Shown here: positions 1 through 64,000 of the stretch, piece by piece
Numbering within the stretch: the first letter of the stretch is position 1
Layout: every line of letters starts with the position of its first letter
Assembly (NCBI RefSeq): GCF_000688455.1
Contig: NZ_JIAL01000001.1
Span: forward strand, 3,131,001 to 3,195,000
Source of the DNA: Pseudacidobacterium ailaaui
GTDB lineage: Bacteria > Acidobacteriota > Terriglobia > Terriglobales > Acidobacteriaceae
Reading direction: 5' to 3'
DNA length: 64,000 nt
Notes under the pieces: model-generated
Database searches by the model: none
What the model saw: only the letters and a program-made list of their open reading frames with translations
What the model was told of the DNA's origin: nothing
Translations under genes and position numbers: made by a program

Positions 1-741
1 GGTTTCCAAAGAGAAATCGGTTGTCTGCGTGGGAAAGAGGGCATTGCGCAATGCGTCAGTGCCGTAAGTAAGCGGGTTCAGGCGCATCAGCACACGCAAC
101 CAACCGATGGCCCCGCTTGCAGGGAAGATAGAACCTGAAAGCATCCAGAGCGGCAACAGAAGAAGATTCACAATGGCATGGAAGGCCTGAGGTGAATCCA
201 TGGGCCATGCGATTGCGAAGCCGAGCGCAGTGAGCTCAAAACTGATAAGCGCAATGGTGAGCACGCTGAGGGCAATCGCAGTGAGAGAGGGGTGCACGCC
301 AACCAGCGGAGTAAAGAGCAGAAAGATCATGCCCTGGATGGCCGCCAAAGTTGTGCCGCCCATGACCTTGCCGAGCACGATGGCCGAGCGACTTACGGGA
401 GCAGCCATGACCGACAACAGAAATCCCTCATTGCGGTCCTGAATGAGCGACATCATGCTGAAAATGGCCGTGAAGAGAACAATCATCACGACAGCTCCGG
501 GAAAAAAATAGGCCAAATACTGGTCGGAACCGGTGCCGCTACTGTGAAAACTGTGAGCAAAGCCTGAGCCAAGCACGAACCAGAACAAAAGCGGTGAAGC
601 GATCACGCCGACGACGCGCGCCTTCTGGCGGTAGAAACGGACAATTTCACGCTCCCAGAGGGTGCGGGCCGCAGTCCAGAGACTGGCGTTCCGTGAAGGA
701 AGGGCCTTTGGCGCAGATGCAGTTGCGACAACGGTAGCCAT
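1..741 (-). CDS. ABC-2 type transporter permease, DrrB-like (C-terminus beyond window)
   Basis: Integral membrane half of an ABC exporter, partnered with the ATPase that ends 3 bases upstream. 247 residues are visible. They include about five hydrophobic segments, for example residues about 43-64 and 75-100, a conserved central NEGFLLSVMAAP stretch and a late NPLTYGTDALRNAL motif. Both are typical of ABC2-membrane/DrrB proteins. DrrB-like proteins run to about 250-280 residues, so only the last helix and tail are missing beyond base 1. The ATG at 741 is preceded on the minus strand by the ATPase stop codon, so the two genes are probably co-translated. The substrate is unknown; members export drugs, lipids or polysaccharides, and some sit with heme/oxidase biogenesis genes as here. 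Confidence 0.9.
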   Translation of the reverse strand, partial: MATVVATASAPKALPSRNASLWTAARTLWEREIVRFYRQKARVVGVIASPLLFWFVLGSGFAHSFHSSGTGSDQYLAYFFPGAVVMIVLFTAIFSMMSLIQDRNEGFLLSVMAAPVSRSAIVLGKVMGGTTLAAIQGMIFLLFTPLVGVHPSLTAIALSVLTIALISFELTALGFAIAWPMDSPQAFHAIVNLLLLPLWMLSGSIFPASGAIGWLRVLMRLNPLTYGTDALRNALFPTQTTDFSLET

Positions 742-744
742 GAA

Positions 745-1776
745 TCAGTCCTCCTTGATCCCTGTACTGATTTCTTGTTCTGTCCAGAAGCGGTGACCGG
801 TGCGCTGAATGAAAACATCTTCCAGACTGGGCTTGGAGACAGAAATTCCCTGGACCAGGCCCGGGAAGGCTTCCACCACCTCGGTGACGAATTTATGGCC
901 TTGCTCCCGTTCCAGACGGACCGTGTTGCCGAGGGCAGAGGGTGCGAGGAGAAAGCGATTGGCGATCTTCTCGGCCAGCTCCTGCGCGTCAGAGGCGCTG
1001 GTGGTCTCAAAGATGACCACATCACCGCCAATCTCTGATTTCAGATCAGAGGGCGAACCGAGTGCAACCAGTTTCCCCTGATTCAGAATGGCGAGGCGGT
1101 CGCAATGCTCTGCTTCTTCCATCAGATGGGTCGTTACAAGCACGGTCACACCCTCCTCATCGCGGAGCATCTTGAGATACTGCCAGACATCGCGGCGTGC
1201 TCCGGGATCCAGACCGGTAGAAGGCTCATCCAGCAGAAGGACAGAAGGGGAATGAATGAGTCCCTTGGCCAGTTCGACACGGCGCTGCATCCCTCCGGAG
1301 AGGGTCTCTACGCTGTCCCTGATGCGGTCGAGCAGTCCGACACGAGAGAGCACCTCGCTGATCCGTCGTTTAAGGGTGGCGCCTTTCAGCCCGTACAAGT
1401 GGCCCTGATGTCTGAGGTTTTCTCCAACCGTGAGTTTGATGTCGAGGCTGCGCGCCTGAAAGACGATGCCAATCTGCTGGCGGACCCGGTTGGGTTCATG
1501 GGCAACGTCGAAACCCTGAATGCGAGCGGTCCCGTTTGTCGGCACCATGAGTGTGGAGAGGATCCGGAAAAGTGTGGTTTTGCCGCTGCCATTCGGTCCG
1601 AGCAGGCCGAAGATCTCTGCCGGACGCACCTCGAAGGAAAGATGGTCCAGGGCCAGCCTCCCTCCGTAATCATGAGTAAGCTGCGACAAAGCGATGGGCG
1701 GTGCTGCGCCAGCGGAGTTCTGCGGCGCGGGACTTGTTCTATATACGGCTGGTTCCTGAACAGAGGCCATCATCAC
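745..1776 (-). CDS. ABC transporter ATP-binding protein, DrrA-like
   Basis: Cytoplasmic ATPase that powers the adjacent DrrB-like permease. Walker A GPNGSGKT is at residues 60-67, the LSGGM signature at 159-163, Walker B VLLLDEPS ends in the catalytic Glu around 184, and the H-loop is in TTHLMEE. The C-terminal SLEDVFIQRTG motif is typical of DrrA/CcmA-type exporters. 343 residues is slightly longer than usual because of about 28 poorly conserved N-terminal residues. The start is ambiguous among GTG 1776, ATG 1773 and ATG 1770; an AGGAAAG sequence upstream fits any of them. The gene starts one base after the heme O synthase stop, so the three genes form an operon. Substrate not predictable. 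Confidence 0.93.
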   Translation of the reverse strand: MMMASVQEPAVYRTSPAPQNSAGAAPPIALSQLTHDYGGRLALDHLSFEVRPAEIFGLLGPNGSGKTTLFRILSTLMVPTNGTARIQGFDVAHEPNRVRQQIGIVFQARSLDIKLTVGENLRHQGHLYGLKGATLKRRISEVLSRVGLLDRIRDSVETLSGGMQRRVELAKGLIHSPSVLLLDEPSTGLDPGARRDVWQYLKMLRDEEGVTVLVTTHLMEEAEHCDRLAILNQGKLVALGSPSDLKSEIGGDVVIFETTSASDAQELAEKIANRFLLAPSALGNTVRLEREQGHKFVTEVVEAFPGLVQGISVSKPSLEDVFIQRTGHRFWTEQEISTGIKED

Positions 1777-1777
1777 A

Positions 1778-2800
1778 CTACTTTCCTGCCGCGTTGAGCA
1801 TGAGCACGGTGAGCAGAAGGGGCAGGTAGATCACGCTCACCTTGAGGAGGTCGCGCGCATACATTTTCGATTCGACCACACTGCGCGCGCGTGTGATACG
1901 AGCAAAACGCAAAGTATAGGCCAGATAGAAAATTCCCAGCAGCAATGCTGTCACGCCATAAATTCGGCCGGTCATGTGCAAATAGACCGGGAGCAGGCTG
2001 ACGGGGATCATGAGCACTGCGTACGTAATGGCTTCAAGCACCGTAGACCATCCGTCCGGCTGCACCACAGGCAACATGCGGATTCCGGCCCGTCCATAAT
2101 CTTCCTTATAAAGCCAGGCAATGGCCATGAAATGCGGAAACTGCCAGACGAAGAGTATGGCAAAAAGCGCCACGGCAGGCCATTCAATGGTCCCGCGGAC
2201 GGCAGTCCAGCCGAGTAAGGGAGGCATGGCTCCCGGAAAAGCCCCGATAAAAGTTGCAAGGGTGGTATATCGCTTGAGAGGGGTATAAATGGCGACATAG
2301 CTAAAAGCCGTCAGCAAGGTGAGAGTTCCCGTAAGCAGGTTCGTCGCGTAAGTGAGCCACAGTGCGCCGGAGACGATGGCAACCATGCCGAGGGTCAGGC
2401 CATGGAGCAGGCCGATGCGGCCCGAGGCCACTGGCCGCTGGGCGGTACGGACCATCCGGGCGTCAAGACGGCGCTCTAGGACTTCATTGAGCGCCGCAGA
2501 TCCGGCAGAGACCAGACCAATGCCCACGAGGGCGGCAAGGAGGCCAGGTTGCAAACTACTGATTCGACTACGCACAGACGCCAGATAAAAGCCGGCCCAT
2601 GCAGTCATGACCACAAGTGCCGTGACGCGGAACTTGAAAAGCTCAGCATAATCTGCAAGACGCAAGGCCGTTTCTCCAGCGCGAAGAGGCGCTGGCCGTT
2701 CCAGGATGGCCTGTTCTTCAGCCACAGACGCAGGTGCGGCGGGCGTCATGCCTGTTTCGCTCGGAATGGTATGAAGTTTACCGTCAAGACCACTCTCCAT
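1778..2800 (-). CDS. ctaB: Heme O synthase (protoheme IX farnesyltransferase)
   Basis: Membrane prenyltransferase of the UbiA superfamily that adds a farnesyl group to heme B to give heme O for heme-copper oxidases. The diagnostic polyprenyl-diphosphate motif N-E-x3-R-x2-D with the following RTAQRP is at residues about 105-122, and repeated hydrophobic helices fill the rest. The protein is 340 residues, about 40 longer than typical CyoE/CtaB because of a polar N-terminus; Met18 is an alternative start. It is the first gene of the operon with the DrrAB-like exporter. Cytochrome oxidase genes are not in the window, so the pairing with an ABC exporter is context only. The symbol cyoE would serve equally well. 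Confidence 0.95.
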   Translation of the reverse strand: MESGLDGKLHTIPSETGMTPAAPASVAEEQAILERPAPLRAGETALRLADYAELFKFRVTALVVMTAWAGFYLASVRSRISSLQPGLLAALVGIGLVSAGSAALNEVLERRLDARMVRTAQRPVASGRIGLLHGLTLGMVAIVSGALWLTYATNLLTGTLTLLTAFSYVAIYTPLKRYTTLATFIGAFPGAMPPLLGWTAVRGTIEWPAVALFAILFVWQFPHFMAIAWLYKEDYGRAGIRMLPVVQPDGWSTVLEAITYAVLMIPVSLLPVYLHMTGRIYGVTALLLGIFYLAYTLRFARITRARSVVESKMYARDLLKVSVIYLPLLLTVLMLNAAGK

Positions 2801-2857
2801 GATACCAACGGAAAGAGCTGAATTGACGGGGGAATTGCCGTGGCGCTGGATTTCAGC

Positions 2858-3919
2858 TCACGAGTGAAGGTTTTCAACCTCCGAAAGCGAGCGGGGACCG
2901 CAAATCACAGGTTCGCTCTGCACCGCATATTCATCAAGCAGGACCGCGACCAAAACGGCAGTCGGCACCGCAACCAGGGCCCCACGGACACCATCGAGGG
3001 CCGCACCCAGCATCAGTGCGATAATAATCGCCAGTCCTGGGAGGTCTACGCGCGACTGCATAATTCGAGGGGTAAGGAACGAGGTTTCCAACTGTGCATA
3101 AATTGCGTAGAAAATAGCGACGCCCAGCACACGGCCCCAGGAATCGATGGCAGCTACCATGAGGGCCAAAGAGACGGTAATGATGGCCCCGGCTATGGGA
3201 ATGATGTTGAACAGACCCATCAGGACGCCCAGAGCGTAGGCATATCGCAGATGCAGGGCAACAAAAACAATTGTGCTGCAGGTGCCCAGAATCAGCATGA
3301 GCGCGCCCTGTCCTAAAAGCCATTGGCCCATGCGCGCTTCGGCTCGGACCAGAGTTTTGTCGAGCCGCTGACGCATCTCAACTGGGAAGAAGCTCAGCAT
3401 CCAGTGATAGGCCTTCTCCCCTTCCAGCATGAAGTAAACCGTCAGGACGATGCCGGTAATGATGTCAAAAAGCTTGCTGGCCCAGTGTTTTGCCGAAAGA
3501 AAAATGTAGGTTGCGAAGTTCGCGGCGAAGTCCTGAATGCGTGTATTGAGGGAGTTGACGTCGAGCCGCTGCATCAGGGGAATCTTCCGAATGCGTGCCA
3601 GCAACTGCGGGCCGCGGGTTGGAAGTTCGCTGATGAACTCGCGCAGGTCGCGTGCCACCGGAGGCAAGGCAAAAATGAAGAACATGGTTGCGAAGCCGGC
3701 AACGACAACCACAAGGACCAGGATGGCCACTCCCCGGCCCGGGCTCCATCGGCCAATGCGAACCTTCATGATGCCCTTCACTACGGGCGTCAGGACCACG
3801 GCAAAGAGTGCGCTGACGTAAATCAGGAGCAGGACATTGCGGACATACCAGGCAAGGATCAGGGCCAGGGCAAGGGAAAAGGTAAAGACAATGTCGCTGC
3901 GCAGAGTGCGACTTTTCAT
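2858..3919 (-). CDS. AI-2E family transporter (PerM/TqsA type)
   Basis: Polytopic inner-membrane protein of 353 residues with about eight hydrophobic segments. An N-terminal helix pair starts about residue 10 (DIVFTFSLALALILAWYV), and the C-terminal half holds the family hallmark region ending PGLAIIIALMLGAALDGVRGALVAVP. Families of this kind include quorum-signal exporters, Na+/H+ antiporters and uncharacterised permeases, so the substrate cannot be assigned. Its ATG overlaps the shikimate kinase stop by four bases (ATGA), indicating translational coupling. The coupling to aroK appears to be positional only. Confidence 0.88.
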   Translation of the reverse strand: MKSRTLRSDIVFTFSLALALILAWYVRNVLLLIYVSALFAVVLTPVVKGIMKVRIGRWSPGRGVAILVLVVVVAGFATMFFIFALPPVARDLREFISELPTRGPQLLARIRKIPLMQRLDVNSLNTRIQDFAANFATYIFLSAKHWASKLFDIITGIVLTVYFMLEGEKAYHWMLSFFPVEMRQRLDKTLVRAEARMGQWLLGQGALMLILGTCSTIVFVALHLRYAYALGVLMGLFNIIPIAGAIITVSLALMVAAIDSWGRVLGVAIFYAIYAQLETSFLTPRIMQSRVDLPGLAIIIALMLGAALDGVRGALVAVPTAVLVAVLLDEYAVQSEPVICGPRSLSEVENLHS

Positions 3920-4479
3920 GCAGGGCGGCCTTCCTCGGAAAAAAGATTTAGAGATTCCATGATGTGCCGCGCCGTTTCCTCAGGGGAGCGCGCGGCCGTC
4001 TCTACCACAAGATGCGCTTGGCGGTAATATGGCAGCCTGGCTGCAAATCTTGCTTCTAGACGGTCGCGGTCCTGCAGCACCGGACGAACAGCGGCCCCGG
4101 CCTGCTGCTCACATCTTGCAACCATGGTCTCCAGAGGGGCCTCCAGAAAGACCACGCAGGTCTTCGGCGCGGAGAAGATAGCCTCGCGGGTCACTTCGGT
4201 TTCAATGGCGCCTCCACCTACGGCCAGGACCAGGTTTTCTTCGCGCAGTAAGGCGCGGATGACGTCAGCTTCCATCCGGCGAAAAGCTGCTTCGCCGCGG
4301 CCGGAAAAGATTTCCGCGATGGTCTGGCCGGCCTGCTGCTCCAGCACGACATCTGCATCCTGAAAGCGCCATCCGAGGTGCGGTGCGAGCAAAGAGCCCA
4401 CGGTGGATTTGCCGGCCCCCATAAAGCCGATGAGAACAATTCGCGAAAACTCCGCTGGATGTTGTACTGTGGCCTGCAT
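3916..4479 (-). CDS. aroK: Shikimate kinase
   Basis: Cytoplasmic NMP-kinase-fold enzyme phosphorylating shikimate at O3 in the chorismate pathway. Walker A GFMGAGKST lies at residues about 18-26. The DADVVLE substrate-binding Asp, the IFSGRGEAAFRRME segment with its arginine, the VGGGAI triple-glycine motif and an RPVLQ lid arginine follow in the expected order. 187 residues is near the usual 170-190. A TATAAT hexamer on the minus strand (plus coordinates 4488-4493) lies only eight bases before the ATG, so the message may be nearly leaderless. Other aro genes are not nearby. Confidence 0.95.
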   Translation of the reverse strand: MQATVQHPAEFSRIVLIGFMGAGKSTVGSLLAPHLGWRFQDADVVLEQQAGQTIAEIFSGRGEAAFRRMEADVIRALLREENLVLAVGGGAIETEVTREAIFSAPKTCVVFLEAPLETMVARCEQQAGAAVRPVLQDRDRLEARFAARLPYYRQAHLVVETAARSPEETARHIMESLNLFSEEGRPA

Positions 4480-4539
4480 GTACAGGCATTATAAGAGGGC
4501 AGCCTCCGCGCAAGTACAATGGCGGAGGGAAGGCACCGC

Positions 4540-5181
4540 ATGAGGTTGTTCCGTAAGAAACTGAAACAAGAACATAAGGTCATGCTGCAGGCAGAGCGCG
4601 CAGGTGGAGCACTGCTGCCGGAGTATCATCGGCCCACGTCAGAGTGTCCACATCCGGAACGCTGGCACATGTATGACTCTATGACGGCAGAGGCTGAAGT
4701 GCTTGAGTTTTTGCAGACGCTTGTGATGACCATCAAGCCGCAATTGGTGGTGGAAACCGGCGCTTTTCTTGGGGCCAGCACCCTTTGGATTGCCAAAGGA
4801 CTGAAAGCCAATGGATTTGGCAGGATTGTAAGCTGTGAGTTTGATCCCGTGGTATATGCCAGGGCAAAAGAGAGAATTGCAGCTTCCGGGCTGGCGGATT
4901 GGGTCGATCTGAGGAATGAATCCAGCCTGGAAATGCAGGTCGAGGGAACGATTGACCTGTTCTACTCCGACAGCGACATGGAGATTCGTGCTGCGGAAGT
5001 CAAGCGCTTCCTGCCCCAGATTTCTTCCAACGGAGTTGTATTGATTCATGATGCCAGTTCCCATCTAAGAGTGGTAAGGGAAGCGGCATTTGCCCTGGAA
5101 AGAGAAGGACTGCTCTCGTGCGTGTTTTTGCCTACGCCGCGTGGAATGGTCCTTGCGCAGAAGCGGGAAGGCCGTCAGTAA
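4540..5181 (+). CDS. Class I SAM-dependent methyltransferase (Methyltransf_24-like)
   Basis: Predicted cytoplasmic methyltransferase. The SAM-binding motif I VVETGAFLGAST is near residue 70, followed by a CEFDP acidic loop that would bind the SAM ribose and by DLFYSDSD and VVLIHDASSH motifs typical of the Methyltransf_24/cephalosporin-hydroxylase-like group. The ATG at 4540 is preferred over the in-frame ATG at 4519. A GGAGGGAAGG sequence precedes it, and the upstream ATG lies inside a TACAAT -10-like box (4515-4520). The product is then 213 residues. Divergent from aroK. The methyl acceptor is unknown; O-methylation is only a guess from family resemblance. Confidence 0.8.
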   Translation: MRLFRKKLKQEHKVMLQAERAGGALLPEYHRPTSECPHPERWHMYDSMTAEAEVLEFLQTLVMTIKPQLVVETGAFLGASTLWIAKGLKANGFGRIVSCEFDPVVYARAKERIAASGLADWVDLRNESSLEMQVEGTIDLFYSDSDMEIRAAEVKRFLPQISSNGVVLIHDASSHLRVVREAAFALEREGLLSCVFLPTPRGMVLAQKREGRQ

Positions 5182-5266
5182 CTACGTCAATAACTAGAGG
5201 TTTTTGAGAAGGACCAGGATTCCATTGAATCTTGCCCCAGGAATGTAGCATCTTTTAGAAAGCACG

Positions 5267-5500
5267 ATGTCTCAGAAGCGCGTCATTCTTTACAGCCAGC
5301 CTGGATGCCCTCCATGTTTTGCCGCGAAGCATTTTCTTTCCTCGCGTAAGGTGCCGTTTGAATATAAGGACGTGACGGCGGACCCGGCGGCTTTGCGTGA
5401 GTTGATGGAGTTAAACAGTCGTTCAACACCGACGATCGTGGTCGGGGAGGAAGTCATGATTGGCTTTGACGCAGAGCGGCTGGAGAAGATGCTCGGCTAG
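5267..5500 (+). CDS. Glutaredoxin-like thiol-redox protein
   Basis: Small 77-residue thioredoxin-fold protein. The redox motif CPPC follows an N-terminal beta strand (VILYSQPG) at about residues 14-17, and the cis-proline region STPTIVVG and the C-terminal GFDAERLEKML helix match NrdH/glutaredoxin-type proteins. A CPPC active site is less common than CPYC. It stands alone between the methyltransferase and Ku. Likely reduces protein or mixed disulfides in the cytoplasm; whether it uses glutathione, thioredoxin reductase or another donor cannot be told. Confidence 0.88.
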   Translation: MSQKRVILYSQPGCPPCFAAKHFLSSRKVPFEYKDVTADPAALRELMELNSRSTPTIVVGEEVMIGFDAERLEKMLG

Positions 5501-5619
5501 GCCTTTCTTTCTTGCCGCTCCCACCCTTTTGCTTGTCCTGCATCATTTTTAGTGCAATCAGCCATCCAGCCAGTGTACAATTCACATCCTAACTGCTTGC
5601 TGCCGAAAGGGTTTGCATT

Positions 5620-6471
5620 ATGGCGTCTACGGTCTGGAAAGGCTATATCTCCTTTGGTCTGATCTCGGTCCCGATTCACCTGTTCGTCGCAGCTCGTGAA
5701 GAGCATGTGAGTTTCAACCAGGTCCACGCCGTCTGCGGGACGAAAGTAAAGCAGCAATTGTTTTGTCCGACCTGCGAACGTGTGGTGGAGCGCAGTGAAA
5801 TTGCCAAAGGCTATCCGATTGACAAGGGCACTTATGTCCAGGTGACTCCGGAGGAATTAAAGGCACTGGAGGCCGAGTCTTCCGAAACGATGGAGATTGT
5901 ACAGTTCGTGAAGCTCGATGAGGTGGATCCGCTGTATTACCAGACCTCGTATTACACGGTCCCTGAAGAACCGGGCCGCCGGGCCTATACGCTCATCCTG
6001 AAGGGCATGGAGCACTTGAAGCTGGGTGCGATTGCCAAAATTACGCTGCACCAGCGGGAGCAGATTGTGATGATCCGGCCTTATCACAAAGGCCTGGTGT
6101 TGCACACGCTGTATTATCCGGCAGAAGTGCGTGAGATCGCCGAATACGGTGTGGACGAGGAGAAGATTAGTCTGCAAAAGGCCGAGGTGGAGCTGGCCGA
6201 GCAGTTTATGAAACAACTGACGGCAAAGTTCAATCCTGACAAATTTAAAGATGAATATCAGGACCGCGTGCTGAAACTGGTCGAGGAAAAAGAGGCCGGG
6301 ATGGTTACAAAGAGCGAGAAGCGACCGAAAAAGAAGCTGGCGCCGGTCATCAATCTCATGGATGCGCTCAGGAAGAGCATGGAGCAGCAGGAAGAGGCGG
6401 TAGGGAAGAAAGCCCCGCAGAGGGAGACTGCATCGGCGAAGTCCTCTGGCAGGCGCAGGAAGGCCGGATAA
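5620..6471 (+). CDS. ku: Non-homologous end-joining protein Ku
   Basis: Bacterial Ku homodimer subunit that threads onto broken DNA ends and recruits ligase D. The N-terminus STVWKGYISFGLISVPI is the canonical Ku beta-barrel start. It is followed by a cysteine set (HAVCG then CPTC at about residues 39-56), the KGY motif and the EVDPLYY segment. At 283 residues it is normal length, and its C-terminal tail is rich in Lys/Arg, a feature linked to DNA binding in other bacterial Ku proteins. A TACAAT box at 5576-5581 is a possible -10. No ligD is in this window. Confidence 0.96.
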   Translation: MASTVWKGYISFGLISVPIHLFVAAREEHVSFNQVHAVCGTKVKQQLFCPTCERVVERSEIAKGYPIDKGTYVQVTPEELKALEAESSETMEIVQFVKLDEVDPLYYQTSYYTVPEEPGRRAYTLILKGMEHLKLGAIAKITLHQREQIVMIRPYHKGLVLHTLYYPAEVREIAEYGVDEEKISLQKAEVELAEQFMKQLTAKFNPDKFKDEYQDRVLKLVEEKEAGMVTKSEKRPKKKLAPVINLMDALRKSMEQQEEAVGKKAPQRETASAKSSGRRRKAG

Positions 6472-6549
6472 ACGAACCTTTTTCCCTTTTCATGCTTGCG
6501 GTCAGGCTTCAACCGGAAAGGGCACTCGTCCGTCTAATCAACAGCAGTC

Positions 6550-7677
6550 ATGATGAGATCCCAGACGAAACATGTGCTCTGCCTTTTTGTGCCGTTGATG
6601 GCCCTGTGTGTCCGTCTACCTGTTTGTTTTGCGCAAGCCGGCCAGCCCGCAACATCTTCTGCATCTTCCACGACCTTGACCGTAAATGTGAAAGTGGTCA
6701 CGCTTCCTGTAACTGTCCGTGACAAGAAGGGCCAGATTGTGACCAACCTGACGAAGGACGATTTCACTTTGATGGAAGACGGACGTCCACAGACCATCAA
6801 ATATTTCAGTCTGGATACAGACCTTCCGCTGACGCTGGGGCTCCTGGTGGACACCAGTGGCAGTATGCGAAATGCGCTAGACCAGGAAAAGACCTCCAGC
6901 AAGAGCTTTTTAAACCAGATGCTGGTCAAGCCGCAGGACCAGGCCTTTCTCATTCATTTTGACCGCGAGGTCGAACTGCTGGAGGACCTGACCAACGCAA
7001 AGGAAAAGCTGGCGTCCGCCTTGGATGATTTAGGCCCGACGCGCGTGAGCGATACCTCTGATTCCGGACAGGAGGGCGACCGGAGTATGCATCGCGGAGG
7101 AACGCAGCTTTATGACGCCATCTTTCTTGCTTCAGATGAATTGATGAAAAAGCAGCAGGGGCGCAAGGCGCTGATTGTTCTGAGCGATGGCAAGGACCGC
7201 GGCAGCAAGGAGACACTGCACTCGGCGATCGAGGCGGCGCAGCGCGCAAATACGGTCGTCTATACGATTTATTTTCAAGGGGAACAACCTCATGACTTTG
7301 GCAATCGTGGGGGAGGTTACGGGCGTCCCCGCATCGGCATGGGCGGTGGGTGGCCCGGCGGAGGTGGGTATCCTGGTGGCGGGGGCTACCCTGGCGGGCG
7401 AGGAGGGCAACATCCAGCCGAAGGGCCTCAAGTGGATGGCAAGAAGATCATGATCCAGATTGCGCAGGAAACAGGCGGCCGCATGTATGAGGCGAAAAAG
7501 AAGGAAAACTTTGACCAGATTTATTCCGCCATCGCTGAGGATCTGCGTTCACAGTATATGCTGGGGTACACGCCCGACAAATTCAGCGCCGATGGCAGCT
7601 ATCATAAGATTACTTTGACGGCCAAGAAAAAAGACCTCTTTGTGCAGACGCGAGATGGTTATTACGCGGACAAATGA
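6550..7677 (+). CDS. Secreted VWFA-domain protein (Acidobacteria-type)
   Basis: Exported protein with a signal peptide over residues about 1-29 and cleavage near CFAQA. A beta-rich N-terminal segment carries the VTVRDKKGQIVTNLTKDDF motif typical of VWFA-related Acidobacterial proteins. A von Willebrand A domain follows, whose MIDAS motif DTSGS is at residues 101-105. A low-complexity Gly/Pro/Tyr-rich insert of about 35 residues (bases about 7309-7410) interrupts the distal part of the domain before the conserved QIAQETGG and YMLGYTP segments. Probable role is metal-dependent protein interaction in the periplasm or at the cell surface; no partner is evident. Met1 and Met2 are equally possible starts. 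Confidence 0.88.
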   Translation: MMRSQTKHVLCLFVPLMALCVRLPVCFAQAGQPATSSASSTTLTVNVKVVTLPVTVRDKKGQIVTNLTKDDFTLMEDGRPQTIKYFSLDTDLPLTLGLLVDTSGSMRNALDQEKTSSKSFLNQMLVKPQDQAFLIHFDREVELLEDLTNAKEKLASALDDLGPTRVSDTSDSGQEGDRSMHRGGTQLYDAIFLASDELMKKQQGRKALIVLSDGKDRGSKETLHSAIEAAQRANTVVYTIYFQGEQPHDFGNRGGGYGRPRIGMGGGWPGGGGYPGGGGYPGGRGGQHPAEGPQVDGKKIMIQIAQETGGRMYEAKKKENFDQIYSAIAEDLRSQYMLGYTPDKFSADGSYHKITLTAKKKDLFVQTRDGYYADK

Positions 7678-7780
7678 AGTTCTTTGAGATTGTGAAGCTG
7701 TTCAAAGCCCCCCGGTTTACAGCATCTGCGAAATGCTTTAGCGTAAAAAGTTCTGCACTTTACGTCTGAAGGACAATGCT

Positions 7781-8911
7781 GTGTCTACAACTGCTTCTCC
7801 TGCGCTTCGCAAAACCGCGCTGAACGCCGTCCACCGCCAGATGGGTGCCAAAATGGTGGATTTTGGCGGATGGGACATGCCGGTGGAATATTCTGGTCTC
7901 ATTGCCGAGCACATGGCCGTGCGCACCGGTGTAGGGTTGTTTGATGTAAGTCATATGGGCGACATTCAACTGCGAGGCCCGGAGTCTTTCGACGCCGTCC
8001 AGCACATCTGCATGAATGATGCCGCCAAGCTCCAGGTAGGACAGGCGCAATATTCTGCGATGCTCTATCCGCAGGGAACGTTTGTGGATGATGTGATCGT
8101 CCACAAATTTTCTGACAATGATTATCTGATCGTCATCAATGCCGGGACCCGCGAGAAGGACTACAACTGGGTCCGGAGCAATGCGCAGAAGTTCCATTGC
8201 CACGTGAGCGACTACAGCGACTACTACACGCAGCTTGCCATCCAGGGGCCGAAGGCGGCTGAAACGCTGCAAAAGCTGACCAACGTGGACCTTTCCACGA
8301 TCAAGTTCTACTGGTTCAAGTGGGGGACGGTCTGTGGTCTGCCGAATACGCTGATTGCGCGCACCGGATACACGGGCGAAGATGGCTTTGAGATTTACAT
8401 CCCGTCGGATGAAGCAACGAGCCGGCGCGTTTGGGAAGAGGTGCTGGAGGCCGGCAAGGAGTTCGGCATTCTGCCCTGCGGACTGGGCGCGCGCAACACG
8501 CTGCGACTCGAAGCAGCGTTGTCGCTTTATGGACATGAGATTTCTGAGACGATCAACGTCTTTGAAGCCGGCCTGGACCGCTTCTGCAAACTGGAAAAGG
8601 GGCCATTTATCGGTTCCGAGGCATTGCAGCAGATTCTGGCAAATGGCGGCCCTGAACGCAAACTGGTGGGGTTGGAAGTCATCGAACGCGGCATTGCTCG
8701 CGACGGCTACGGCGTGTTTAACGAAGCGGGTACTCAGATAGGCGCAATCGCCAGTGGATCGCCCGCTCCGTTCCTGAAGAAAAACATTGCATTGGCCTTT
8801 GTACCGCGTGAATATGCAGCTTTGGATACCGAAGTCTTTGTGCAGGTGCGCAACTCGATGGTGAAGACAAAGGTGGTGCCGATACCCTTTTACCGTCGCC
8901 CAAAGAAATAG
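7781..8911 (+). CDS. gcvT: Aminomethyltransferase, glycine cleavage T-protein
   Basis: Transfers the aminomethyl carbon from lipoyl-H-protein to tetrahydrofolate, releasing ammonia and 5,10-methylene-THF. The KTALNAVHRQMGAKMVDFGGWDMPVEY opening region, the RTGVGLFDVSHMG motif and the GYTGEDGFEIY folate-pocket motif are all intact in 376 residues, the usual length. The start codon is GTG at 7781 with GAAGGA eight bases upstream. Two short hairpins (AGCAT/ATGCT at 7721-7737 and CGTAAA/TTTACG at 7742-7764) lie in the leader. I could not match them to the glycine riboswitch. First gene of the gcvT-H-PA-PB cluster. Confidence 0.97.
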   Translation: MSTTASPALRKTALNAVHRQMGAKMVDFGGWDMPVEYSGLIAEHMAVRTGVGLFDVSHMGDIQLRGPESFDAVQHICMNDAAKLQVGQAQYSAMLYPQGTFVDDVIVHKFSDNDYLIVINAGTREKDYNWVRSNAQKFHCHVSDYSDYYTQLAIQGPKAAETLQKLTNVDLSTIKFYWFKWGTVCGLPNTLIARTGYTGEDGFEIYIPSDEATSRRVWEEVLEAGKEFGILPCGLGARNTLRLEAALSLYGHEISETINVFEAGLDRFCKLEKGPFIGSEALQQILANGGPERKLVGLEVIERGIARDGYGVFNEAGTQIGAIASGSPAPFLKKNIALAFVPREYAALDTEVFVQVRNSMVKTKVVPIPFYRRPKK

Positions 8912-8946
8912 CCGTTTAGACCGTACAATAAGAGAGAGAAAATTTC

Positions 8947-9336
8947 ATGGCATATCCTGCAAATTACCGCTATACCCGTGAGCATGAATGGATTGAGGCC
9001 GATGGTAAAACTGGCAAGGTCGGCATTACGGACTACGCCCAGAACTCGCTGGGCGATATTGTTTTTGTCGAATCGCCCAAAGTTGGTGCGAGCCTGAAGA
9101 AGGGCGAGGTCTTTGGCAGCGTTGAGTCGGTGAAGGCCGTTTCCGACCTCTATTCGCCAGTGACCGGAACAGTGACCGAGGTGAACGAAGAACTGACATC
9201 GGCGCCGGAGAAGATCAACTCAGATGCACACTCGGCTTGGATCATGAAGGTGGAGCTGAGTGATCCGGCGGAGCTGGAGTCGCTTTTGACTGCGGCAGAC
9301 TATGAAAAGTACATCGCCGAAGAGACCGGACACTAG
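8947..9336 (+). CDS. gcvH: Glycine cleavage system H-protein
   Basis: Lipoyl carrier shuttling the aminomethyl intermediate between P-, T- and L-proteins. 129 residues with the classical GxVESVKAVSDLYSP lipoylation loop; the modified lysine is Lys63. The N-terminal YTREHEWIE motif and the GDIVFVESPKVG segment are standard. It lies 35 bases after gcvT; a TACAAT box at 8924-8929 and a purine-rich AGAGAGAG stretch precede the ATG, so it may have its own promoter in addition to read-through. Confidence 0.98.
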   Translation: MAYPANYRYTREHEWIEADGKTGKVGITDYAQNSLGDIVFVESPKVGASLKKGEVFGSVESVKAVSDLYSPVTGTVTEVNEELTSAPEKINSDAHSAWIMKVELSDPAELESLLTAADYEKYIAEETGH

Positions 9337-9458
9337 CAGTTTTCTCCTGCGTGTACTCAGACATTGCCTCGACTCCGGTGTATGGCTGGGTCTAGTTTTG
9401 TATTGTTTCAAAAGCAGAAGACTGGCGCTGTCGCCCCGTTTTGCAAGAAGGACCACAC

Positions 9459-10805
9459 ATGCGTTATCTCCCGAAATCGCCTGCTGAGCGCGCAGCAATG
9501 CTGCGTGAGATAGGCGTGTCTTCTATTGACGATCTTTTCGCCACAATTCCTGAAGAGTACCGTTTGCAGCGGGACCTGAGGATTCCGCGCCAGATGGGCG
9601 AGTCAGAGATTGTGGACCACTTCAAGGCTGCCGCCGCGCAGAACGCTGTCGGTTATGCGAGCTTTCTTGGTGCAGGCGCCTATCGCCATTACCGTCCGGT
9701 CGTGATTGATTCGCTGGTGCAGCGTGGCGAATTTCTGACCTCATACACGCCGTATCAGGCCGAGATTACACAAGGCACACTCCAGGCCATCTTTGAGTTT
9801 CAGACCATGATTTGCGAGCTGACCGGGATGGACATCGCCAATGCTTCAATGTATGACGGCTCGACCGGCGCGGCAGAGGCGGTGATGATGGCCGTTCGCA
9901 TTACCGGGCGGGATGGTGTCGTCGTGGCCCGGACCGTGCATCCGGAATACCGCGAGGTCATGGAGACTTATTCGCAGCACCAGGAGCACTCAGCGCATGA
10001 AGCTGGCTACGGACCGGATGGACGGGTGGATCTGGCGGCCCTGGAGCAGATGGTCACGCAAGAAACGGCCTGTGTGCTGGTGCAGTCGCCGAATTTCTTT
10101 GGGATTGTCGAAGACATTCCGGCCGTTGCTGAGATTGCGCACAAAAGAGGCGCATTGCTGATTGTTTCCATTGCAGAAGCGGTCTCGCTGGGCATCGTGC
10201 GTCCTCCAGTAGAGGCTGACATTGTTTCTCTGGAGGCGCAGTCCTTCGGAGTGGCCTCAAGCTATGGCGGTCCATTCTGTGGAGTGTTGGCAGCAAAGGA
10301 AAAATATCTGCGGCAGATGCCTGGCCGACTTGTAGGCGAGACAAAAGACAAGGACGGGCGCAGGGGGTTTGTGCTGACGCTTTCCACGCGTGAGCAGCAT
10401 ATCCGGCGCGAAAAGGCGACCTCAAACATCTGTACGAACCAGGCGCTGGTGGCGCTGATGGCCACCATCTTCATGACGGTCTATGGCAAGGAAGGACTGA
10501 AAGAGCTGGCAGTGCAGAACCTGGCCAAGGCCCAGTATGCCGCCAACAGACTGAGTGAAGGTGGCAGGCTGCTCTTTGCCGGGTCGCCCCGATTCAACGA
10601 ATTTGTAGTTGAGACCAGCGAAGCTCCGGAGCAACTGAATGCAAGGCTGCTGGAAAACAGGATCATTGGCGGGGTGCCGCTGAAGAAGTGGTATCCGGAG
10701 CTGGGTCAAGCAACGCTGTGGTGCGCAACTGAGCTGACCACCAAGGAACAGATAGACGCGGCCGCTTCTGTATTGTCAGAAGCGCCCGTTGGAACCACGG
10801 TCTGA
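9459..10805 (+). CDS. gcvPA: Glycine dehydrogenase (decarboxylating) subunit 1
   Basis: N-terminal half of the two-subunit P-protein, which decarboxylates glycine with PLP and loads the aminomethyl group on GcvH. The start [11 protein letters not shown] is typical of GcvPA; ATG 9459 is chosen because AAGAAGGA lies just upstream, whereas an in-frame TTG at 9441 would overlap that site. About 448 residues, with the [14 protein letters not shown] and [14 protein letters not shown] motifs. It carries no PLP lysine of its own, as expected for this subunit; that is in gcvPB 14 bases downstream. Confidence 0.96.
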
Positions 10806-10819
10806 GGTAAGGATTTTTC

Positions 10820-12337
10820 ATGGCAACCGAACAAGCATTTACAGGAACGACGCGCAAAGTCACTGCACATCTTACCCAGAATGAAAAACTGTCGTTTGAA
10901 CTCTCTTCTCCCGGCAAGAAGGCCTACAAGCTGCCTCCGTTAGATGTGCCGCAGGTGGACCCGGCACAGCTGCTGGGCGGGGCCGTGCGCGAGAGCACAG
11001 GCACTTTACCGGAACTGAGCGAGATTGAGATCATCCGCCACTTTACGCGCCTTTCCACATGGAACTACGCCATTGACCTTGGCATGTATCCTCTGGGCAG
11101 CTGCACGATGAAGTACAACCCTCGCGTAAACGAGTTTGTGTCGCGTCTAGAAGGAATTGCGGAGGCGCATCCGTATCAGCCAGAGTCGCTCTCGCAAGGC
11201 TCATTGCAGATCATCAAGCTGTTGCAGGACTGCCTCATCGAAATTACCGGCATGGATGCCATCACGCTCCAGCCGGCAGCAGGAGCGCATGGCGAGTTTA
11301 CCGGAATCCTGCTGATCCGCGCCTATCATCGCTCAAAGGGAAATACACGCAAGAACATTCTGATTCCTGATTCGGCACATGGGACCAATCCAGCCACAGC
11401 TGCGGTCTGCGGCTACCAGGTGGTGAATATCAAATCAAACGCATTGGGCGGCATTGACGTGGCTGCGCTGGAGCAGATGGTCAATGAAGATACCGCTGCG
11501 CTGATGCTCACGAATCCTTCGACGCTGGGCGTCTTTGAAAACGAAATTCATAAAATTGCGGACATCCTCCACGCAAAGGGCGCCCTGCTATACATGGATG
11601 GCGCGAACATGAATGCTCTCTGTGGCAAGACACGTCCGGGTGATTTTGGCGTGGACGTGATGCACCTGAACCTGCACAAGACCTTTTCCACTCCACATGG
11701 CGGCGGTGGTCCAGGCTCGGGCCCTGTGGCTTGCAAGAAGGTCCTTGAGCCGTATCTGCCCGTGCCGGTCCTTGAGAACGGAAGCGATGGTCAGCTTCAC
11801 TGGAACTATCATCGGCCTGAATCCGTTGGGCGTGTACGCGCTTTCTATGGAAACTTCGGAATGTTCGTGCGTGCGCTGGCCTACATTCTTGCAAATGGGC
11901 CGGACGGTCTGCGCCAGACCACAGAAGATGCGGTATTGAACGCAAACTATATTCGCAAGAAGCTCGAAGATGTTTACGATCTGCCCTACAAGACGCCTTC
12001 GATGCACGAGGTTGTTTTCAGCGACCGCAGGCAGCTAAAGAACAGCATCAAAACGGGAGACATTGCTAAGCGCCTTATTGATTATGGATTTCATCCCTAT
12101 ACGGTTTCCTTCCCGCTGATCGTGCCAGGAGCACTGATGATTGAGCCGACGGAGAGCGAATCGCGTGAGGAACTGGACCTGTTCATCGATGCGATGCGAC
12201 AGATTGCGCGCGAGGCTGAAGAAAATCCCCAACTCGTGCTGAATGCACCGCATTCCACCCGCGTTTCACGCCTGGATGAAACGACTGCGGCCCGCAAACC
12301 GGTCCTGCGCTGGAAGCCAACACCGGAAGCATCCTAA
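10820..12337 (+). CDS. gcvPB: Glycine dehydrogenase (decarboxylating) subunit 2
   Basis: PLP-bearing half of the split P-protein, forming an alpha2beta2 enzyme with GcvPA. The PLP Schiff-base lysine is Lys287 in the conserved LHKTFSTPHGGGGPG motif, and AHGTNPATA and LGSCTMKYNP are also present. 505 residues, slightly longer than the usual 480-490. TAAGGATTTTTC precedes the ATG. The gene order T-H-PA-PB with short gaps suggests one transcription unit ending at the hairpin near 12355. The fourth component, dihydrolipoyl dehydrogenase, is not in the window. Confidence 0.97.
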   Translation: MATEQAFTGTTRKVTAHLTQNEKLSFELSSPGKKAYKLPPLDVPQVDPAQLLGGAVRESTGTLPELSEIEIIRHFTRLSTWNYAIDLGMYPLGSCTMKYNPRVNEFVSRLEGIAEAHPYQPESLSQGSLQIIKLLQDCLIEITGMDAITLQPAAGAHGEFTGILLIRAYHRSKGNTRKNILIPDSAHGTNPATAAVCGYQVVNIKSNALGGIDVAALEQMVNEDTAALMLTNPSTLGVFENEIHKIADILHAKGALLYMDGANMNALCGKTRPGDFGVDVMHLNLHKTFSTPHGGGGPGSGPVACKKVLEPYLPVPVLENGSDGQLHWNYHRPESVGRVRAFYGNFGMFVRALAYILANGPDGLRQTTEDAVLNANYIRKKLEDVYDLPYKTPSMHEVVFSDRRQLKNSIKTGDIAKRLIDYGFHPYTVSFPLIVPGALMIEPTESESREELDLFIDAMRQIAREAEENPQLVLNAPHSTRVSRLDETTAARKPVLRWKPTPEAS

Positions 12338-12354
12338 CCCTGAAACCTGGAGGT

Positions 12355-12387
12355 GCATCCTGTCTCCTTCACAGAAGGGATGCTTTT
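12355..12387 (+). terminator. Probable Rho-independent terminator after gcvPB
   Basis: GCATCC (12355-12360) pairs with GGATGC (12378-12383), and CTGT/ACAG pair inside it. The stem is followed directly by TTTT. It sits 18 bases past the gcvPB stop and overlaps the end of the convergent protoporphyrinogen oxidase gene. The short T-run makes it a moderate call. Confidence 0.5.
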
Positions 12388-13762
12388 AACAGACCGCTTC
12401 ACGACCCTGCCGGATGAGGTCCGGCAGCCCGACACCGTGATAGGCATTGCCAATCAGCCGAAGGCCGGGCAGGGAACGAAGCCGACTGGCAAGCAGGTTC
12501 ATTTTTGTGAGGTGCCCCACAGCATATTGCGGAAGGGACCGGGGCCAGCGACGAACAACAGTAAAGGACGGCTCGGGCAGGTGGCCCAGATATTGGGAGA
12601 GCTGCATGTGGGCCAGGGCCAGCAGTTCTTCGTCAGACCGACCCAGCAGGCGCGGTGCGTCATCTCCGCCGAAGAATGCGCGCAGAAGCACAGCTCCCGG
12701 CGGCGCTCGATGCGGAAATTTCTGCTCGACGAAGGTACAGGCGAGCAATTGTGGCTCGTGTACGAGAGGGCCGTTGGCAGGGGGTACAAGAAAGCCAAAT
12801 CCGCGAGGGATCTGTATCGTCTCCGCATCTGTCGGCAGAAAGGCCAGGGCAATGACGATGGCCGATGAGGCGTCCATCGCCAACAGAGAATCAAAGGCCG
12901 GATCCAAAGGGGCAAGCAGCGAGCGGGTCACATCGGCCGGAGTCGCCAGAACCACGGCATCGAAACTCTCGCTTTCCAGCGGCGTAAAGACGCGCCAGAT
13001 GGCTCCATTGCGGGCCAGTGCGGTGACCGACGTGTTTAACCGTATGGAAGAGGCAGGCAATGTCGCAGCCATGCTGTCAGTCAAAGTCTGTAAACCTGAG
13101 CGCAGTGTGGTGAAAACAGGCGCCGGACCCGAGCTTCGCTTTTGCTGTTGCAGGGCCAATACGAGCGAACCGTACTCGCGTTCCATTTTTACGAATGCGG
13201 GCAGGATAGCGCGGACGCTCAGATCCTGAATACTCCCGCCAAAGACGCCTGCCAGCAGCGGAGCGGCGAGGGTGGCGGTCACTTCGTCGCCAAAGTGGCG
13301 GCGTACAAAGTCGGCCACGGATTCATCGGAGCCTTCCGGAAGAGCTGAGACCTTCAGTTCGGCAGCACGTTCCAGCTCGCGGGTATATGCGAGTTGCGCA
13401 TCCTGAGTGAAGAGCGGCGAATGTCGCAGTGCCTCAAGATCTCCAGGGACCATCATCCGCATTCCGTCAGGTATGGGAATGAGCTGCCTGTGCCGGGCGA
13501 TGTAGGTCCGGCGGATGTGGTCATTGGAAGAGATGAGTTCCTCTTCCAGACCGAGTTCGCGAACAAGGGTTTGCGCCCAGGGCTTTTCTGTGACCCAGGA
13601 ATCAGGCCCGCATTCAACAATAAACCCGTCGCGGCGTATGGTCTGAATGATGCCGCCAAGCCTTGGCGACGCTTCGTAAAGAACGAAAGGCCTTCCGGTG
13701 CGGGCAAGTTCATAGGCGGCTGCAAGGCCAGCGATTCCTCCTCCAATGACTGCGGTCTTCAT
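12386..13762 (-). CDS. hemY: Protoporphyrinogen oxidase, oxygen-dependent HemY type
   Basis: FAD enzyme oxidising protoporphyrinogen IX (or, in the coproporphyrin branch, coproporphyrinogen III). The N-terminal dinucleotide motif VIGGGIAGLAAAYEL is followed by LYEASPRLGG. The C-terminal FAD-proximal motif GLRLIGNAYHGVGLPDLI is conserved. 458 residues. Some catalogues call this type hemG. Its start overlaps hemH by four bases, so it is the last gene of hemE-hemH-hemY. The terminal product choice (protoporphyrin or coproporphyrin branch) cannot be decided from sequence by eye. Confidence 0.95.
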   Translation of the reverse strand: MKTAVIGGGIAGLAAAYELARTGRPFVLYEASPRLGGIIQTIRRDGFIVECGPDSWVTEKPWAQTLVRELGLEEELISSNDHIRRTYIARHRQLIPIPDGMRMMVPGDLEALRHSPLFTQDAQLAYTRELERAAELKVSALPEGSDESVADFVRRHFGDEVTATLAAPLLAGVFGGSIQDLSVRAILPAFVKMEREYGSLVLALQQQKRSSGPAPVFTTLRSGLQTLTDSMAATLPASSIRLNTSVTALARNGAIWRVFTPLESESFDAVVLATPADVTRSLLAPLDPAFDSLLAMDASSAIVIALAFLPTDAETIQIPRGFGFLVPPANGPLVHEPQLLACTFVEQKFPHRAPPGAVLLRAFFGGDDAPRLLGRSDEELLALAHMQLSQYLGHLPEPSFTVVRRWPRSLPQYAVGHLTKMNLLASRLRSLPGLRLIGNAYHGVGLPDLIRQGREAVC

Positions 13763-14685
13763 AAGGAGGCGAGGCGCGCAAGCCCCTGACGCGCGATGTC
13801 AGCCAGTGCGGAAATCAGCAAAGGAGAATCGTTGAGCGACGGAGGACGTTCAAGATGCATACCGAGGGTCTTCGCATGCTCCCGAAAAGCGATGTCGATG
13901 TCATAGAGCACTTCTACATGATCACAGAGAAAGCCGATGGGTTGGATGATCGCTGCACGATGGCCTTCCTGCTGAAGTGCTAAGAGCGTTTCTTCCACGG
14001 TTGGTCCGAGCCAGGGGCCGCCCGACATGCCCTGGCTCTGGAAGGCAAAATACCAGGGGCACAATTCCGCAAGACTTTCGGCAACCAAGCGGGCCGTAAG
14101 CTTGGCTTCAACAGCGTAAGGATCAGGGGGCTGTTCCGGGCTGTGTTGTATGGTCCGGCAGGGAACGCTGTGTGCGGTAAATACGACGGGGACCCTGGTC
14201 TTCAACTGGTCCGAAAGCTTTCGCCATACGGGTGCAAGGCGCTCCGCAAAGGCCTCGATCAGTTGTGGATGATTGGCCCATCCCTCGACAAAGTGGATTT
14301 TCATGCGGCTTCCTGCAGCCTGCAAAACCGCGCGCTTGTAGAGTCCAACGCTGGTACGGGAGTTTTGAGGCGCCAGGCAGATGACCACAACAGAGGTCAT
14401 GCGTTCCTCGGCCATTTGTGCCACAACGTCTGCAATGTATGGCCGCCAGTTTCGCATCCCCACGTAGACGGGGACATTCAGACGTTCTGCTAGAAGGCGG
14501 CCCTGTTCCAGTGTGAGGCGTGTGAGGGGGCTTTTGCCGATGGCCTGCATCCGATGCCGCACTTCTTCAATCACAGCTTCGGGCAGAGGGCGGCCTCCAG
14601 TCACATTGCGTAAGTACTCCGGGACCTCTTCGACAGAGTCTGGAGTGCCGTGGGCCAGCAGCAGGACTGCTGTACGGTCAGCCAT
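13759..14685 (-). CDS. hemH: Ferrochelatase
   Basis: Inserts Fe2+ into the porphyrin to finish heme synthesis. 308 residues, near the usual bacterial length. VLLLAHGTPDSVEEVPEYLRN is the standard opening. FTAHSVP carries the metal-site histidine, and QPIGFLCDHVEVLYDID carries the conserved acidic residues. It overlaps hemE by eight bases upstream and hemY by four downstream, so the three are tightly coupled. Confidence 0.96.
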   Translation of the reverse strand: MADRTAVLLLAHGTPDSVEEVPEYLRNVTGGRPLPEAVIEEVRHRMQAIGKSPLTRLTLEQGRLLAERLNVPVYVGMRNWRPYIADVVAQMAEERMTSVVVICLAPQNSRTSVGLYKRAVLQAAGSRMKIHFVEGWANHPQLIEAFAERLAPVWRKLSDQLKTRVPVVFTAHSVPCRTIQHSPEQPPDPYAVEAKLTARLVAESLAELCPWYFAFQSQGMSGGPWLGPTVEETLLALQQEGHRAAIIQPIGFLCDHVEVLYDIDIAFREHAKTLGMHLERPPSLNDSPLLISALADIARQGLARLASL

Positions 14686-15790
14686 GCTTTACCTCGCCAG
14701 AGATCTCACGCACAAGGCGGACGACATACTGTACATTCTCTACCGGAGTTCCTGGCACGATACCATGCCCGAGATTGAAGATGTGTCCGGGCCGGCCGCG
14801 GGCCTGATCGAGGATCTGTTTTACGCGGTGGCGTAGAAGTTCAGGTTCTGCAAATAACGTGATGGGGTCAAGATTGCCCTGGACCGCACAGGAGTAATCG
14901 AGAGACCGCCATGTCTCGCCGAGAGGGGCCCGCCAGTCCAGCCCAAGAACATCTGCTCCGGTTTCGCGCATGGCACCAATCAGGCTGGATGTTTCCACTC
15001 CAAAGTAGATGACAGGCACTCCCGAGGCCTGGACTTCACGAACAAGGGTCCTGGCATGCGGCAATACGAACTCGCGATAGTCTTCTATGCTCAAAACTCC
15101 GGCCCAGCTATCGAAAATCTGGATGACATCAGCTCCAGCCTCGACCTGCTGCCGCGCATATTCGTGCAGGACCTTTACCAGCTTGTCCATCAGGCTGCGC
15201 CAGACTGCGGGCTGGTGATACATCATTTTTTTGGTTTCAATATAGTGGCGTGAGGCCCCACCTTCAATCATGTAACTGGCCAGGGTGAAGGGAGCACCAC
15301 AGAAGCCAATGAGCGCAATGCTGTCCTTAAAGTGCGCTGCGACTTTTTGAATCGCCTCTGCCACATACGCAAGTTCAGCCGTGCGGTCCGTGCGCAGACG
15401 GGAGACAGCTTCAGCAGTGCGCAGCGGCTTGTGGACGACGGGGCCTTCGCCGGCCTGAAATTCGAAGTCCAGCCCCATGGGAGCAAGAGGCAGAAGGAGA
15501 TCGGCAAAGATGATGGCTGCATCCACATCGAGCTTTTCCGCCGCCGTGATGGTCACCTCTGCGGCCAGCGACGGTGTTCTACAGATTTCCAACAGGGAAT
15601 GATGTTTACGGACTGCCTGGTATTCCGGCATGTAACGACCAGCCTGCCGAAGAAACCAAACCGGGGTCCGGTCTACCGGACGGCGCAGGCAGGCGCGGAT
15701 GAAACGGGAACCGGAGGTAAGACTAAGTGTTTCCGGAGGCGGCCCGGAGATGCTTTCGTGCATGGAAAGGGTCACATACAAGGGTAGCAT
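14678..15790 (-). CDS. hemE: Uroporphyrinogen decarboxylase
   Basis: Cytoplasmic enzyme removing four carboxylates from uroporphyrinogen III. The signature VWFLRQAGRYMPEYQ is present about residue 44, followed by ADLLLPLAPMG, IGFCGAPFTLASYMIEGG and NLGHGI motifs. 370 residues including about 25 extra N-terminal residues. No strong ribosome site marks the ATG at 15790, and the in-frame ATG near 15763 is an alternative that would give a more usual length. First of the hem genes, 46 bases after dgt. Confidence 0.95.
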   Translation of the reverse strand: MLPLYVTLSMHESISGPPPETLSLTSGSRFIRACLRRPVDRTPVWFLRQAGRYMPEYQAVRKHHSLLEICRTPSLAAEVTITAAEKLDVDAAIIFADLLLPLAPMGLDFEFQAGEGPVVHKPLRTAEAVSRLRTDRTAELAYVAEAIQKVAAHFKDSIALIGFCGAPFTLASYMIEGGASRHYIETKKMMYHQPAVWRSLMDKLVKVLHEYARQQVEAGADVIQIFDSWAGVLSIEDYREFVLPHARTLVREVQASGVPVIYFGVETSSLIGAMRETGADVLGLDWRAPLGETWRSLDYSCAVQGNLDPITLFAEPELLRHRVKQILDQARGRPGHIFNLGHGIVPGTPVENVQYVVRLVREISGEVKHG

Positions 15791-15835
15791 TTTTGCGGAA
15801 TGCTGGCGGATGGACTTCGCCCTAAAACGGGCCCG

Positions 15836-16978
15836 TCAGCCCTGGACCACATGGGTGCCTCGGAATGTGTCGTATTGCGTGAAGATAAAATTATCGGTCA
15901 TTCCCGCAATATAGTCGGCCACGACCCGTGGAGCTCCTTCTTCAGCCACTCGTGAAGCGTATCCGGCAGGAAGCAGATCGGGATCGGCCGTCCAGGCATC
16001 AAACAAGACCTGAATAATATGTGCGGCTTCTTCATGATCGCGGACAAGTTCTTCGCAATGATACAGCTCGGAGTAAAGATAACGCCGGGCCTCCATGCGT
16101 AGATCTTCCATGGATGGTGAAAACCGCGCAACCCTTAGTGGGGCATTGCGAATGTCTTCCAGGGCGGTGATGCCATGGTTCTGGATGAGGCGGGTGGTTT
16201 CTGAAATCAGATCATCCACCAGCGCATTCAGCATCCGCTTGAGTGTTTCCTGAAAAACGAGCTTCTCCGGAGCATCAGGCCATGCCGCTTTCATCGAAAC
16301 ATAAAACTGGTCAAAAAGACGCACATGCCGTCGAATGTCCTCCAGATGCAGGATTTCGGCTTCCATACCATCGTCCAGGTCGGCGGTCAGATACGCAATC
16401 TCGTCAACCAGATCAATCAGCTGCGCTTCCAAGGGCGGCCGTTTGTCCAGAACATAAGGGGCCAGTTCAGGATGCTCTTCCGACGTGTAATCGCGGGAGT
16501 GCTTAATTATGCCCTCCCGTAGAGCAAAGGTGAGATTCAGGCCACGAAAGGCAGCGTAGCGCTGCTCAAAATGCTCAACAGTGCGCAGGGCATGAAGATT
16601 ATGGTCAAATCTGAGACCATGCTTTTTCAAAGACTCGTCGAGGGCCCGTTCGCCTGCATGTCCGAAGGGTGGGTGTCCGATATCGTGGACCAAAGCCAAG
16701 GACTCTGCCAGGTCCTGGTTCAACCCGAGCGCGGCGGCTACCGTGCGCGCAATCTGCGCAACTTCCATGGTATGCGTCAGGCGACTGCGAAAATGGTCTG
16801 AGTATCGGTGGGTAAATACCTGCGTCTTTCCGGCCAGGCGGCGGAAAGCACGCGAGTGGATGATGCGTCCACGATCGCGCTGGAAGGCCGACCGATAAGG
16901 ATGCGGGTCCTCAGGAAATACACGCGAGGTCAATAGCGGATCGTTGTCCGCGACGGCGCATTCTGCCGAAAGCTGCAT
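15836..16978 (-). CDS. dgt: Deoxyguanosinetriphosphate triphosphohydrolase-like HD protein
   Basis: HD-superfamily metalloenzyme expected to split dNTPs to nucleoside and tripolyphosphate. The conserved opening RDRGRIIHSRAFRRLAGKTQVF, the HTMEVAQIART histidine, the HDIGHPPFGHAGE metal motif and the later DEIAYLTADLDD aspartate are intact. I prefer ATG 16978 (380 residues), which begins four bases after the TPR gene stop. An in-frame ATG at 17041 would add 21 residues inside the TPR gene. The symbol is by family; the exact nucleotide preference is unknown. Confidence 0.93.
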   Translation of the reverse strand: MQLSAECAVADNDPLLTSRVFPEDPHPYRSAFQRDRGRIIHSRAFRRLAGKTQVFTHRYSDHFRSRLTHTMEVAQIARTVAAALGLNQDLAESLALVHDIGHPPFGHAGERALDESLKKHGLRFDHNLHALRTVEHFEQRYAAFRGLNLTFALREGIIKHSRDYTSEEHPELAPYVLDKRPPLEAQLIDLVDEIAYLTADLDDGMEAEILHLEDIRRHVRLFDQFYVSMKAAWPDAPEKLVFQETLKRMLNALVDDLISETTRLIQNHGITALEDIRNAPLRVARFSPSMEDLRMEARRYLYSELYHCEELVRDHEEAAHIIQVLFDAWTADPDLLPAGYASRVAEEGAPRVVADYIAGMTDNFIFTQYDTFRGTHVVQG

Positions 16979-16982
16979 AAAG

Positions 16983-19130
16983 CTATTTCGGTGCAGCCAT
17001 GGCCGCACCGGAGGACTCCCGGGCGAGGCGGACGCGGGCACTATCCAGCTTTTTCTGGACCTTGCTCACATCGCCCGGATCAGCGTCGGCGGAGAGAGAA
17101 TGGGCGTAATCGTTCAAAGACTGCTCCCATTGCGCGGCGGCCAGCTTCAGGCGATTGGTTTTTTCGTATACCTCTCCCAGATGGTCATGCACCGTGGGAT
17201 CTCCACTGTTGCGCGCCAAGGCCCTGGTCAGGTTTTCCTCTGCCAGATTGTACTGGCCGAGCTTGAAATAGACCCAGCCAAGAGAGTCAAGGTAAGCATA
17301 CTGTTGCGGGTCAAGCTGGACGGCCTTTTTGATCATGGACAGCGCCTCGTTGAGTTTCACTCCCCGGTCTGCCAGCATGTAGCCGAGATAATTCAAGGTA
17401 ACGGCGGAATTTGGTTCGAGATCGAGTACCTTACGGAACCATGTTTCCGCTTCATCAAAGTGCTTCTGGCGCTCTTCCAGTTCGCCGCGAAGAAAATAGA
17501 CGTTGGCCTTGTCGTCCCGTTTGGTAGAGAGCGCATCGGCCTTGTCGATGACCTCTCCAGCGTCTTTCCACCGTTTTAAACGGATGTACATGTCTGCCAT
17601 GCGCAGATACACATTGCGGTCGTTCTCAGCAGATCCGTTCAATACAGATTTCGCCAGACGGATGCCTTCTTCCGCCTTTCCCGTATCGCAGAGCTGCATG
17701 GCCAGCATAAGCTTGGCGTCGCGGGATGCATCCGGGTCATTGGACGTTTTGGTAACAGCCTCACGGGCAGTAGCTACCGCTTTGTCGTACTGATGGGCAT
17801 CGCGGTATGTGTCCACCATGTAAGCATAGGCACGGGAAACGTAGTCCCCGCCAAGAGCTGCCATTTTCTGATAAGCGGCGATGGCCTGGTCGGTTTTGCC
17901 CTGCTCGCGATAGACATTGGCCAGCCGGTCAAGAAACACCGCGCGGTTGTTCTTCTCCCCTTCGGTGTATTGGCCGGTAACATGTTCGGAATCAGAGACG
18001 AGTTTCGACAGGACCTGTGCAGCCTGATCGAATTGCCCTAGGGCGTCGTAATCGAGCGCCTCTTCAAAATTGATTTCAAGAGAATCGGAGACCAGGTCTT
18101 TTGCCTTTTTCAGGGCCGCCAGGGCGTCTTCATATTTTCCCTGCTGGCGCTCAATCTTGGCTATGTTCAGCAGGGACTGGGCGTCGCTGGGGTCGCTGGA
18201 GGCAATGTCCTTGAAAGACTTGAGCGCAGCGTCTTTCTGGCCGTTGGCGAGCTGAGACTGGGCCAGGGCGCGCTCCACATCGAGGTTGTCCGGTTCCAGA
18301 TCATAGGCCTTCTGATAAGCATCCAGGGCCTTCTGATTGTCTTTCATCTGCTCATAGGTCTGCCCCAGAGCATAAAGGGTTTTCGGGGTCTGGTCATCTT
18401 CCGGTAGCGCGCTCAGGACCTGCGCGGCGCGCTGGAGGTCTCCCTGCTCGGTGTAAAGCCCGGCGATATTGAGAACAACATCTTCAGAATCGGGATCAAT
18501 CTTTTGCGCTGCCTTGAATTGTTCTTCGGCATGAACAGAATCGTGGTCCAGAGTATAGAGTCGTCCCAAAAAGAGATGGTTTTCGATACTGTTCGGTTCT
18601 AGCCGGACAATTTCCTTGTATTCATTGATTGCCAGCTTGAGCATCTGCTCGGACGGGCCGCCATTCTGCATGTTCCCCAGTGACCGCAGATAGATGCGGC
18701 CAAGCAATTTGTGTGCTTCCAGATTGTCAGGGTTTTTTTGGATCTCTGCCTGGGCCGAGGCAATGGCATCGCGTACTCTGCCGGTGTCAAAGTAAAGCTC
18801 TGCCAAGTGAGCATTCAGCCACGAAGAATCCGGGTCGGCGTTGAGCGCCAGCTTGTATTCTTCAATGGCGCGATTGGCATATTCTGGACGGCCATAGGTG
18901 GTGGCCATCTCTTCGTACATGTGTGCGAGCGTGTAATGGTAGTAGGCGGAGGCACGGTCCGGCTTCTGCGAGGAAGCGGAATGGTCCGGGGCAGATGCAG
19001 CCTTCTTCTGGTCCTGCTGGGGGGCCGTCTGGGCCAGGGCCGCGGGCCAGCAGGAAACGGTCAGGGCCAGCGTGGCAATGGATAGAAGTCGATGGTGCGG
19101 TATCAAACGGGCCTTGCTATTGATTTTCAA
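16983..19130 (-). CDS. Secreted tetratricopeptide-repeat protein
   Basis: 715-residue protein with a signal peptide (residues about 1-34, ending ALAQT) and then almost continuous TPR motifs to the C-terminus. Clear copies include AQKIDPDSEDVVLNIAGLY, LEPDNLDVERALAQSQLANG and LEPNSAVTLNYLGYMLADRG. An interaction scaffold of the periplasm or inner-membrane face is likely, but no partner or enzyme domain is visible. It is the head of the dgt-hem gene run. Similar large TPR proteins are common in Acidobacteriota. Confidence 0.88.
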   Translation of the reverse strand: MKINSKARLIPHHRLLSIATLALTVSCWPAALAQTAPQQDQKKAASAPDHSASSQKPDRASAYYHYTLAHMYEEMATTYGRPEYANRAIEEYKLALNADPDSSWLNAHLAELYFDTGRVRDAIASAQAEIQKNPDNLEAHKLLGRIYLRSLGNMQNGGPSEQMLKLAINEYKEIVRLEPNSIENHLFLGRLYTLDHDSVHAEEQFKAAQKIDPDSEDVVLNIAGLYTEQGDLQRAAQVLSALPEDDQTPKTLYALGQTYEQMKDNQKALDAYQKAYDLEPDNLDVERALAQSQLANGQKDAALKSFKDIASSDPSDAQSLLNIAKIERQQGKYEDALAALKKAKDLVSDSLEINFEEALDYDALGQFDQAAQVLSKLVSDSEHVTGQYTEGEKNNRAVFLDRLANVYREQGKTDQAIAAYQKMAALGGDYVSRAYAYMVDTYRDAHQYDKAVATAREAVTKTSNDPDASRDAKLMLAMQLCDTGKAEEGIRLAKSVLNGSAENDRNVYLRMADMYIRLKRWKDAGEVIDKADALSTKRDDKANVYFLRGELEERQKHFDEAETWFRKVLDLEPNSAVTLNYLGYMLADRGVKLNEALSMIKKAVQLDPQQYAYLDSLGWVYFKLGQYNLAEENLTRALARNSGDPTVHDHLGEVYEKTNRLKLAAAQWEQSLNDYAHSLSADADPGDVSKVQKKLDSARVRLARESSGAAMAAPK

Positions 19131-19317
19131 GAAGAACCCCTGCCAGTAATCCCCGGCCTGAATCAGTTGGATGCGCTCTCATGGCGCATCCTCAACTTTA
19201 AGACGATTGTAAACCGGATTGGGCTTCAGATAACAGCCGCCCTTGGTGGTGTCCCTTTCGGCCTGTGGGAAAGAAATACGGACAGAAGGGGTTGCGGCCC
19301 ACCATTTTCAAAAAGCA

Positions 19318-20901
19318 TTAGTGCCGGAAGTGGCGCATACCTGTGAAGACCATGGCCACGCCCAGCTTATTGGCAGCAGCAATGACCTCTTCATCACGGA
19401 CAGACCCCCCAGGCTGAATGACGGCCGTGGCACCCGCCGCGGCCACGGTCTCAAGGCCGTCCGGGAATGGAAAGAAGGCATCGGAGGCGGCCACGCATCC
19501 TTTGAGGGGCAGCACGGCCTTCATGGCCCCGAACTTCGCCGCGTCCACTCGGCTCATCTGGCCTGCTCCCACGCTGATTGTCTGGCCATTGCGTGCGTAA
19601 ACAATCGCATTGGATTTGACGTGCTTGCAGACCCGCCAGGCAAAGATGAGTGCGGCCAGCTCATCCTCGGTTGGCTTGCGTTCGGTCACGGTCTTCAATT
19701 CACCCACGGTGATGTGTCCGCGGTCAGCATCCTGCAGGAGCAACCCACCAGAAACCTGCTTGAGTACGCGAAGGGTCTGTGCTGGTCTCACTTCCACCAG
19801 GCGCAGGTTTTTCTTCGTAGCAAAGCAGGCTTTTGCTCCTTCCGTAAAGCCTGGGGCGGCAATGGCTTCGACAAACAGTTTTGTGATCTCCTCTGCCGCT
19901 TTCTCGTCCACCTCGCGATTCACCCCGATGACGCCCCCGAACGCAGACACCGGATCGGCTTCCAGCGCTTTCTTATAGGCTTCCAGGACCGTTGCACCCG
20001 TTGCTGCCCCGCAAGGGTTCGTATGCTTGATGATGGCCACGGCGGTCTGGTCGAATTCCTGGACCAATTCCCAACATGCGTCCAGATCCACCAGATTGTT
20101 GTAGCTCAGCTCCTTGCCCTGAATCTGGTGGCTGCCAGCGATGCCGGTAGCGCTGCCGTCTGTGTATAAGGCAGCCCGCTGATGAGGGTTTTCCCCATAG
20201 CGTAGCGACATGGCCAGTGGGTAGTGTATGCGCAAGATTTCAGGAAAAGGCGCGGAGGCGGGTCCGGAAGACTGGACCGGTGTCTCGGAAGGTCCAGACG
20301 GGGCAATCTGTTCTAAGGTGTTGGCGATGGCAGTGTCATAGGCGGCAGTCAGGGCAAAGGCCTTCTTTGCCAGACGCCAGCGGGTTTCGTACTTGAGAGC
20401 GCCCTGACTGGCTTCCATCTCCTCAGCAATGGAAGCGTAGTCCGACGGAGAGGTCACAATGGCCACATCTGCAAAATTCTTGGCAGCAGAGCGGACCATC
20501 GATGGGCCACCGATATCAATATTTTCAATCATTTCGGCAAAGGTCACCCCGGGACGGGAAGCGGTCTTTTCAAAGGCGTAGAGGTTGACCACGACCATGT
20601 CAATCGGTTCGATGCCGTGCTGCTTCACCGCAGCCGCGTGCTCGGCGTTCTCACGGATGTGCAGGATACCTCCGTGGACCTTCGGGTGGAGCGTCTTGAC
20701 GCGGCCGTCCAGCATCTCGGGAAAACCCGTCAGGTCTGAGATGTCTCGGACCTGAAGTCCAGCCTCCCGAAGAGTTTTAGCGGTGCCCCCGGTGGAGACC
20801 AGCTCCACGCCGTGTTTAGCCAGTTGACGGGCAAAATCCACCAGCCCTGTTTTGTCTGTCACACTCAATAATGCGCGCCGGACCTGTCTGCTGCCGCTCA
20901 A
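19318..20901 (-). CDS. purH: Bifunctional AICAR transformylase/IMP cyclohydrolase
   Basis: Catalyses the last two steps of de novo IMP synthesis. The N-terminal cyclohydrolase (MGS-like) domain shows [17 protein letters not shown] and [16 protein letters not shown]. The C-terminal transformylase domain shows [25 protein letters not shown] and [12 protein letters not shown]. 527 residues, the usual size. It is monocistronic here and divergent from the rhomboid gene, with 89 bases between the starts. Confidence 0.98.
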
Positions 20902-20990
20902 GCTTTACTCCTTGGAGAAAATAAAGGGTCAAAATCTGATTGTAAAAGCAGAACAACCAGAAGTGGGGTAAGGTTAAATGAGACTGCTTT

Positions 20991-21890
20991 ATGGGCGCGT
21001 GGGACAACAACAGGGATGCACAGGGGGAACGCCCCTATTCCACGCAGGCCGGACCGGAAATTCTTCCTCCGGAGAGCAGGGAAGAGCAGCACTCCTGGTA
21101 CGATCAGCCCCCGCAGCCCGAATATGCGCCCCCTGCGCAGGTGCGCCGACCATCGCGGTGGGCGTATGCGCCAGCCACCTACGTTCTAGTGGCCCTCAAT
21201 TGCCTGGTATTTCTCATCATGTGGGTGGATGGCGGCTCGATCGTGGAGCCGACCCTGCGCAGCTCCTTGTTTTCAGTCTTTGCCCTGAATGGGGGAGTGG
21301 TCCTTGAATATGGGGAGTGGTGGCGACTTTTCACCGCCACGTTTACCCATGTTGGGTGGGTCCATCTGCTCAGCAATATGTGGTGCCTGTGGAACCTGGG
21401 GCTTCTGGGAGAGCCGCTGCTCGGTCCCTTTGGAATGCTTGCAGCCTATGTCCTGACGGGCCTGGGAGGAAACCTGCTCAGCACCGCCGTCCATCCGGGC
21501 CTTCCTGGGGCGCCCAATGGCATTATCGGCGCGGGAGCATCGGGTGCCGTCTTTGGCCTGGCCGGCGTTCTGATTGTTTTGTTGAAATCGCCCCTTCTGC
21601 CGCTGCCGAGAATGGAGGTGCTCAGGCTGCGGAAGAGCGTCATCTGGTTTGCCGTGCTGAATTTTGTAATTGGGGCCGGGACCTGGGTTGCTCGTACGCG
21701 TATTCAGATAGACAATATGGCCCACCTGGGAGGTTTTTTAAGCGGACTGGCCTTTGCATTACCACTGGTGCCACGAATCGGGGCCTCGCGCGAAGATTTT
21801 TTACGGCGCCGCCGTTTTGCGGTGTGGGGAATGGGCTTTTTCCTGCTTTTGCTTGCTTTTGGCGTGTACTCGTTTTATGTAGGCAGATAA
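20991..21890 (+). CDS. Rhomboid family intramembrane serine protease
   Basis: Polytopic membrane protease of 299 residues. A proline-rich cytosolic N-terminus of about 60 residues precedes six predicted helices. The HxxxxHxxxN motif (His120, His125, Asn129), the catalytic GASG with Ser184 and the catalytic His245 in AHLGGFLSG are all present, so it should be active. Substrates are unknown. It is convergent with the small XRE gene; an inverted repeat lies just past the stop. Confidence 0.94.
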   Translation: MGAWDNNRDAQGERPYSTQAGPEILPPESREEQHSWYDQPPQPEYAPPAQVRRPSRWAYAPATYVLVALNCLVFLIMWVDGGSIVEPTLRSSLFSVFALNGGVVLEYGEWWRLFTATFTHVGWVHLLSNMWCLWNLGLLGEPLLGPFGMLAAYVLTGLGGNLLSTAVHPGLPGAPNGIIGAGASGAVFGLAGVLIVLLKSPLLPLPRMEVLRLRKSVIWFAVLNFVIGAGTWVARTRIQIDNMAHLGGFLSGLAFALPLVPRIGASREDFLRRRRFAVWGMGFFLLLLAFGVYSFYVGR

Positions 21891-21894
21891 AACA

Positions 21895-21925
21895 GGCCAG
21901 GTACATCCGAGTGAATGCCCTGGCC
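21895..21925. terminator. Inverted repeat between convergent rhomboid and XRE genes
   Basis: GGCCAGG (21895-21901) and CCTGGCC (21919-21925) form a perfect seven-base stem with a 17-base loop. There is no T-run on either side, so it is at best a weak bidirectional terminator. A far better terminator for plus-strand transcripts lies at 22308. Confidence 0.3.
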
Positions 21926-21944
21926 CGGTTTACAGAAGGACTTG

Positions 21945-22304
21945 TCAGCGGACAGCCGTAGCTGCGAACTTTTTCACCATGGCGAGCAGCAGCTTCCGAT
22001 CACTGTCATTGAGGTTAGAGGAATAGCGGCGTATCTGTGTGAGAAAGCGAAGCTCTTCATCGCTCAGTTTCTGCGTATTCAACTCCTGGGCGAGTGTATC
22101 TTCGGCGAAAAGTTGTGAGAGCGGTAAATCCAACGCGTTGGCTATTTTGGAAAGCGTGTCAAGCGAAGGGACGGTATGCCCGTTTTCCACCCTTGACAGG
22201 TAGCAGCGCAGCAGGCCGGTGCGCTTTTCTATGTCACCCTGCGATAACCCTTTTTGCAACCGATAACCCCGAATCGTAGTTCCAATTTTCATGGCTATGC
22301 CCAT
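21945..22304 (-). CDS. XRE-family helix-turn-helix regulator
   Basis: 119-residue putative transcription factor. The lambda-repressor-like fold is clear: IGTTIRGYRLQKGLSQGDIE, then the recognition region CYLSRVENGHTVPSLDTLSKIANAL. A C-terminal helical tail (DEELRFLTQIRRYSSNL) may mediate dimerisation. The in-frame Met5 at 22292 is an equally good start. A stem-loop with a bulge occupies its leader. The target is unknown; it may act on neighbouring genes or distant ones. Confidence 0.88.
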   Translation of the reverse strand: MGIAMKIGTTIRGYRLQKGLSQGDIEKRTGLLRCYLSRVENGHTVPSLDTLSKIANALDLPLSQLFAEDTLAQELNTQKLSDEELRFLTQIRRYSSNLNDSDRKLLLAMVKKFAATAVR

Positions 22305-22307
22305 TTC

Positions 22308-22342
22308 CCGCTTTTCCGTTACCGGAAGAAGCGGTTTTTTTT
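22308..22342 (+). terminator. Strong Rho-independent terminator, plus strand
   Basis: CCGCTT-TTCCG, loop TTAC, CGGAA-G-AAGCGG makes an 11-pair stem with one bulged G (22308-22334), followed by eight T (22335-22342). It works only for plus-strand RNA. The nearest plus gene is rhomboid, whose stop is about 420 bases upstream, so such RNA would cross the whole XRE gene in antisense. On the minus strand the same bases would fold in the XRE 5-prime leader. Confidence 0.8.
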
Positions 22343-22431
22343 ATTGTGTTGGCTGCATAGTTAACATGCTTAAGGGCAGGAAGCAAGAAAAATTTTAAAA
22401 ATTCAACAATTGTTACCGAATCGGATACTCC

Positions 22432-23178
22432 TCAGCCATTCCCTTTCAGGGTCCGAGCAAAAAATCTCTTCATCCGCTCCTGGGCATCTTTGGCGTCTTC
22501 TGGCTTGTAACCCTGGCTGTTGTTTGGATTTTCAAAGGCATGGCCGGCATCGGGGTAGATCTTTGCGTCCACTTCCTTGTGAAGATCTTTCATTGCTGCA
22601 ACAAAGGCCTCTACAGAAGAGGGCGGAATTCCGCGGTCCTGGCCGCCGAAGTTCCCCAGCACCATGGCATGAATCCTGGCCAATGCGGCCTTTTCCGTGG
22701 GAAGCGGGCCATAGTTGATGGCAACTGCCCGCAGATTCGGTTCTGCCACGGCAAACTGCGCTGCATAGCCCCCACCCATACACCAACCCACAGCGCCGAT
22801 TCGCTGCGGATCCACATCTTTGCGTTTTGCCAAAAAATCGAAGGCAGCCACCAGATCACGAATTCCGCGGTCCTGGGGCAGGCCGCGAGAAAGTTCATGG
22901 GCCATTTCCGGATCCGAGGCCACCTGACCTCGATATAAATCCACAGCCAGGGCCACATATCCTTCTCCGGCCAGTTCATTGGCCTGTTCTTTTATCCAGT
23001 CATTCAGGCCCCACCACTCATGAATGACGATGATTGCGGGATGAGGCCCTGCTCCGGAGGGTAGGTATAAGAGACCGGAAGCAGTTTCACTGCCGCTGGG
23101 AAAAGTGACCCTTTCCGGAGTTGCTGCCATGAGAGGAAGGCTGCAGAGCAGCAGGACACAGAAACAAAAACGCTTCAT
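22432..23178 (-). CDS. Secreted dienelactone hydrolase family protein
   Basis: Alpha/beta hydrolase of 248 residues with a signal peptide (MKRFCFCVLLLCSLPLMAA). The DLH nucleophile is the Cys in VGWCMGGGYAA, and the acid and His are likely in YPDAGHAFEN. ATG 23178 is selected because a GTGAGG site lies six or seven bases upstream; an upstream in-frame ATG at 23226 would bury the signal peptide. The substrate is not defined; periplasmic esterase or lactonase activity is likely. Confidence 0.9.
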   Translation of the reverse strand: MKRFCFCVLLLCSLPLMAATPERVTFPSGSETASGLLYLPSGAGPHPAIIVIHEWWGLNDWIKEQANELAGEGYVALAVDLYRGQVASDPEMAHELSRGLPQDRGIRDLVAAFDFLAKRKDVDPQRIGAVGWCMGGGYAAQFAVAEPNLRAVAINYGPLPTEKAALARIHAMVLGNFGGQDRGIPPSSVEAFVAAMKDLHKEVDAKIYPDAGHAFENPNNSQGYKPEDAKDAQERMKRFFARTLKGNG

Positions 23179-23299
23179 GAAAGGCCTCACAGATTGAAAA
23201 TATTTCCATCGCCAGAAATCTTGCACTCAAATGCCATGGGATAGCAAATCCGCGCATCCTTGCGGGGAAAAGTTTTCATCGAAAAGAGTGGGCCCACGC

Positions 23300-24190
23300 A
23301 TGAAAAAACGCAAAAAAACCTGCATAAAACCCTTCTTCCAACAGCTGGTCCAACTCAGCGGCATTGTCTATGACGAGTTATGGCGCAATCGGGTCTTTAC
23401 GGTGGCTGCCGGTCTGGCCTATTATTTTTTGCTTTCTCTGGTTCCATTGGTCATTGTTTTTACCTCTCTCCTGCATTTTCTGCCGATCAATAACCTTGCG
23501 TATCAATTGCTGGGCCTGGTCGCGGCTCTGGTCCCTCCGGAGTCCATGAATCTGGTGTTGTCTGCTGTAAGCGGTATTCTCGCTCCGGGGCATGGAAAGG
23601 TCTTGTCTTTTGGAATCGTGGGGTACTTGTGGGCGGCGACCGGAGGATTTTCTGCCCTGATTGAAGCGCTTGAAATTGCTTACGATGTTGAAGATTGCCG
23701 GCCCTGGTGGCGACAGCGTCTCCAGGCCTTTTTCCTTACTTTTACTGCCGGGGCGGTGGCCATTCTGGCCCTGATGGCAATCCTGGCAGGACCGCACTTC
23801 GGGCACTTGTTGCTTCTGCTTTATCCCATCCCGGAGCGTTTCGTGGTTTTATGGCCTGCGCTGCGCTGGAGCATCATTGTTTTGACGTTTGTTGGCGGCA
23901 CCGAGCTGATGTATTACTTTGGGCCGCGCGTCAGACCGAGTTTCTGGTCCACACTGCCTGGCGCCTTTCTGGCTGTCGCTATGTGGTTTTTGGGATCATT
24001 TGGTTTGAGCTTCTACCTGGGGAACTTTTCCAACTACAACAAAACTTATGGGTCTCTGGGGGCAGTCATCGCACTGATGTTATGGCTCTATATCAGCAGC
24101 CTGGCCATTCTGATAGGCGCAGAAGTCAACGCTGAATTGACCAAGTTAAAACAAAAGAAGCAGGTCCCGTTGCATGCAAAAGCCGCCTGA
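23300..24190 (+). CDS. YihY/BrkB family inner-membrane protein
   Basis: About 296 residues with six hydrophobic segments. The NRVFTVAAGLAYYFLLSLVPL opening helix, the YDVEDCRPWWRQRLQAF loop and the GSLGAVIALMLWLYISSLAILIGAEVNAEL terminal region are characteristic of the family once called ribonuclease BN. No enzymatic role is established for this membrane family. ATG 23300 begins a basic KKRKK leader; an upstream in-frame ATG at 23231 lies in the divergent promoter region and is less likely. Confidence 0.9.
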   Translation: MKKRKKTCIKPFFQQLVQLSGIVYDELWRNRVFTVAAGLAYYFLLSLVPLVIVFTSLLHFLPINNLAYQLLGLVAALVPPESMNLVLSAVSGILAPGHGKVLSFGIVGYLWAATGGFSALIEALEIAYDVEDCRPWWRQRLQAFFLTFTAGAVAILALMAILAGPHFGHLLLLLYPIPERFVVLWPALRWSIIVLTFVGGTELMYYFGPRVRPSFWSTLPGAFLAVAMWFLGSFGLSFYLGNFSNYNKTYGSLGAVIALMLWLYISSLAILIGAEVNAELTKLKQKKQVPLHAKAA

Positions 24191-24237
24191 GAATCCAGCG
24201 AGTATGGAAATCGAAGCTGCACTTCCTGTGAGACTGG

Positions 24238-25119
24238 TTATTGGGGATTATGCGAAATGCTGCGGACAAACTGATAGTAGCCGGCCGCCCAGTCCCGATT
24301 TTGCAGACCTGCCTCTGCGGCCTGATGGAGCTGTTCAGCGAAATGGTCAGCAAGAGGGGTGCGTGTGTTGGTCGCGGCGGCCGATTCCCGGAAAAGCCGC
24401 ATGTCTTTTTGTCCGAGTGCAATCGTCGCTCCGGGGACCTCTGGTGGGTGCAGCATGACCCTGGAATAAGCCTCATAAAAAGGCGAGCGGAACAGGGCAG
24501 CATTGACAACCTCAGCGTATTGGGCAGGATCAATGCTTTGTGATTCCGCATAGACAAAACCCTCGCTAAGGGAAGCAATCATGGCCGTAATCAGAAAATT
24601 CCCGCCAATCTTCATCGCATGGGCCTTATAAGGCTTTTCTCCGACCACGGTGATGCCGCGGCTAAATGTCTCCAGAAGGGGACGGATTTTCTCGATCGCG
24701 TCTGGTTTACCGGCGACCACGGTCCACAGTTTCCCCTCAGCCGCGACGTTCGGTCGGCCAAAAACCGGGGCTGCAACAAAAGAATGCCGGCGCACGGAAT
24801 GTTCTGTTGTAAGCTGCTGCGAGAGCTGGACGCTGATCGTGCTGAGAGAAACATGAACTGAGCCTTCCGGCATAGCCTCCAGCACACCTTTGTTCAGCAG
24901 GACCTCAGAGACTGCAGCATCATCCATAAACATGGTGAAAAGGATGCGTGCATTTTTTACTGCCTGCCGAGGATCTGGTGCCTCGGATGCGCCGCGTTCC
25001 ACCAGCGGTTTGAGACGGGAAGCTGTTCTGTTCCAGACCGTGAGCGGGAAGCCGTTTTCCAGGAGGCGCACCGCGATGGCGCTTCCCATCTGTCCTGTTC
25101 CTAAAAAGGCAATTTCCAT
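24238..25119 (-). CDS. NAD(P)-dependent beta-hydroxyacid dehydrogenase family protein
   Basis: 293-residue cytoplasmic oxidoreductase of the 3-hydroxyisobutyrate/6-phosphogluconate type. The Rossmann motif FLGTGQMGSAIAVRL opens the protein, and the VWNRTASRLKPL strand suggests a preference for NADP through its Arg residues. The VSLSTISVQLSQQL substrate motif and the catalytic-lysine helix AHAMKIGGNFLI follow. GLYR/succinic-semialdehyde-reductase-like activity is possible. It is convergent with the BrkB gene, with 47 bases between the stops. Confidence 0.9.
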   Translation of the reverse strand: MEIAFLGTGQMGSAIAVRLLENGFPLTVWNRTASRLKPLVERGASEAPDPRQAVKNARILFTMFMDDAAVSEVLLNKGVLEAMPEGSVHVSLSTISVQLSQQLTTEHSVRRHSFVAAPVFGRPNVAAEGKLWTVVAGKPDAIEKIRPLLETFSRGITVVGEKPYKAHAMKIGGNFLITAMIASLSEGFVYAESQSIDPAQYAEVVNAALFRSPFYEAYSRVMLHPPEVPGATIALGQKDMRLFRESAAATNTRTPLADHFAEQLHQAAEAGLQNRDWAAGYYQFVRSISHNPQ

Positions 25120-25160
25120 ATGAATCTTAGATTCGCAAAAGTGGTGACAGTCAGCAAGAC

Positions 25161-25190
25161 GACGGACATCTCTGGATGGGGATGTCCGTC
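25161..25190 (-). terminator. Perfect 10-base inverted repeat after the DUF4398-like gene
   Basis: GACGGACATC (25161-25170) and GATGTCCGTC (25181-25190) form a perfect 10-pair stem with a 10-base loop, starting nine bases downstream of the minus-strand gene that stops at 25199. No T-run follows on the minus strand, so it could be a terminator aided by Rho or an mRNA-stabilising hairpin. Confidence 0.5.
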
Positions 25191-25198
25191 TCTGCTGC

Positions 25199-26161
25199 TT
25201 ACGGATGCGGGGAATTTGTGTCCGATACGGGCTGGGCCCCGGGCACGGACCGGCCCTGTGCCTGGTCCTCCGCGGCCTTTTTCCTCAGCGAAATGATGCG
25301 AGCGTCTTCCGCCGTCTGCACAGCGGCCCGGGCATAAGAGATTTCCTGCTTACGCTGGCTCTCATGGTTTTGCATGTCCATCGCATTCTGTAATTCCTGT
25401 TTTGCAGTAGCGAACGTATCACTGGCATATTTCGCTGCGCCTGCGGCTTCGGCAATCTGTACAGCATTGATCGCCTCATAAAGTTCCAGCGGCCACTGGT
25501 CGTTGCGTGTAATCAACTCCCGCGAAGGCGTGCCTGTCGTAATGAGGCCATAAGAGCCTCGGGGCAAAAGCGAGGCGTGGGCATTGACTGGCTGAATGAT
25601 GCCCTGCGTTTTGTCCGGAAGCACCTGGTTTTGCAGAACGACTGCGTCGCTGGGCATGGTAACGGCGAAATACGGCTCAGCCGTCACGATAAGGCCAAAA
25701 GACTGCAGGTCCGTAGTGACGGTCATCTCCGCCTCGGTGCCGTCGGGCAGCACTTCACCCAGGTTTACAGGACGGCCTTCTGGCGTGATGGCCCACAATA
25801 CATATGTGAGGTACTCAACACCAAAGGCATTTGCAGGCTTCAGACCCTTGAACTTTGCGTGGATCGAAGTGCGGCCCAGATGGCTTTCCACCTCTGCCGT
25901 TCCTTTCGCCTCCGGCAGAAGCGGAGTTCCAGCAAAGCCGATCTCGGTCTTCCCGCTGCGATGGAAATAATTGATGGCAGGAATGTCTCTTCCAACCACC
26001 TGAATTTTGTAGACAGGAACTCCATTGCTCACTTCCATGGAAGGTTTGTTTTGCGGCCACTGATAAGTGGTTGCAGGATTGGGTTCCTGTGCGGATCCAA
26101 GCGCCGGAAGCATCAAGAAAATCGATGCAATTGTCAAAGTGGAACACAGCATTTTTCTCAT
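25199..26161 (-). CDS. Secreted protein with C-terminal DUF4398-like helical region
   Basis: 320 residues from ATG 26161, chosen because a CAGGAG site is close upstream and a good signal peptide (ending ALGSAQ) follows. The central part (about 40-220) is a beta-rich domain that I do not recognise by name. The C-terminal part, AINAVQIAEAAGAAKYASD then AKQELQNAMDM, resembles the DUF4398 helical repeat that often precedes an OmpA domain. No OmpA domain is present; the protein ends in a Ser/Pro-rich tail. Divergent from the Oar-like receptor. Confidence 0.75.
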   Translation of the reverse strand: MRKMLCSTLTIASIFLMLPALGSAQEPNPATTYQWPQNKPSMEVSNGVPVYKIQVVGRDIPAINYFHRSGKTEIGFAGTPLLPEAKGTAEVESHLGRTSIHAKFKGLKPANAFGVEYLTYVLWAITPEGRPVNLGEVLPDGTEAEMTVTTDLQSFGLIVTAEPYFAVTMPSDAVVLQNQVLPDKTQGIIQPVNAHASLLPRGSYGLITTGTPSRELITRNDQWPLELYEAINAVQIAEAAGAAKYASDTFATAKQELQNAMDMQNHESQRKQEISYARAAVQTAEDARIISLRKKAAEDQAQGRSVPGAQPVSDTNSPHP

Positions 26162-26190
26162 CCTTAGGACTCCTGAACAAAAAGGCGACC

Positions 26191-26207
26191 GTTGCCAGCT
26201 TGGCAAC
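26191..26207. promoter_or_regulatory. Operator-like dyad GTTGCCA-GCT-TGGCAAC
   Basis: Perfect seven-base dyad with a three-base centre, 30 bases upstream of the DUF4398-like gene and about 175 upstream of the Oar-like receptor start. The spacing and symmetry resemble a binding site for a dimeric HTH regulator, for example LacI type. It could instead be a small hairpin in the minus-strand leader. A second palindrome, CTGTTAACAG, is at 26329-26338. Confidence 0.4.
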
Positions 26208-26380
26208 TGCCACTTGTTGGAAGATGCGCCGGATCCCGGACGGAGATTGCTCAAACCATGGGAAAGAAAATCTGCTTTTGAGGCAACCCTCAGATCAAAC
26301 AGGCAACGAAATTTTAAGCATTCAACTGCTGTTAACAGAGCGTTTAAAAAGTTTTCCCAATGGGTGGTTATGGTAAGTCC

Positions 26381-29300
26381 ATGCAATCTCATTACTTTGG
26401 CCAGCTTCGCATCGTTTGGGGAGGCATTGTCCTGCTGATGATTTCCCTCGTTGCTCATGCACAGTTTGAAAACGGCAGTCTTGTGGGCACGCTGCGTGAT
26501 GCAACGGGCGCCCCGGTTGCCGGGGCAGATATCAGCGTAACCAATACCGCCACCGGGATCGAAAATAAGACCAAAACCAATAGCGAAGGCAGCTGGGAGA
26601 TTCCCTCCCTGCGAGTGGGGACCTATCGCGTGATGGCATCCATGCCTGGTTTTTCCAATGCGATTGCGGACAACATCATCCTTTCAGTGGGAAGCCGTCA
26701 GCGGATTGACCTTGTTCTGAAGCCGGGTGCGGCACAGGAAACCGTCGAGGTGAGCGATGTGGCGCTGCAACTGGAAACAGAATCCAGCCAGCGTGGTCAG
26801 GTGATCACTCAGTATCAAAGTGAAGCCCTTCCTCTTGTGAGCCGGAATTATGCGGACCTTTTGGGGTTGATTACAGGCGCTCGCGCCAATCTGAATGGTG
26901 TGCTTACCACCAATGCCAGCAGTCTGGTGCGTCAGGGGTCCTTCAACATCAATGGCCAGCGCAGTATGTATAACAACTTTTTGCTGGATGGTATGGACAA
27001 CAATGCTTATGGTGAGAGTAATCAGGGTTTTGATAACCAGATTATCTCCCCGCCACCGGATTCAATTGCACAGTTTCAGGTAGTTACGAACAATGAGAGT
27101 GCCGAGTACGGACGCGCCTCGGCCGCCACGATCAATGTGGCCACGGCGAGCGGAACCAATCAGTTTCACGCAACGGCGTATGAGTTTCTTCGGAACACGG
27201 ACCTGAATGCCATCGGTTATTTTGCTCCGCCTCTGGGAAAAAAACCGACCTTCAATCGCAATCAGTTTGGCTTTAATTTTGGCGGTCCAATTTTGCGCGA
27301 CCGGCTCTTCTTCTTTCTGGACTATGAAGGATTCAGGCAGGTCCTCAAGCCGTTGACCGTTCTTAGTCTGCCAACGGCAAACGAGCTGAAGGGAATTCTG
27401 AGTGTGGACATTGTGGATCCTTATACCGGCATCCGCTATCCGGCCGGAACGCCCTTGCTCAATTTGCCAGACATCTCGCCGCTGGCCAAACAGATTATCG
27501 GATACATCCCAAATACAGGCTCCTCGACGGTGTCAAACAACTATCCCACCAATGCTCCGTTTACGGACAATTCTGACAAGGGAGACCTAAGGCTGGACTG
27601 GCAGATGAATCCGGCAAACTCTTTCTTTCTGCGTATCAGCGACAGAAAAGAGACGGGAGTCAACAAGCCCACGCTTCCGTTACCTCTGGATGGCGGTACG
27701 AATGGAACACAGAGAATCCTTGACCAGCAGATAGCTCTGGGCTGGACGCATCAGATGGGTGTGAACCGTCTGCTGGATGCCCGGCTTGGTCTTTCCCGCA
27801 CAAAAGCCGGCAAGTACTCCTTGTCCATTGGCGACAATGCGTTCACGATTCCAGGACTGCCAACGGACCCCATCGTGGCGGGCGGACTTCCTTCGACGAG
27901 CATTTCCGGCGGATTTTCTTCTCTTGGCCGCCAAAGCACAAACCCTCAGTGGCAGAATCCAGCATTGCTGGACCCGAAGTTGAACTATTCGTGGGTCGTG
28001 GGCAAGCACTCCCTCAAGACCGGCTATGAATACCTGAAGATATGGATGGCCGTGCAGGATGCGAATCCCTTATATGGCAGCTTCACGTATTCAGGCGGCT
28101 TTACGAAAACAGGCACCAGCGCTGCTCCTGACAATTACTGGGCCGATTTTCTCTTTGGCGCCACCAGCCAGTACTCGATCGCTACCTACTTTGTCGCACA
28201 TCTGCGGCAGGCCATGCACTTTGCCTATGTGCAGGACGACTGGAAGGTCTTACCGAACCTGACGCTAAATCTTGGCGTGCGGTATGAATATGGTTCACCT
28301 TACTGGGAAAAAGACAACCATTTGACGAACTTTGACCCAACCACGCAAAGCCTGGTCTACGCCCGAAATGGCAGCACCTATGACCGCACCCTGGTGGACC
28401 CAGACCTGAATGACTGGGGACCGCGCGTTGGTTTTGCTTATGCAGCCACGCCGACAACCTCGATTCGAGGAGGATTTGGCGTCAGCTACGTGCATTACAA
28501 CCGGGCAGGTTCGGGCAACATTCTGGCCATTAATCCGCCGCAGGCCATTTTTGTAACGGTGAACCAGAAACCTGGGCAAGCCGGCTACCGCCGTATGGAC
28601 CAGGGATTTCCGAACAATCTGGCGACACAGTTCAATCCATTAACAGCAAACATTGCTTATATCCCCAAAAACACTCGGGACAGCTATGTGGAGAGCTATT
28701 TTCTGTCTGTGCAGCAGCAGTTGGCAAAGAATGTTTTGCTGGATGTGGCCTACATCGGGAATCATGGCCTGAAGCTTCTGGACTTTTTGAATTACAACCA
28801 GAAAAACCCGGCCAATGGTTTTACCCGTCCACTTCCGTCCTGGGGCGACATCACCCTGGCCCTGAATGAGTTTTACTCGAACTACAACGCACTCCAGGTC
28901 CGGTATGAACAGCGTTTTGTTGCAGGGCTTACCCTGCTGAACTCCTTTACCTGGAGCCATTCGCTGGACAATGACAGTGCATCTTTGGAGAGCAGTACTC
29001 CCTCTCCTCAGAACGGTAACAATCTGGGGGCAGAATATGCGCAGTCTGACTATAATCAGCCCGTTGTCAATACAACCAGTCTGGTTTATGACCTGCCCTT
29101 TGGCCGTGGCCGCCGCTTCCTGAATGAGGGAGGCGTAATGAATGCGGTCTTTGGTGGATGGCAGATCAGCGGCATCAATCAGATGCAGGCCGGATTCCCA
29201 TTCAACCTGACCTATAGCCCTTCGACTGCAAACCAGGTATCGCCAGGAATCAGCGCAACATATCGCGGTGCGAATGAGTACCGTCCGAATCGCGTGCCGG

Positions 29301-29698
29301 GACAGAAGCTGGTGGTTTCGCATTTGCAAAAAACGGTGACAGCCAGCGGAAGCCAGTATGTTCAATACATCAACACATCTGCTCTGCAACTGCCAGCCAC
29401 CTATGCAGCGGACGGAAAGACGTTACTGAGTCCATTTGGCAACCTGGGTAGAAATCCGGCGCGCACGCCGGCGTATTTCGATACAGACTTGGCCTTCAAC
29501 AAAAAATTCGACCTCCCGCTGGAAAGCATGAAGCTTGAGTTTCGCAGTGAGTTTTATAACATCTTCAACAAAACCAACTACAACACTCCAGGCACCGGAA
29601 TGAGCGGCACGCTTGGCTCTACGCCGACTTCCGGTGGCGCGATTACCAGCACCTTTCAGCCCCGCATTATTCAATTCGGATTAAAGCTGACTTACTGA
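26381..29698 (+). CDS. Oar-like TonB-dependent receptor with carboxypeptidase-regulatory N-terminus
   Basis: 1,105-residue outer-membrane protein. A signal peptide ends at VAHAQ. A CarboxypepD_reg-like beta-sandwich follows (LVGTLRDATGAPVAGADISV, about residues 33-115), then a plug region with ESSQRGQVITQYQSEALPLV and FNINGQRSMYNNFLLDGMDN. The rest is a large beta-barrel that ends in an aromatic residue (LKLTY). This architecture is greatly expanded in Acidobacteriota, where it is thought to bind or import large glycans or peptides. The ligand is unknown. ATG 26381 gives a better signal peptide than ATG 26360. No clear ribosome site is visible. Confidence 0.92.
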   Translation: MQSHYFGQLRIVWGGIVLLMISLVAHAQFENGSLVGTLRDATGAPVAGADISVTNTATGIENKTKTNSEGSWEIPSLRVGTYRVMASMPGFSNAIADNIILSVGSRQRIDLVLKPGAAQETVEVSDVALQLETESSQRGQVITQYQSEALPLVSRNYADLLGLITGARANLNGVLTTNASSLVRQGSFNINGQRSMYNNFLLDGMDNNAYGESNQGFDNQIISPPPDSIAQFQVVTNNESAEYGRASAATINVATASGTNQFHATAYEFLRNTDLNAIGYFAPPLGKKPTFNRNQFGFNFGGPILRDRLFFFLDYEGFRQVLKPLTVLSLPTANELKGILSVDIVDPYTGIRYPAGTPLLNLPDISPLAKQIIGYIPNTGSSTVSNNYPTNAPFTDNSDKGDLRLDWQMNPANSFFLRISDRKETGVNKPTLPLPLDGGTNGTQRILDQQIALGWTHQMGVNRLLDARLGLSRTKAGKYSLSIGDNAFTIPGLPTDPIVAGGLPSTSISGGFSSLGRQSTNPQWQNPALLDPKLNYSWVVGKHSLKTGYEYLKIWMAVQDANPLYGSFTYSGGFTKTGTSAAPDNYWADFLFGATSQYSIATYFVAHLRQAMHFAYVQDDWKVLPNLTLNLGVRYEYGSPYWEKDNHLTNFDPTTQSLVYARNGSTYDRTLVDPDLNDWGPRVGFAYAATPTTSIRGGFGVSYVHYNRAGSGNILAINPPQAIFVTVNQKPGQAGYRRMDQGFPNNLATQFNPLTANIAYIPKNTRDSYVESYFLSVQQQLAKNVLLDVAYIGNHGLKLLDFLNYNQKNPANGFTRPLPSWGDITLALNEFYSNYNALQVRYEQRFVAGLTLLNSFTWSHSLDNDSASLESSTPSPQNGNNLGAEYAQSDYNQPVVNTTSLVYDLPFGRGRRFLNEGGVMNAVFGGWQISGINQMQAGFPFNLTYSPSTANQVSPGISATYRGANEYRPNRVPGQKLVVSHLQKTVTASGSQYVQYINTSALQLPATYAADGKTLLSPFGNLGRNPARTPAYFDTDLAFNKKFDLPLESMKLEFRSEFYNIFNKTNYNTPGTGMSGTLGSTPTSGGAITSTFQPRIIQFGLKLTY

Positions 29699-29762
29699 CC
29701 CCAAAGGGTATATAGATATGCTGAAGCTGTTTTCGGCAAGGTCCATGGACAGGGGGCCATAA

Positions 29763-30728
29763 ATGCAGCAAGTACTGGCAACAGCCACCGGGATCGCACT
29801 GGTATGCCTGCTGCTGAGCATCATCGCTTCGCATGTGCAGGAGATTGTTGCATCCTTTATATCGAGCCGCGCACGCACTCTGGAGGCGGCCATTCAAAAA
29901 ATGATGGAAGATCCGCAGCTATATCAGATCTTTCTGAACCACCCTTTAATTCAGAACATCTCGTTTTGTCCGCCGAAGTTTCTCAAATTGAAATTTTTGT
30001 CTGAAAATCGGGCGCGTCCCACGTATATCCCTTCTTCGCTGTTCAGCAAGGTGCTGCTTGCTTCTTTGGCGATTCGGCATCGTGCGGCAGAAGCCGATTT
30101 TCCCACCCTGCTTGAGGTCATGCCGGAATCCCCGCTAAAGACCAAACTGCGAACCTTGATGACCGGGGTGCTACGCGACGCAGAGTCCTGCAGACTGGCC
30201 GTAGAGCAGTGGTATGACAGCACAATGGACCGCGTCAATGGTTTTTACAAGCGGCAGACCCAGTGGATGCTGCTAGGTTTGGGACTGCTGCTGGCGATTC
30301 TCTGTAATGCCAACCTCCTGCATCTGGCCAGTGGCCTGTGGGCCAGTCAGGCGGCGCGCGACCAGGTGAATGCTGTTGCCGAGATGTACCGTTGCAGCGG
30401 AGGACCGGAATGCGAGTCCCTGCGCAGAGATTATGATCATGCCCGGCGCACCATCGAAAAAGACTTATGGGCCCTGCCGCTAGGTTATGACCTGGGTTAT
30501 GTAAAAAACTATTGGTGCACCTTCAATCAGCCAGCTTTAGGAGAAACCCGGCTGCACCACACGATGAAGATACTGGCACACTGGTTGGTAAACCTGTTTG
30601 GATGGCTTTTGACAGGTATTGCTGTCTCGCTGGGAGCGCCATTCTGGTTCGATGTGCTGAATAAATTCATCAATCTGCGCATCACAGGGGCGAAGCCGCC
30701 AAAGGCCGAGAATGCACAGCCCGCCTGA
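29763..30728 (+). CDS. Conserved membrane protein of unknown function
   Basis: I do not recognise a named family with certainty. 321 residues with an N-terminal helix (QVLATATGIALVCLLLSIIA), a soluble helical segment of about 140 residues, a helix pair around 165-190 (WMLLGLGLLLAILCNANLL), an extracytoplasmic loop with paired cysteines (YRCSGGPECESLRRD), and a last helix pair (LFGWLLTGIAVSLGAPFWF). AGGGGG lies just before the ATG. It follows the Oar-like receptor by 64 bases on the same strand and may be co-transcribed. Similar N-terminal helix-plus-cytosolic-domain proteins occur widely without assigned function. Confidence 0.75.
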   Translation: MQQVLATATGIALVCLLLSIIASHVQEIVASFISSRARTLEAAIQKMMEDPQLYQIFLNHPLIQNISFCPPKFLKLKFLSENRARPTYIPSSLFSKVLLASLAIRHRAAEADFPTLLEVMPESPLKTKLRTLMTGVLRDAESCRLAVEQWYDSTMDRVNGFYKRQTQWMLLGLGLLLAILCNANLLHLASGLWASQAARDQVNAVAEMYRCSGGPECESLRRDYDHARRTIEKDLWALPLGYDLGYVKNYWCTFNQPALGETRLHHTMKILAHWLVNLFGWLLTGIAVSLGAPFWFDVLNKFINLRITGAKPPKAENAQPA

Positions 30729-30734
30729 GCTGGC

Positions 30735-31283
30735 CTAACACTCATCCTGAAAAGCGTGCAGACGTGCCGGCCGCTGGTCTGTTGAAAGATTGTGTCCGCA
30801 GTGGACACAATAAAGGTCCGTAATGCGAACACTGCGGTAGCACTTTCCGCAGGAGGCAGAGATCTGATACGCGCACTGCGGGCAGAAGTGGTATTCACTC
30901 TGGACACGAGTGCCGCAAGCGGGACACAGAGAGATGATCGGCTGGCGAAGAAGAAAATAGAGCACCGCGCCGATTCCTCCAGGCATAACCAGGCAGATGA
31001 CAATCCAGATCCGCGCACTCATGCCGCGGCGCGGTGAGTCATTACTCACATACCCCACCATCAGCATGTATAAAGAAGCCAGAAGCCCCCAGGTAATGGC
31101 AAGATAAAGCCGAATCCCCATGGGGGGATGATGGTGATTCTCATGCGGGAAGACCACCCAGAAGAGATACTCCATGCCAACGAAGGCCAGAATGGCGGCG
31201 GCGACAGACCAGCGAGGGATGAGCTTCAGCTCGCTCGAAAAGGATCCATCAGCTTCGATGCGGATTGGGTAATGAGTGGCCAT
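30735..31283 (-). CDS. Membrane protein with PLDc_N-like helix and double zinc ribbon
   Basis: 182 residues. Three hydrophobic segments fill the N-terminal two thirds; the last (IWIVICLVMPGGIGAVLYFLLR) looks like the short PLDc_N membrane module. The C-terminus has two four-cysteine sets: CPAC with CPQC, and CGKC with CVHC, both consistent with zinc ribbons. Last gene of the sigma-factor operon, seven bases after its neighbour. Probably a membrane-bound adaptor; enzymatic function is not indicated. Confidence 0.75.
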   Translation of the reverse strand: MATHYPIRIEADGSFSSELKLIPRWSVAAAILAFVGMEYLFWVVFPHENHHHPPMGIRLYLAITWGLLASLYMLMVGYVSNDSPRRGMSARIWIVICLVMPGGIGAVLYFLLRQPIISLCPACGTRVQSEYHFCPQCAYQISASCGKCYRSVRITDLYCVHCGHNLSTDQRPARLHAFQDEC

Positions 31284-31289
31284 GGCAAA

Positions 31290-31661
31290 TCAACGGCGTT
31301 GATGACGCCCGAATCGCAGCGGTCCCTGATCTTTAAAGCTAATCAGAAGCACACCGAGTACGGCAGAGAAAAGGACCAGCGCCAGGAATGCGACCATCTG
31401 CGGCAATTCATAAAGATGTTCTCCGCCAAAATAATCATCCATCGTGCTCCAGATGGCAGGGGTCAGCAGCGCGGAAAGCGCAAGAAACACTACAGAGACA
31501 ATGGCAATGTTCCGGCGGTTGCGTCTGCGCTGTTCGCGCAGTTCATTCGCAGTTTGCAGGACAGCGCGGCGGGTGCGCTGCACTACCGCGGTGCTGGCGG
31601 ATGTATTCATCCCGGCCAGCATGTCAATCAACTGTGGATCAGGAATGCGCGGTGCGCTCAT
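31290..31661 (-). CDS. Small two-helix membrane protein encoded with the sigma factor
   Basis: 123 residues: a soluble N-terminus (LIDMLAGMNTSASTAVVQRT), a very basic stretch REQRRRNRRN, and two transmembrane segments. Its ATG overlaps the sigma-factor stop by four bases, so the two are translated together. The position is that of an anti-sigma factor, but no zinc-binding anti-sigma (HxxxCxxC) motif or RsgI/FecR-like domain is visible. It may be an unrecognised anti-sigma factor or simply a co-regulated membrane protein. Confidence 0.65.
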   Translation of the reverse strand: MSAPRIPDPQLIDMLAGMNTSASTAVVQRTRRAVLQTANELREQRRRNRRNIAIVSVVFLALSALLTPAIWSTMDDYFGGEHLYELPQMVAFLALVLFSAVLGVLLISFKDQGPLRFGRHQRR

Positions 31662-32353
31662 TGCGCCTCCTGCTTTGCGGTCATGGCTTCCAGGCGTGGT
31701 TTCAGAGAGGCCAGTCCCCGGTAAAGCCTGGATTTCACGGTGGACAGCGGGGCGCGCGTAATCTGGGCAATTTCTTCAAGCGCAAGCTCTTCGTGAAAGC
31801 GCAGGACCAGGACTTCGCGATGAAGAGGGTCGAGCGTCAACAGCAATTCTGCTACGATGCGGCTGTTTTCATAGCTCTGATAAAGATCAAAGGGATTTGG
31901 ATCATTTCCGGCAACTTCGTAAGGACGCTCATCTTCGCCAGAATCGCAGAGTTCTTCCAGGCTGACCATGCTCCGTCTGCGTCGCAGGTCGATTACCAGG
32001 TTCCGGGCGATCGTAAAGAGCCATGTTTCAAAACGCGCGTTGCCGTTATACTGGTCGCCACGCATCAGGACGCGCATCCATGTTTCCTGAAACAGGTCCT
32101 CAGCAAGGTCGCGGTTTCCCGTGAGATAGAGCAGATACCGAAGCAGCCGATGCTGATACTGCACAATCAGTTCATCGAGAAGACCGGCGTCATGTCGCTT
32201 CAGGCCCTGGGCTATCAGCACGCTTTCTTCGCGCGCCTGGGCAGTCAGGGTAATCGATGCGGTGCTCATACCTTTGTTTGAGACGGAAGATCTGCCTCCG
32301 AAGACTCGCCCGGACAGAATATTTTCGAGCTTTTTGATCTGGCCCGTAAGCAT
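31658..32353 (-). CDS. ECF-type RNA polymerase sigma factor
   Basis: Sigma-70 family, group 4. Region 2 is clear (LLRYLLYLTGNRDLAEDLFQ, then FETWLFTIARNLVIDLRRRR), as is region 4 (LHREVLVLRFHEELALEEIA followed by PLSTVKSRLYRGL). There is no region 1.1 or 3. The start is uncertain: ATG 32353 with AGGAG three bases upstream (231 residues) is given, ATG 32269 would give a more classical 203-residue protein, and an in-frame TTG at 32431 is least likely. First gene of an operon with the two small membrane proteins. Confidence 0.88.
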   Translation of the reverse strand: MLTGQIKKLENILSGRVFGGRSSVSNKGMSTASITLTAQAREESVLIAQGLKRHDAGLLDELIVQYQHRLLRYLLYLTGNRDLAEDLFQETWMRVLMRGDQYNGNARFETWLFTIARNLVIDLRRRRSMVSLEELCDSGEDERPYEVAGNDPNPFDLYQSYENSRIVAELLLTLDPLHREVLVLRFHEELALEEIAQITRAPLSTVKSRLYRGLASLKPRLEAMTAKQEAQ

Positions 32354-32485
32354 AGGCTCCTTTTCTGGCCATATGGTTCCTGCTCCGGGGACGGCGCTGG
32401 GACCGGAAGGATTCTCCGGAACAAAAGGCAATTACTACCATTATCAGACACTTAGAGGTAAAGGAGCAAGGGATAAACTACTTCA

Positions 32486-33280
32486 ATGGAAGTCCTTTAT
32501 GGCCTGCATCCGGTTGAAGAGGCCCTGCGGGCAGGAAGACGCCGGTTTGACCATGTCTGTATCGCACGCGAGCGGCAGGACCAACGGCTGCAACGAGTAG
32601 TGGATCTCTGTCGAGAGGCAGGAGTCCGACTGCGGTTTGAACCACGAGAGCATCTGACTCGCCTGGCAAAGACCCCGGGACATCAAGGTGTTGTGGCTGT
32701 TGTAAGAGAAAAGGCGACTCTGGAGCTCGAAGATCTGCTGCAGTCTCCTGCGGACGGACGAGCGCGCTTGCTGCTTGCCCTGGATGGTGTGGAGGACCCC
32801 CAGAATCTGGGGGCACTGCTGCGTACGGCCGATGGGGCAGGGGTGGATGGAGTCGTCCTGACCGAGCGGCGGTCCGCACCCCTGAGTCCAGTAGCGGTGA
32901 AGGCATCTGCAGGGGCGGCGGAACATGTTCCGATTGCCCGCGTCGTGAACCTTAGCCGCGCCATGGAGCAGATGAAGCAACAGAATTTGTGGTGTGTGGG
33001 GCTCGATGAACGCGGTACCCTCTCTTACGATGAGTTTGATTTCACGTCTAACACTGTAGTTGTCCTTGGGCGGGAAGGGGCAGGACTGCATGATCTGGTG
33101 AAACGGCACTGTGATCACCTTCTCCGCATACCGATGGCCGGTAAGGTGGCATCTCTGAATGTTTCCGTAGCAGGAGCGGTTGTTTTGTATGAGGCTGCGC
33201 GGCAAAGGCGGGCAAAGGCGGGGAAAAGTGTGTCGCCGCCCAAGAAAAAAGAAAAAAGAGGTCTGGGTTTAAGTTCATGA
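32486..33280 (+). CDS. rlmB: 23S rRNA 2-prime-O-methyltransferase, RlmB/TrmH (SpoU) family
   Basis: 264-residue SPOUT methyltransferase. An N-terminal L30e-like substrate-binding domain (about 1-90) begins MEVLYGLHPVEEALRAG. The SPOUT motifs follow: NLGALLRTADGAGVDGV, VVVLGREGAGL and IPMAGKVASLNVSVAGA. The knotted C-terminus ends in a basic tail. RlmB methylates G2251 of 23S rRNA in E. coli; the exact target here is inferred. Its stop overlaps the start of the M1-like gene by four bases. Confidence 0.92.
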   Translation: MEVLYGLHPVEEALRAGRRRFDHVCIARERQDQRLQRVVDLCREAGVRLRFEPREHLTRLAKTPGHQGVVAVVREKATLELEDLLQSPADGRARLLLALDGVEDPQNLGALLRTADGAGVDGVVLTERRSAPLSPVAVKASAGAAEHVPIARVVNLSRAMEQMKQQNLWCVGLDERGTLSYDEFDFTSNTVVVLGREGAGLHDLVKRHCDHLLRIPMAGKVASLNVSVAGAVVLYEAARQRRAKAGKSVSPPKKKEKRGLGLSS

Positions 33281-35124
33281 CGCTGGTAAGGCTGCTTGCT
33301 GCGGCCGCTCTCTGCACTGCAATTGCCTCGGCTCAGGAGGCGGTTCAGAATGCACCTTCGGAAAATCACGGGAAGGTCCTGTTTCGGAGTTCTGTGAATG
33401 GCCCGCAGACCTCGACTCCGCAAAAAGCACCGGCCATTCAGGCAAAGGCGACAGATGCGGAGCGCTCTGCTGTCACCTTGGTTCGCTACGACCTTGATGT
33501 GCACTTGATGCTTCCACAGCATGCCCTGGCTGTCCAGGCGCTCGTGACTCTTCGCAATGATGGCGATGCGCCCCTTCGTGAGGTCCCGCTCCAGTTGTCC
33601 TCACAGCTCCACTTTGAAACCGTGACTCTGGAAACAAAGAAGCTCGCGTTTGCACAAAACCTCATCAACAGCGATGCGGACCATACGGGCCAGCTTCGCG
33701 AAGCGGTGGTCGAACTGCCACAACCGCTCGCACCCAAAGGGGCACTGACGCTGGACGTGGCCTACAGCGGCGAAATCACGCCTTCTGCAAAACGGCTCGA
33801 ACAAATTGGTACTCCTTCTGACATTGCCCAGCAGGCAGACTGGGACCAGATCTCTGAAGACTTTACTGGCTTGCGCGGCTTTGGTGATGTGGTGTGGTAT
33901 CCGGTGGCTTCTGTCCCGCATCTGCTGGGCGATGGACCGCAGCTTTTTTCCGAGATTGGAAGCCAGAAATTAAGGCAGCAGGAGGCCAGAGCAATCATCC
34001 GCGTCACCGCGGAATATACGGGCACAGCCCCGAATGCTGCTGTCCTGGATGGCCAGTATCTCGCAGTGCCAGCGCCAAAGGTAACTCCCACAGCGTCCTT
34101 TCCCGGAGTCGTGACTTTTTCGCTTCCAGAGCACCGTCTTGGCTTTGGTTCCCTAAGCCTTTTTCTTGCGCCTCGAACGGTGCATGAGGCAAATGGCGTG
34201 CGAATTCTTACAACCCTGGACGACGAACCTTTTGTACAGAGTTATCAGACTGCAGCCACAATGGTGCAGCCGCTTGTTGAGCAATGGCTAGGGAAGGCAA
34301 AAGGCCCTCTCACAATCTTGGATTTGCCGGGCAGAGAAGACGCCCCATTTGAGCAGGGTGCACTCATCGCGACTGGACTTCGGCCTCTGGATCCCCAAAA
34401 ACTTACCGGAGTGCTTTGTCATGGATTGGCCCATGCGGCCTTCCAGTCTCCGCGGGAGTGGCTGAATGAAGGCGTAGCAAATTTTCTGGTGACGCTCTGG
34501 CTGGAGCAGAGCAGGGGCCGCGAGGTCGCGCTGGAATCGATGGAATCATCGCGAGGTGCTTTGGCCATTGGCGAGCCATCGAGTCCGGGCGAGAGCGCAG
34601 GAGAACCGCTCATTGCCGCCTCAGATGCGATCTATTACCGCAGCAAAGCAACCTATGTACTTTGGATGCTCCGGGACCTTGCCGGAGATAAAGCTCTATC
34701 GGCTGCCTTGCGCAACTATGATCCCGCACAAGACACCAACTCGGACTATTTTGAACATCTGGTGGAGCAGGCCAGCGGCAAAGACCTGAAATGGTTTTTT
34801 GATGACTGGGTTTATCGTGATCCCGGGCTCCCCGACCTCTCCATTACCGCGGTTTATACAAATACCACATCGCAGACAGGGCAGTATCTGATTGCAGTCG
34901 ACCTTGCCAACGATGGATATGCGGCAGCTGATGTTCCTTTAACGATCCACACGCGGGAGGGAACACAGACCAGCCGCGTGCAGGTTCCTGCCCGCTCCAG
35001 AATCACGCGGCGCATTCTTGTTACCGGCCTTCCGACAGAGGTGGTTTTGAATGATGGTGTGGTCCCCGAGGTGCAGGCCACCGTCCATAAGCATGAAATC
35101 GTGATGAGCGGAAATGCGAACTGA
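33277..35124 (+). CDS. Secreted M1-aminopeptidase-like protein with a defective zinc motif
   Basis: 615 residues with a signal peptide ending AIASAQ. The layout follows M1 proteins: an N-terminal beta-saddle (YDLDVHLMLPQHALAVQALV), a catalytic-like domain, and a C-terminal helical-plus-beta tail. The expected HExxH is HGLAH at residues 382-386, so the catalytic Glu is replaced by Gly. The third ligand-like Glu lies in WLNEGVANF at residue 398, only 11 residues on instead of the usual 18. The protein may be catalytically dead or use another chemistry. It is translationally coupled to rlmB by ATGA. Confidence 0.78.
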   Translation: MTLVRLLAAAALCTAIASAQEAVQNAPSENHGKVLFRSSVNGPQTSTPQKAPAIQAKATDAERSAVTLVRYDLDVHLMLPQHALAVQALVTLRNDGDAPLREVPLQLSSQLHFETVTLETKKLAFAQNLINSDADHTGQLREAVVELPQPLAPKGALTLDVAYSGEITPSAKRLEQIGTPSDIAQQADWDQISEDFTGLRGFGDVVWYPVASVPHLLGDGPQLFSEIGSQKLRQQEARAIIRVTAEYTGTAPNAAVLDGQYLAVPAPKVTPTASFPGVVTFSLPEHRLGFGSLSLFLAPRTVHEANGVRILTTLDDEPFVQSYQTAATMVQPLVEQWLGKAKGPLTILDLPGREDAPFEQGALIATGLRPLDPQKLTGVLCHGLAHAAFQSPREWLNEGVANFLVTLWLEQSRGREVALESMESSRGALAIGEPSSPGESAGEPLIAASDAIYYRSKATYVLWMLRDLAGDKALSAALRNYDPAQDTNSDYFEHLVEQASGKDLKWFFDDWVYRDPGLPDLSITAVYTNTTSQTGQYLIAVDLANDGYAAADVPLTIHTREGTQTSRVQVPARSRITRRILVTGLPTEVVLNDGVVPEVQATVHKHEIVMSGNAN

Positions 35125-35182
35125 AAGAAAGGCCGTCTCTTGCCGAGAGGCATCCGCTGGATTCATTTTGGCGGGTGCTACA

Positions 35183-35548
35183 ATGCCTGATATGCGGTGG
35201 CGCATCTTGTTTGCCGTTCTCATCGCGGCCTTGCTGGTTGCCGGACCAATCGCTTCTGCTCTGTGCGAGATGAGCTGCCTGCCGCAGGCCCAGCAGGGTC
35301 CATGCTGCTCCCCGCATGTGGTCGCGCAAGCGATGACCCATTGCGAGCATTCCAGGTCGTTATGGCTTACCGAAGCACATGCCTGTGACCACCCACAGCA
35401 GGCTGCGGTGATTGCAAACACGGTCGCTTGCGCCGGAATGAGTGTAATCCACGAGACAGAGTCTTCGCTCCACGTTCCGCCCGTGCCTGTCTCGATGCCC
35501 GAAATGACCAGCCTGAGGCCAGTAACTCCTGTTCCTCTTCGTATCTGA
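35183..35548 (+). CDS. Small Cys/His-rich secreted protein
   Basis: 121 residues from ATG 35183, or 118 from ATG 35192. The first start lies inside a TACAAT box, so the second is plausible as a nearly leaderless start. A hydrophobic signal segment (ILFAVLIAALLVAGPIASAL) is followed by cysteines and histidines spaced as CEMSC, CC, H, HCEH and HACDH, then a Pro/Met-rich tail. I do not recognise the family. The metal-ligand-rich composition and the next gene suggest copper or another soft metal. Confidence 0.6.
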   Translation: MPDMRWRILFAVLIAALLVAGPIASALCEMSCLPQAQQGPCCSPHVVAQAMTHCEHSRSLWLTEAHACDHPQQAAVIANTVACAGMSVIHETESSLHVPPVPVSMPEMTSLRPVTPVPLRI

Positions 35549-35624
35549 ATCTCTCAGAGCTCTCTCTTTTCATCCTGCGGTCGATAGGCCGCGCGCATCT
35601 CTGTTTTTACTACGAGGAGCTCTT

Positions 35625-36872
35625 GTGACCCGATTTTTGCTCTTTTTCCTGCTTTCGTGCAGTGTTCTGTCTGGACAGGACATGTCAGACCTGATGGACC
35701 GTGGAAACCATGATTTTGCGCAGCAGATTGTGCATCACGCGACCTCCGGCACTAGCGCTGAGCCGAATTCTACCCCCACGCCGATGTGGATGAAGATGCA
35801 GGGCAACTGGATGCTGATGTTCCATGCCAATGCCTTTGTCATGGATGAGCAGCAAACGAGTCCACGCGGAGGAGACAAATTTTTTTCGACCAACTGGTTC
35901 ATGCCCATGGCGCAGCGTTCGCTGGGGCCTGGATATCTGACCTTGCGCGGAATGTTCAGCCTGGAACCAGCGACAATCACAGAGCGCCGTTATCCATTGC
36001 TTTTCCAGCAGGGAGAAACCGCTTACGGCAAGCCGATTGTAGACGGACAACATCCGCATAATTTTTTGATGGAATTGGCCGCCATTTATGACTGGAAGCT
36101 GGGCGAGCATTCGTTATTGACTTTCTATGCGGCCCCGGTCGGAGATCCCGCCATTGGCCCAACAGCATTTCCCCATCGCGCCTCCGCATTGGAAAACCCG
36201 GTGGCCCCCCTGGGACACCATCAGGAAGATTCCACACACATTGCTGCAGATGTCATCACAGCAGGATTCACGCACGGCATTGTACGTATCGAGGGCAGTG
36301 GATTTCATGGGCGGGAACCGAACGAGCACCGCTGGCAGGTCCAACAGGGGGCGATCGACTCCTGGTCTCTGCGGCTGGCGATGCAACCCGGGCAAAACTG
36401 GAGCGGACAGTACTCCTATGGGCGCCTGCACAGTCCGGAAGCGCTGTTTCCTACCGAAGACCAAGAGCGCATGACAGCATCTGTGATGTATAACCGGCCT
36501 CTCAAAAAGGGCAACTGGGCGAGCTCACTCGTATGGGGAAGGACCCGGTCTCTGTCCGATCAGGTGATCCAGAATAGTTATCTGCTCGAATCCACGCTGC
36601 AATTTGCCGAAAAAAATTACCTCTGGACACGCATGGAAAACGTAGACCGCACTACAGAGCTGCTCGATGAAGCAGGACCGGAAGAACCGGCAGGCCGGGT
36701 TCAGGCTTACACCTTTGGATATGACCGCAATTTCAGCCTGCTGTCCCACTGGACGACAGCCTGGGGGGCGCAGGTGTCCGTTTACAGCCCCGGTCCGCCG
36801 TTGCAACACGTGTATGGAAGCGATCCTATGGGGGTGATTGTGTTTTTCCGCTTACGCCCGAGAGGGAAATGA
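35625..36872 (+). CDS. Met/His-rich outer-membrane protein, putative copper-related
   Basis: 415-residue secreted protein starting at GTG 35625 with GAGGAG five bases upstream. After a signal peptide, the mature start is rich in Met and His (MWMKMQGNWMLMFHANAF), and alternating beta-strand segments suggest a barrel. Motifs such as VDGQHPHNFLMELA, PLGHHQEDSTHIAADV and SGFHGREPNEHRW recur in proteins I recall next to copper-efflux (CusAB/CopA-like) genes, though no such pump is in this window. Its function is inferred. It could instead be a general porin-like protein. Confidence 0.7.
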   Translation: MTRFLLFFLLSCSVLSGQDMSDLMDRGNHDFAQQIVHHATSGTSAEPNSTPTPMWMKMQGNWMLMFHANAFVMDEQQTSPRGGDKFFSTNWFMPMAQRSLGPGYLTLRGMFSLEPATITERRYPLLFQQGETAYGKPIVDGQHPHNFLMELAAIYDWKLGEHSLLTFYAAPVGDPAIGPTAFPHRASALENPVAPLGHHQEDSTHIAADVITAGFTHGIVRIEGSGFHGREPNEHRWQVQQGAIDSWSLRLAMQPGQNWSGQYSYGRLHSPEALFPTEDQERMTASVMYNRPLKKGNWASSLVWGRTRSLSDQVIQNSYLLESTLQFAEKNYLWTRMENVDRTTELLDEAGPEEPAGRVQAYTFGYDRNFSLLSHWTTAWGAQVSVYSPGPPLQHVYGSDPMGVIVFFRLRPRGK

Positions 36873-36915
36873 AGCCCATGCGTTCACTGAGACATCGAAG
36901 AAATAGAACGGACGG

Positions 36916-38250
36916 ATGAAAAACAAGGGACAGACAAAACCAGAGAAACCAGCGGCAAATAGGGATTTTTCTCACGCCTGGCGCGCATTACGGCACCGTA
37001 ACTTTCGCCTCTTTTTTGGCGGGCAGAGCATTTCGCTGATTGGTACCTGGATGACGCGGATTGCGACTTCCTGGCTGGTCTATCGCCTTACGAAGTCATC
37101 ACTGCTGCTAGGCACGGTCAGCTTTGCCGGACAGATACCAACCTTTCTGTTCGCCCCATTTGCAGGTGTTCTGGTAGACCGCGCAGACCGCCGCAAGGTG
37201 CTGATCTGGACACAGGCGCTGGCGATGGTGCAATCGCTGGCGCTGGCTGGATTGACGCTGACGCACATCATCACGATCCATGAGGTGTTGCTGCTGAGTG
37301 TCTTTCAAGGGCTGATTAATGCCTTTGACATGCCTGGCAGGCAGGCCTTCATGGTCCAAATGGTCGAGGACCGCGCAGACCTATCCAACGCCATTGCCAT
37401 TAACTCTTCGATGGTCAACCTGGCGCGTCTGGTGGGGCCTTCGCTGGCAGGTCTGGTCATTGCTGCCACCAATGAAGGCTGGTGCTTCCTGATGGATGGT
37501 GTGAGCTATATTGCGGTGATCGCCTCGCTGTTGATGATGCGGGTCAGACAGGGAGATGAGAGGCCTGGTGCAACCTCCATGATCGAACAACTCAAAGAAG
37601 GCTGGGTCTATGTCTCCGGTTCTGTGCCCGTTCGCACAATTCTCTTGCTTTTTGCCCTGGTCAGTCTGATGGGGATGCCTTTTGTCGTGCTGATGCCGGT
37701 ATTTGCTGCGCAGGTGCTTCATGGAGGGCCGCATACACTGGGTTTTCTGATGGGGGCATTGGGAGTAGGGGCCCTGATATCGGCACTTTCGCTTGTGGTC
37801 CGCAAATCAGTACGTGGGCTTTCCAAAATGGTCCCGCTGGCGGCCTTGATTTTTGGCCTGGGGCTGATTGCTTTTGGATTTTCCACCCGCCAATGGCTTT
37901 CCCTGCTGTTGATGCTGGTCACCGGCTTTGGCATGATGCAGGGAATGACGGCCAGCAATACGATCATCCAGACGCTCGTTCCGGAGGACAAACGAGGCCG
38001 TGTTATGAGCTATTACACCATCGCTTTTGTGGGTATGGCCCCCTTCGGCAGCCTGTTGGCCGGTGGGCTGGCCCACGCAATTGGCGCGCAGCGTACCGTC
38101 ATTGTAAGTGGAATTGCCTGTATCGCCGGTGCCCTTTGGTTTTGGGCCCACCTAAAAGACGTGCGGGAAGAGATGCGGCCGATCTATGAACAACTCGGTA
38201 TCCTTCAACCGCGGATGCCGGCAGTCGTAGAAGAAGAAGTCAACAGTTGA
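36916..38250 (+). CDS. MFS exporter, EntS-like
   Basis: 444 residues, about twelve transmembrane segments. The opening FSHAWRALRHRNFRLFFGGQ, the PTFLFAPFAGVLVDRADRRK motif A loop and the PEDKRGRVMSYYTIAFVGMAP motif between helices match the MFS_3/EntS group of drug and siderophore exporters. It starts 43 bases after the Met/His-rich gene on the same strand, so it might belong to that unit. Substrate unknown. Confidence 0.92.
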   Translation: MKNKGQTKPEKPAANRDFSHAWRALRHRNFRLFFGGQSISLIGTWMTRIATSWLVYRLTKSSLLLGTVSFAGQIPTFLFAPFAGVLVDRADRRKVLIWTQALAMVQSLALAGLTLTHIITIHEVLLLSVFQGLINAFDMPGRQAFMVQMVEDRADLSNAIAINSSMVNLARLVGPSLAGLVIAATNEGWCFLMDGVSYIAVIASLLMMRVRQGDERPGATSMIEQLKEGWVYVSGSVPVRTILLLFALVSLMGMPFVVLMPVFAAQVLHGGPHTLGFLMGALGVGALISALSLVVRKSVRGLSKMVPLAALIFGLGLIAFGFSTRQWLSLLLMLVTGFGMMQGMTASNTIIQTLVPEDKRGRVMSYYTIAFVGMAPFGSLLAGGLAHAIGAQRTVIVSGIACIAGALWFWAHLKDVREEMRPIYEQLGILQPRMPAVVEEEVNS

Positions 38251-38274
38251 CTGCAAATGCCAAAAACCGGTGCC

Positions 38275-38895
38275 TTATGACGAAATGCCGAGTGAAGACG
38301 GCTGCGTGGGCAGTTCCAACTGTTCTGACCCGGTAAAAGGTTCAAAATGCGTCCTGCACCGTGCTTCATATAAACCGACGGCCCCTACAACGACGAGTTC
38401 ACGGCTTTCACCAAGCCTTTGCGTGTGGATCGCCGGCGCTCCGCACACCATACAAACAGCAGAAAGCTTCAACACCTCGTCGGCCACCGCCATCAGGTCG
38501 GGAATCGGTCGGAACGGTTCACCGGCGTAGGTCGTGTCCAGACCGGCAATGATGATGCGCTTTCCCCGATGCACCATCTCGAGCGCGAGATGCACCAGGC
38601 TTTCATCAAAAAACTGGGCTTCATCGATGCCCAGGACATCCACTTCATCAAGTTTTGGAAATAGCGCCTCGCGCAAATGGTCCACACTCGGAACCACGCA
38701 GGCATCATGGGTCTGGGCGCTATGGGAAGCAATTGCAGTTTTGTGATAGCGCAGGTCAATGTCCGGCTTGAAGCAAATCACGCGCTGCCGCGCAATCTTT
38801 GCTCGGCGAATCCGTCGAATCAGTTCCTCAGATTTACCGGAAAACATCGGTCCGGTGATGACCTCGATACGTCCTGGAAAGGGGACTGCGCTCAT
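38275..38895 (-). CDS. tdk: Thymidine kinase
   Basis: Salvage enzyme phosphorylating thymidine. P-loop [11 protein letters not shown] at residues about 15-25, the DEAQFF Walker B motif and the [10 protein letters not shown] lasso region identify type II TK. The zinc site is seen in CMVCGAP and a C-terminal EARCRTH. 206 residues, the usual length. The start overlaps the kdsA stop by four bases (ATGA), coupling the two genes. Confidence 0.96.
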
Positions 38896-39728
38896 GGCAG
38901 TACCCCCTTTGTGCGGACGGCCTCATGAACTGCGAGGAGGCTTTCGAGGACAGGCCGAAGGTCCTTGAGGGCCAAGGCATTGGCTCCATCAGACTTGGCC
39001 TCTTTTGGATTGTCGTGGACCTCAAGAAAAACACCATCCACGCCGGCAGCGACTGCAGCGCGCGTCAAGACCGGAATGAATTCAGGCTGGCCGCCGGAAA
39101 CTCCATTGGCAGCCGAGGGCGTTTGCACAGAATGTGTTCCATCGAAGACAACTGGAGCAAACCGGCGCATGATGGGAAGGGAGCGCATGTCCACAACAAG
39201 ATTGTTGTATCCAAAGCTGGCGCCTCTTTCCGTCAGAAATACGCGGGAGTTTCCGGTAGCGGCTAGTTTTTCAACAGCATGTTTCATGTCCCAGGGCGCC
39301 ACAAACTGGCCCTTTTTTACGTTGACTGCACGCCCCGTCCGTCCGGCCGCAAGCAACAGGTCTGTCTGTCGGCAGAGAAAGGCAGGAATCTGCAGGACAT
39401 CGGCGCCTTCGGCGGCAATCTCGCAGTGTCCCGGCTCATGTACATCGGTGAGCACCGGCAGTCCGGTGCTTTCTGCCAGACGGCGCAAAATGGCCGTGCC
39501 CTCGACCAGGCCAGGCCCGCGAAAGCTGGTGACCGATGTTCGGTTGGCCTTGTCATACGAGGCCTTGAAGATATAGGGAACGCCCAGATCTGAAGTTACG
39601 CGCTGGATCGCTTCCGCCATTTTGCGCGCATGGGCTTCACTTTCGATGACGCAAGGACCGGCAATTAAAAAGAGCTTTCCGGCGCCCACGTGGACAGCAC
39701 CAATTTCAAATTCACGACTCACATTCAT
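38892..39728 (-). CDS. kdsA: 3-deoxy-8-phosphooctulonate synthase
   Basis: Condenses arabinose 5-phosphate and PEP to Kdo-8-phosphate for lipid A/core. [31 protein letters not shown] and [10 protein letters not shown] are the expected active-site motifs. ATG 39728 gives 278 residues, the normal length; the in-frame start at 39785 would add 19 unrelated residues. The [13 protein letters not shown] region and the NKEAKSDG-type C-terminal motif (here [11 protein letters not shown]) are conserved. Works upstream of waaA, which is 14 kb away in this window. Confidence 0.97.
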
Positions 39729-39744
39729 GATTGAAACATAAGAT

Positions 39745-39763
39745 CCACTGCACTGAGCAGTGG
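39745..39763. promoter_or_regulatory. Dyad CCACTGC-N5-GCAGTGG upstream of kdsA
   Basis: A perfect seven-base dyad with a five-base spacer, 17 bases upstream of the kdsA ATG. On the minus strand a TATGTT hexamer lies between it and the start codon. It could be an operator overlapping the -35 region or a leader hairpin. Confidence 0.35.
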
Positions 39764-39783
39764 GAGTATTTGCCCGGAAAAGC

Positions 39784-39807
39784 AAAAAGGCCGCATTGAA
39801 GGGCCTT
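39784..39807 (-). terminator. Rho-independent terminator after the first beta-propeller gene
   Basis: On the minus strand AAGGCC (39807-39802) pairs with GGCCTT (39792-39787) around a nine-base loop, and the run continues as TTTTT then GCTTTT. It lies about 78 bases past the stop of the beta-propeller lipoprotein gene at 39885. Confidence 0.6.
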
Positions 39808-39884
39808 CTTGCTCAGAATAACGATAAGGAACGTTCCTCCGGGCCTGCGCTCCGTTCAAGCGCAATCCAGAGTGAAGGAAACCA

Positions 39885-41135
39885 TCACCCAGCCGTGCTT
39901 TGGACGTTCTGTAAAGAGTGGTTTCCGTGTGGAATGGCCGCAGCACAGGTAGGCTGTCCGCTAGCGCTGTAGGGCGAATTCTGCGTGGAAGTCAACGCGC
40001 CGGTATTTGGGTTCAGCTCAAAGCCAGTCACGGTGTTGTCAATAAAGTTGGCCGTGTAGACGAAACGCCCCAACGCTGGCTCAACCAACACGCAGAAGGG
40101 TCCTGCCCCGGTGGCATAGGTCCCTGCCCCGGCTACCGCTGACGGAGTTCCATTGGAGCCAATTGCGTATGCACTGATGTCGTTGGCATTGTAATTGGCG
40201 ACATAGAGATACTGCCCACGAGGATCCACCGTAATATTGAACGGCAAAGTGTCCGTCTTGGTGGGACCATTGGGGTTAGGGCTCAAAGCACCGGTGGAGA
40301 GAATCGTAAAGGTAATGAGCTGGTTCTGGAGACTGTCGGTTACATAGAGGTAAGTCCCGTTCTGGCTCGTCACCGCAATCAGAGAAGAGGGCGAGGTCCC
40401 GGCCTGGAAGGGGCTGCCGGCCACATTCGACAGGGTTCCGCCAGAAGCCACATTAAAGGCATAAACTTCACCCAGGCTGGATGCGGAATTCTGGGCCGAG
40501 ACGTAGACATAGTTTCCATTGGCCAGAGCAGAAACACCCGTTGGATTCATCCCCACCGGTACATAGGTTGCCGTTTGCGTGGTGTTGCTGGAATCCACAA
40601 ACGTCTGGGTCACCGGAGTGCAGCCGGTAAGTGCCTGGTTGGAATTCAAAGGATAGACAACAACGTCGCCCGGGCCAGGATTGCTGCTGCTGTATACCGG
40701 TCCACCCGGATATTGCGGCGAGTACTGGTCGACCACGTATAAGAAAGTCCCGGATTGGTTCACGGCGATGGCCAGCGGAGCAGATCCCGGCGTATTGCAG
40801 GTCTGCTGAGGATAGATTTTGGCGTCGGTACCGATGGCAAACTGCACAATGTTGTTGTCGTCCTTGTTAACAACATACAGATACTTGCCATTCGGCGATG
40901 TCACCATGGCCACAGGATTTCTGCCGCCAGAGGGGTAGGGTGACTCCTGGATCTGCGTCAGTGCTCCAGACAGAGAGTCAGCCAGATAGACGTTGATCTG
41001 TCCTGGATTGTTCTTGGAGGCTGCCACATACACGTAGTCCACTGTGTTGCTGGGGCTGCAGGAGGTAAGAGCAAGACCCGCCCCCAGAGACGTTGCTGCG
41101 GCCAGAAGCAACCGGCCCGATTTCCTCAACTTCAT
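39885..41135 (-). CDS. YncE-like/lactonase-fold beta-propeller lipoprotein
   Basis: 416 residues. A lipobox LTSC follows an N-terminal hydrophobic segment, so the mature protein should be membrane-anchored at about Cys26. The body is a seven-bladed propeller of the cytochrome-D1/lactonase type, with repeated blade motifs such as GKYLYVVNKDDNNIVQFAI and GTYLYVTDSLQNQLITFTI. The 6-phosphogluconolactonase-like fold does not prove that activity. It is paralogous to the next gene upstream, with which it shares leader sequence. Confidence 0.88.
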   Translation of the reverse strand: MKLRKSGRLLLAAATSLGAGLALTSCSPSNTVDYVYVAASKNNPGQINVYLADSLSGALTQIQESPYPSGGRNPVAMVTSPNGKYLYVVNKDDNNIVQFAIGTDAKIYPQQTCNTPGSAPLAIAVNQSGTFLYVVDQYSPQYPGGPVYSSSNPGPGDVVVYPLNSNQALTGCTPVTQTFVDSSNTTQTATYVPVGMNPTGVSALANGNYVYVSAQNSASSLGEVYAFNVASGGTLSNVAGSPFQAGTSPSSLIAVTSQNGTYLYVTDSLQNQLITFTILSTGALSPNPNGPTKTDTLPFNITVDPRGQYLYVANYNANDISAYAIGSNGTPSAVAGAGTYATGAGPFCVLVEPALGRFVYTANFIDNTVTGFELNPNTGALTSTQNSPYSASGQPTCAAAIPHGNHSLQNVQSTAG

Positions 41136-41204
41136 GCGCTTCCTTCATCCTGGCCTCAAGCGGCGCAGGTATTCTTTTCGATTCGGGAAGTGACTCCCGT
41201 TTGC

Positions 41205-41210
41205 ATTGTA
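41205..41210 (-). promoter_or_regulatory. Putative -10 box of the first beta-propeller gene
   Basis: TACAAT on the minus strand, preceded by TTT and followed by GCAAACGGGAGT. The equivalent element is at 42700-42705 before the paralogue. No good -35 box is seen at the standard distance. Confidence 0.45.
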
Positions 41211-41273
41211 AAATCCCGGGCCATGTTTGGCATATGACACCCTACATGGCCTATGGTCCTTGCCAACCGCTGC

Positions 41274-42635
41274 TCAGCTTGTGCGTCCGCTGATAGCACA
41301 CCAGGTCGGATTGCCGACGGTATTAAAGGTCGACCCGCGGCGCAGAAGAGTCAGCGAGCCGGATTTTGGATCAAGAATACGTCCGGTAATCTGACTGTCG
41401 TTAAAGCCAGTGGTATACACATACTGGTTTGACGGGTCTTCCAGAATGCAGCTGACCCCGGAGCCTGAACCATACGGCTCTCCGGGAATGGGGGAAAGTG
41501 CTCCGCTGCTCGAATCTACAATGGTAAAACCCGTAATTTCACTGATTGGATTGACGGTTCCTGAGGTGGGCCCGGAATTGGCGACGTAAATAAATTTACT
41601 TTGACTGTCGACGATCAGAGCGGTTGGGTTCTGGGCCGTCGAATCGTTCTGCGTCACACCACTGGACTGCAACTGGAGAATTCCATTGGATCCTACCGTG
41701 TAAGAGCGTATCTGATTCAGACCGGCATCCAGGATATAAACGTCCGAGGCCCCGATCAGAGAGGTACCTTTGGCCGTGGTAATCGCTGACATCCGCTGGG
41801 TGCCCATGGCTAAAGGAGCATTTTGCGTCAGTGTTAACTGACCGGTGGAGCTGTTCAACTGATACGGGAAAACGGTTTGCAGATCATTGTTTGTGGAGCT
41901 TCCAGCATCTGCCGTCAGAACATAGCCGCCGGAGATGGTGAAGTCCACCGGGAAGCAGCCGACCGGGAAGTACGTAAGTTGTACCGTTGTGCCATTGGCA
42001 GTAGTGGCCTGCTGCTGCTGGTTGGTAATAATGGACAGGCGGCCCGTACTGCTGTCAATCGAAAAGACCGTGATCCCTCCCCGCGGATAATACTTTCCAT
42101 CTGAGCCCTGGCAGGGATAGGTGCTGCTATAGCTGTTCTGCGGGGTGAAGGTGCTGGTGAAAGTCCCGTCCGCTTTCAAAATAGGAACATAAGTGTCCAG
42201 AGCGAACATGAACTTGCCGCTCGAATCGGTCAGGATGCGGGTAGTTTTTGAACCCTGGCTGGTATAGCTCAACTGAAAGGCCAGATTTCCGTACCCGCCG
42301 ACGTTGAAAACAGCAATCGTGGCGCCGTTGTAAGTGATGGCGCCGCTTGAGTCTGTCTGTTCCGCCCCCTCATTCAGGACGTAGACATAACGTCCTCCAC
42401 TGAGGACAAGGACCCGCACGGGGTTCGTGCCGCCGGAGCCGTATGGAGATCCCGGAGCCGGGTTTAACGCGCCGGTCTCATAGCTCACACGGTATGAGCC
42501 GATTTGGTTATATTGCGAGCCAACTGTGAAGAGGAATGCCTCTGTGTAATCGTTCCGGCACGAAACAGTCCCGACAATCAGGACTGCGGTAACTACCGCG
42601 GCCAAAGCCATCTGGCCAAACTTTTTAAACCTCAT
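41274..42635 (-). CDS. YncE-like beta-propeller lipoprotein, second paralogue
   Basis: 453 residues with lipobox GTVSC after the hydrophobic leader, then propeller blades such as GGRYVYVLNEGAEQTDSSG and SKFIYVANSGPTSGTVNPI. It is larger than its neighbour because of longer loops, including one around GGITVFSIDSSTGRLSIITN. Both genes have the same 25-base sequence at and before the start codon, showing that the pair arose by tandem duplication including the leader. Function unknown; surface or periplasmic binding is likely. Confidence 0.86.
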   Translation of the reverse strand: MRFKKFGQMALAAVVTAVLIVGTVSCRNDYTEAFLFTVGSQYNQIGSYRVSYETGALNPAPGSPYGSGGTNPVRVLVLSGGRYVYVLNEGAEQTDSSGAITYNGATIAVFNVGGYGNLAFQLSYTSQGSKTTRILTDSSGKFMFALDTYVPILKADGTFTSTFTPQNSYSSTYPCQGSDGKYYPRGGITVFSIDSSTGRLSIITNQQQQATTANGTTVQLTYFPVGCFPVDFTISGGYVLTADAGSSTNNDLQTVFPYQLNSSTGQLTLTQNAPLAMGTQRMSAITTAKGTSLIGASDVYILDAGLNQIRSYTVGSNGILQLQSSGVTQNDSTAQNPTALIVDSQSKFIYVANSGPTSGTVNPISEITGFTIVDSSSGALSPIPGEPYGSGSGVSCILEDPSNQYVYTTGFNDSQITGRILDPKSGSLTLLRRGSTFNTVGNPTWCAISGRTS

Positions 42636-42699
42636 GCGCTTCCTTCATCCTGGCCTCGAATGCGGCGCAGGGAACTTGTTGGGAACCACTCCCGTCTGC

Positions 42700-42705
42700 A
42701 TTGTA
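42700..42705 (-). promoter_or_regulatory. Putative -10 box of the second beta-propeller gene
   Basis: TACAAT on the minus strand in the context TTTTACAATGCAGACGGGAG, matching the element before the downstream paralogue at 41205. Confidence 0.45.
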
Positions 42706-42844
42706 AAACATCAGGACCCAAAACCGTGCATATCACTCAAAGCAGAGCCTGTCAGGCGGACACTCTGTTGTGATCCATAGTTTTCTTGACGGCCTGATTG
42801 TTATTGAGACTTTTCTAATTTTGCACCGTAAGCAGAGGAAAGGG

Positions 42845-42994
42845 AATTTTCCGGCAGGAAAATTTCTTCTCCACAAGGTGCCAAGGCACCGATGAACAGC
42901 ATCGAGGAGGCTGATTTTCGAGCAGCCCTCCACCGGGCCTGAGCGAAAAACTGGCCCGGTAGGAGGGATCGAAGCAGAAATTTTTCTTCTCCAG
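42845..42994. other. Hairpin-rich structured intergenic element
   Basis: The stretch 42636-43010 holds no convincing gene. Its right part is packed with perfect or near-perfect stems: AATTTTCC/GGAAAATT (42845-42864), GGTGC/GCACC (42877-42890), CGATG/CATCG (42890-42904), GGCTG/CAGCC (42909-42927) and CCCTCCACCGGGCC with GGCCCGGT-A-GGAGGG (42926-42967). The last is a 14-pair stem with one bulge and competes with the one before it. Near-direct repeats (minus strand GGAGAAGAAA then A/T run then CTGC) flank the block at about 42854-42873 and 42974-42993. It could be a terminator cluster, a small RNA or a dispersed hairpin repeat. Confidence 0.6.
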
Positions 42995-43010
42995 CACCCA
43001 AGGAGGCCGC

Positions 43011-45074
43011 TCACCATACGCGGCACGGATTGTCCGGCATCATGGGTTGGCCCTGATGGCAGCCAAATGCCTTGCCGAATTCGTCAAAGTTACGTACCAC
43101 GCCATTGACGCGATACATACCGGGGGAATGTGGGTCTACCTTTGCGGAAACCCGCTGGGCCTGCTCGGTCCGGTTTTCGCACCAGATCTGCGCATAGGAG
43201 ATGAAGAACCTCTGTGGCGCGGTATAGCCGTCGATTTTCGTTTCCGGGCTCTTTTGCTCCTCGGCCAGAGTGCTCATCAGCGCCTGATATGCGATCCGGA
43301 TACCGCCGTTGTCGGCCGTGTTTTCACCCAGGGTCAGTTTGCCGTTGAGGTGCGTTCCCGGAACAGGTTCAAAGCCGTCATATTCTTTCACTTCGCATTC
43401 CGTGCGCTCGTCAAAGGCCTTCTTGTCTTCGGGTGCCCACCAGTTCTTCACATTTCCTTTGGCATCATATTTACTGCCCTCATCATCGAAGCCATGCGTC
43501 ATTTCGTGTCCAATCACGACACCGATTGCGCCAAAGTTCACAGCAGGGTCCTTACTATTGTCAAAGAATGGTGGCTGAAGGATTCCGGCAGGGAAGTTGA
43601 TGTCGTTCATGGACGGATCATAGTAAGCGTTGACCGTAGGTGGAGTCATTCCCCACTCTTTTTCGTCCACTGGTTTGCCAAGATGATGGATTTCCCAATC
43701 CCATTGAAAGGCAGCGGCACGCTCTACATTGCCAACCAGGTCATCCCGTTTTACTTCTAGTTTGGAATAGTCCCGCCACTTTTCCGGGTAGCCGATCTTC
43801 TGCCGGAAGGCCGCTAGCTTTTCCTCTGCCTGCTTTTTGGTCTCTGGGCTCATCCAGGGCAGGGACTGGATGTCTTCATCCAGCGCTTTTTTGAGCGCCT
43901 CCACCAGTTTTTCCATGTTCTGCTTTGCGGAAGGAGGAAAGTTTTCCTTGACCCAGTCCTGACCTACGGCCTCACCCATGGCGCGGTCGGTCAGCATGGT
44001 GCAGCGCTTCCAGCGGGCGGTTTGTTCAACCTGTCCTTGCAGCGTCTTCTGGAAGAAGTTGAAATTGGCATCATCAAAATCTCGCGATAGCCAGGGGGCC
44101 ATGCCATTGATGACGTGGAACCGCAGGTAGCTTTTGATACTTTCCAGGCTTTGTCCGTCAAGGACCTCGTTGAGTGCCTTGAAGTAGCCGGGGGTGGCTA
44201 CGTTCAACGTGTCAAAGTGCGGCGCATTCAGTCCGGCAATGTAACCCGACCAGTCAAAGTTGGGGGTGAGCGTATCCAGCTCGGTGACCTTCATGATGTG
44301 ATAGACATTGTCTGGATTGCGCAACTCGACCCGAGGAAGCGACCCTTTGGCCAAAGCCGTTTCAATGTCCAGTACATTTTGGGCCTCTGCCTGGGCCTGA
44401 CTGTCGGAATCTCCGGCAAGCTTGAAAAGCTGCACAATGTAATCGTGATACTGGCTGCGGATCTTCGCCATGCGATCATTGTCTTCCAGATAGTAATCGC
44501 GGTCCGGAAGCGAGAGGCCTCCCTGGGAGGTGCTGGCGATCTGTTTGGTTGAATCCTTCTGGTCCTGCTCCACGCCAAAGCCCATGAATGCATGGATTCC
44601 GTCCTGGGTCTGCAACTCAGCCAGCAGGGGGCCGAGCTGTTTTTTGTCACTGAGGGAATCGATCTTTTTCAGGACCGGAAGAATCGGCTTGTCTCCCAGT
44701 TTGTCTGCGAGGTCCGTATTCATGCAAGCAGCAAAGAAATCACCGTATTTGTGCTGGAGAGGAGATTGCGGGTTGTCTGCGGCCTTTTTAAGGTCGGTGT
44801 AGAGAAGATAGCGGTTATATTCGGCCAGCTCATTAAATCGCCCCCAGCGCACCTGGTCCGATGGGATGGGATTATTTTTACGCCAGTTTCCGCAAGCATA
44901 CTGGTAGAAGTCGGTGCAGGGGTCAGCGGAGGTATCGATGGCCGAAAGGTCGAAGCTGTGAGGGGTTTTCGGAGCAACGGGAGCTGAGCTTCCCGAGTTT
45001 GTTCCGCTGATGCTTTGCGCCATGGCCAATCCAGCACTCAGCAGCAGTACCGAGGCAATACGAATCTGTTGCAT
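43011..45074 (-). CDS. Secreted M13 family zinc metallopeptidase (neprilysin/PepO-like)
   Basis: 687 residues with a signal peptide ending AMAQS. The N-terminal M13 motif FYQYACGNWRKNNPIP is followed by the zinc motif HEMTH (residues 523-527), the downstream GENTADNGG carrying the third ligand Glu, and the C-terminal CRVW conserved in the family. GAGGA lies six bases before the ATG. Expected to cleave short peptides in the periplasm or outside the cell. Monocistronic, and followed by the structured element. Confidence 0.95.
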   Translation of the reverse strand: MQQIRIASVLLLSAGLAMAQSISGTNSGSSAPVAPKTPHSFDLSAIDTSADPCTDFYQYACGNWRKNNPIPSDQVRWGRFNELAEYNRYLLYTDLKKAADNPQSPLQHKYGDFFAACMNTDLADKLGDKPILPVLKKIDSLSDKKQLGPLLAELQTQDGIHAFMGFGVEQDQKDSTKQIASTSQGGLSLPDRDYYLEDNDRMAKIRSQYHDYIVQLFKLAGDSDSQAQAEAQNVLDIETALAKGSLPRVELRNPDNVYHIMKVTELDTLTPNFDWSGYIAGLNAPHFDTLNVATPGYFKALNEVLDGQSLESIKSYLRFHVINGMAPWLSRDFDDANFNFFQKTLQGQVEQTARWKRCTMLTDRAMGEAVGQDWVKENFPPSAKQNMEKLVEALKKALDEDIQSLPWMSPETKKQAEEKLAAFRQKIGYPEKWRDYSKLEVKRDDLVGNVERAAAFQWDWEIHHLGKPVDEKEWGMTPPTVNAYYDPSMNDINFPAGILQPPFFDNSKDPAVNFGAIGVVIGHEMTHGFDDEGSKYDAKGNVKNWWAPEDKKAFDERTECEVKEYDGFEPVPGTHLNGKLTLGENTADNGGIRIAYQALMSTLAEEQKSPETKIDGYTAPQRFFISYAQIWCENRTEQAQRVSAKVDPHSPGMYRVNGVVRNFDEFGKAFGCHQGQPMMPDNPCRVW

Positions 45075-45147
45075 AAATGTCCTCTATCTTCTTTGGCTTT
45101 CAATCTGACAAAGTAAGGTATCACGTACCGGGCGGGAGAGTCAGCAT

Positions 45148-45225
45148 CTCTGGGCCGCCCAGTGGAGAGACAGGAAGGCCGCCAGCGATTTGCTCTATGG
45201 CGGCAGCGAGGCGGCCATAAAGCCG
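45148..45225 (-). terminator. Run of three hairpins between the MCE gene and the M13 gene
   Basis: CTCTGGGC...CCAG...AGAG (about 45148-45170), GCCGCCA/TGGCGGC (45179-45204) and GCGGC/GCCGC (about 45210-45225) follow the MCE gene stop on the minus strand. None has a T-run, so termination is possible but unproven. Confidence 0.3.
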
Positions 45226-45240
45226 CGACTGATGGATGAC

Positions 45241-46317
45241 TCAGAAAATCTTCAGGCGGATGGTCAGATATTTCTTAGGGTTTTGACGGATAGCTGTAAT
45301 CAGGTCATTGCTGTTTTGCATTAACTGGTCGGCATGATCATATAGGCTGCGGTTGCGCATAAGCTGACCGATGGTACCCTCGCCATTATCGACGCGATTG
45401 AGAATAGAGTCCAGCTTGGTGACCGTGTCATTCAGCTTGTCGGCAAAGCGGGGATCTTTGGCCAGAATGCCGATGCTGCCTTTGCCAGCATTAATGTCAG
45501 TCAGCAATGCATTCAGGTTTTGGGTCGACTCGCGGAGGTTTTTATAGAGAGTGTCGTCCTTCAACAGTTTGCCAATGGTGCCCTGTCCCTGGTCCAGCTC
45601 GTTGGCCATCTTTTCCAGCTTCCCTACAGTATTGTTGGCCCGGTTGTAGAGCGTGTCGTCGGCGATGAGCTTGCCAATCGAGCCTTTTCCATTGCTGATC
45701 TGGTCAACCAGCCCCTGGATCTCATTCAGTGTATTGTTGGCCCGGTTGTAGAGTTCAGGATCGTTAATCAACTTGCCGATGGAGCCTTTGCCTGTGTTCA
45801 GAGCGTCTACAAGATTGTCTACTTTCGCAAGAATGGTATTGAGCTGCTCAATCGTCCCTTGGCTGGACTTGATGACATCGCTCAGGTTGGGGGATTCGGT
45901 GGTCTGCAACTCAGCTCCGTCCTGAATTTCGGGTCCTGTCGCGAATTTGCTGTTGATGTCTACGACTGTGTCGCCCAAAACTCCGATGGTTTCCAGGCTG
46001 GTTTTCGAATCGGTATGCAGCGCAGGAAGATATTTTCTGCTGACACGCATGATCACTTCTACCGGCGTCAGCTTGCGTTCAGGAACGATGCGGATACTCT
46101 TCACGTTGCCGATGGTGACCCCTTCAAGATTGACAGGCGCCCCGACCTTCAGGCCGGCAGAATTTTCAAAGTATGACCGGATGGTAAGTTTCCCGCTCAG
46201 GAAGCCGCCGGTACTGCTTGACATGAGAAAGACAAGCGCGGTGAGCGCTACCAGCGCTACCAGCACCAGAACGCCCACTTTCAACTGAGACCATTGAACT
46301 TCCTGCTGGCTAGGCAC
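45241..46317 (-). CDS. MCE/MlaD family protein with five C-terminal 34-residue repeats
   Basis: 358 residues. One N-terminal transmembrane helix (about 14-32) anchors a single MCE domain (about 44-122, with SAGLKVGAPVNLEGVTIGNV). After it come five tandem repeats of about 34 residues, starting at residues 177, 210, 244, 278 and 312. The core is G(K/Q/E)G(S/T)IGKL followed by D..LY and a coiled-coil-like segment. MCE proteins form hexameric lipid shuttles between membranes; here the repeats probably form an extended helical tube or rod. The ABC permease (mlaE) and ATPase (mlaF) partners are not adjacent. Confidence 0.9.
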   Translation of the reverse strand: MPSQQEVQWSQLKVGVLVLVALVALTALVFLMSSSTGGFLSGKLTIRSYFENSAGLKVGAPVNLEGVTIGNVKSIRIVPERKLTPVEVIMRVSRKYLPALHTDSKTSLETIGVLGDTVVDINSKFATGPEIQDGAELQTTESPNLSDVIKSSQGTIEQLNTILAKVDNLVDALNTGKGSIGKLINDPELYNRANNTLNEIQGLVDQISNGKGSIGKLIADDTLYNRANNTVGKLEKMANELDQGQGTIGKLLKDDTLYKNLRESTQNLNALLTDINAGKGSIGILAKDPRFADKLNDTVTKLDSILNRVDNGEGTIGQLMRNRSLYDHADQLMQNSNDLITAIRQNPKKYLTIRLKIF

Positions 46318-46459
46318 AAACCCCCTCGTACAAAGAAAGTGGTCACTAAACCGTGCTGCGACTAGAGGATATCAGACATAAGGTCCTCGGTTGCAGTCAT
46401 CATTTGGATGAAGGATGGCTTCAGAGTGTTGCTAAAACTTCCAGTGCGCGCGGCCGTAG

Positions 46460-46840
46460 TTAATCTCCTTCCAGCAGCACCGAAGCCATGGCCAGCGACC
46501 CGGTATGCGAAATCGAAAGTGAAGTGTGGCGTACTCCGAGCCGCTGTGCAATTTCCAGCGCCCTTCCAGCAAAGTGCAGTGTAGGGCGTTGCCCCGGCTC
46601 GCGCCTGACTTCCAGCTCTTTCCAGGTGACCCCGTATTGGATGCCGGTACCCAGGGCCTTTGCGCCCGCTTCTTTGGCGGCAAAACGCGCAGCAAAACTC
46701 TCCGCTGCATTTTTCTTTCTCCGGCAGTAGCTGATTTCACCCGGAGTGAAGACTTTGTTCAGAAAGCGGTCGCCATATCGCGCAATCGAATGCGAAATCC
46801 GCTCAATTTCCACAATGTCAATCCCTGTGCCCAACAGCAT
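46460..46840 (-). CDS. acpS: Holo-[acyl-carrier-protein] synthase
   Basis: Transfers phosphopantetheine from CoA to ACP. GTGIDIVEIERI opens the protein and FAAKEAGAKALGTG carries the second magnesium ligand set. The 126-residue product from ATG 46840 is the normal length; the reading frame stays open for another 86 residues upstream but those are not AcpS-like. Its start codon overlaps the start codon of the divergent gene in the sequence CATG. Confidence 0.95.
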   Translation of the reverse strand: MLLGTGIDIVEIERISHSIARYGDRFLNKVFTPGEISYCRRKKNAAESFAARFAAKEAGAKALGTGIQYGVTWKELEVRREPGQRPTLHFAGRALEIAQRLGVRHTSLSISHTGSLAMASVLLEGD

Positions 46841-47315
46841 GAAAGCACCGTACCACAATTCAGTCCTAAAGCTGGACGGTGAGAAGAAAAAACGAAGGGA
46901 TTCCGATGGAAAGACTGTGCAGCCTGTTGAAGAAAAAATAGACTGGGACCTGACTCTTACCGGATTCGATTCGGGAGATCGGCAGCGGACCATCCGCTTT
47001 TTATCAGGTGCGATTATTGGATGTGGTGGCTGGGTGCTCTCCCGCAGTCTTGACGCCTCTGATTCGGCCGAAATTACCTTTGAATTTGCCCGCGTCATCA
47101 GCGTTGAGATTTACAGCGTGTTGATCGCGGCCGGGCTTGAATTAAGCCGTGACGCCCATTTGAGCATGACGGAACTCTGCCAGTGCACAAAGGCGCTGAT
47201 TGACACCTGCGCCTATGATATTGCTCGCATCCGTCTCCTGGTCCTGCCTAAGGTGGTCCAGCCAGAACGCAAGAAGCGTGAAACCACGAAGACCGCTAAA
47301 AATCCAGGTTCCTGA
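46839..47315 (+). CDS. Conserved hypothetical protein, Acidobacteria-type
   Basis: 158 residues. After a basic start, the central part (IDWDLTLTGFDSGDRQRTIR, FLSGAIIGCGGWVLSRS) continues with FEFARVISVEIYSVLIAAGLELS and a late CQCTKALID cysteine pair. I recall similar short proteins in other Acidobacteriota but no function. ATG 46839 is the only early ATG; GTG 46917 is a possible later start. The frame is antisense to nothing recognisable, so it is likely real, but it lies head-to-head with acpS with no intergenic room. Confidence 0.55.
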   Translation: MKAPYHNSVLKLDGEKKKRRDSDGKTVQPVEEKIDWDLTLTGFDSGDRQRTIRFLSGAIIGCGGWVLSRSLDASDSAEITFEFARVISVEIYSVLIAAGLELSRDAHLSMTELCQCTKALIDTCAYDIARIRLLVLPKVVQPERKKRETTKTAKNPGS

Positions 47316-47340
47316 GGAGAAGACAGGCAGCGCCACCCTC

Positions 47341-48021
47341 TTACACTCCTTTTTTCTGCGGCTCCCAGATGAATTTGTGAATCTGCAGGCTTAATCTCGC
47401 CTCCAGACCATCGGCCAGCATCCATTCCACAAGTTCGCGCGGATCAAGCAGGCAGTTCTCAGTACTGCGGGCTGTAGACGGAAGCTTGTGGAACGCAGGG
47501 GAGAGAAGCACACTGCCAACCCGGGCCTCCAGTGCATGACGGCGGATGAAGTCCCGTGCAAATTCATAGTCTTCACGATTGGCGATGACAAACTTGACCT
47601 CGTCTCTTTGGGTCAGGAACTCCAGGTTGCTGGCGCGAAAACTGCCGCTTTCCCCAGAGGCTGGACATTTGACATCCACGATTTTGTGGACAGCGGGCGG
47701 GACCCGGTCCAGCGGCCGCTCTCCGCTTGTTTCCATCATCAGCTCATAGCCAAGCACCAACAGACGCTGCATCAGCGGCACAAGCTCACGTTCCTGCAGC
47801 AGAGGTTCGCCGCCGGTGAATTCAATCAGACGCACGGGGGCAAGTTTTTCTATCTCAGTGAGGATTTGTTCCTCAGACAGCTTATGGCCCCCGTTGAAGG
47901 TATATTCTGAATCGCACCACGAACAACGCAGATTGCAGCCTGCCAGTCGAACAAAGATACAGGGGCGTCCTGCATGGCTGGACTCGCCCTGTACAGACTT
48001 ATAGATTTCAATCAGATACAC
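47341..48021 (-). CDS. queE: 7-carboxy-7-deazaguanine synthase
   Basis: Radical SAM enzyme that contracts 6-carboxytetrahydropterin to 7-carboxy-7-deazaguanine on the way to queuosine. The cluster-binding cysteines are Cys29, Cys33 and Cys36 in AGCNLRCSWCDSEYTF, and the N-terminal IYKSVQGES motif is typical of QueE. 226 residues. Its start is six bases after queD on the same strand, so the two are one unit. queC and queF are not in the window. Confidence 0.95.
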   Translation of the reverse strand: MYLIEIYKSVQGESSHAGRPCIFVRLAGCNLRCSWCDSEYTFNGGHKLSEEQILTEIEKLAPVRLIEFTGGEPLLQERELVPLMQRLLVLGYELMMETSGERPLDRVPPAVHKIVDVKCPASGESGSFRASNLEFLTQRDEVKFVIANREDYEFARDFIRRHALEARVGSVLLSPAFHKLPSTARSTENCLLDPRELVEWMLADGLEARLSLQIHKFIWEPQKKGV

Positions 48022-48027
48022 GGTCCG

Positions 48028-48405
48028 TTACTCGTAGTAGGTGGCCGTAGTGGTGTCGGTTTCATAGATGGTGCAGTCTTTCACGCGAACACGTCCACCA
48101 GTCATCTCTGCCAGTTGCTTGTTAGTTTCATCGTAGAAGTAGCGCGCGAGGTTCTCGGCAGATGGATTGATTTCCGTAAATGGATCAAGGTCATTGAGCA
48201 TCTGGTGGTCCAGGCGGTCAATGACGGGACGCATCACCTGTTTAAGGTCTTTAAAGTCCAGCAAAAGGCCAGCGGCATCCAGCTCCTCTCCTCGCAGCGT
48301 GATGCGGACCTTGTAATTATGGCCGTGCGGATTCTCGCATTTGCCTTTGTAATTGCGCAGGTAATGTCCGGAGGAAAACCCGCGTTCCACGGTAACTTCG
48401 TACAT
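48028..48405 (-). CDS. queD: 6-carboxytetrahydropterin synthase
   Basis: 125-residue homologue of 6-pyruvoyl-tetrahydropterin synthase, making the queuosine precursor. Zinc-binding histidines lie in FSSGHYLRNYKGKCENPHGH (also carrying the catalytic Cys), and ERGF and the C-terminal DTTTATYYE follow. A TACAAT box on the minus strand at 48445-48450 is a plausible -10, about 40 bases before the ATG. Partner of queE. Confidence 0.95.
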   Translation of the reverse strand: MYEVTVERGFSSGHYLRNYKGKCENPHGHNYKVRITLRGEELDAAGLLLDFKDLKQVMRPVIDRLDHQMLNDLDPFTEINPSAENLARYFYDETNKQLAEMTGGRVRVKDCTIYETDTTTATYYE

Positions 48406-48458
48406 TCTGAAATGGCTCTCTCAAGGGCAGATTGCCCATCTTTTATTGTATCGGTTAG

Positions 48459-48710
48459 CTAACGCGGTTTTCGCCTGCGCTGCTGATATTTGCGCTCTTC
48501 TGTCCGGCGGTCCACCTGTTCAAACATGGCAGTCAGTGACCCGGCCAGGGCCACGATCAGGCCGGCAAGGGCCAGAAACATGGCAGCGGTCTTCCAGAGC
48601 GAGCCATTGCCGGGCAGACCTGGCTGGGAGTTGCCCACATAGACCATTCCGCAGGAGATGAGTGCGAACAGCAGCAGCGTACTGGCAAGAATGTATAAGT
48701 TTCGGGCCAT
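48459..48710 (-). CDS. Small two-helix membrane protein
   Basis: 83 residues. Two hydrophobic helices, LYILASTLLLFALISCGMVY and FLALAGLIVALAGSLTAMF, are separated by a short loop, and a basic tail ends QRRRKPR. No family recognised. It lies 13 bases downstream of the DinG-like helicase gene on the same strand and 53 bases before queD. Its transcription with the helicase is likely, but the pairing looks incidental. Confidence 0.55.
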   Translation of the reverse strand: MARNLYILASTLLLFALISCGMVYVGNSQPGLPGNGSLWKTAAMFLALAGLIVALAGSLTAMFEQVDRRTEERKYQQRRRKPR

Positions 48711-48723
48711 TTCCCCTCAAAAT

Positions 48724-50712
48724 CTACGCTTGTTTCTGCTGAAAAAATGTCTCCACATCCATGATATTTTGTGTAACGCGGTATGGCGGCAGGCTTTCCA
48801 GAAAAATGCGGCCATAGCGCTGCTTTTGAAGGCGGGGATCCAGTAGAACAAGGACGCCCCGGTCTTCCAGGGAACGAATGAGGCGGCCAAATCCCTGTTT
48901 CAGCGTAATGACGGCAGCCGGCACTTGATATTCAAAGAACGGCGTCCCGCCATTTTCTTCAATCGATCGCATCCGCGCCTGCACGACCGGGTCCGTTGGG
49001 ACCGCGAAGGGCAAGCGGTCAATAATGACGCAGCTTAGAGCGTCTCCCTGCACGTCCACGCCTTGCCAGAAGCTGGATGTCCCAAAAAGAACGGCATGGG
49101 GTGTGACGCGGAACTCTTCCAGCAAGGCCTTCCGCGGCGCATTCCCTTGAAGAAGCAATGGATAAGGCAGTTCTGTGAGGAGACGGTCATAGATCTCGCG
49201 CATCTGCTGATAGCTGGTGAAGAGGCAGAACGCGCGGCCTTGAGTAATTTCAAGTACCCGGCGGATGCGCTGGACGGCTTCATCCTGAAACTGCGGGTCG
49301 CGGGGATCGGGCATCTCGGGCGGTAGATAGAGCAGGGCTTGGTCACTATATCGAAAATGGGAGGGCACCACGAGTTCGCGCGCATCCCGCATTCCCAGTC
49401 GTTTGCGGATATGGTCGAAGCCGCCCTGTACCGTAAGCGTGGCCGATGTAAGCACCACGCTGGGAAAGTTCTCAAAGAGCAGTTCGCTTAACAGGTCGGA
49501 GACATCAATGGGAGTGGCCTGAAGGTATGTCGTGCGCGCAGGTTCCCGTCCTCGTCCTCCGCCGCGCCGTTCGAGCCAGAAGACCGTGTTGCGGTCGTGG
49601 GCTTCCATGAGGAACTGCAACTGCGTGCGAATTTCTGCCGTTCTGCGCCGCAACCCCGGAGCCTCGTCGACTCCACGGACGCGCTCTAGTTCGCCTTCCA
49701 GGCGGAGCAGCGCGTTGGTAAGTGCTACATAGAGATCACCCCGCGTTTCCAGAAATTCTTCGCGCTCTTCAAACTTGATACGTCCTTCCCCATTCATGCT
49801 GGCTGGTAATGCGGCAAAAAAAACACGGGACCGCTCACGCACTCTTTCCGTAGCAGCTTTCAGTCCGTCGCTGAGTGCCTGCCTTGCGCGAAGCATTGTC
49901 TCGACATCGCGTGCCAGCTCTTCAAAGCGAACATTACTGAGGCTGATTCCGAAGTAGCTGGATGCAATCTCTTCCAGTTCGTGTGCTTCGTCAAAAATGA
50001 CTGCGCCTGCATCCGGCAAAACGCCGGCATCCGGGGCGTGACCGGCCTGCTGTTTGATGGCAAGGTCGGCAAAAAATAGATGGTGGTTGACGATGACAAC
50101 ATCGCTTTCTGCAGCCCTACGGCGCATCTCCGTGATGAAGCAGCGTTCGTAGTTGGGACAGCTCTGGCCCAGGCAAGCGTCGCTGCGGGCATCGAGCTTT
50201 GACCAGACAGCACTGGATTCCGGAAGGGCATTAATCTCCGCGCGGTCTCCGGTTTCTGTAGTTTTTTCCCATTCGGCGATGGCGCGGTACTGTTCGATTT
50301 CTTCCAGACCATTCAGGATCGGCTGGTCACGTAAGGCATAAAGCTTGTGGCGGCACAGATAATTGCTGCGTCCCTTCATATAGCAGACGCGAAGCGGACC
50401 CAGCAGCGATTCAAGAAACGGGACGTCCTTAAAAAAGAGCTGTTCCTGGAGGTTTTTGGTCCCGGTAGAAATAATGACCCTTTGCCCCATACGCAATGCG
50501 GGCAGTAAGTACGCCAGCGTCTTCCCGGTTCCTGTTCCCGCTTCCACGATGAGATGGCGCTGCTCTGACAAAGCCCGCTCAACGGCCTGCGCCATCTCTA
50601 GTTGCCCTTTGCGGAACTCATAAGGAAGGCTCGATTTGGAAAGAATGCCTCCCGGCGCGAAAAAGTCATAGAGCGAGGGAAGAGCGGAGGTTTGTGGGGC
50701 AGTAGAAGACAC
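48724..50712 (-). CDS. DinG/XPD-like ATP-dependent DNA helicase
   Basis: 662-residue superfamily 2 helicase. Walker A EAGTGTGKT is about residues 57-65, and the DEAH-type box is FDEAHELEE. Between them lie cysteines CLGQSCPNYERC plus an upstream YLCRHKLYALRD Cys, arranged as an XPD-type 4Fe-4S cluster. Motif VI (QGFGRLIRS) is intact. It would unwind DNA 5-prime to 3-prime in repair. No exonuclease domain is present, so it is closer to YoaA-type proteins than to exonuclease-fused DinG. Divergent from recG. Confidence 0.94.
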   Translation of the reverse strand: MSSTAPQTSALPSLYDFFAPGGILSKSSLPYEFRKGQLEMAQAVERALSEQRHLIVEAGTGTGKTLAYLLPALRMGQRVIISTGTKNLQEQLFFKDVPFLESLLGPLRVCYMKGRSNYLCRHKLYALRDQPILNGLEEIEQYRAIAEWEKTTETGDRAEINALPESSAVWSKLDARSDACLGQSCPNYERCFITEMRRRAAESDVVIVNHHLFFADLAIKQQAGHAPDAGVLPDAGAVIFDEAHELEEIASSYFGISLSNVRFEELARDVETMLRARQALSDGLKAATERVRERSRVFFAALPASMNGEGRIKFEEREEFLETRGDLYVALTNALLRLEGELERVRGVDEAPGLRRRTAEIRTQLQFLMEAHDRNTVFWLERRGGGRGREPARTTYLQATPIDVSDLLSELLFENFPSVVLTSATLTVQGGFDHIRKRLGMRDARELVVPSHFRYSDQALLYLPPEMPDPRDPQFQDEAVQRIRRVLEITQGRAFCLFTSYQQMREIYDRLLTELPYPLLLQGNAPRKALLEEFRVTPHAVLFGTSSFWQGVDVQGDALSCVIIDRLPFAVPTDPVVQARMRSIEENGGTPFFEYQVPAAVITLKQGFGRLIRSLEDRGVLVLLDPRLQKQRYGRIFLESLPPYRVTQNIMDVETFFQQKQA

Positions 50713-50884
50713 AGAAGGTTTCGCCTGATGTTCTCCATATCAGAATAGCGCAAATTGCTGCAATTTTTGTCCGAGCAGGAGCATGGATTTGGCAAAAGTC
50801 TCCCATGCCTCTGTAGGCCTTGTGGCAACCGGCAACAAACGCGAGGACCGCTGCGTCCCTGCTACTATCGCATTTGTGCTGACG

Positions 50885-53095
50885 ATGGAAACACCTGTCC
50901 AGTTCGTCAAGGGAATTGGACCGCAGATTGCACAATTACTGGCCGCGAAAGGCATTTCGACCGTAGAGGACCTGCTCTATCATTTGCCCTTCCGGTATGA
51001 AGACAGGCTGCATCCGCGCAGGCTGCACGAATTGCAGCCCGGTGAGATGGCCAGCGTCATTGCGGAAGTGCGCGGCACCGCTCTGTTGCGCACACGGGCC
51101 ATGCCAATTTTTGAGATGACCGTGGGCCAGGGAACACAGTCCCTCAAATGCATCTGGTTTCATGGGGCCTATCTCAAAGACCGGTTCAAGCACGGACAGA
51201 TGCTCGCACTTTATGGAAAGGTGGAGGCATCGCGCTCCGGCCGAGGATTCAAGATGATCCAGCCGCAGTTTGAACTGTTGCCCACAGACCACGATGACGA
51301 TGAGGACCGTCTGCTCGAAGTGGGCCGTATTGTTCCGGTCTATGAATCGCTGGGTGGAAGCAGGCTGACTTCGCGCTGGATCCGGCGCATGATTTTTCAA
51401 GTCCTCAGAGAACTAAGAGGAAATGTTCCGGAAACCATACCTGCAGCATTGCGGGAGCGCCTGGGACTGCCCGCCCGGGCAGAGGCGCTCCATCATGTGC
51501 ATTTTCCGCCCCCCGGAACGCCGATTCCTAAGCTGCAGGCATCTGCCACTCCCGCGCACAGAAGGCTGATCTTTGAGGAGTTGTTCTATCTCGAACTGGG
51601 GCTTGAGCTGAAGCGCAGACGGTTTCGCGAGCGTGCAGGAATTTCATTTGAGACCAGCGACAAGGTCCGCAATGCCATACGCGAGGTCCTGCCCTTTCAT
51701 CCTACGACGGCACAGAAACGGGCATTGGCAGAGATCGTTGCTGATATGCGCCAGCCTTCCCCGATGCGGCGGCTGCTGCAGGGCGACGTCGGCTCAGGAA
51801 AGACCATCGTTGCATTCCAGGCCATGCTGGTGGCCATGGAGAATGGTTACCAGGCGGCGATGATGGCCCCGACCGAGATCCTGGCAACCCAGCATTACCT
51901 GGCGGCGAAAAAGCTACTGGAGCGGTCTTCAAGAAAATATCGGATTGTGCTGCTGACGGGCTCCCTGGATGATGATCTGAAGCGATTGAACCGAAGGAGG
52001 ATCGCGGAAGGTGAGGCGGACCTGGTCATTGGGACGCATGCGTTGATTGAGGAAAAAGCTGAGTTCCATAAGCTCGGCCTCATCGTGGTCGACGAGCAGC
52101 ACCGTTTTGGCGTGATGCAGCGATTCAGACTCATGCGGAAACCCACCGATGCCGAGCCGGATGTGCTGGTAATGACGGCAACACCGATTCCTCGCACACT
52201 GGCTCTCTCTCTCTATGGTGACCTCGATCTGAGCGTACTTGACGAGCTCCCGCCCGGGAGGACTCCGGTCGTGACGCGAAGGGTTGCTGATGAGCGTGCG
52301 GAAGAAGTTTGGAAATTCATCCGTGAGCAGGCCGCGAAAGGTCATCAGGCTTATGTGGTTTATCCGGTAATTGAAGGAGCAAAGGATGACCAGCCGGAGC
52401 TCGATTTTGCGCCTCCAGAACAGGAAGAAGAAAGGCCCAAAAAGAAAAAGGCAAAGGCCCCGGAGCTGTTTGAAAGGCCTTCGCTGAAAGCCGCGGTGGA
52501 AATGTATGAAGCACTGCGTACAGGGCCCCTTGCTGGGCTGCGCTTAGGGTTGTTGCACGGACGGCTTGACTCTGACGAGAAAGAAGTCGTGATGCGACGA
52601 TTTCAGCGGGGCGAAACCGATGTTCTGATTGCGACCACGGTGATAGAGGTGGGCGTGGACGTTCCGAATGCTACTGTGATGGTCATAGAACACGCGGAAC
52701 GTTTCGGACTGGCGCAGTTACATCAGCTTCGAGGCCGGGTTGGGCGGGGAGCTGCGAAGTCCTACTGCATTTTGATGACAAGTGGCAAGGTCACTTCCGA
52801 AGCCGAGGAGCGTCTGGCGGCCATGGTGCGCACACAAAATGGTTTTGAACTGGCCGAACTGGATTTACAACTGCGGGGTCCGGGCGAGTTTTTTGGAACG
52901 CGGCAGGCGGGACTTCCGGATTTCCGTATTGCCAATTTGCTGCGTGATCGCGAAGCGCTCGAACTGGCCAAACAGGAGGCTTCGACATTCGTCAGAAATT
53001 CGGGCGAAGTAGCCACTGAAGAAGAGAGGTCGGTCATAAGGCAAAGGCTCCGTGAAGCATGGCAACGCCGGTATGGACTGATAGAAGCTGGCTAA
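50885..53095 (+). CDS. recG: ATP-dependent DNA helicase RecG
   Basis: Branch-migration and fork-reversal helicase. The N-terminal wedge domain (FVKGIGPQIAQLLAAKGI onward) is followed by GDVGSGKT (Walker A), DEQHRFGV (DEAD-like box) and the C-terminal motifs IATTVIEVGVDVPNATVMVI and QLRGRVGRG. About 736 residues, a little longer than usual; the excess is an acidic then lysine-rich linker (EEERPKKKKAKAPELF). ATG 50885 is preferred to the in-frame ATG 50783 because the wedge domain starts at METPVQF. A TACTAT at 50863-50868 may be a -10. Confidence 0.96.
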   Translation: METPVQFVKGIGPQIAQLLAAKGISTVEDLLYHLPFRYEDRLHPRRLHELQPGEMASVIAEVRGTALLRTRAMPIFEMTVGQGTQSLKCIWFHGAYLKDRFKHGQMLALYGKVEASRSGRGFKMIQPQFELLPTDHDDDEDRLLEVGRIVPVYESLGGSRLTSRWIRRMIFQVLRELRGNVPETIPAALRERLGLPARAEALHHVHFPPPGTPIPKLQASATPAHRRLIFEELFYLELGLELKRRRFRERAGISFETSDKVRNAIREVLPFHPTTAQKRALAEIVADMRQPSPMRRLLQGDVGSGKTIVAFQAMLVAMENGYQAAMMAPTEILATQHYLAAKKLLERSSRKYRIVLLTGSLDDDLKRLNRRRIAEGEADLVIGTHALIEEKAEFHKLGLIVVDEQHRFGVMQRFRLMRKPTDAEPDVLVMTATPIPRTLALSLYGDLDLSVLDELPPGRTPVVTRRVADERAEEVWKFIREQAAKGHQAYVVYPVIEGAKDDQPELDFAPPEQEEERPKKKKAKAPELFERPSLKAAVEMYEALRTGPLAGLRLGLLHGRLDSDEKEVVMRRFQRGETDVLIATTVIEVGVDVPNATVMVIEHAERFGLAQLHQLRGRVGRGAAKSYCILMTSGKVTSEAEERLAAMVRTQNGFELAELDLQLRGPGEFFGTRQAGLPDFRIANLLRDREALELAKQEASTFVRNSGEVATEEERSVIRQRLREAWQRRYGLIEAG

Positions 53096-53104
53096 AGAAG
53101 AGGG

Positions 53105-53749
53105 CTACTGCGGCTGCGTCTGCAGATATTTATCAAAGGGAATCTCAAAGTAAAAGAGCTCTTTGCCATCTGCGTCTTTCAACTGGCGTAAAAGGAGTTT
53201 TGCTCCATGCAAAGGCGAGGAACCGAGTCCCTGGATGTCATAGAAAAGGAACCCGGCGCGAGTCGTGTGAGGTTCGACGACAAGTGCCTGATATTCGTAA
53301 TCAGAAAAGTCCTGTTCGACCTTTGCATCAGGAGTCTTCGGTTTGGTATGCAATTTGATCGGACCTACGGGAATATCCGACCCCTTTTTGTCTCGCAGCG
53401 AAATACGGCGTTCGATATCATCCGGTTCCGCAGCGGGGATACGGTCGCCCGCGGCACTGATGAAATAAATGCGGGCCTGATCAAGAGAAATGGGCTTGTC
53501 GCCGCTATTGGTGATGATGATGCGTATCGGCAGAAACTGGTGATCAAGGTAATTGACGCGAAAAAATCGTATCTTTTCCGCTGTGTTGTAAGGCTCGGCT
53601 GCAATGGCGACATGTTCGTCCGGATGCACATCGACGGCAGGATAGGAAGTTGCGTCTTTTGCCGGGGGCGGTCCGTGTTCAAAAGCGTGAGAGCAAGGTG
53701 AGGCAAGGAAAAACAGAACAGCCGTCAGCAGAGACCAGAGGCGCTTCAT
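53105..53749 (-). CDS. Secreted protein of unknown function
   Basis: About 214 residues from ATG 53749; an in-frame ATG at 53770 is also possible. A signal peptide ends CSHAF. The mature part is beta-rich, with ITNSGDKPISLDQARIYFIS and LVVEPHTTRAGFLFYDIQG, which recalls secreted proteins with an Ig-like fold in Acidobacteriota. I do not recognise a named family. Convergent with recG by nine bases and divergent from waaA. Confidence 0.7.
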   Translation of the reverse strand: MKRLWSLLTAVLFFLASPCSHAFEHGPPPAKDATSYPAVDVHPDEHVAIAAEPYNTAEKIRFFRVNYLDHQFLPIRIIITNSGDKPISLDQARIYFISAAGDRIPAAEPDDIERRISLRDKKGSDIPVGPIKLHTKPKTPDAKVEQDFSDYEYQALVVEPHTTRAGFLFYDIQGLGSSPLHGAKLLLRQLKDADGKELFYFEIPFDKYLQTQPQ

Positions 53750-53806
53750 TCTGCCGACAATTATCATCATTGATGAAGACTTCGCAAAGCAGGATTTCGT
53801 AAGCGG

Positions 53807-55063
53807 ATGATTTTTTATAGTTTTGCCCTGACGATGGCCATGCTGCTAGGCGCGCCATACTGGCTCTTTTGCATGGTCCGCAGCGGCAAATACCGTGAGG
53901 GGTTCCGAGAGCGCTTCGGAATTGTGCCACGGAGGATAAAGAGAGAGCATGGACGGCCTGTCATCTGGGTCCATGCTGTATCTGTAGGGGAGCTATTGGC
54001 CGCGTCGCACCTGCTGACCGAACTGCAGAAAAGGTTGCCAGACTGGCGCTTGGTGGTTTCCACCACAACGGGGACCGGACAGAGACTTGCAAGAGAGCGC
54101 TTCGGACAGGAAAGCGTCTTTTATTTCCCGCTGGATTTTGCTTTTGCGGTACGAAGTTATCTGCGCGCGCTTCGTCCTGCCCTGCTAGTGCTGGTGGAAA
54201 CCGAATTCTGGCCCCGTATGCTGGTGGAATGCCGGAAGGCGCAAGTCCCGGTGGCGGTTGTGAATGCGCGCATTTCTGACCGCTCCTGGCCCCGTTATCG
54301 GCGGCTGGGGTTCCTGTGGAAACGGCTTTTACGCGGTCTGGCCCTAGCGCTCACCCAGAGCGAGCAGGACATGGAAAGGCTCCGCGCCCTCGGCGTTACC
54401 CATGTGCGCCTGGGCGGCAATCTGAAATTCGATGTTCGTGCCAGCGCCCTTGCTCCTCTGACGCAATGCGTGAAAGAACATCTCGCACCGCAAACCAGGG
54501 TACTGATCTGTGGCAGCACTCTGGATGGAGAAGAGAAGGTCCTGATCGAGAACGCGCCAGAAGATTGTTTGCTGGTCCTGGCTCCGCGCCACCCTGAGAG
54601 ATTTGATGCAGTGGCCCATCTGCTTCGCCAGCAGGAAAGAAGATGGGTCCGGCGCTCGGAATGGGCCAAGCAACCGCAGATGCTGGGAAATGGACAAATT
54701 TTTCTGCTCGATTCGATCGGAGAGCTGGCTTCGCTGTACTCTCTGGCGAAAGCGGCCTTTATCGGGGGCAGCCTGGTGCCGTCCGGAGGACATAATCCTC
54801 TGGAAGCGGCCCAGTTTGCGGTCCCGGTTGTCATGGGGCCGCACTATGAGAACTTTCGCGCAATTGTTGAAAAACTTCGCGCGGCCGATGCAATCCGCAT
54901 CGCAACGCAAAATGAAATCGGAGCAGTACTGCGAGCGCTTTTGCAGGATGATGCGACTGCGCGGGGCATTGGCGAACGCGGCCAGGCAGTGTTCATGGCT
55001 GAGTCCGGGGCAACGGCGCGCGCAGTAGAAGCCCTTGTGAAACTGGTTAAGGAGAGACGCTGA
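53807..55063 (+). CDS. waaA: 3-deoxy-D-manno-octulosonic acid transferase
   Basis: Inner-membrane GT30 glycosyltransferase that attaches Kdo to lipid IVA. A short N-terminal helix (FALTMAMLLGAPYWLF) leads to the WVHAVSVGELLAA motif with the catalytic Glu, followed by FPLDF, ETEFWPRML and the C-terminal SLVPSGGHNPLEAA motif. 418 residues, the usual length. First gene of waaA-lpxK-GT9-ICMT-DUF3108; lpxK begins on the last base of its stop codon. Confidence 0.95.
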   Translation: MIFYSFALTMAMLLGAPYWLFCMVRSGKYREGFRERFGIVPRRIKREHGRPVIWVHAVSVGELLAASHLLTELQKRLPDWRLVVSTTTGTGQRLARERFGQESVFYFPLDFAFAVRSYLRALRPALLVLVETEFWPRMLVECRKAQVPVAVVNARISDRSWPRYRRLGFLWKRLLRGLALALTQSEQDMERLRALGVTHVRLGGNLKFDVRASALAPLTQCVKEHLAPQTRVLICGSTLDGEEKVLIENAPEDCLLVLAPRHPERFDAVAHLLRQQERRWVRRSEWAKQPQMLGNGQIFLLDSIGELASLYSLAKAAFIGGSLVPSGGHNPLEAAQFAVPVVMGPHYENFRAIVEKLRAADAIRIATQNEIGAVLRALLQDDATARGIGERGQAVFMAESGATARAVEALVKLVKERR

Positions 55064-56040
55064 TGCGCCGGCTTCTCTCTCTGTGCAATCCGGTCTACGC
55101 GGCCGCCCTGGCCGTGAAGAACCACGCATATGATCGTAAATGGCTGCGCATACGGCGGCTGGAATGGCCTGTAGTCAGTATCGGGAACCTCTCAGTCGGA
55201 GGGGCAGGCAAAACGCCGGTGGTCATGGCACTGGCCCGGCTGCTTACCGCAAATGGCATCCAGGCAGATGTGCTTTCGCGGGGATACGGCCGTGAATCCA
55301 GAACAGTGGAGCAGGTGGACCCGGGAGGCGATGCAAAACAATTCGGAGATGAGCCGCTTTTGCTTGCACAGGCTGCCGGAGTTCCCGTCTATGTGGGGGC
55401 AAACCGCTATCAGTCAGGACTTGTGGCGGAACGAGAGGTGGCCGGCCCGCGCATCCATCTGCTGGACGATGGCTTTCAACATCGACAACTGGCCCGCGAC
55501 ATGGACATTGTGCTTCTCCATCGCGACGATTTTTCTCAGAGCTTACTGCCTGGAGGCAATTTGCGCGAGCCCCTTTCCGCCCTACAACGAGCATCAGTGG
55601 TGATTCTGCGGAAGGAAGATGCCCATCTCGAAGAGCAACTCAGGATACATTGCCAGAAGAAGCCAATCTGGTACGTCAAGCGTACCCTGATGGTACCGTC
55701 GGGCATGGGAAAAGTCGTAGCCTTTTGCGGAATTGCGAGACCGGATGAATTTTTTCAGGCGCTCCGTCAGCTTCAGATCGAAATTGTCGAAGCAATCTCA
55801 TTTTCAGACCATCATGGTTACGCGGAGCAAGACATCAGAAGACTGGTCCAGTCCATTTCCAGCGCCGGAGGAAGTGTCTTTCTTACAACAGAAAAAGATT
55901 TTGTACGTCTTTCCCGAACACAGAAGGCACAGCTGCAGGGTGTCGCGCCGGTGAAAGTGGCCAGACTGGAGGCGCATCTGCAAAATCAGGAAGCCATACT
56001 CAGTCGGATAAGCCAGCTCCTGCTCCGCCCCCGGTCTTAA
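55063..56040 (+). CDS. lpxK: Tetraacyldisaccharide 4-prime-kinase
   Basis: Phosphorylates the 4-prime position of the lipid A disaccharide. P-loop LSVGGAGKTPVV is about residues 42-53 (SIGNLSVGG), and the DDGFQH motif and the SFSDHHGYAEQDI motif mark the family. 325 residues. It overlaps the waaA stop by one base (TGATG), so translation is coupled. The linear order kinase-after-transferase is unusual biochemically, since Kdo is added after the kinase step, but is common in operons. Confidence 0.95.
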   Translation: MRRLLSLCNPVYAAALAVKNHAYDRKWLRIRRLEWPVVSIGNLSVGGAGKTPVVMALARLLTANGIQADVLSRGYGRESRTVEQVDPGGDAKQFGDEPLLLAQAAGVPVYVGANRYQSGLVAEREVAGPRIHLLDDGFQHRQLARDMDIVLLHRDDFSQSLLPGGNLREPLSALQRASVVILRKEDAHLEEQLRIHCQKKPIWYVKRTLMVPSGMGKVVAFCGIARPDEFFQALRQLQIEIVEAISFSDHHGYAEQDIRRLVQSISSAGGSVFLTTEKDFVRLSRTQKAQLQGVAPVKVARLEAHLQNQEAILSRISQLLLRPRS

Positions 56041-56082
56041 CTATGCCGCAGCGTGGGTCACTGACCTGCGTGCGTGCGAATC

Positions 56083-57156
56083 ATGAGAAAATCAAATTTG
56101 CCAACAAAAAACCAAACATTAAGGGTGCTCATTGTAAGGCTGGGTGCGATGGGCGACATTCTGCATGCTCTGCCGGCCGTTACGGCCCTCCGCGCGGCAC
56201 ATCCGGAATGGTTTCTCGGCTGGGCGGTTGAGCCGCAGTGGCGCGGATTGCTGGCCGCCAACGGGGCCACGGAACGGGGCCCGTCCATGCCTCTAGCCGA
56301 CAAGATCCATCTTGTGCCTGCGAAGCAGTGGGGACGAAATCCGCTAAGCGGCAGCACCATCCGTGACATCCGCCGCGTGCGCCGGGACTTGAGGGCGGAA
56401 CACTACGATATTTGTGTGGATTTGCAGGGGGCCGTGCGGTCCGCCGTTCTTGGCAGGTGGTCACATCCGCAAAGATTGATTGGAGAGGCCAAGCCACGCG
56501 AGTGGGCCGCCCAGTATCTGTTCGATGAAACCGTGAATACACGCGGTGTGCATGTCATTGAACAGGCGATCGAGGTCGTGTGTGCAATCGCGCAAGAGGA
56601 ACTTCCGCTGGTGCCACCGCGGCTTCCTCGGAGCGAAGATGCGGAACGGAAATATAGTTCTGTCCAGCGGCCGTTTGCCATTCTGAATCCAGGTGCTGGA
56701 TGGGGTGCGAAGCGATGGCCGGCAGAGCGTTATGGTGCAGTGGCCCGGGCGCTCGCAGACAAAGGCCTCTTCGTTGTCATCAATGCGGGCCCGGGAGAAG
56801 AGGAGCTGGCAGAGGAGGTAAAGCGGTCCAGTATCGCAAAGGCCATCGTACTCTCGCCCAGCGTGGAGGAGTTGATTGCCCTGACTCGGGATGCCTCCCT
56901 CATGATTGCCGGAGATACGGGCCCCCTGCATCTGGCTTCAGCGCTTGGTGTTCCCGTAGTTGGCATCTACGGGCCAACGGACCCGGCGCGCAACGGGCCT
57001 TTCGGCGGAAGGTTTCGGGTGCTGCGGAATCCGCAAAGTAAACGGGACCACTCTCGGCGTGCGGAGCCGGAGGCTGGACTACTGACGATTTCCGTCGAGG
57101 AAGTGGTCCAGGCTGCGGAGGAGCTTTTAAAGGAGACGGGGAAAGATGTCTGTTGA
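56083..57156 (+). CDS. Glycosyltransferase family 9, ADP-heptose LPS heptosyltransferase-like
   Basis: Probable heptosyltransferase acting on the Kdo2-lipid A core. LRVLIVRLGAMGDILHALPA is the GT9 opening, and the C-terminal domain has ILNPGAGWGAKRWPAERYG, AGDTGPLHLASALGVPVVGIYGPTDP. About 357 residues from ATG 56083; a GTG at 56074 adds three residues. WaaC-like by position behind waaA-lpxK, but WaaF cannot be excluded without alignment. Its end overlaps the next gene by 11 bases. Confidence 0.9.
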   Translation: MRKSNLPTKNQTLRVLIVRLGAMGDILHALPAVTALRAAHPEWFLGWAVEPQWRGLLAANGATERGPSMPLADKIHLVPAKQWGRNPLSGSTIRDIRRVRRDLRAEHYDICVDLQGAVRSAVLGRWSHPQRLIGEAKPREWAAQYLFDETVNTRGVHVIEQAIEVVCAIAQEELPLVPPRLPRSEDAERKYSSVQRPFAILNPGAGWGAKRWPAERYGAVARALADKGLFVVINAGPGEEELAEEVKRSSIAKAIVLSPSVEELIALTRDASLMIAGDTGPLHLASALGVPVVGIYGPTDPARNGPFGGRFRVLRNPQSKRDHSRRAEPEAGLLTISVEEVVQAAEELLKETGKDVC

Positions 57157-57700
57157 CTGGGACCATGTAGCGCGCCGGATTCGCGTACCCATGGGGTTTG
57201 TTTTTGCTTTTGTGTTTGTTCTTCTGGCACGGCCCACGCTTGTCTCAATGATGTATAGCCTGCTGCTTGTGGTCCCAGGATTGCTGCTTCGTGCCTATGC
57301 ATCCGGATATGTAAAGAAAAATGCTGAACTAACGACGACCGGCCCTTATGCCTACACGCGAAATCCACTGTATCTTGGTTCGATGCTCATGGCATTCGGT
57401 TTTGCCGCTGCTTCCAGAAGTCTGCTGATTACTCTGCTGCTTGTCCTCTTGTTTGCTGTTATCTACCTTCCTGTCATCCGGGCCGAAGAGACGTTCCTGC
57501 GAAAGACATTTGCCGGCTTTGATGCCTATGCGGCAAGTGTGCCCCGTATTTTGCCGCGTCTTCGCCCCGCCCATCCAGGGCAAAACGGCAGCGGTGCTTT
57601 TTCCTTTTCTCTTTACCGGAAACATCGCGAGTACAATGCACTCATGGGAGCGGCGGCCCTTTATGCCGTGCTCGCCCTCAGAGTCCTATATTTCCATTAA
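57146..57700 (+). CDS. Isoprenylcysteine carboxyl methyltransferase (ICMT/PEMT-like) family
   Basis: 184-residue membrane methyltransferase with about four transmembrane helices. The hallmark TTGPYAYTRNPLYLGSMLMA is near residue 70, and the RAEETFLRKTFAGF motif near residue 112 follows. Bacterial members methylate lipids or unidentified small molecules; a protein prenyl-cysteine target is not expected here. Overlaps the heptosyltransferase-like gene by 11 bases, so it is probably translated with it. Confidence 0.88.
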   Translation: MSVDWDHVARRIRVPMGFVFAFVFVLLARPTLVSMMYSLLLVVPGLLLRAYASGYVKKNAELTTTGPYAYTRNPLYLGSMLMAFGFAAASRSLLITLLLVLLFAVIYLPVIRAEETFLRKTFAGFDAYAASVPRILPRLRPAHPGQNGSGAFSFSLYRKHREYNALMGAAALYAVLALRVLYFH

Positions 57701-57715
57701 GAGTGAGCACGTATT

Positions 57716-58495
57716 TTGAACAGGCATTCTCGACTGCTTCCCATCTTTTTATGCGCTTTGTTGCTGGCCAACCTGAAGGCACAATCCACAAACAATCCGC
57801 CGGTTTTACCCGCACCGCATCAGGGGCTGGGGCTCCCGGCAAAGCAGACCCTCAGCTATAGCGTGGACTGGAGGGTGTTTCCGGCCGGGACAGTAACTTT
57901 TCATCAGGAGGCGGAGGGTGACGCGCAGCACATCACTGTTGTGGCGGATTCGATCGGCGCAGTGAATCTTATCTATCGCGTTAGTGACCGCTTCCAGTCC
58001 TCTTTTGATCGCCGCACGGGCTGCTCGATTGCATTCAGTAAGCAGCTCCAGGAGGGGCGCCGCCAGGTAAACAGCACCCTGAACTTTAACTACGCGCAAA
58101 AAAAGGCGGTCATGGAGGAAAAGAACCTGGTTTCCGGTATCAGTCGGCACCAGGAAGCCCCTCTCCCTGGCTGCGTGAGTGATCTGCTCTCTGCCATCTT
58201 CTACACAGCATCGCAGCCCTTACAGGTAGGACAGAGCTTTCAGGTCCCGGTTTACGACGCCATGAGGACCATCCCGGTCACCATGAAAGTGGAAAGCAGG
58301 GAAGCGGTAAAGACCCCATCGGGTACCTATCAGACCATCCGAGTGCAGCCCACTGCTGATGCCGGTGTGGTGAAAAACCGAGGGAACATCTGGATCTGGT
58401 ACACAGATGATGAGCGGCACATCCCGGTGCAGATGCGCGCCAGGCTCTTCTGGGGAACGCTTACGTTTCAGCTTACCGGCATAGACTCCAAATAA
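57716..58495 (+). CDS. DUF3108 domain-containing secreted protein
   Basis: 259 residues, starting at TTG 57716; I found no in-frame ATG or GTG nearby that would preserve the signal peptide (ALLLANLKAQ). The mature protein has the DUF3108 features: LSYSVDWRVFPAGTVTF, an aromatic-rich middle (VSDRFQSSFDRRTGCSI) and the late IWIWYTDDERHIPVQMRARLF. The fold is a beta barrel-like sandwich of unknown function. Last gene of the lipid A operon. Confidence 0.85.
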   Translation: MNRHSRLLPIFLCALLLANLKAQSTNNPPVLPAPHQGLGLPAKQTLSYSVDWRVFPAGTVTFHQEAEGDAQHITVVADSIGAVNLIYRVSDRFQSSFDRRTGCSIAFSKQLQEGRRQVNSTLNFNYAQKKAVMEEKNLVSGISRHQEAPLPGCVSDLLSAIFYTASQPLQVGQSFQVPVYDAMRTIPVTMKVESREAVKTPSGTYQTIRVQPTADAGVVKNRGNIWIWYTDDERHIPVQMRARLFWGTLTFQLTGIDSK

Positions 58496-58496
58496 T

Positions 58497-58802
58497 TTAT
58501 TGGATACGGTAACGCTCGCGCATCAGGCGCTGGAGACGGGGCCTGTAGAGCAGGTCCCAGGCCAGTTCTTTGCCGGGAAACATGGCCAGCGCGGCGCGAC
58601 GTGTATCGGCCACCATTTCTGATGCCTCATCAATCGTGAGCGAACCGTCTTGGCTGATGACAGACATGACCATGTTCATCATCATCTGGAGGCGGCGGAT
58701 TTTCCGCTGCTCTTCCAGAACTTCTTCCGGTGTCTGCTGCGTGGAACCCTGCGATTGTTGGAACGTATGGCTGCTTCCGGCTTCGCCAACCCCCATTTGC
58801 AT
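58497..58802 (-). CDS. Small conserved helical protein
   Basis: 101 residues, highly polar Gln/Ser-rich N-terminus, then two helices with a methionine-rich patch (RLQMMMNMVMSVISQDGSLT) and EASEMVADTRRAALAMFPGK near the C-terminus. No domain recognised. Convergent with the DUF3108 gene by a single base; the two stop codons lie in a near-palindrome CCAAATAATTTATTGG. Confidence 0.6.
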   Translation of the reverse strand: MQMGVGEAGSSHTFQQSQGSTQQTPEEVLEEQRKIRRLQMMMNMVMSVISQDGSLTIDEASEMVADTRRAALAMFPGKELAWDLLYRPRLQRLMRERYRIQ

Positions 58803-58926
58803 CCTCCCAATCTGCGAGCTAGCTTTTCCGTCATCCTACAACGGTAGCGATGCAGAGAGAATGGAAAAAGATTCCCGGCGGGACCAGAATGGATACATCT
58901 CGTTTCCTCGCCCGGGACGGATGAAA

Positions 58927-59859
58927 TCAGGAGGTCTTGCCGCTGCTGCGCGCCACCTGCGGGCCGGCATCTTCCTTGAGCAGCATGTCGATCGCCTTCT
59001 GATAGCCAATGTCCGCCGGAACAGGTTCAAAGTGGCTCGCATCTTCCGTGGTCTGGAAGCTCAGCGGCTTGATCATCAGCGCTTTTCCAGTCAGATTGAG
59101 CTTCATATGCGTCGTTTCCCAGTGATGGTCGCCGACGTCGGCCTGTTCCACCAGAATGCTGCCGCCCTTGTACAGCTTCCCGAGGATGCCCCAACCAAAG
59201 TTCACATCGGCAATCAGATGTGCATCCAGACGGACCATGCGCTCTTGCGCCTTGTCGATCCAGAGCTCGCCCGCCATGCCGGCAAAGACTTCTGATTCGC
59301 GGTCAGGCGGGTTGAATGCTGGGTTGGGCCTGAAGCTGAGCCGATAGCAGGGGCCATTCGGTCCATCGACCATGCCCTCATATTGGTAGGTAAACGCATC
59401 CGGCAGTAGGCGGATCATTTTGTTGGCCCGGTCGCTATCTTCCTGCTCCTTTTTCCTGCGATGTTCCTGAAGTTCAGGATGTGCAGCCAGATTGTTCAGC
59501 CGGTCAATCTCAGCTTTTTCTGCTGCCGGATCGAGTGGCTTATCATTGACGGCGATCAGCCGGGCAACATCCCCCTCCTTGGTTTCGATGATTTCTTTGG
59601 TAGTGATTTTCCCATCGTCAATTTTATGGAGCTGATAGCGATAGGGATGATTTGCGTTGCTGGAATTCAATTCATTCCTGGAGGCCCGGCGCACTAACGC
59701 AATGGGATCGTGGCTGACATCAGCAGACGGCTCAGACTGCGTTTTTCCATAAGCAAGCAAGGGAAGTATGCCACATACTGCGGCACTCAGAATCCAGAAG
59801 GTCCGGCGCTTTTGTTTAGGGATCAGAATTGAAAATTCCATGTGGATGCTAAATCGCAT
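58927..59859 (-). CDS. Secreted outer-membrane-lipoprotein-sorting-like protein
   Basis: About 310 residues from ATG 59859, or 304 from ATG 59841; neither has a clear ribosome site. A TATAAA-like element close before an upstream in-frame ATG (59925) argues against the longer form. After the signal peptide the protein has a charged helix (AEIDRLNNLAAHPELQEHRR) and a C-terminal beta domain (FAGMAGELWIDKAQERMVRL, FGWGILGKLYKGGSILVEQ). It resembles LolA/LppX-type lipid-binding folds, an assignment made by eye only. Confidence 0.65.
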   Translation of the reverse strand: MRFSIHMEFSILIPKQKRRTFWILSAAVCGILPLLAYGKTQSEPSADVSHDPIALVRRASRNELNSSNANHPYRYQLHKIDDGKITTKEIIETKEGDVARLIAVNDKPLDPAAEKAEIDRLNNLAAHPELQEHRRKKEQEDSDRANKMIRLLPDAFTYQYEGMVDGPNGPCYRLSFRPNPAFNPPDRESEVFAGMAGELWIDKAQERMVRLDAHLIADVNFGWGILGKLYKGGSILVEQADVGDHHWETTHMKLNLTGKALMIKPLSFQTTEDASHFEPVPADIGYQKAIDMLLKEDAGPQVARSSGKTS

Positions 59860-60038
59860 GTTTCCATGCTTTGGGTTTAGACGCTGTGGGGAAGGGGGAA
59901 GTTTTCCCGTTGCGGTCGTTTCCATAGCGATTTTATAACCGTCATCGGTCCTGAGGTTCTTTTTCTTGCGGCTTTCATGCGGTTTACGTATATTCGTTCC
60001 AACGCTTCGAGTCACGGGTTATCACAGGAGATGGACAG

Positions 60039-60470
60039 ATGGCAGGTGCGGGTAACGTTGCAATTGCAGCGATCGGCAAGTCAGTACAGATTCGCGGAGA
60101 AGTGAAAGGGAGTGAAGATCTTCTGGTAGACGGCGTCGTCGAAGGGACGATAACGCTGAGCGACAGCAGATTGACCATCGGTGCAAATGCCCGAGTGCAG
60201 GCAAATGTTGCTGCCCGAGACGTAGTGGTGAATGGCACCTTAAACGGAAATATTCACGCAACCGGAAGGGTCGAACTGCGGGCCGGCTGTCTGGTTACTG
60301 GAGATGTCCATGCACAGCGCCTGTCGATTGAAGAAAACGCTGTTTTCAGCGGAAAAGTAGACCTGATGCAAGGAACAGGGGCTACGGAACGGCCTTCTGC
60401 ACCGTCCTCAGCGCCTGCCTCGTCCACTGCTGGGGAGAAACCGGGAGCGCTCTTTAGCGCCCCAAATTGA
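60039..60470 (+). CDS. Bactofilin (polymer-forming cytoskeletal protein)
   Basis: 143 residues. The repeated right-handed beta-helix is clear: IRGEVKGSEDLLVDGVVEGT, NVAARDVVVNGTLNGNIHAT and LVTGDVHAQRLSIEENAVF. The N- and C-terminal flexible tails are Ala/Ser/Pro-rich. AGGAGATGGACAG precedes the ATG. Bactofilins polymerise without nucleotide and scaffold cell-shape or envelope proteins. No peptidase partner (such as M23) is adjacent. Confidence 0.93.
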   Translation: MAGAGNVAIAAIGKSVQIRGEVKGSEDLLVDGVVEGTITLSDSRLTIGANARVQANVAARDVVVNGTLNGNIHATGRVELRAGCLVTGDVHAQRLSIEENAVFSGKVDLMQGTGATERPSAPSSAPASSTAGEKPGALFSAPN

Positions 60471-60646
60471 GACCCAGGGCAAGGACCGTTGGCCTCCAAA
60501 CGATACAATGATGACAAACTTGCTTTCGGAGACAGGGACTGCTTTCCTGAAATGCCTCTGACGGGCATCGTCGGGACAGGCCTTCCAGAGTGGATGCTGT
60601 TTTCGGGAAAGCCCGTGTTCTGCTCTGTCTTGTGTGATAAACGCAA

Positions 60647-61309
60647 ATGAGTGTTCTGCGTAGTTTGTTTGGCCGTGGGTCTGCGGAACCGCGGTCTGAA
60701 AAGCCGACCATCCTCTCTGGACCGCGGGTGCCCAGGCATTCCAGCGGATGGTCCGCCCTGCAAAAACACCTCAAAAGTGAACAGGCATTGAGGGTGCTGG
60801 ACATTGGTCCCACCTCGCCCTCCAATATCAACTATCTGACCAGCCTGGGCCACAGCGTATGGATGGCAGACCTGGTCCATGAGGCCCTAAAGGGCGGCTG
60901 GGAGCTTCCCGCAGCTGAGGAGGGCGATGCCCCGGGATTTGACGTGGAGGGTTTCTTCGAGCAGAACATGAACTTTGGCGGTCGAGAGTTTGACGTTGTC
61001 CTCCTATGGACAACGCTCGATTACGTGCCTGAGCCGCTGGTGGCCCCGCTCATAGAAAAGCTCTATCATTCACTCCACGCCGGTGGACGGGTACTTGCTC
61101 TCTTCCACTCCAAGAAAACCGGCCCCGATACGGCCTTTTGTCGATATCACCTTACCGACAGCGAGTTGATTGAGATGCAGGAAAGCGAACCTTTTCCGAT
61201 CCAAAGGGTTTACACAAATCGCAATATTGAAAAGCTCTTTTCGGCATACAGCAATTGCAAATTTTTTCTAGCGAAAGACCACCTTTACGAAGTAATGATT
61301 ACTCGCTGA
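60647..61309 (+). CDS. SAM-dependent methyltransferase-like protein
   Basis: 220 residues. A degenerate SAM-binding motif LRVLDIGPTSPSNINYLTSL near residue 48 and a DVVLLWTTLDYVPEPLVAPL segment followed by HAGGRVLALFHSKK match class I methyltransferases, but motif I lacks the usual GxGxG. The fold is likely but activity uncertain. It lies 177 bases after the bactofilin and converges with the radical SAM gene by two bases. Confidence 0.75.
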   Translation: MSVLRSLFGRGSAEPRSEKPTILSGPRVPRHSSGWSALQKHLKSEQALRVLDIGPTSPSNINYLTSLGHSVWMADLVHEALKGGWELPAAEEGDAPGFDVEGFFEQNMNFGGREFDVVLLWTTLDYVPEPLVAPLIEKLYHSLHAGGRVLALFHSKKTGPDTAFCRYHLTDSELIEMQESEPFPIQRVYTNRNIEKLFSAYSNCKFFLAKDHLYEVMITR

Positions 61310-61311
61310 CA

Positions 61312-62355
61312 TCAGGGCGCTTCTTCCCAAAAAGACAACTGTTCCGTCTGCTCCACTCCACGTTCTGCGGTGCTGGGAAGACTTTCGTAGCGCTCCCCCA
61401 GACGATATTTGCTTGTGACCGCCCGGAGCAAATCAGAGATCCTTTTCCGGTATGCTTTTGACACAAAGGCGGCCTCCCCATAGCGTTTTTCATAGCTGGA
61501 TTGCAGCGCGGGAAAATATTTCCGCACAAAATCCAGAAAAGTTTCTTTTGAACAAGGCTTGAGATAAAGCGGGTTGGCCGCCAAAAAGCAGGCCCGTGCA
61601 TCCTTTGCCCGTTTGGCCATTGCTTCAAAGGCCGCTGGAGTATCGTTAATTCCCGGCATGATGGGACAGCACAGAATGCCGGTACGGATTCCGGCCTGAC
61701 GCAGGCGCGCAACTGTCCGGAAACGGAGGTCAGGACGCGGCGCACGAGGCTCCAGAATGCGTGCCAGTCCAATGTCGGGCGTGGTGATGCTGAGATGTAC
61801 CGTCAGACGATTGTGCTCCGCGAATTTCTTCAAAAGATCAAGATCGCGCACAATGAGTGTCGACTTTGTAACGATACCAAGTCGCAATCCACGACATCTG
61901 GCCAGCACTTCAAGCAGGCTGCGGGTCACGCGGGCCCGCCTTTCTATGGGTTGATAGGGGTCCGTCGCCGTGCCCATCGCAATTTCTTCGCCCCTGCGTA
62001 GCTTGCGCAGTTCCTGACGAAGCAGCCACGCCGCATTCTGCTTGATAAAGATCTGCTGCTCAAAGAGTGAGGGGTCGCGCAGTTCCATAAATTCGTGCGT
62101 GTAGCGTGCAAAGCAATACCTGCATCCAAATTCGCATCCGCGATAAGGGTTGATGCTTCTGCCAAAAGGTACGCCACGCTTTGAAATGACTGGATTCAAG
62201 ACCGAACGGACCTGCATCGCGCGATATTCTGTGAGATGGCCTGTATCTGCGACGGCGGACTGGCTTGCGATGCGGGCAATCCCGATGAGAGGTGTCGGTC
62301 CGGGACCGGAAGGGAAGAGCGGCAGAGTATGAAGATTCGCTTTTTCTTCGCCCAT
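61312..62355 (-). CDS. Radical SAM protein, SplB-like (PA0069 type)
   Basis: About 347 residues from ATG 62355; ATG 62409 adds 18. The cluster cysteines lie in YRGCEFGCRYCFARYTHEFM, in the CxxxCxxC form used by spore-photoproduct-lyase-like and PA0069-like proteins. The downstream AMGTATDPYQPIERRARVTR and KSTLIVRDLDLL segments support this group. In non-spore formers the substrate is not established. Divergent from the UPF0173 gene, with the start codons 76 bases apart. Confidence 0.85.
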   Translation of the reverse strand: MGEEKANLHTLPLFPSGPGPTPLIGIARIASQSAVADTGHLTEYRAMQVRSVLNPVISKRGVPFGRSINPYRGCEFGCRYCFARYTHEFMELRDPSLFEQQIFIKQNAAWLLRQELRKLRRGEEIAMGTATDPYQPIERRARVTRSLLEVLARCRGLRLGIVTKSTLIVRDLDLLKKFAEHNRLTVHLSITTPDIGLARILEPRAPRPDLRFRTVARLRQAGIRTGILCCPIMPGINDTPAAFEAMAKRAKDARACFLAANPLYLKPCSKETFLDFVRKYFPALQSSYEKRYGEAAFVSKAYRKRISDLLRAVTSKYRLGERYESLPSTAERGVEQTEQLSFWEEAP

Positions 62356-62431
62356 GCAGACAACAGTAAGCCGGAATGAAATCCAAGTCAATCCACGGTG
62401 CGAAAACATCTCATGATGAAGGAGTTATGCA

Positions 62432-63142
62432 ATGAATGATCTAAAGGGAACTACTGTCACCTGGTTGGGGCACGCAACGGTGCTGATTGGAACTCCGAAG
62501 GGTGTTTCCATTCTCATTGACCCGTTTATTACCGGAAATCCGAAATACCCCAAGGGATACAAGCTGCCAGACAAGATCGACCTGGTTCTGGCTACGCATG
62601 GCCATGGAGACCATATTGCAGACCTGGTAGAGGTGGCAACCCGACATCACGCTACGGTGGTAGGGATGCCCGAGGTTGTAGTTTGGGCCCAGTCCAAGGG
62701 GGTAAAGAATGGCGTCGGAATGAATCTTGGGGGCACCTGGCATTATGAGGATGCCGCCATCAGCATGGTCGAGGCAAAGCACAGTTCCGGCATTGTGGAT
62801 GGCGAGCAGAAGATTTATGGCGGAGAGGCAGCAGGCTATGTTCTTACGATAGAAAATGGTCCGGTGCTCTACCATGCCGGCGATACGGCGCTCTTCTCAG
62901 ACATGCAGTTGATCCGCGATCTGTACCAGCCGCAACTGGGGATGCTTCCGATTGGAGACCACTACACCATGGGGCCGAAGGCGGCAGCTCTGGCTGCGAA
63001 ATATCTTGGGCTCAAGAGCATTTTGCCCATTCATTACGGGACCTTTCCTGTGCTAACAGGAACGCCTGAGGAGCTGAAGAAGCATCTGGAGGGAAGCGGC
63101 ATTGAAGTGAAGGCAATTGGGCCGGGAGAAAGCATCCGATAA
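62432..63142 (+). CDS. Metal-dependent hydrolase, UPF0173 family
   Basis: Metallo-beta-lactamase-fold protein of 236 residues. The metal motif [12 protein letters not shown] (HxHxDH), the VEAKHSSG histidine and the [13 protein letters not shown] and [12 protein letters not shown] motifs are intact. GAAGGAG precedes the ATG at 62432. Members of UPF0173 have no settled substrate. Its stop abuts the tRNA-Ser 3-prime CCA on the opposite strand with no gap. Confidence 0.92.
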
Positions 63143-63232
63143 TGGCGGAGAGAGTGGGATTCGAACCCACGATACGCTTTCACGTATACACGCTTTCCAA
63201 GCGTGCGCCTTCAGCCACTCGGCCATCTCTCC
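63143..63232 (-). tRNA. tRNA-Ser (anticodon GGA)
   Basis: 90-base class II tRNA on the minus strand. The acceptor stem GGAGAGA/TCTCTCC, the D-arm GCCGAGTGGCTGAAGGC, the anticodon stem CACGC/GCGTG around loop TTGGAAA, the long variable arm and the T-arm GTGGGTTCGAATCCCAC all fit. The discriminator G is followed by a gene-encoded CCA (plus-strand TGG at 63143-63145). Confidence 0.97.
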
Positions 63233-63286
63233 GGGGAAGCGTTCTCTACTAACGGTAACATATTTTTCACCGTTCTTCCGTGGGGC

Positions 63287-63317
63287 AAGGAGGCCATCGG
63301 GCCTCCTTTACTTTTTT
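63287..63317 (+). terminator. Rho-independent terminator downstream of tRNA-Ser (antisense side)
   Basis: AAGGAGGCC (63287-63295) and GGCCTCCTT (63300-63308) form a perfect nine-pair stem with a four-base loop, then TAC and six T (63312-63317). It works for plus-strand RNA. The nearest plus gene is the UPF0173 hydrolase, whose RNA would therefore cross the tRNA-Ser gene in antisense. Confidence 0.8.
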
Positions 63318-63384
63318 GCATTTTGGTCCAATTCTTTACGCGGTGGTTCAAGTCATTCTCACGTTCCTTCGTTACATTAAAAGG

Positions 63385-64000
63385 GTGCCGGTCCTGTTTG
63401 AGGAAACAAAAATCGGGCGAGAGTTACGCGAGCTGATGGCCCTGGCCGTGCCCGTTGTCTTGTCGGAGCTTGGCTGGATGTCCATGTCCATTGTGGACAC
63501 CATCATGGTGGGCCGCCTCAGCGCGGAGGCCATCGGGGCCGTTGGCATGGGCAATGCGGTCTATTATGCTCCGGCGCTTTTTGGAATTGGTGTACTGCTT
63601 GGGCTGGACACGCTGGTTTCCCAGGCCTATGGCCGCGGCGACTTTGATGAGTGCCATCGCTGGCTCTCGCAGGGCGTGTATCTGGCCATCGGATTTACAC
63701 CTGTCCTGATGCTGCTGCTTTGGGCCGCGCCCCTGGCCTTTCCTTATTTGCATGTAAACCCCGTCGTCAGCGGGCAAAGCGCGGATTATCTGCGAATCCT
63801 CAACTGGGGAACCTTGCCGCTGCTGCTTTACGCGGCCTTCCGTCGTTATCTGCAGGGCGTGAAGCGGGTCAAGCCGGTGAGTTTTGCCCTGATTTCGGCA
63901 AACCTCATTAACTGGGGCGGAAACTGGGCTTTGATTTACGGACACCTGGGATGTCCTGCTATGGGGGTCCGTGGATCAGCACTCTCAACCTGTCTGGCCC
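63385..64000 (+). CDS. MATE family efflux transporter (C-terminus beyond window)
   Basis: Cation-coupled multidrug exporter, about 205 residues visible. The opening LMALAVPVVLSELGWMSMSI, the IVDTIMVGRLSAEAIGAVGMG motif and GLDTLVSQAYGRGD are characteristic of MATE/NorM proteins, covering the first five or so of twelve helices. The start is not certain: GTG 63385 follows AAAAGG directly, and GTG 63343 is in the same open frame. The rest lies beyond base 64000. Confidence 0.92.
   Translation, partial: MPVLFEETKIGRELRELMALAVPVVLSELGWMSMSIVDTIMVGRLSAEAIGAVGMGNAVYYAPALFGIGVLLGLDTLVSQAYGRGDFDECHRWLSQGVYLAIGFTPVLMLLLWAAPLAFPYLHVNPVVSGQSADYLRILNWGTLPLLLYAAFRRYLQGVKRVKPVSFALISANLINWGGNWALIYGHLGCPAMGVRGSALSTCLA

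Follow-up and report, generated by a model that had tools for sequence, protein, structure and literature searches.

A hairpin-rich block downstream of an M13 peptidase gene in Pseudacidobacterium ailaaui as a probable transcript 3' end

In Pseudacidobacterium ailaaui, an M13 peptidase gene and a beta-propeller gene, both on the minus strand, are separated by a 375-base gap (42636-43010), and the portion of this gap adjoining the M13 stop codon is crowded with hairpins. What is such a block for? The original prediction, made from the 64,000-nucleotide stretch of DNA analyzed here (referred to as the window), proposed a small RNA, a multi-hairpin terminator, or one copy of a dispersed hairpin repeat family. 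It located the signal after the M13 gene on the minus strand and before the beta-propeller gene, a placement that agrees with the gene coordinates. The features of the locus are collected in Table 1.

Table 1. Features of the M13-propeller locus (positions within the 64,000-nucleotide window)
Feature	Position	Strand	Basis or remark
M13 peptidase gene	43011-45074	-	Pfam PF05649 and PF01431; upstream of the hairpin block
Hairpin-rich block, directly 3' of the M13 stop codon	42836-43010	-	Sequence, folds and fast divergence; proposed transcript 3' end
Imperfect direct repeat, copy 2	42974-42993		17/20 identical to copy 1
Main hairpin	42918-42972	-	-31.8 kcal/mol; starts 38 bases past the M13 stop
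Possible small hairpin CGATG/CATCG	42890-42904	-	Read from the sequence
Small hairpin GGTGCC/GGCACC	42877-42890	-	Hairpin search
Imperfect direct repeat, copy 1	42854-42873		17/20 identical to copy 2
A+T-rich distal hairpin	42837-42872	-	-11.4 kcal/mol on the minus strand, -16.4 kcal/mol on the plus strand
Conserved TTTTACAATGC... promoter-like box and propeller leader	42687-42708	-	Conservation; putative promoter; downstream of the block
Beta-propeller (lactonase-like) gene	41274-42635	-	Pfam PF10282; downstream neighbor of the block

The stems that had been predicted can be read directly in the sequence. The main hairpin is built on a stem of 14 pairs with a single bulged base, whose arms lie at 42926-42939 (CCCTCCACCGGGCC) and 42953-42967, and a second stem, GGAGGCTG/CAGCC(CTCC) at 42906-42913/42923-42931, is mutually exclusive with it. 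The arms of the distal hairpin (42837-42852/42857-42872) are 16 bases long and 81% complementary. The CGATG/CATCG stem is present in the plus-strand fold, absent from the best minus-strand fold, and missing among minus-strand hairpins of -4 kcal/mol or better. The imperfect direct repeats proposed to bound the block were also recovered, matching at 17 of 20 positions; they flank its middle part.

Folding was compared with that of shuffled DNA on both strands, and the block exceeds its shuffles on each. For 42835-43005, the fold z-score is -4.57 on the plus strand and -3.31 on the minus strand, with 0/200 shuffles folding as well in either case, while for 42836-43010 on the minus strand it is -3.07 (1/200 shuffles as good). 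When the 64 kb were scanned in 2554 windows of 150 bases and ranked after G+C correction, only one separate place on the plus strand and two on the minus strand were more structured than the block; the most structured window of the minus strand is 39701-39850. That a G+C-rich gap should fold this well by accident might be argued from the similar fold excess reached at several further sites within the 64 kb; however, the scarcity of equally good shuffles and the hairpin excess that relatives also have at the same place (see below) leave chance as the least probable of the explanations weighed here.

The notion of a conserved RNA was evaluated by sequence alignment. One other genome of the genus (G001, whose contig is the same as that of L077, an Acidobacteriaceae MAG) was compared, and it shares with the window both genes and their order. 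Its alignment with the window block is at shuffle level, with 89/200 shuffles as good, as are those of the near relatives L039-L041; a fourth near relative, L042, gives a weak alignment (12/200 shuffles as good). The propeller-side part of the gap aligns better than all 200 shuffles in all five of these relatives (G001, L039-L042). No Rfam family reaches its gathering threshold at the block, the best sub-threshold score being 19.8 bits against a cut-off of 83, and across the whole window a tRNA outside the block is the only match at gathering score. Because the block lacks above-chance alignment with G001 and with three of the four near relatives, a conserved structured RNA was rejected, and the suggestion of a small RNA of this conserved kind is unsupported. 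A narrower version would be a small RNA specific to this lineage that is processed out of, or initiated inside, the 3' untranslated region of M13 and whose body and end are formed by the hairpins. Small RNAs derived from mRNA 3' ends are a recognized class, and a strong fold on both strands would suit such a molecule; nevertheless, the lack of above-chance conservation just described, the restriction of gathering-score Rfam matches to the tRNA elsewhere, and the failure of a sigma-70 scan to find any promoter at 42500-43100 make this version very unlikely.

Copy number bears on the dispersed repeat. In the organism's own genome (3,686,523 bases in one contig), a BLAST search with the block returned the block only, without a second copy, and the next best match covered 23 bases (E 0.157). 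Allowing up to two mismatches, a search for the repeat pattern recovered the two copies in the block plus two sites elsewhere, each with two mismatches, compared with one match for a control pattern. The input of the covariance model (R1) was the window block entered as two identical rows, so that the model carries only that one sequence and its fold; in the same genome it found the block together with a weak match (E 0.0125; G000:C1:3173777-3173873, plus strand), which is an overlap with the block's own edge on the opposite strand. At the family level, BLAST against 200 genomes (E up to 10, with only four candidates scored in most genomes) gave, as the best foreign match among the scored candidates, 28 bases at E 0.002, approximately what chance would produce in 200 genomes. 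Of 100 family genomes searched with the covariance model, two gave matches at E 0.05 or below, namely the own genome and a single foreign one, whose match at E 0.034 is at chance level for 100 genomes. The exact 38-base pattern of the main hairpin was not found in genome_contigs, nor was its exact pattern found in viral contigs, and searches with the block gave no match in phages and one match of 25 bases (E 0.5) in plasmids. The block resembles REP/BIME or MITE elements in being palindromic, intergenic and bounded by short repeats, but differs from them in being single copy. Since BLAST, pattern and covariance-model searches agree on this single copy, a dispersed hairpin repeat (REP, MITE) was rejected, and this part of the original prediction did not hold.

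A single copy could also be what remains of a short hairpin element, MITE- or REP-like, that had inserted here, with the direct repeats representing old target duplications. These repeats lie 120 bases apart with a score equalled by the best direct repeat in only 2/200 dinucleotide shuffles, the window gap is 88 bases longer than that of G001, and the genome contains one Y1 transposase gene, all of which would be in keeping with an insertion. On the other hand, none of the three genome-wide searches detected a second copy, neither strand of the G001 gap contains the repeat core GGAGAAGAAA, and excising one repeat with the intervening stretch leaves about 55 bases, less than the G001 block of about 105. 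Taken together, these points render an inserted element slightly less probable still than the lineage-specific small RNA. The Y1 transposase (PF01797; L071) is located at G000:C1:279423-279785 on the minus strand, in an open frame of 387 residues.

To place the block in a broader context, M13 loci were collected from two sources: 197 family genomes contained M13 matches, and the 30 best of these matches were used; of 261 matches in genome_contigs, the 80 best were used. Removal of 19 duplicates and one locus without a stop near the match reduced the 110 candidates to 90 distinct loci. The 80 named relatives are nearly all labelled Acidobacteria or genera of the Acidobacteriaceae, and one is labelled Rhodanobacteraceae. 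The M13 gene is followed by the propeller gene in the same direction in 82 of the 90 loci, the window counted among them, and this persistent neighborhood (41274-45074 in the window) therefore suggests a lasting link between the two genes.

Within the first 150 bases past the M13 stop, the best 60-base fold averages -29.1 kcal/mol over the 90 loci, compared with -21.4 kcal/mol for shuffles and -21.7 kcal/mol for a coding control. It beats the shuffle mean in 83 loci and the coding control in 80, with Wilcoxon p values of about 1e-15 and 1e-13, respectively; with the window excluded, these counts become 82/89 and 79/89. The z-score of the best fold is below -2 in 54/90 loci, and 42/90 beat all 40 of their own shuffles; seven loci are without excess over the shuffle mean. 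In some relatives (e.g., L047), the 150-base stretch runs on into the leader of the propeller gene, which is then where the best fold is located. From the M13 stop to the promoter-like box, or to a stand-in end where no box was detected, a hairpin of -15 kcal/mol or stronger occurs in 79/82 syntenic loci, a count made without a shuffled control. Hairpins of -8 kcal/mol or stronger number one to seven per locus, with three in the window, two of them inside the block and the third (offset 214) outside it. G001 has a hairpin of the same strength as the main hairpin of the window (-31.8 kcal/mol), starting 17 rather than 38 bases past the stop. The number and sequence of the hairpins differ among relatives, and the propeller leader further on is conserved. 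Judging from these comparisons, the feature kept after the M13 stop is the hairpin, with its sequence free to change.

The window block is nothing unusual at this position. If hairpins are counted along all 303 bases between the stop and the box, the window ranks 29th of 82 in total hairpin strength and 71st in density, although such a span dilutes the block and a fairer comparison uses the block length, namely up to 175 bases past the stop or to the box where that is nearer. On this basis, its z-score places the window 36th of 82 and its energy per base 30th; if the comparison is restricted to the 44 loci that offer the full 175 bases, these ranks become 22nd and 16th, respectively. In 55/82 loci, the whole fold over this length (at most 175 bases) has a z-score below -2. 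The block is therefore typical of its position, given this middle rank, and the assertion that it is unlike ordinary intergenic DNA fails at the locus. Moreover, a hairpin of -15 kcal/mol or stronger lies within 80 bases past 21 of 47 gene ends in the window, which were chosen by hand from the open reading frame list and where many such hairpins overlap the next gene; hence, hairpins of this strength are not special to the M13 gene.

Because most relatives bear an unrelated but similarly strong hairpin at this position, the block is most likely an ordinary transcript end. More specifically, we consider it to be the 3' end region of the M13 transcript, most likely ending transcription ahead of the propeller gene and/or fixing and protecting the 3' end of the mRNA there, with a probability of roughly 0.8. 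The reading draws on the position, sense and fold of the block, its single copy, and the recurrent unrelated hairpins in relatives. In the proposed mechanism, a group of RNA hairpins dominated by the 14-pair stem would form immediately downstream of the M13 stop, in the orientation of the M13 gene, where it could halt RNA polymerase or fix and protect the 3' end of the mRNA; alternatively, that end might be trimmed back to the stems of the block. The open reading frame list of the 64 kb contains no plus-strand gene ending at the block. The stronger fold of the plus strand relative to the minus strand counts against an M13 (minus-strand) transcript end. Among the three options originally proposed, the multi-hairpin terminator is thus the one that fits best, by position, sense and comparison, with termination itself being predicted, whereas the dispersed repeat and the conserved small RNA were not upheld.

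The block shares with canonical Rho-independent terminators a G+C-rich stem (-31.8 kcal/mol) soon after the stop codon and in the sense of the gene, but unlike them it has no T-run behind the stem. No U-tract follows any of its stems on the minus strand, the main stem being without a T-run in the next 12 bases, and a simple terminator scan reported no terminator in the block, which therefore falls outside the canonical definition. In relatives, at least five T within an 8-base span close to the 3' end of the strongest hairpin occur in only 22/82 loci; T-run-trailed hairpins do appear in some, such as GGCCCGGACTTCGGTCCGGGCCTTTTT in L061. Elsewhere in the window, behind the second propeller gene, AAGGCC-CTTCAATGC-GGCC with a trailing T-run forms a canonical terminator at about 39784-39810 on the minus strand, and the genome thus does hold U-tract terminators.

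A closer parallel is offered by the hairpin clusters reported by Gupta and Pal (2021; PMC8355165) in 13 bacteria. As described there, clusters near stop codons act as terminators, often without U-tracts, which are not required; clusters at most 80 bases from the stop are a common type of terminator, and clusters are favored in G+C-rich genomes. The present block likewise has several hairpins past a stop codon and no U-tract, and its main hairpin starts at 38 bases, inside the 80-base limit. The known clusters are supported by RNA-seq, whereas the present one is a prediction from sequence and folding. A spacing below 15 bases between stems on the minus strand hinges on one weak stem: the gap from the main hairpin to the next stem is 13 bases if the stem at 42890-42904 forms and 27 if it does not, and the stems at 42877-42890 and 42837-42872 are 4 bases apart. 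It appears doubtful that the locus represents either a species-specific multi-hairpin RNA at the M13 3' end acting alone or a mode of termination, free of U-tracts and keeping structure while discarding sequence, that is widespread in Acidobacteriaceae.

If transcription of the M13 gene ends at the block, the propeller gene would then start from its own promoter. A TTACAAT box followed by a conserved leader is present in 62/82 syntenic loci, and in the window it stands 72 bases before the propeller ATG. Because the box is conserved and resembles a -10 element, it is read as a putative promoter, and the propeller gene appears to be independently transcribed; the sigma-70 scan of 42500-43100 mentioned above did not report it as a promoter. 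A structured leader was dropped from consideration, as RNAalifold yielded no consensus structure from 57 propeller leaders (55 distinct), and only sequence conservation is therefore claimed. A nearly identical TTTTACAATGCANACGGGAGT box and leader precede both tandem propeller genes (42687-42708 and 41192-41213, minus strand), and with up to three mismatches they occur nowhere else in the genome.

Overall, the signal is accounted for as a transcript end and is of little importance on its own. The 3' end of the M13 gene nevertheless provides a neat example of hairpins recurring without sequence conservation. It comes from a phylum, the Acidobacteria, that lies outside the hairpin-cluster terminator study, whose 13-genome survey did not include it for lack of RNA data (PMC8355165).
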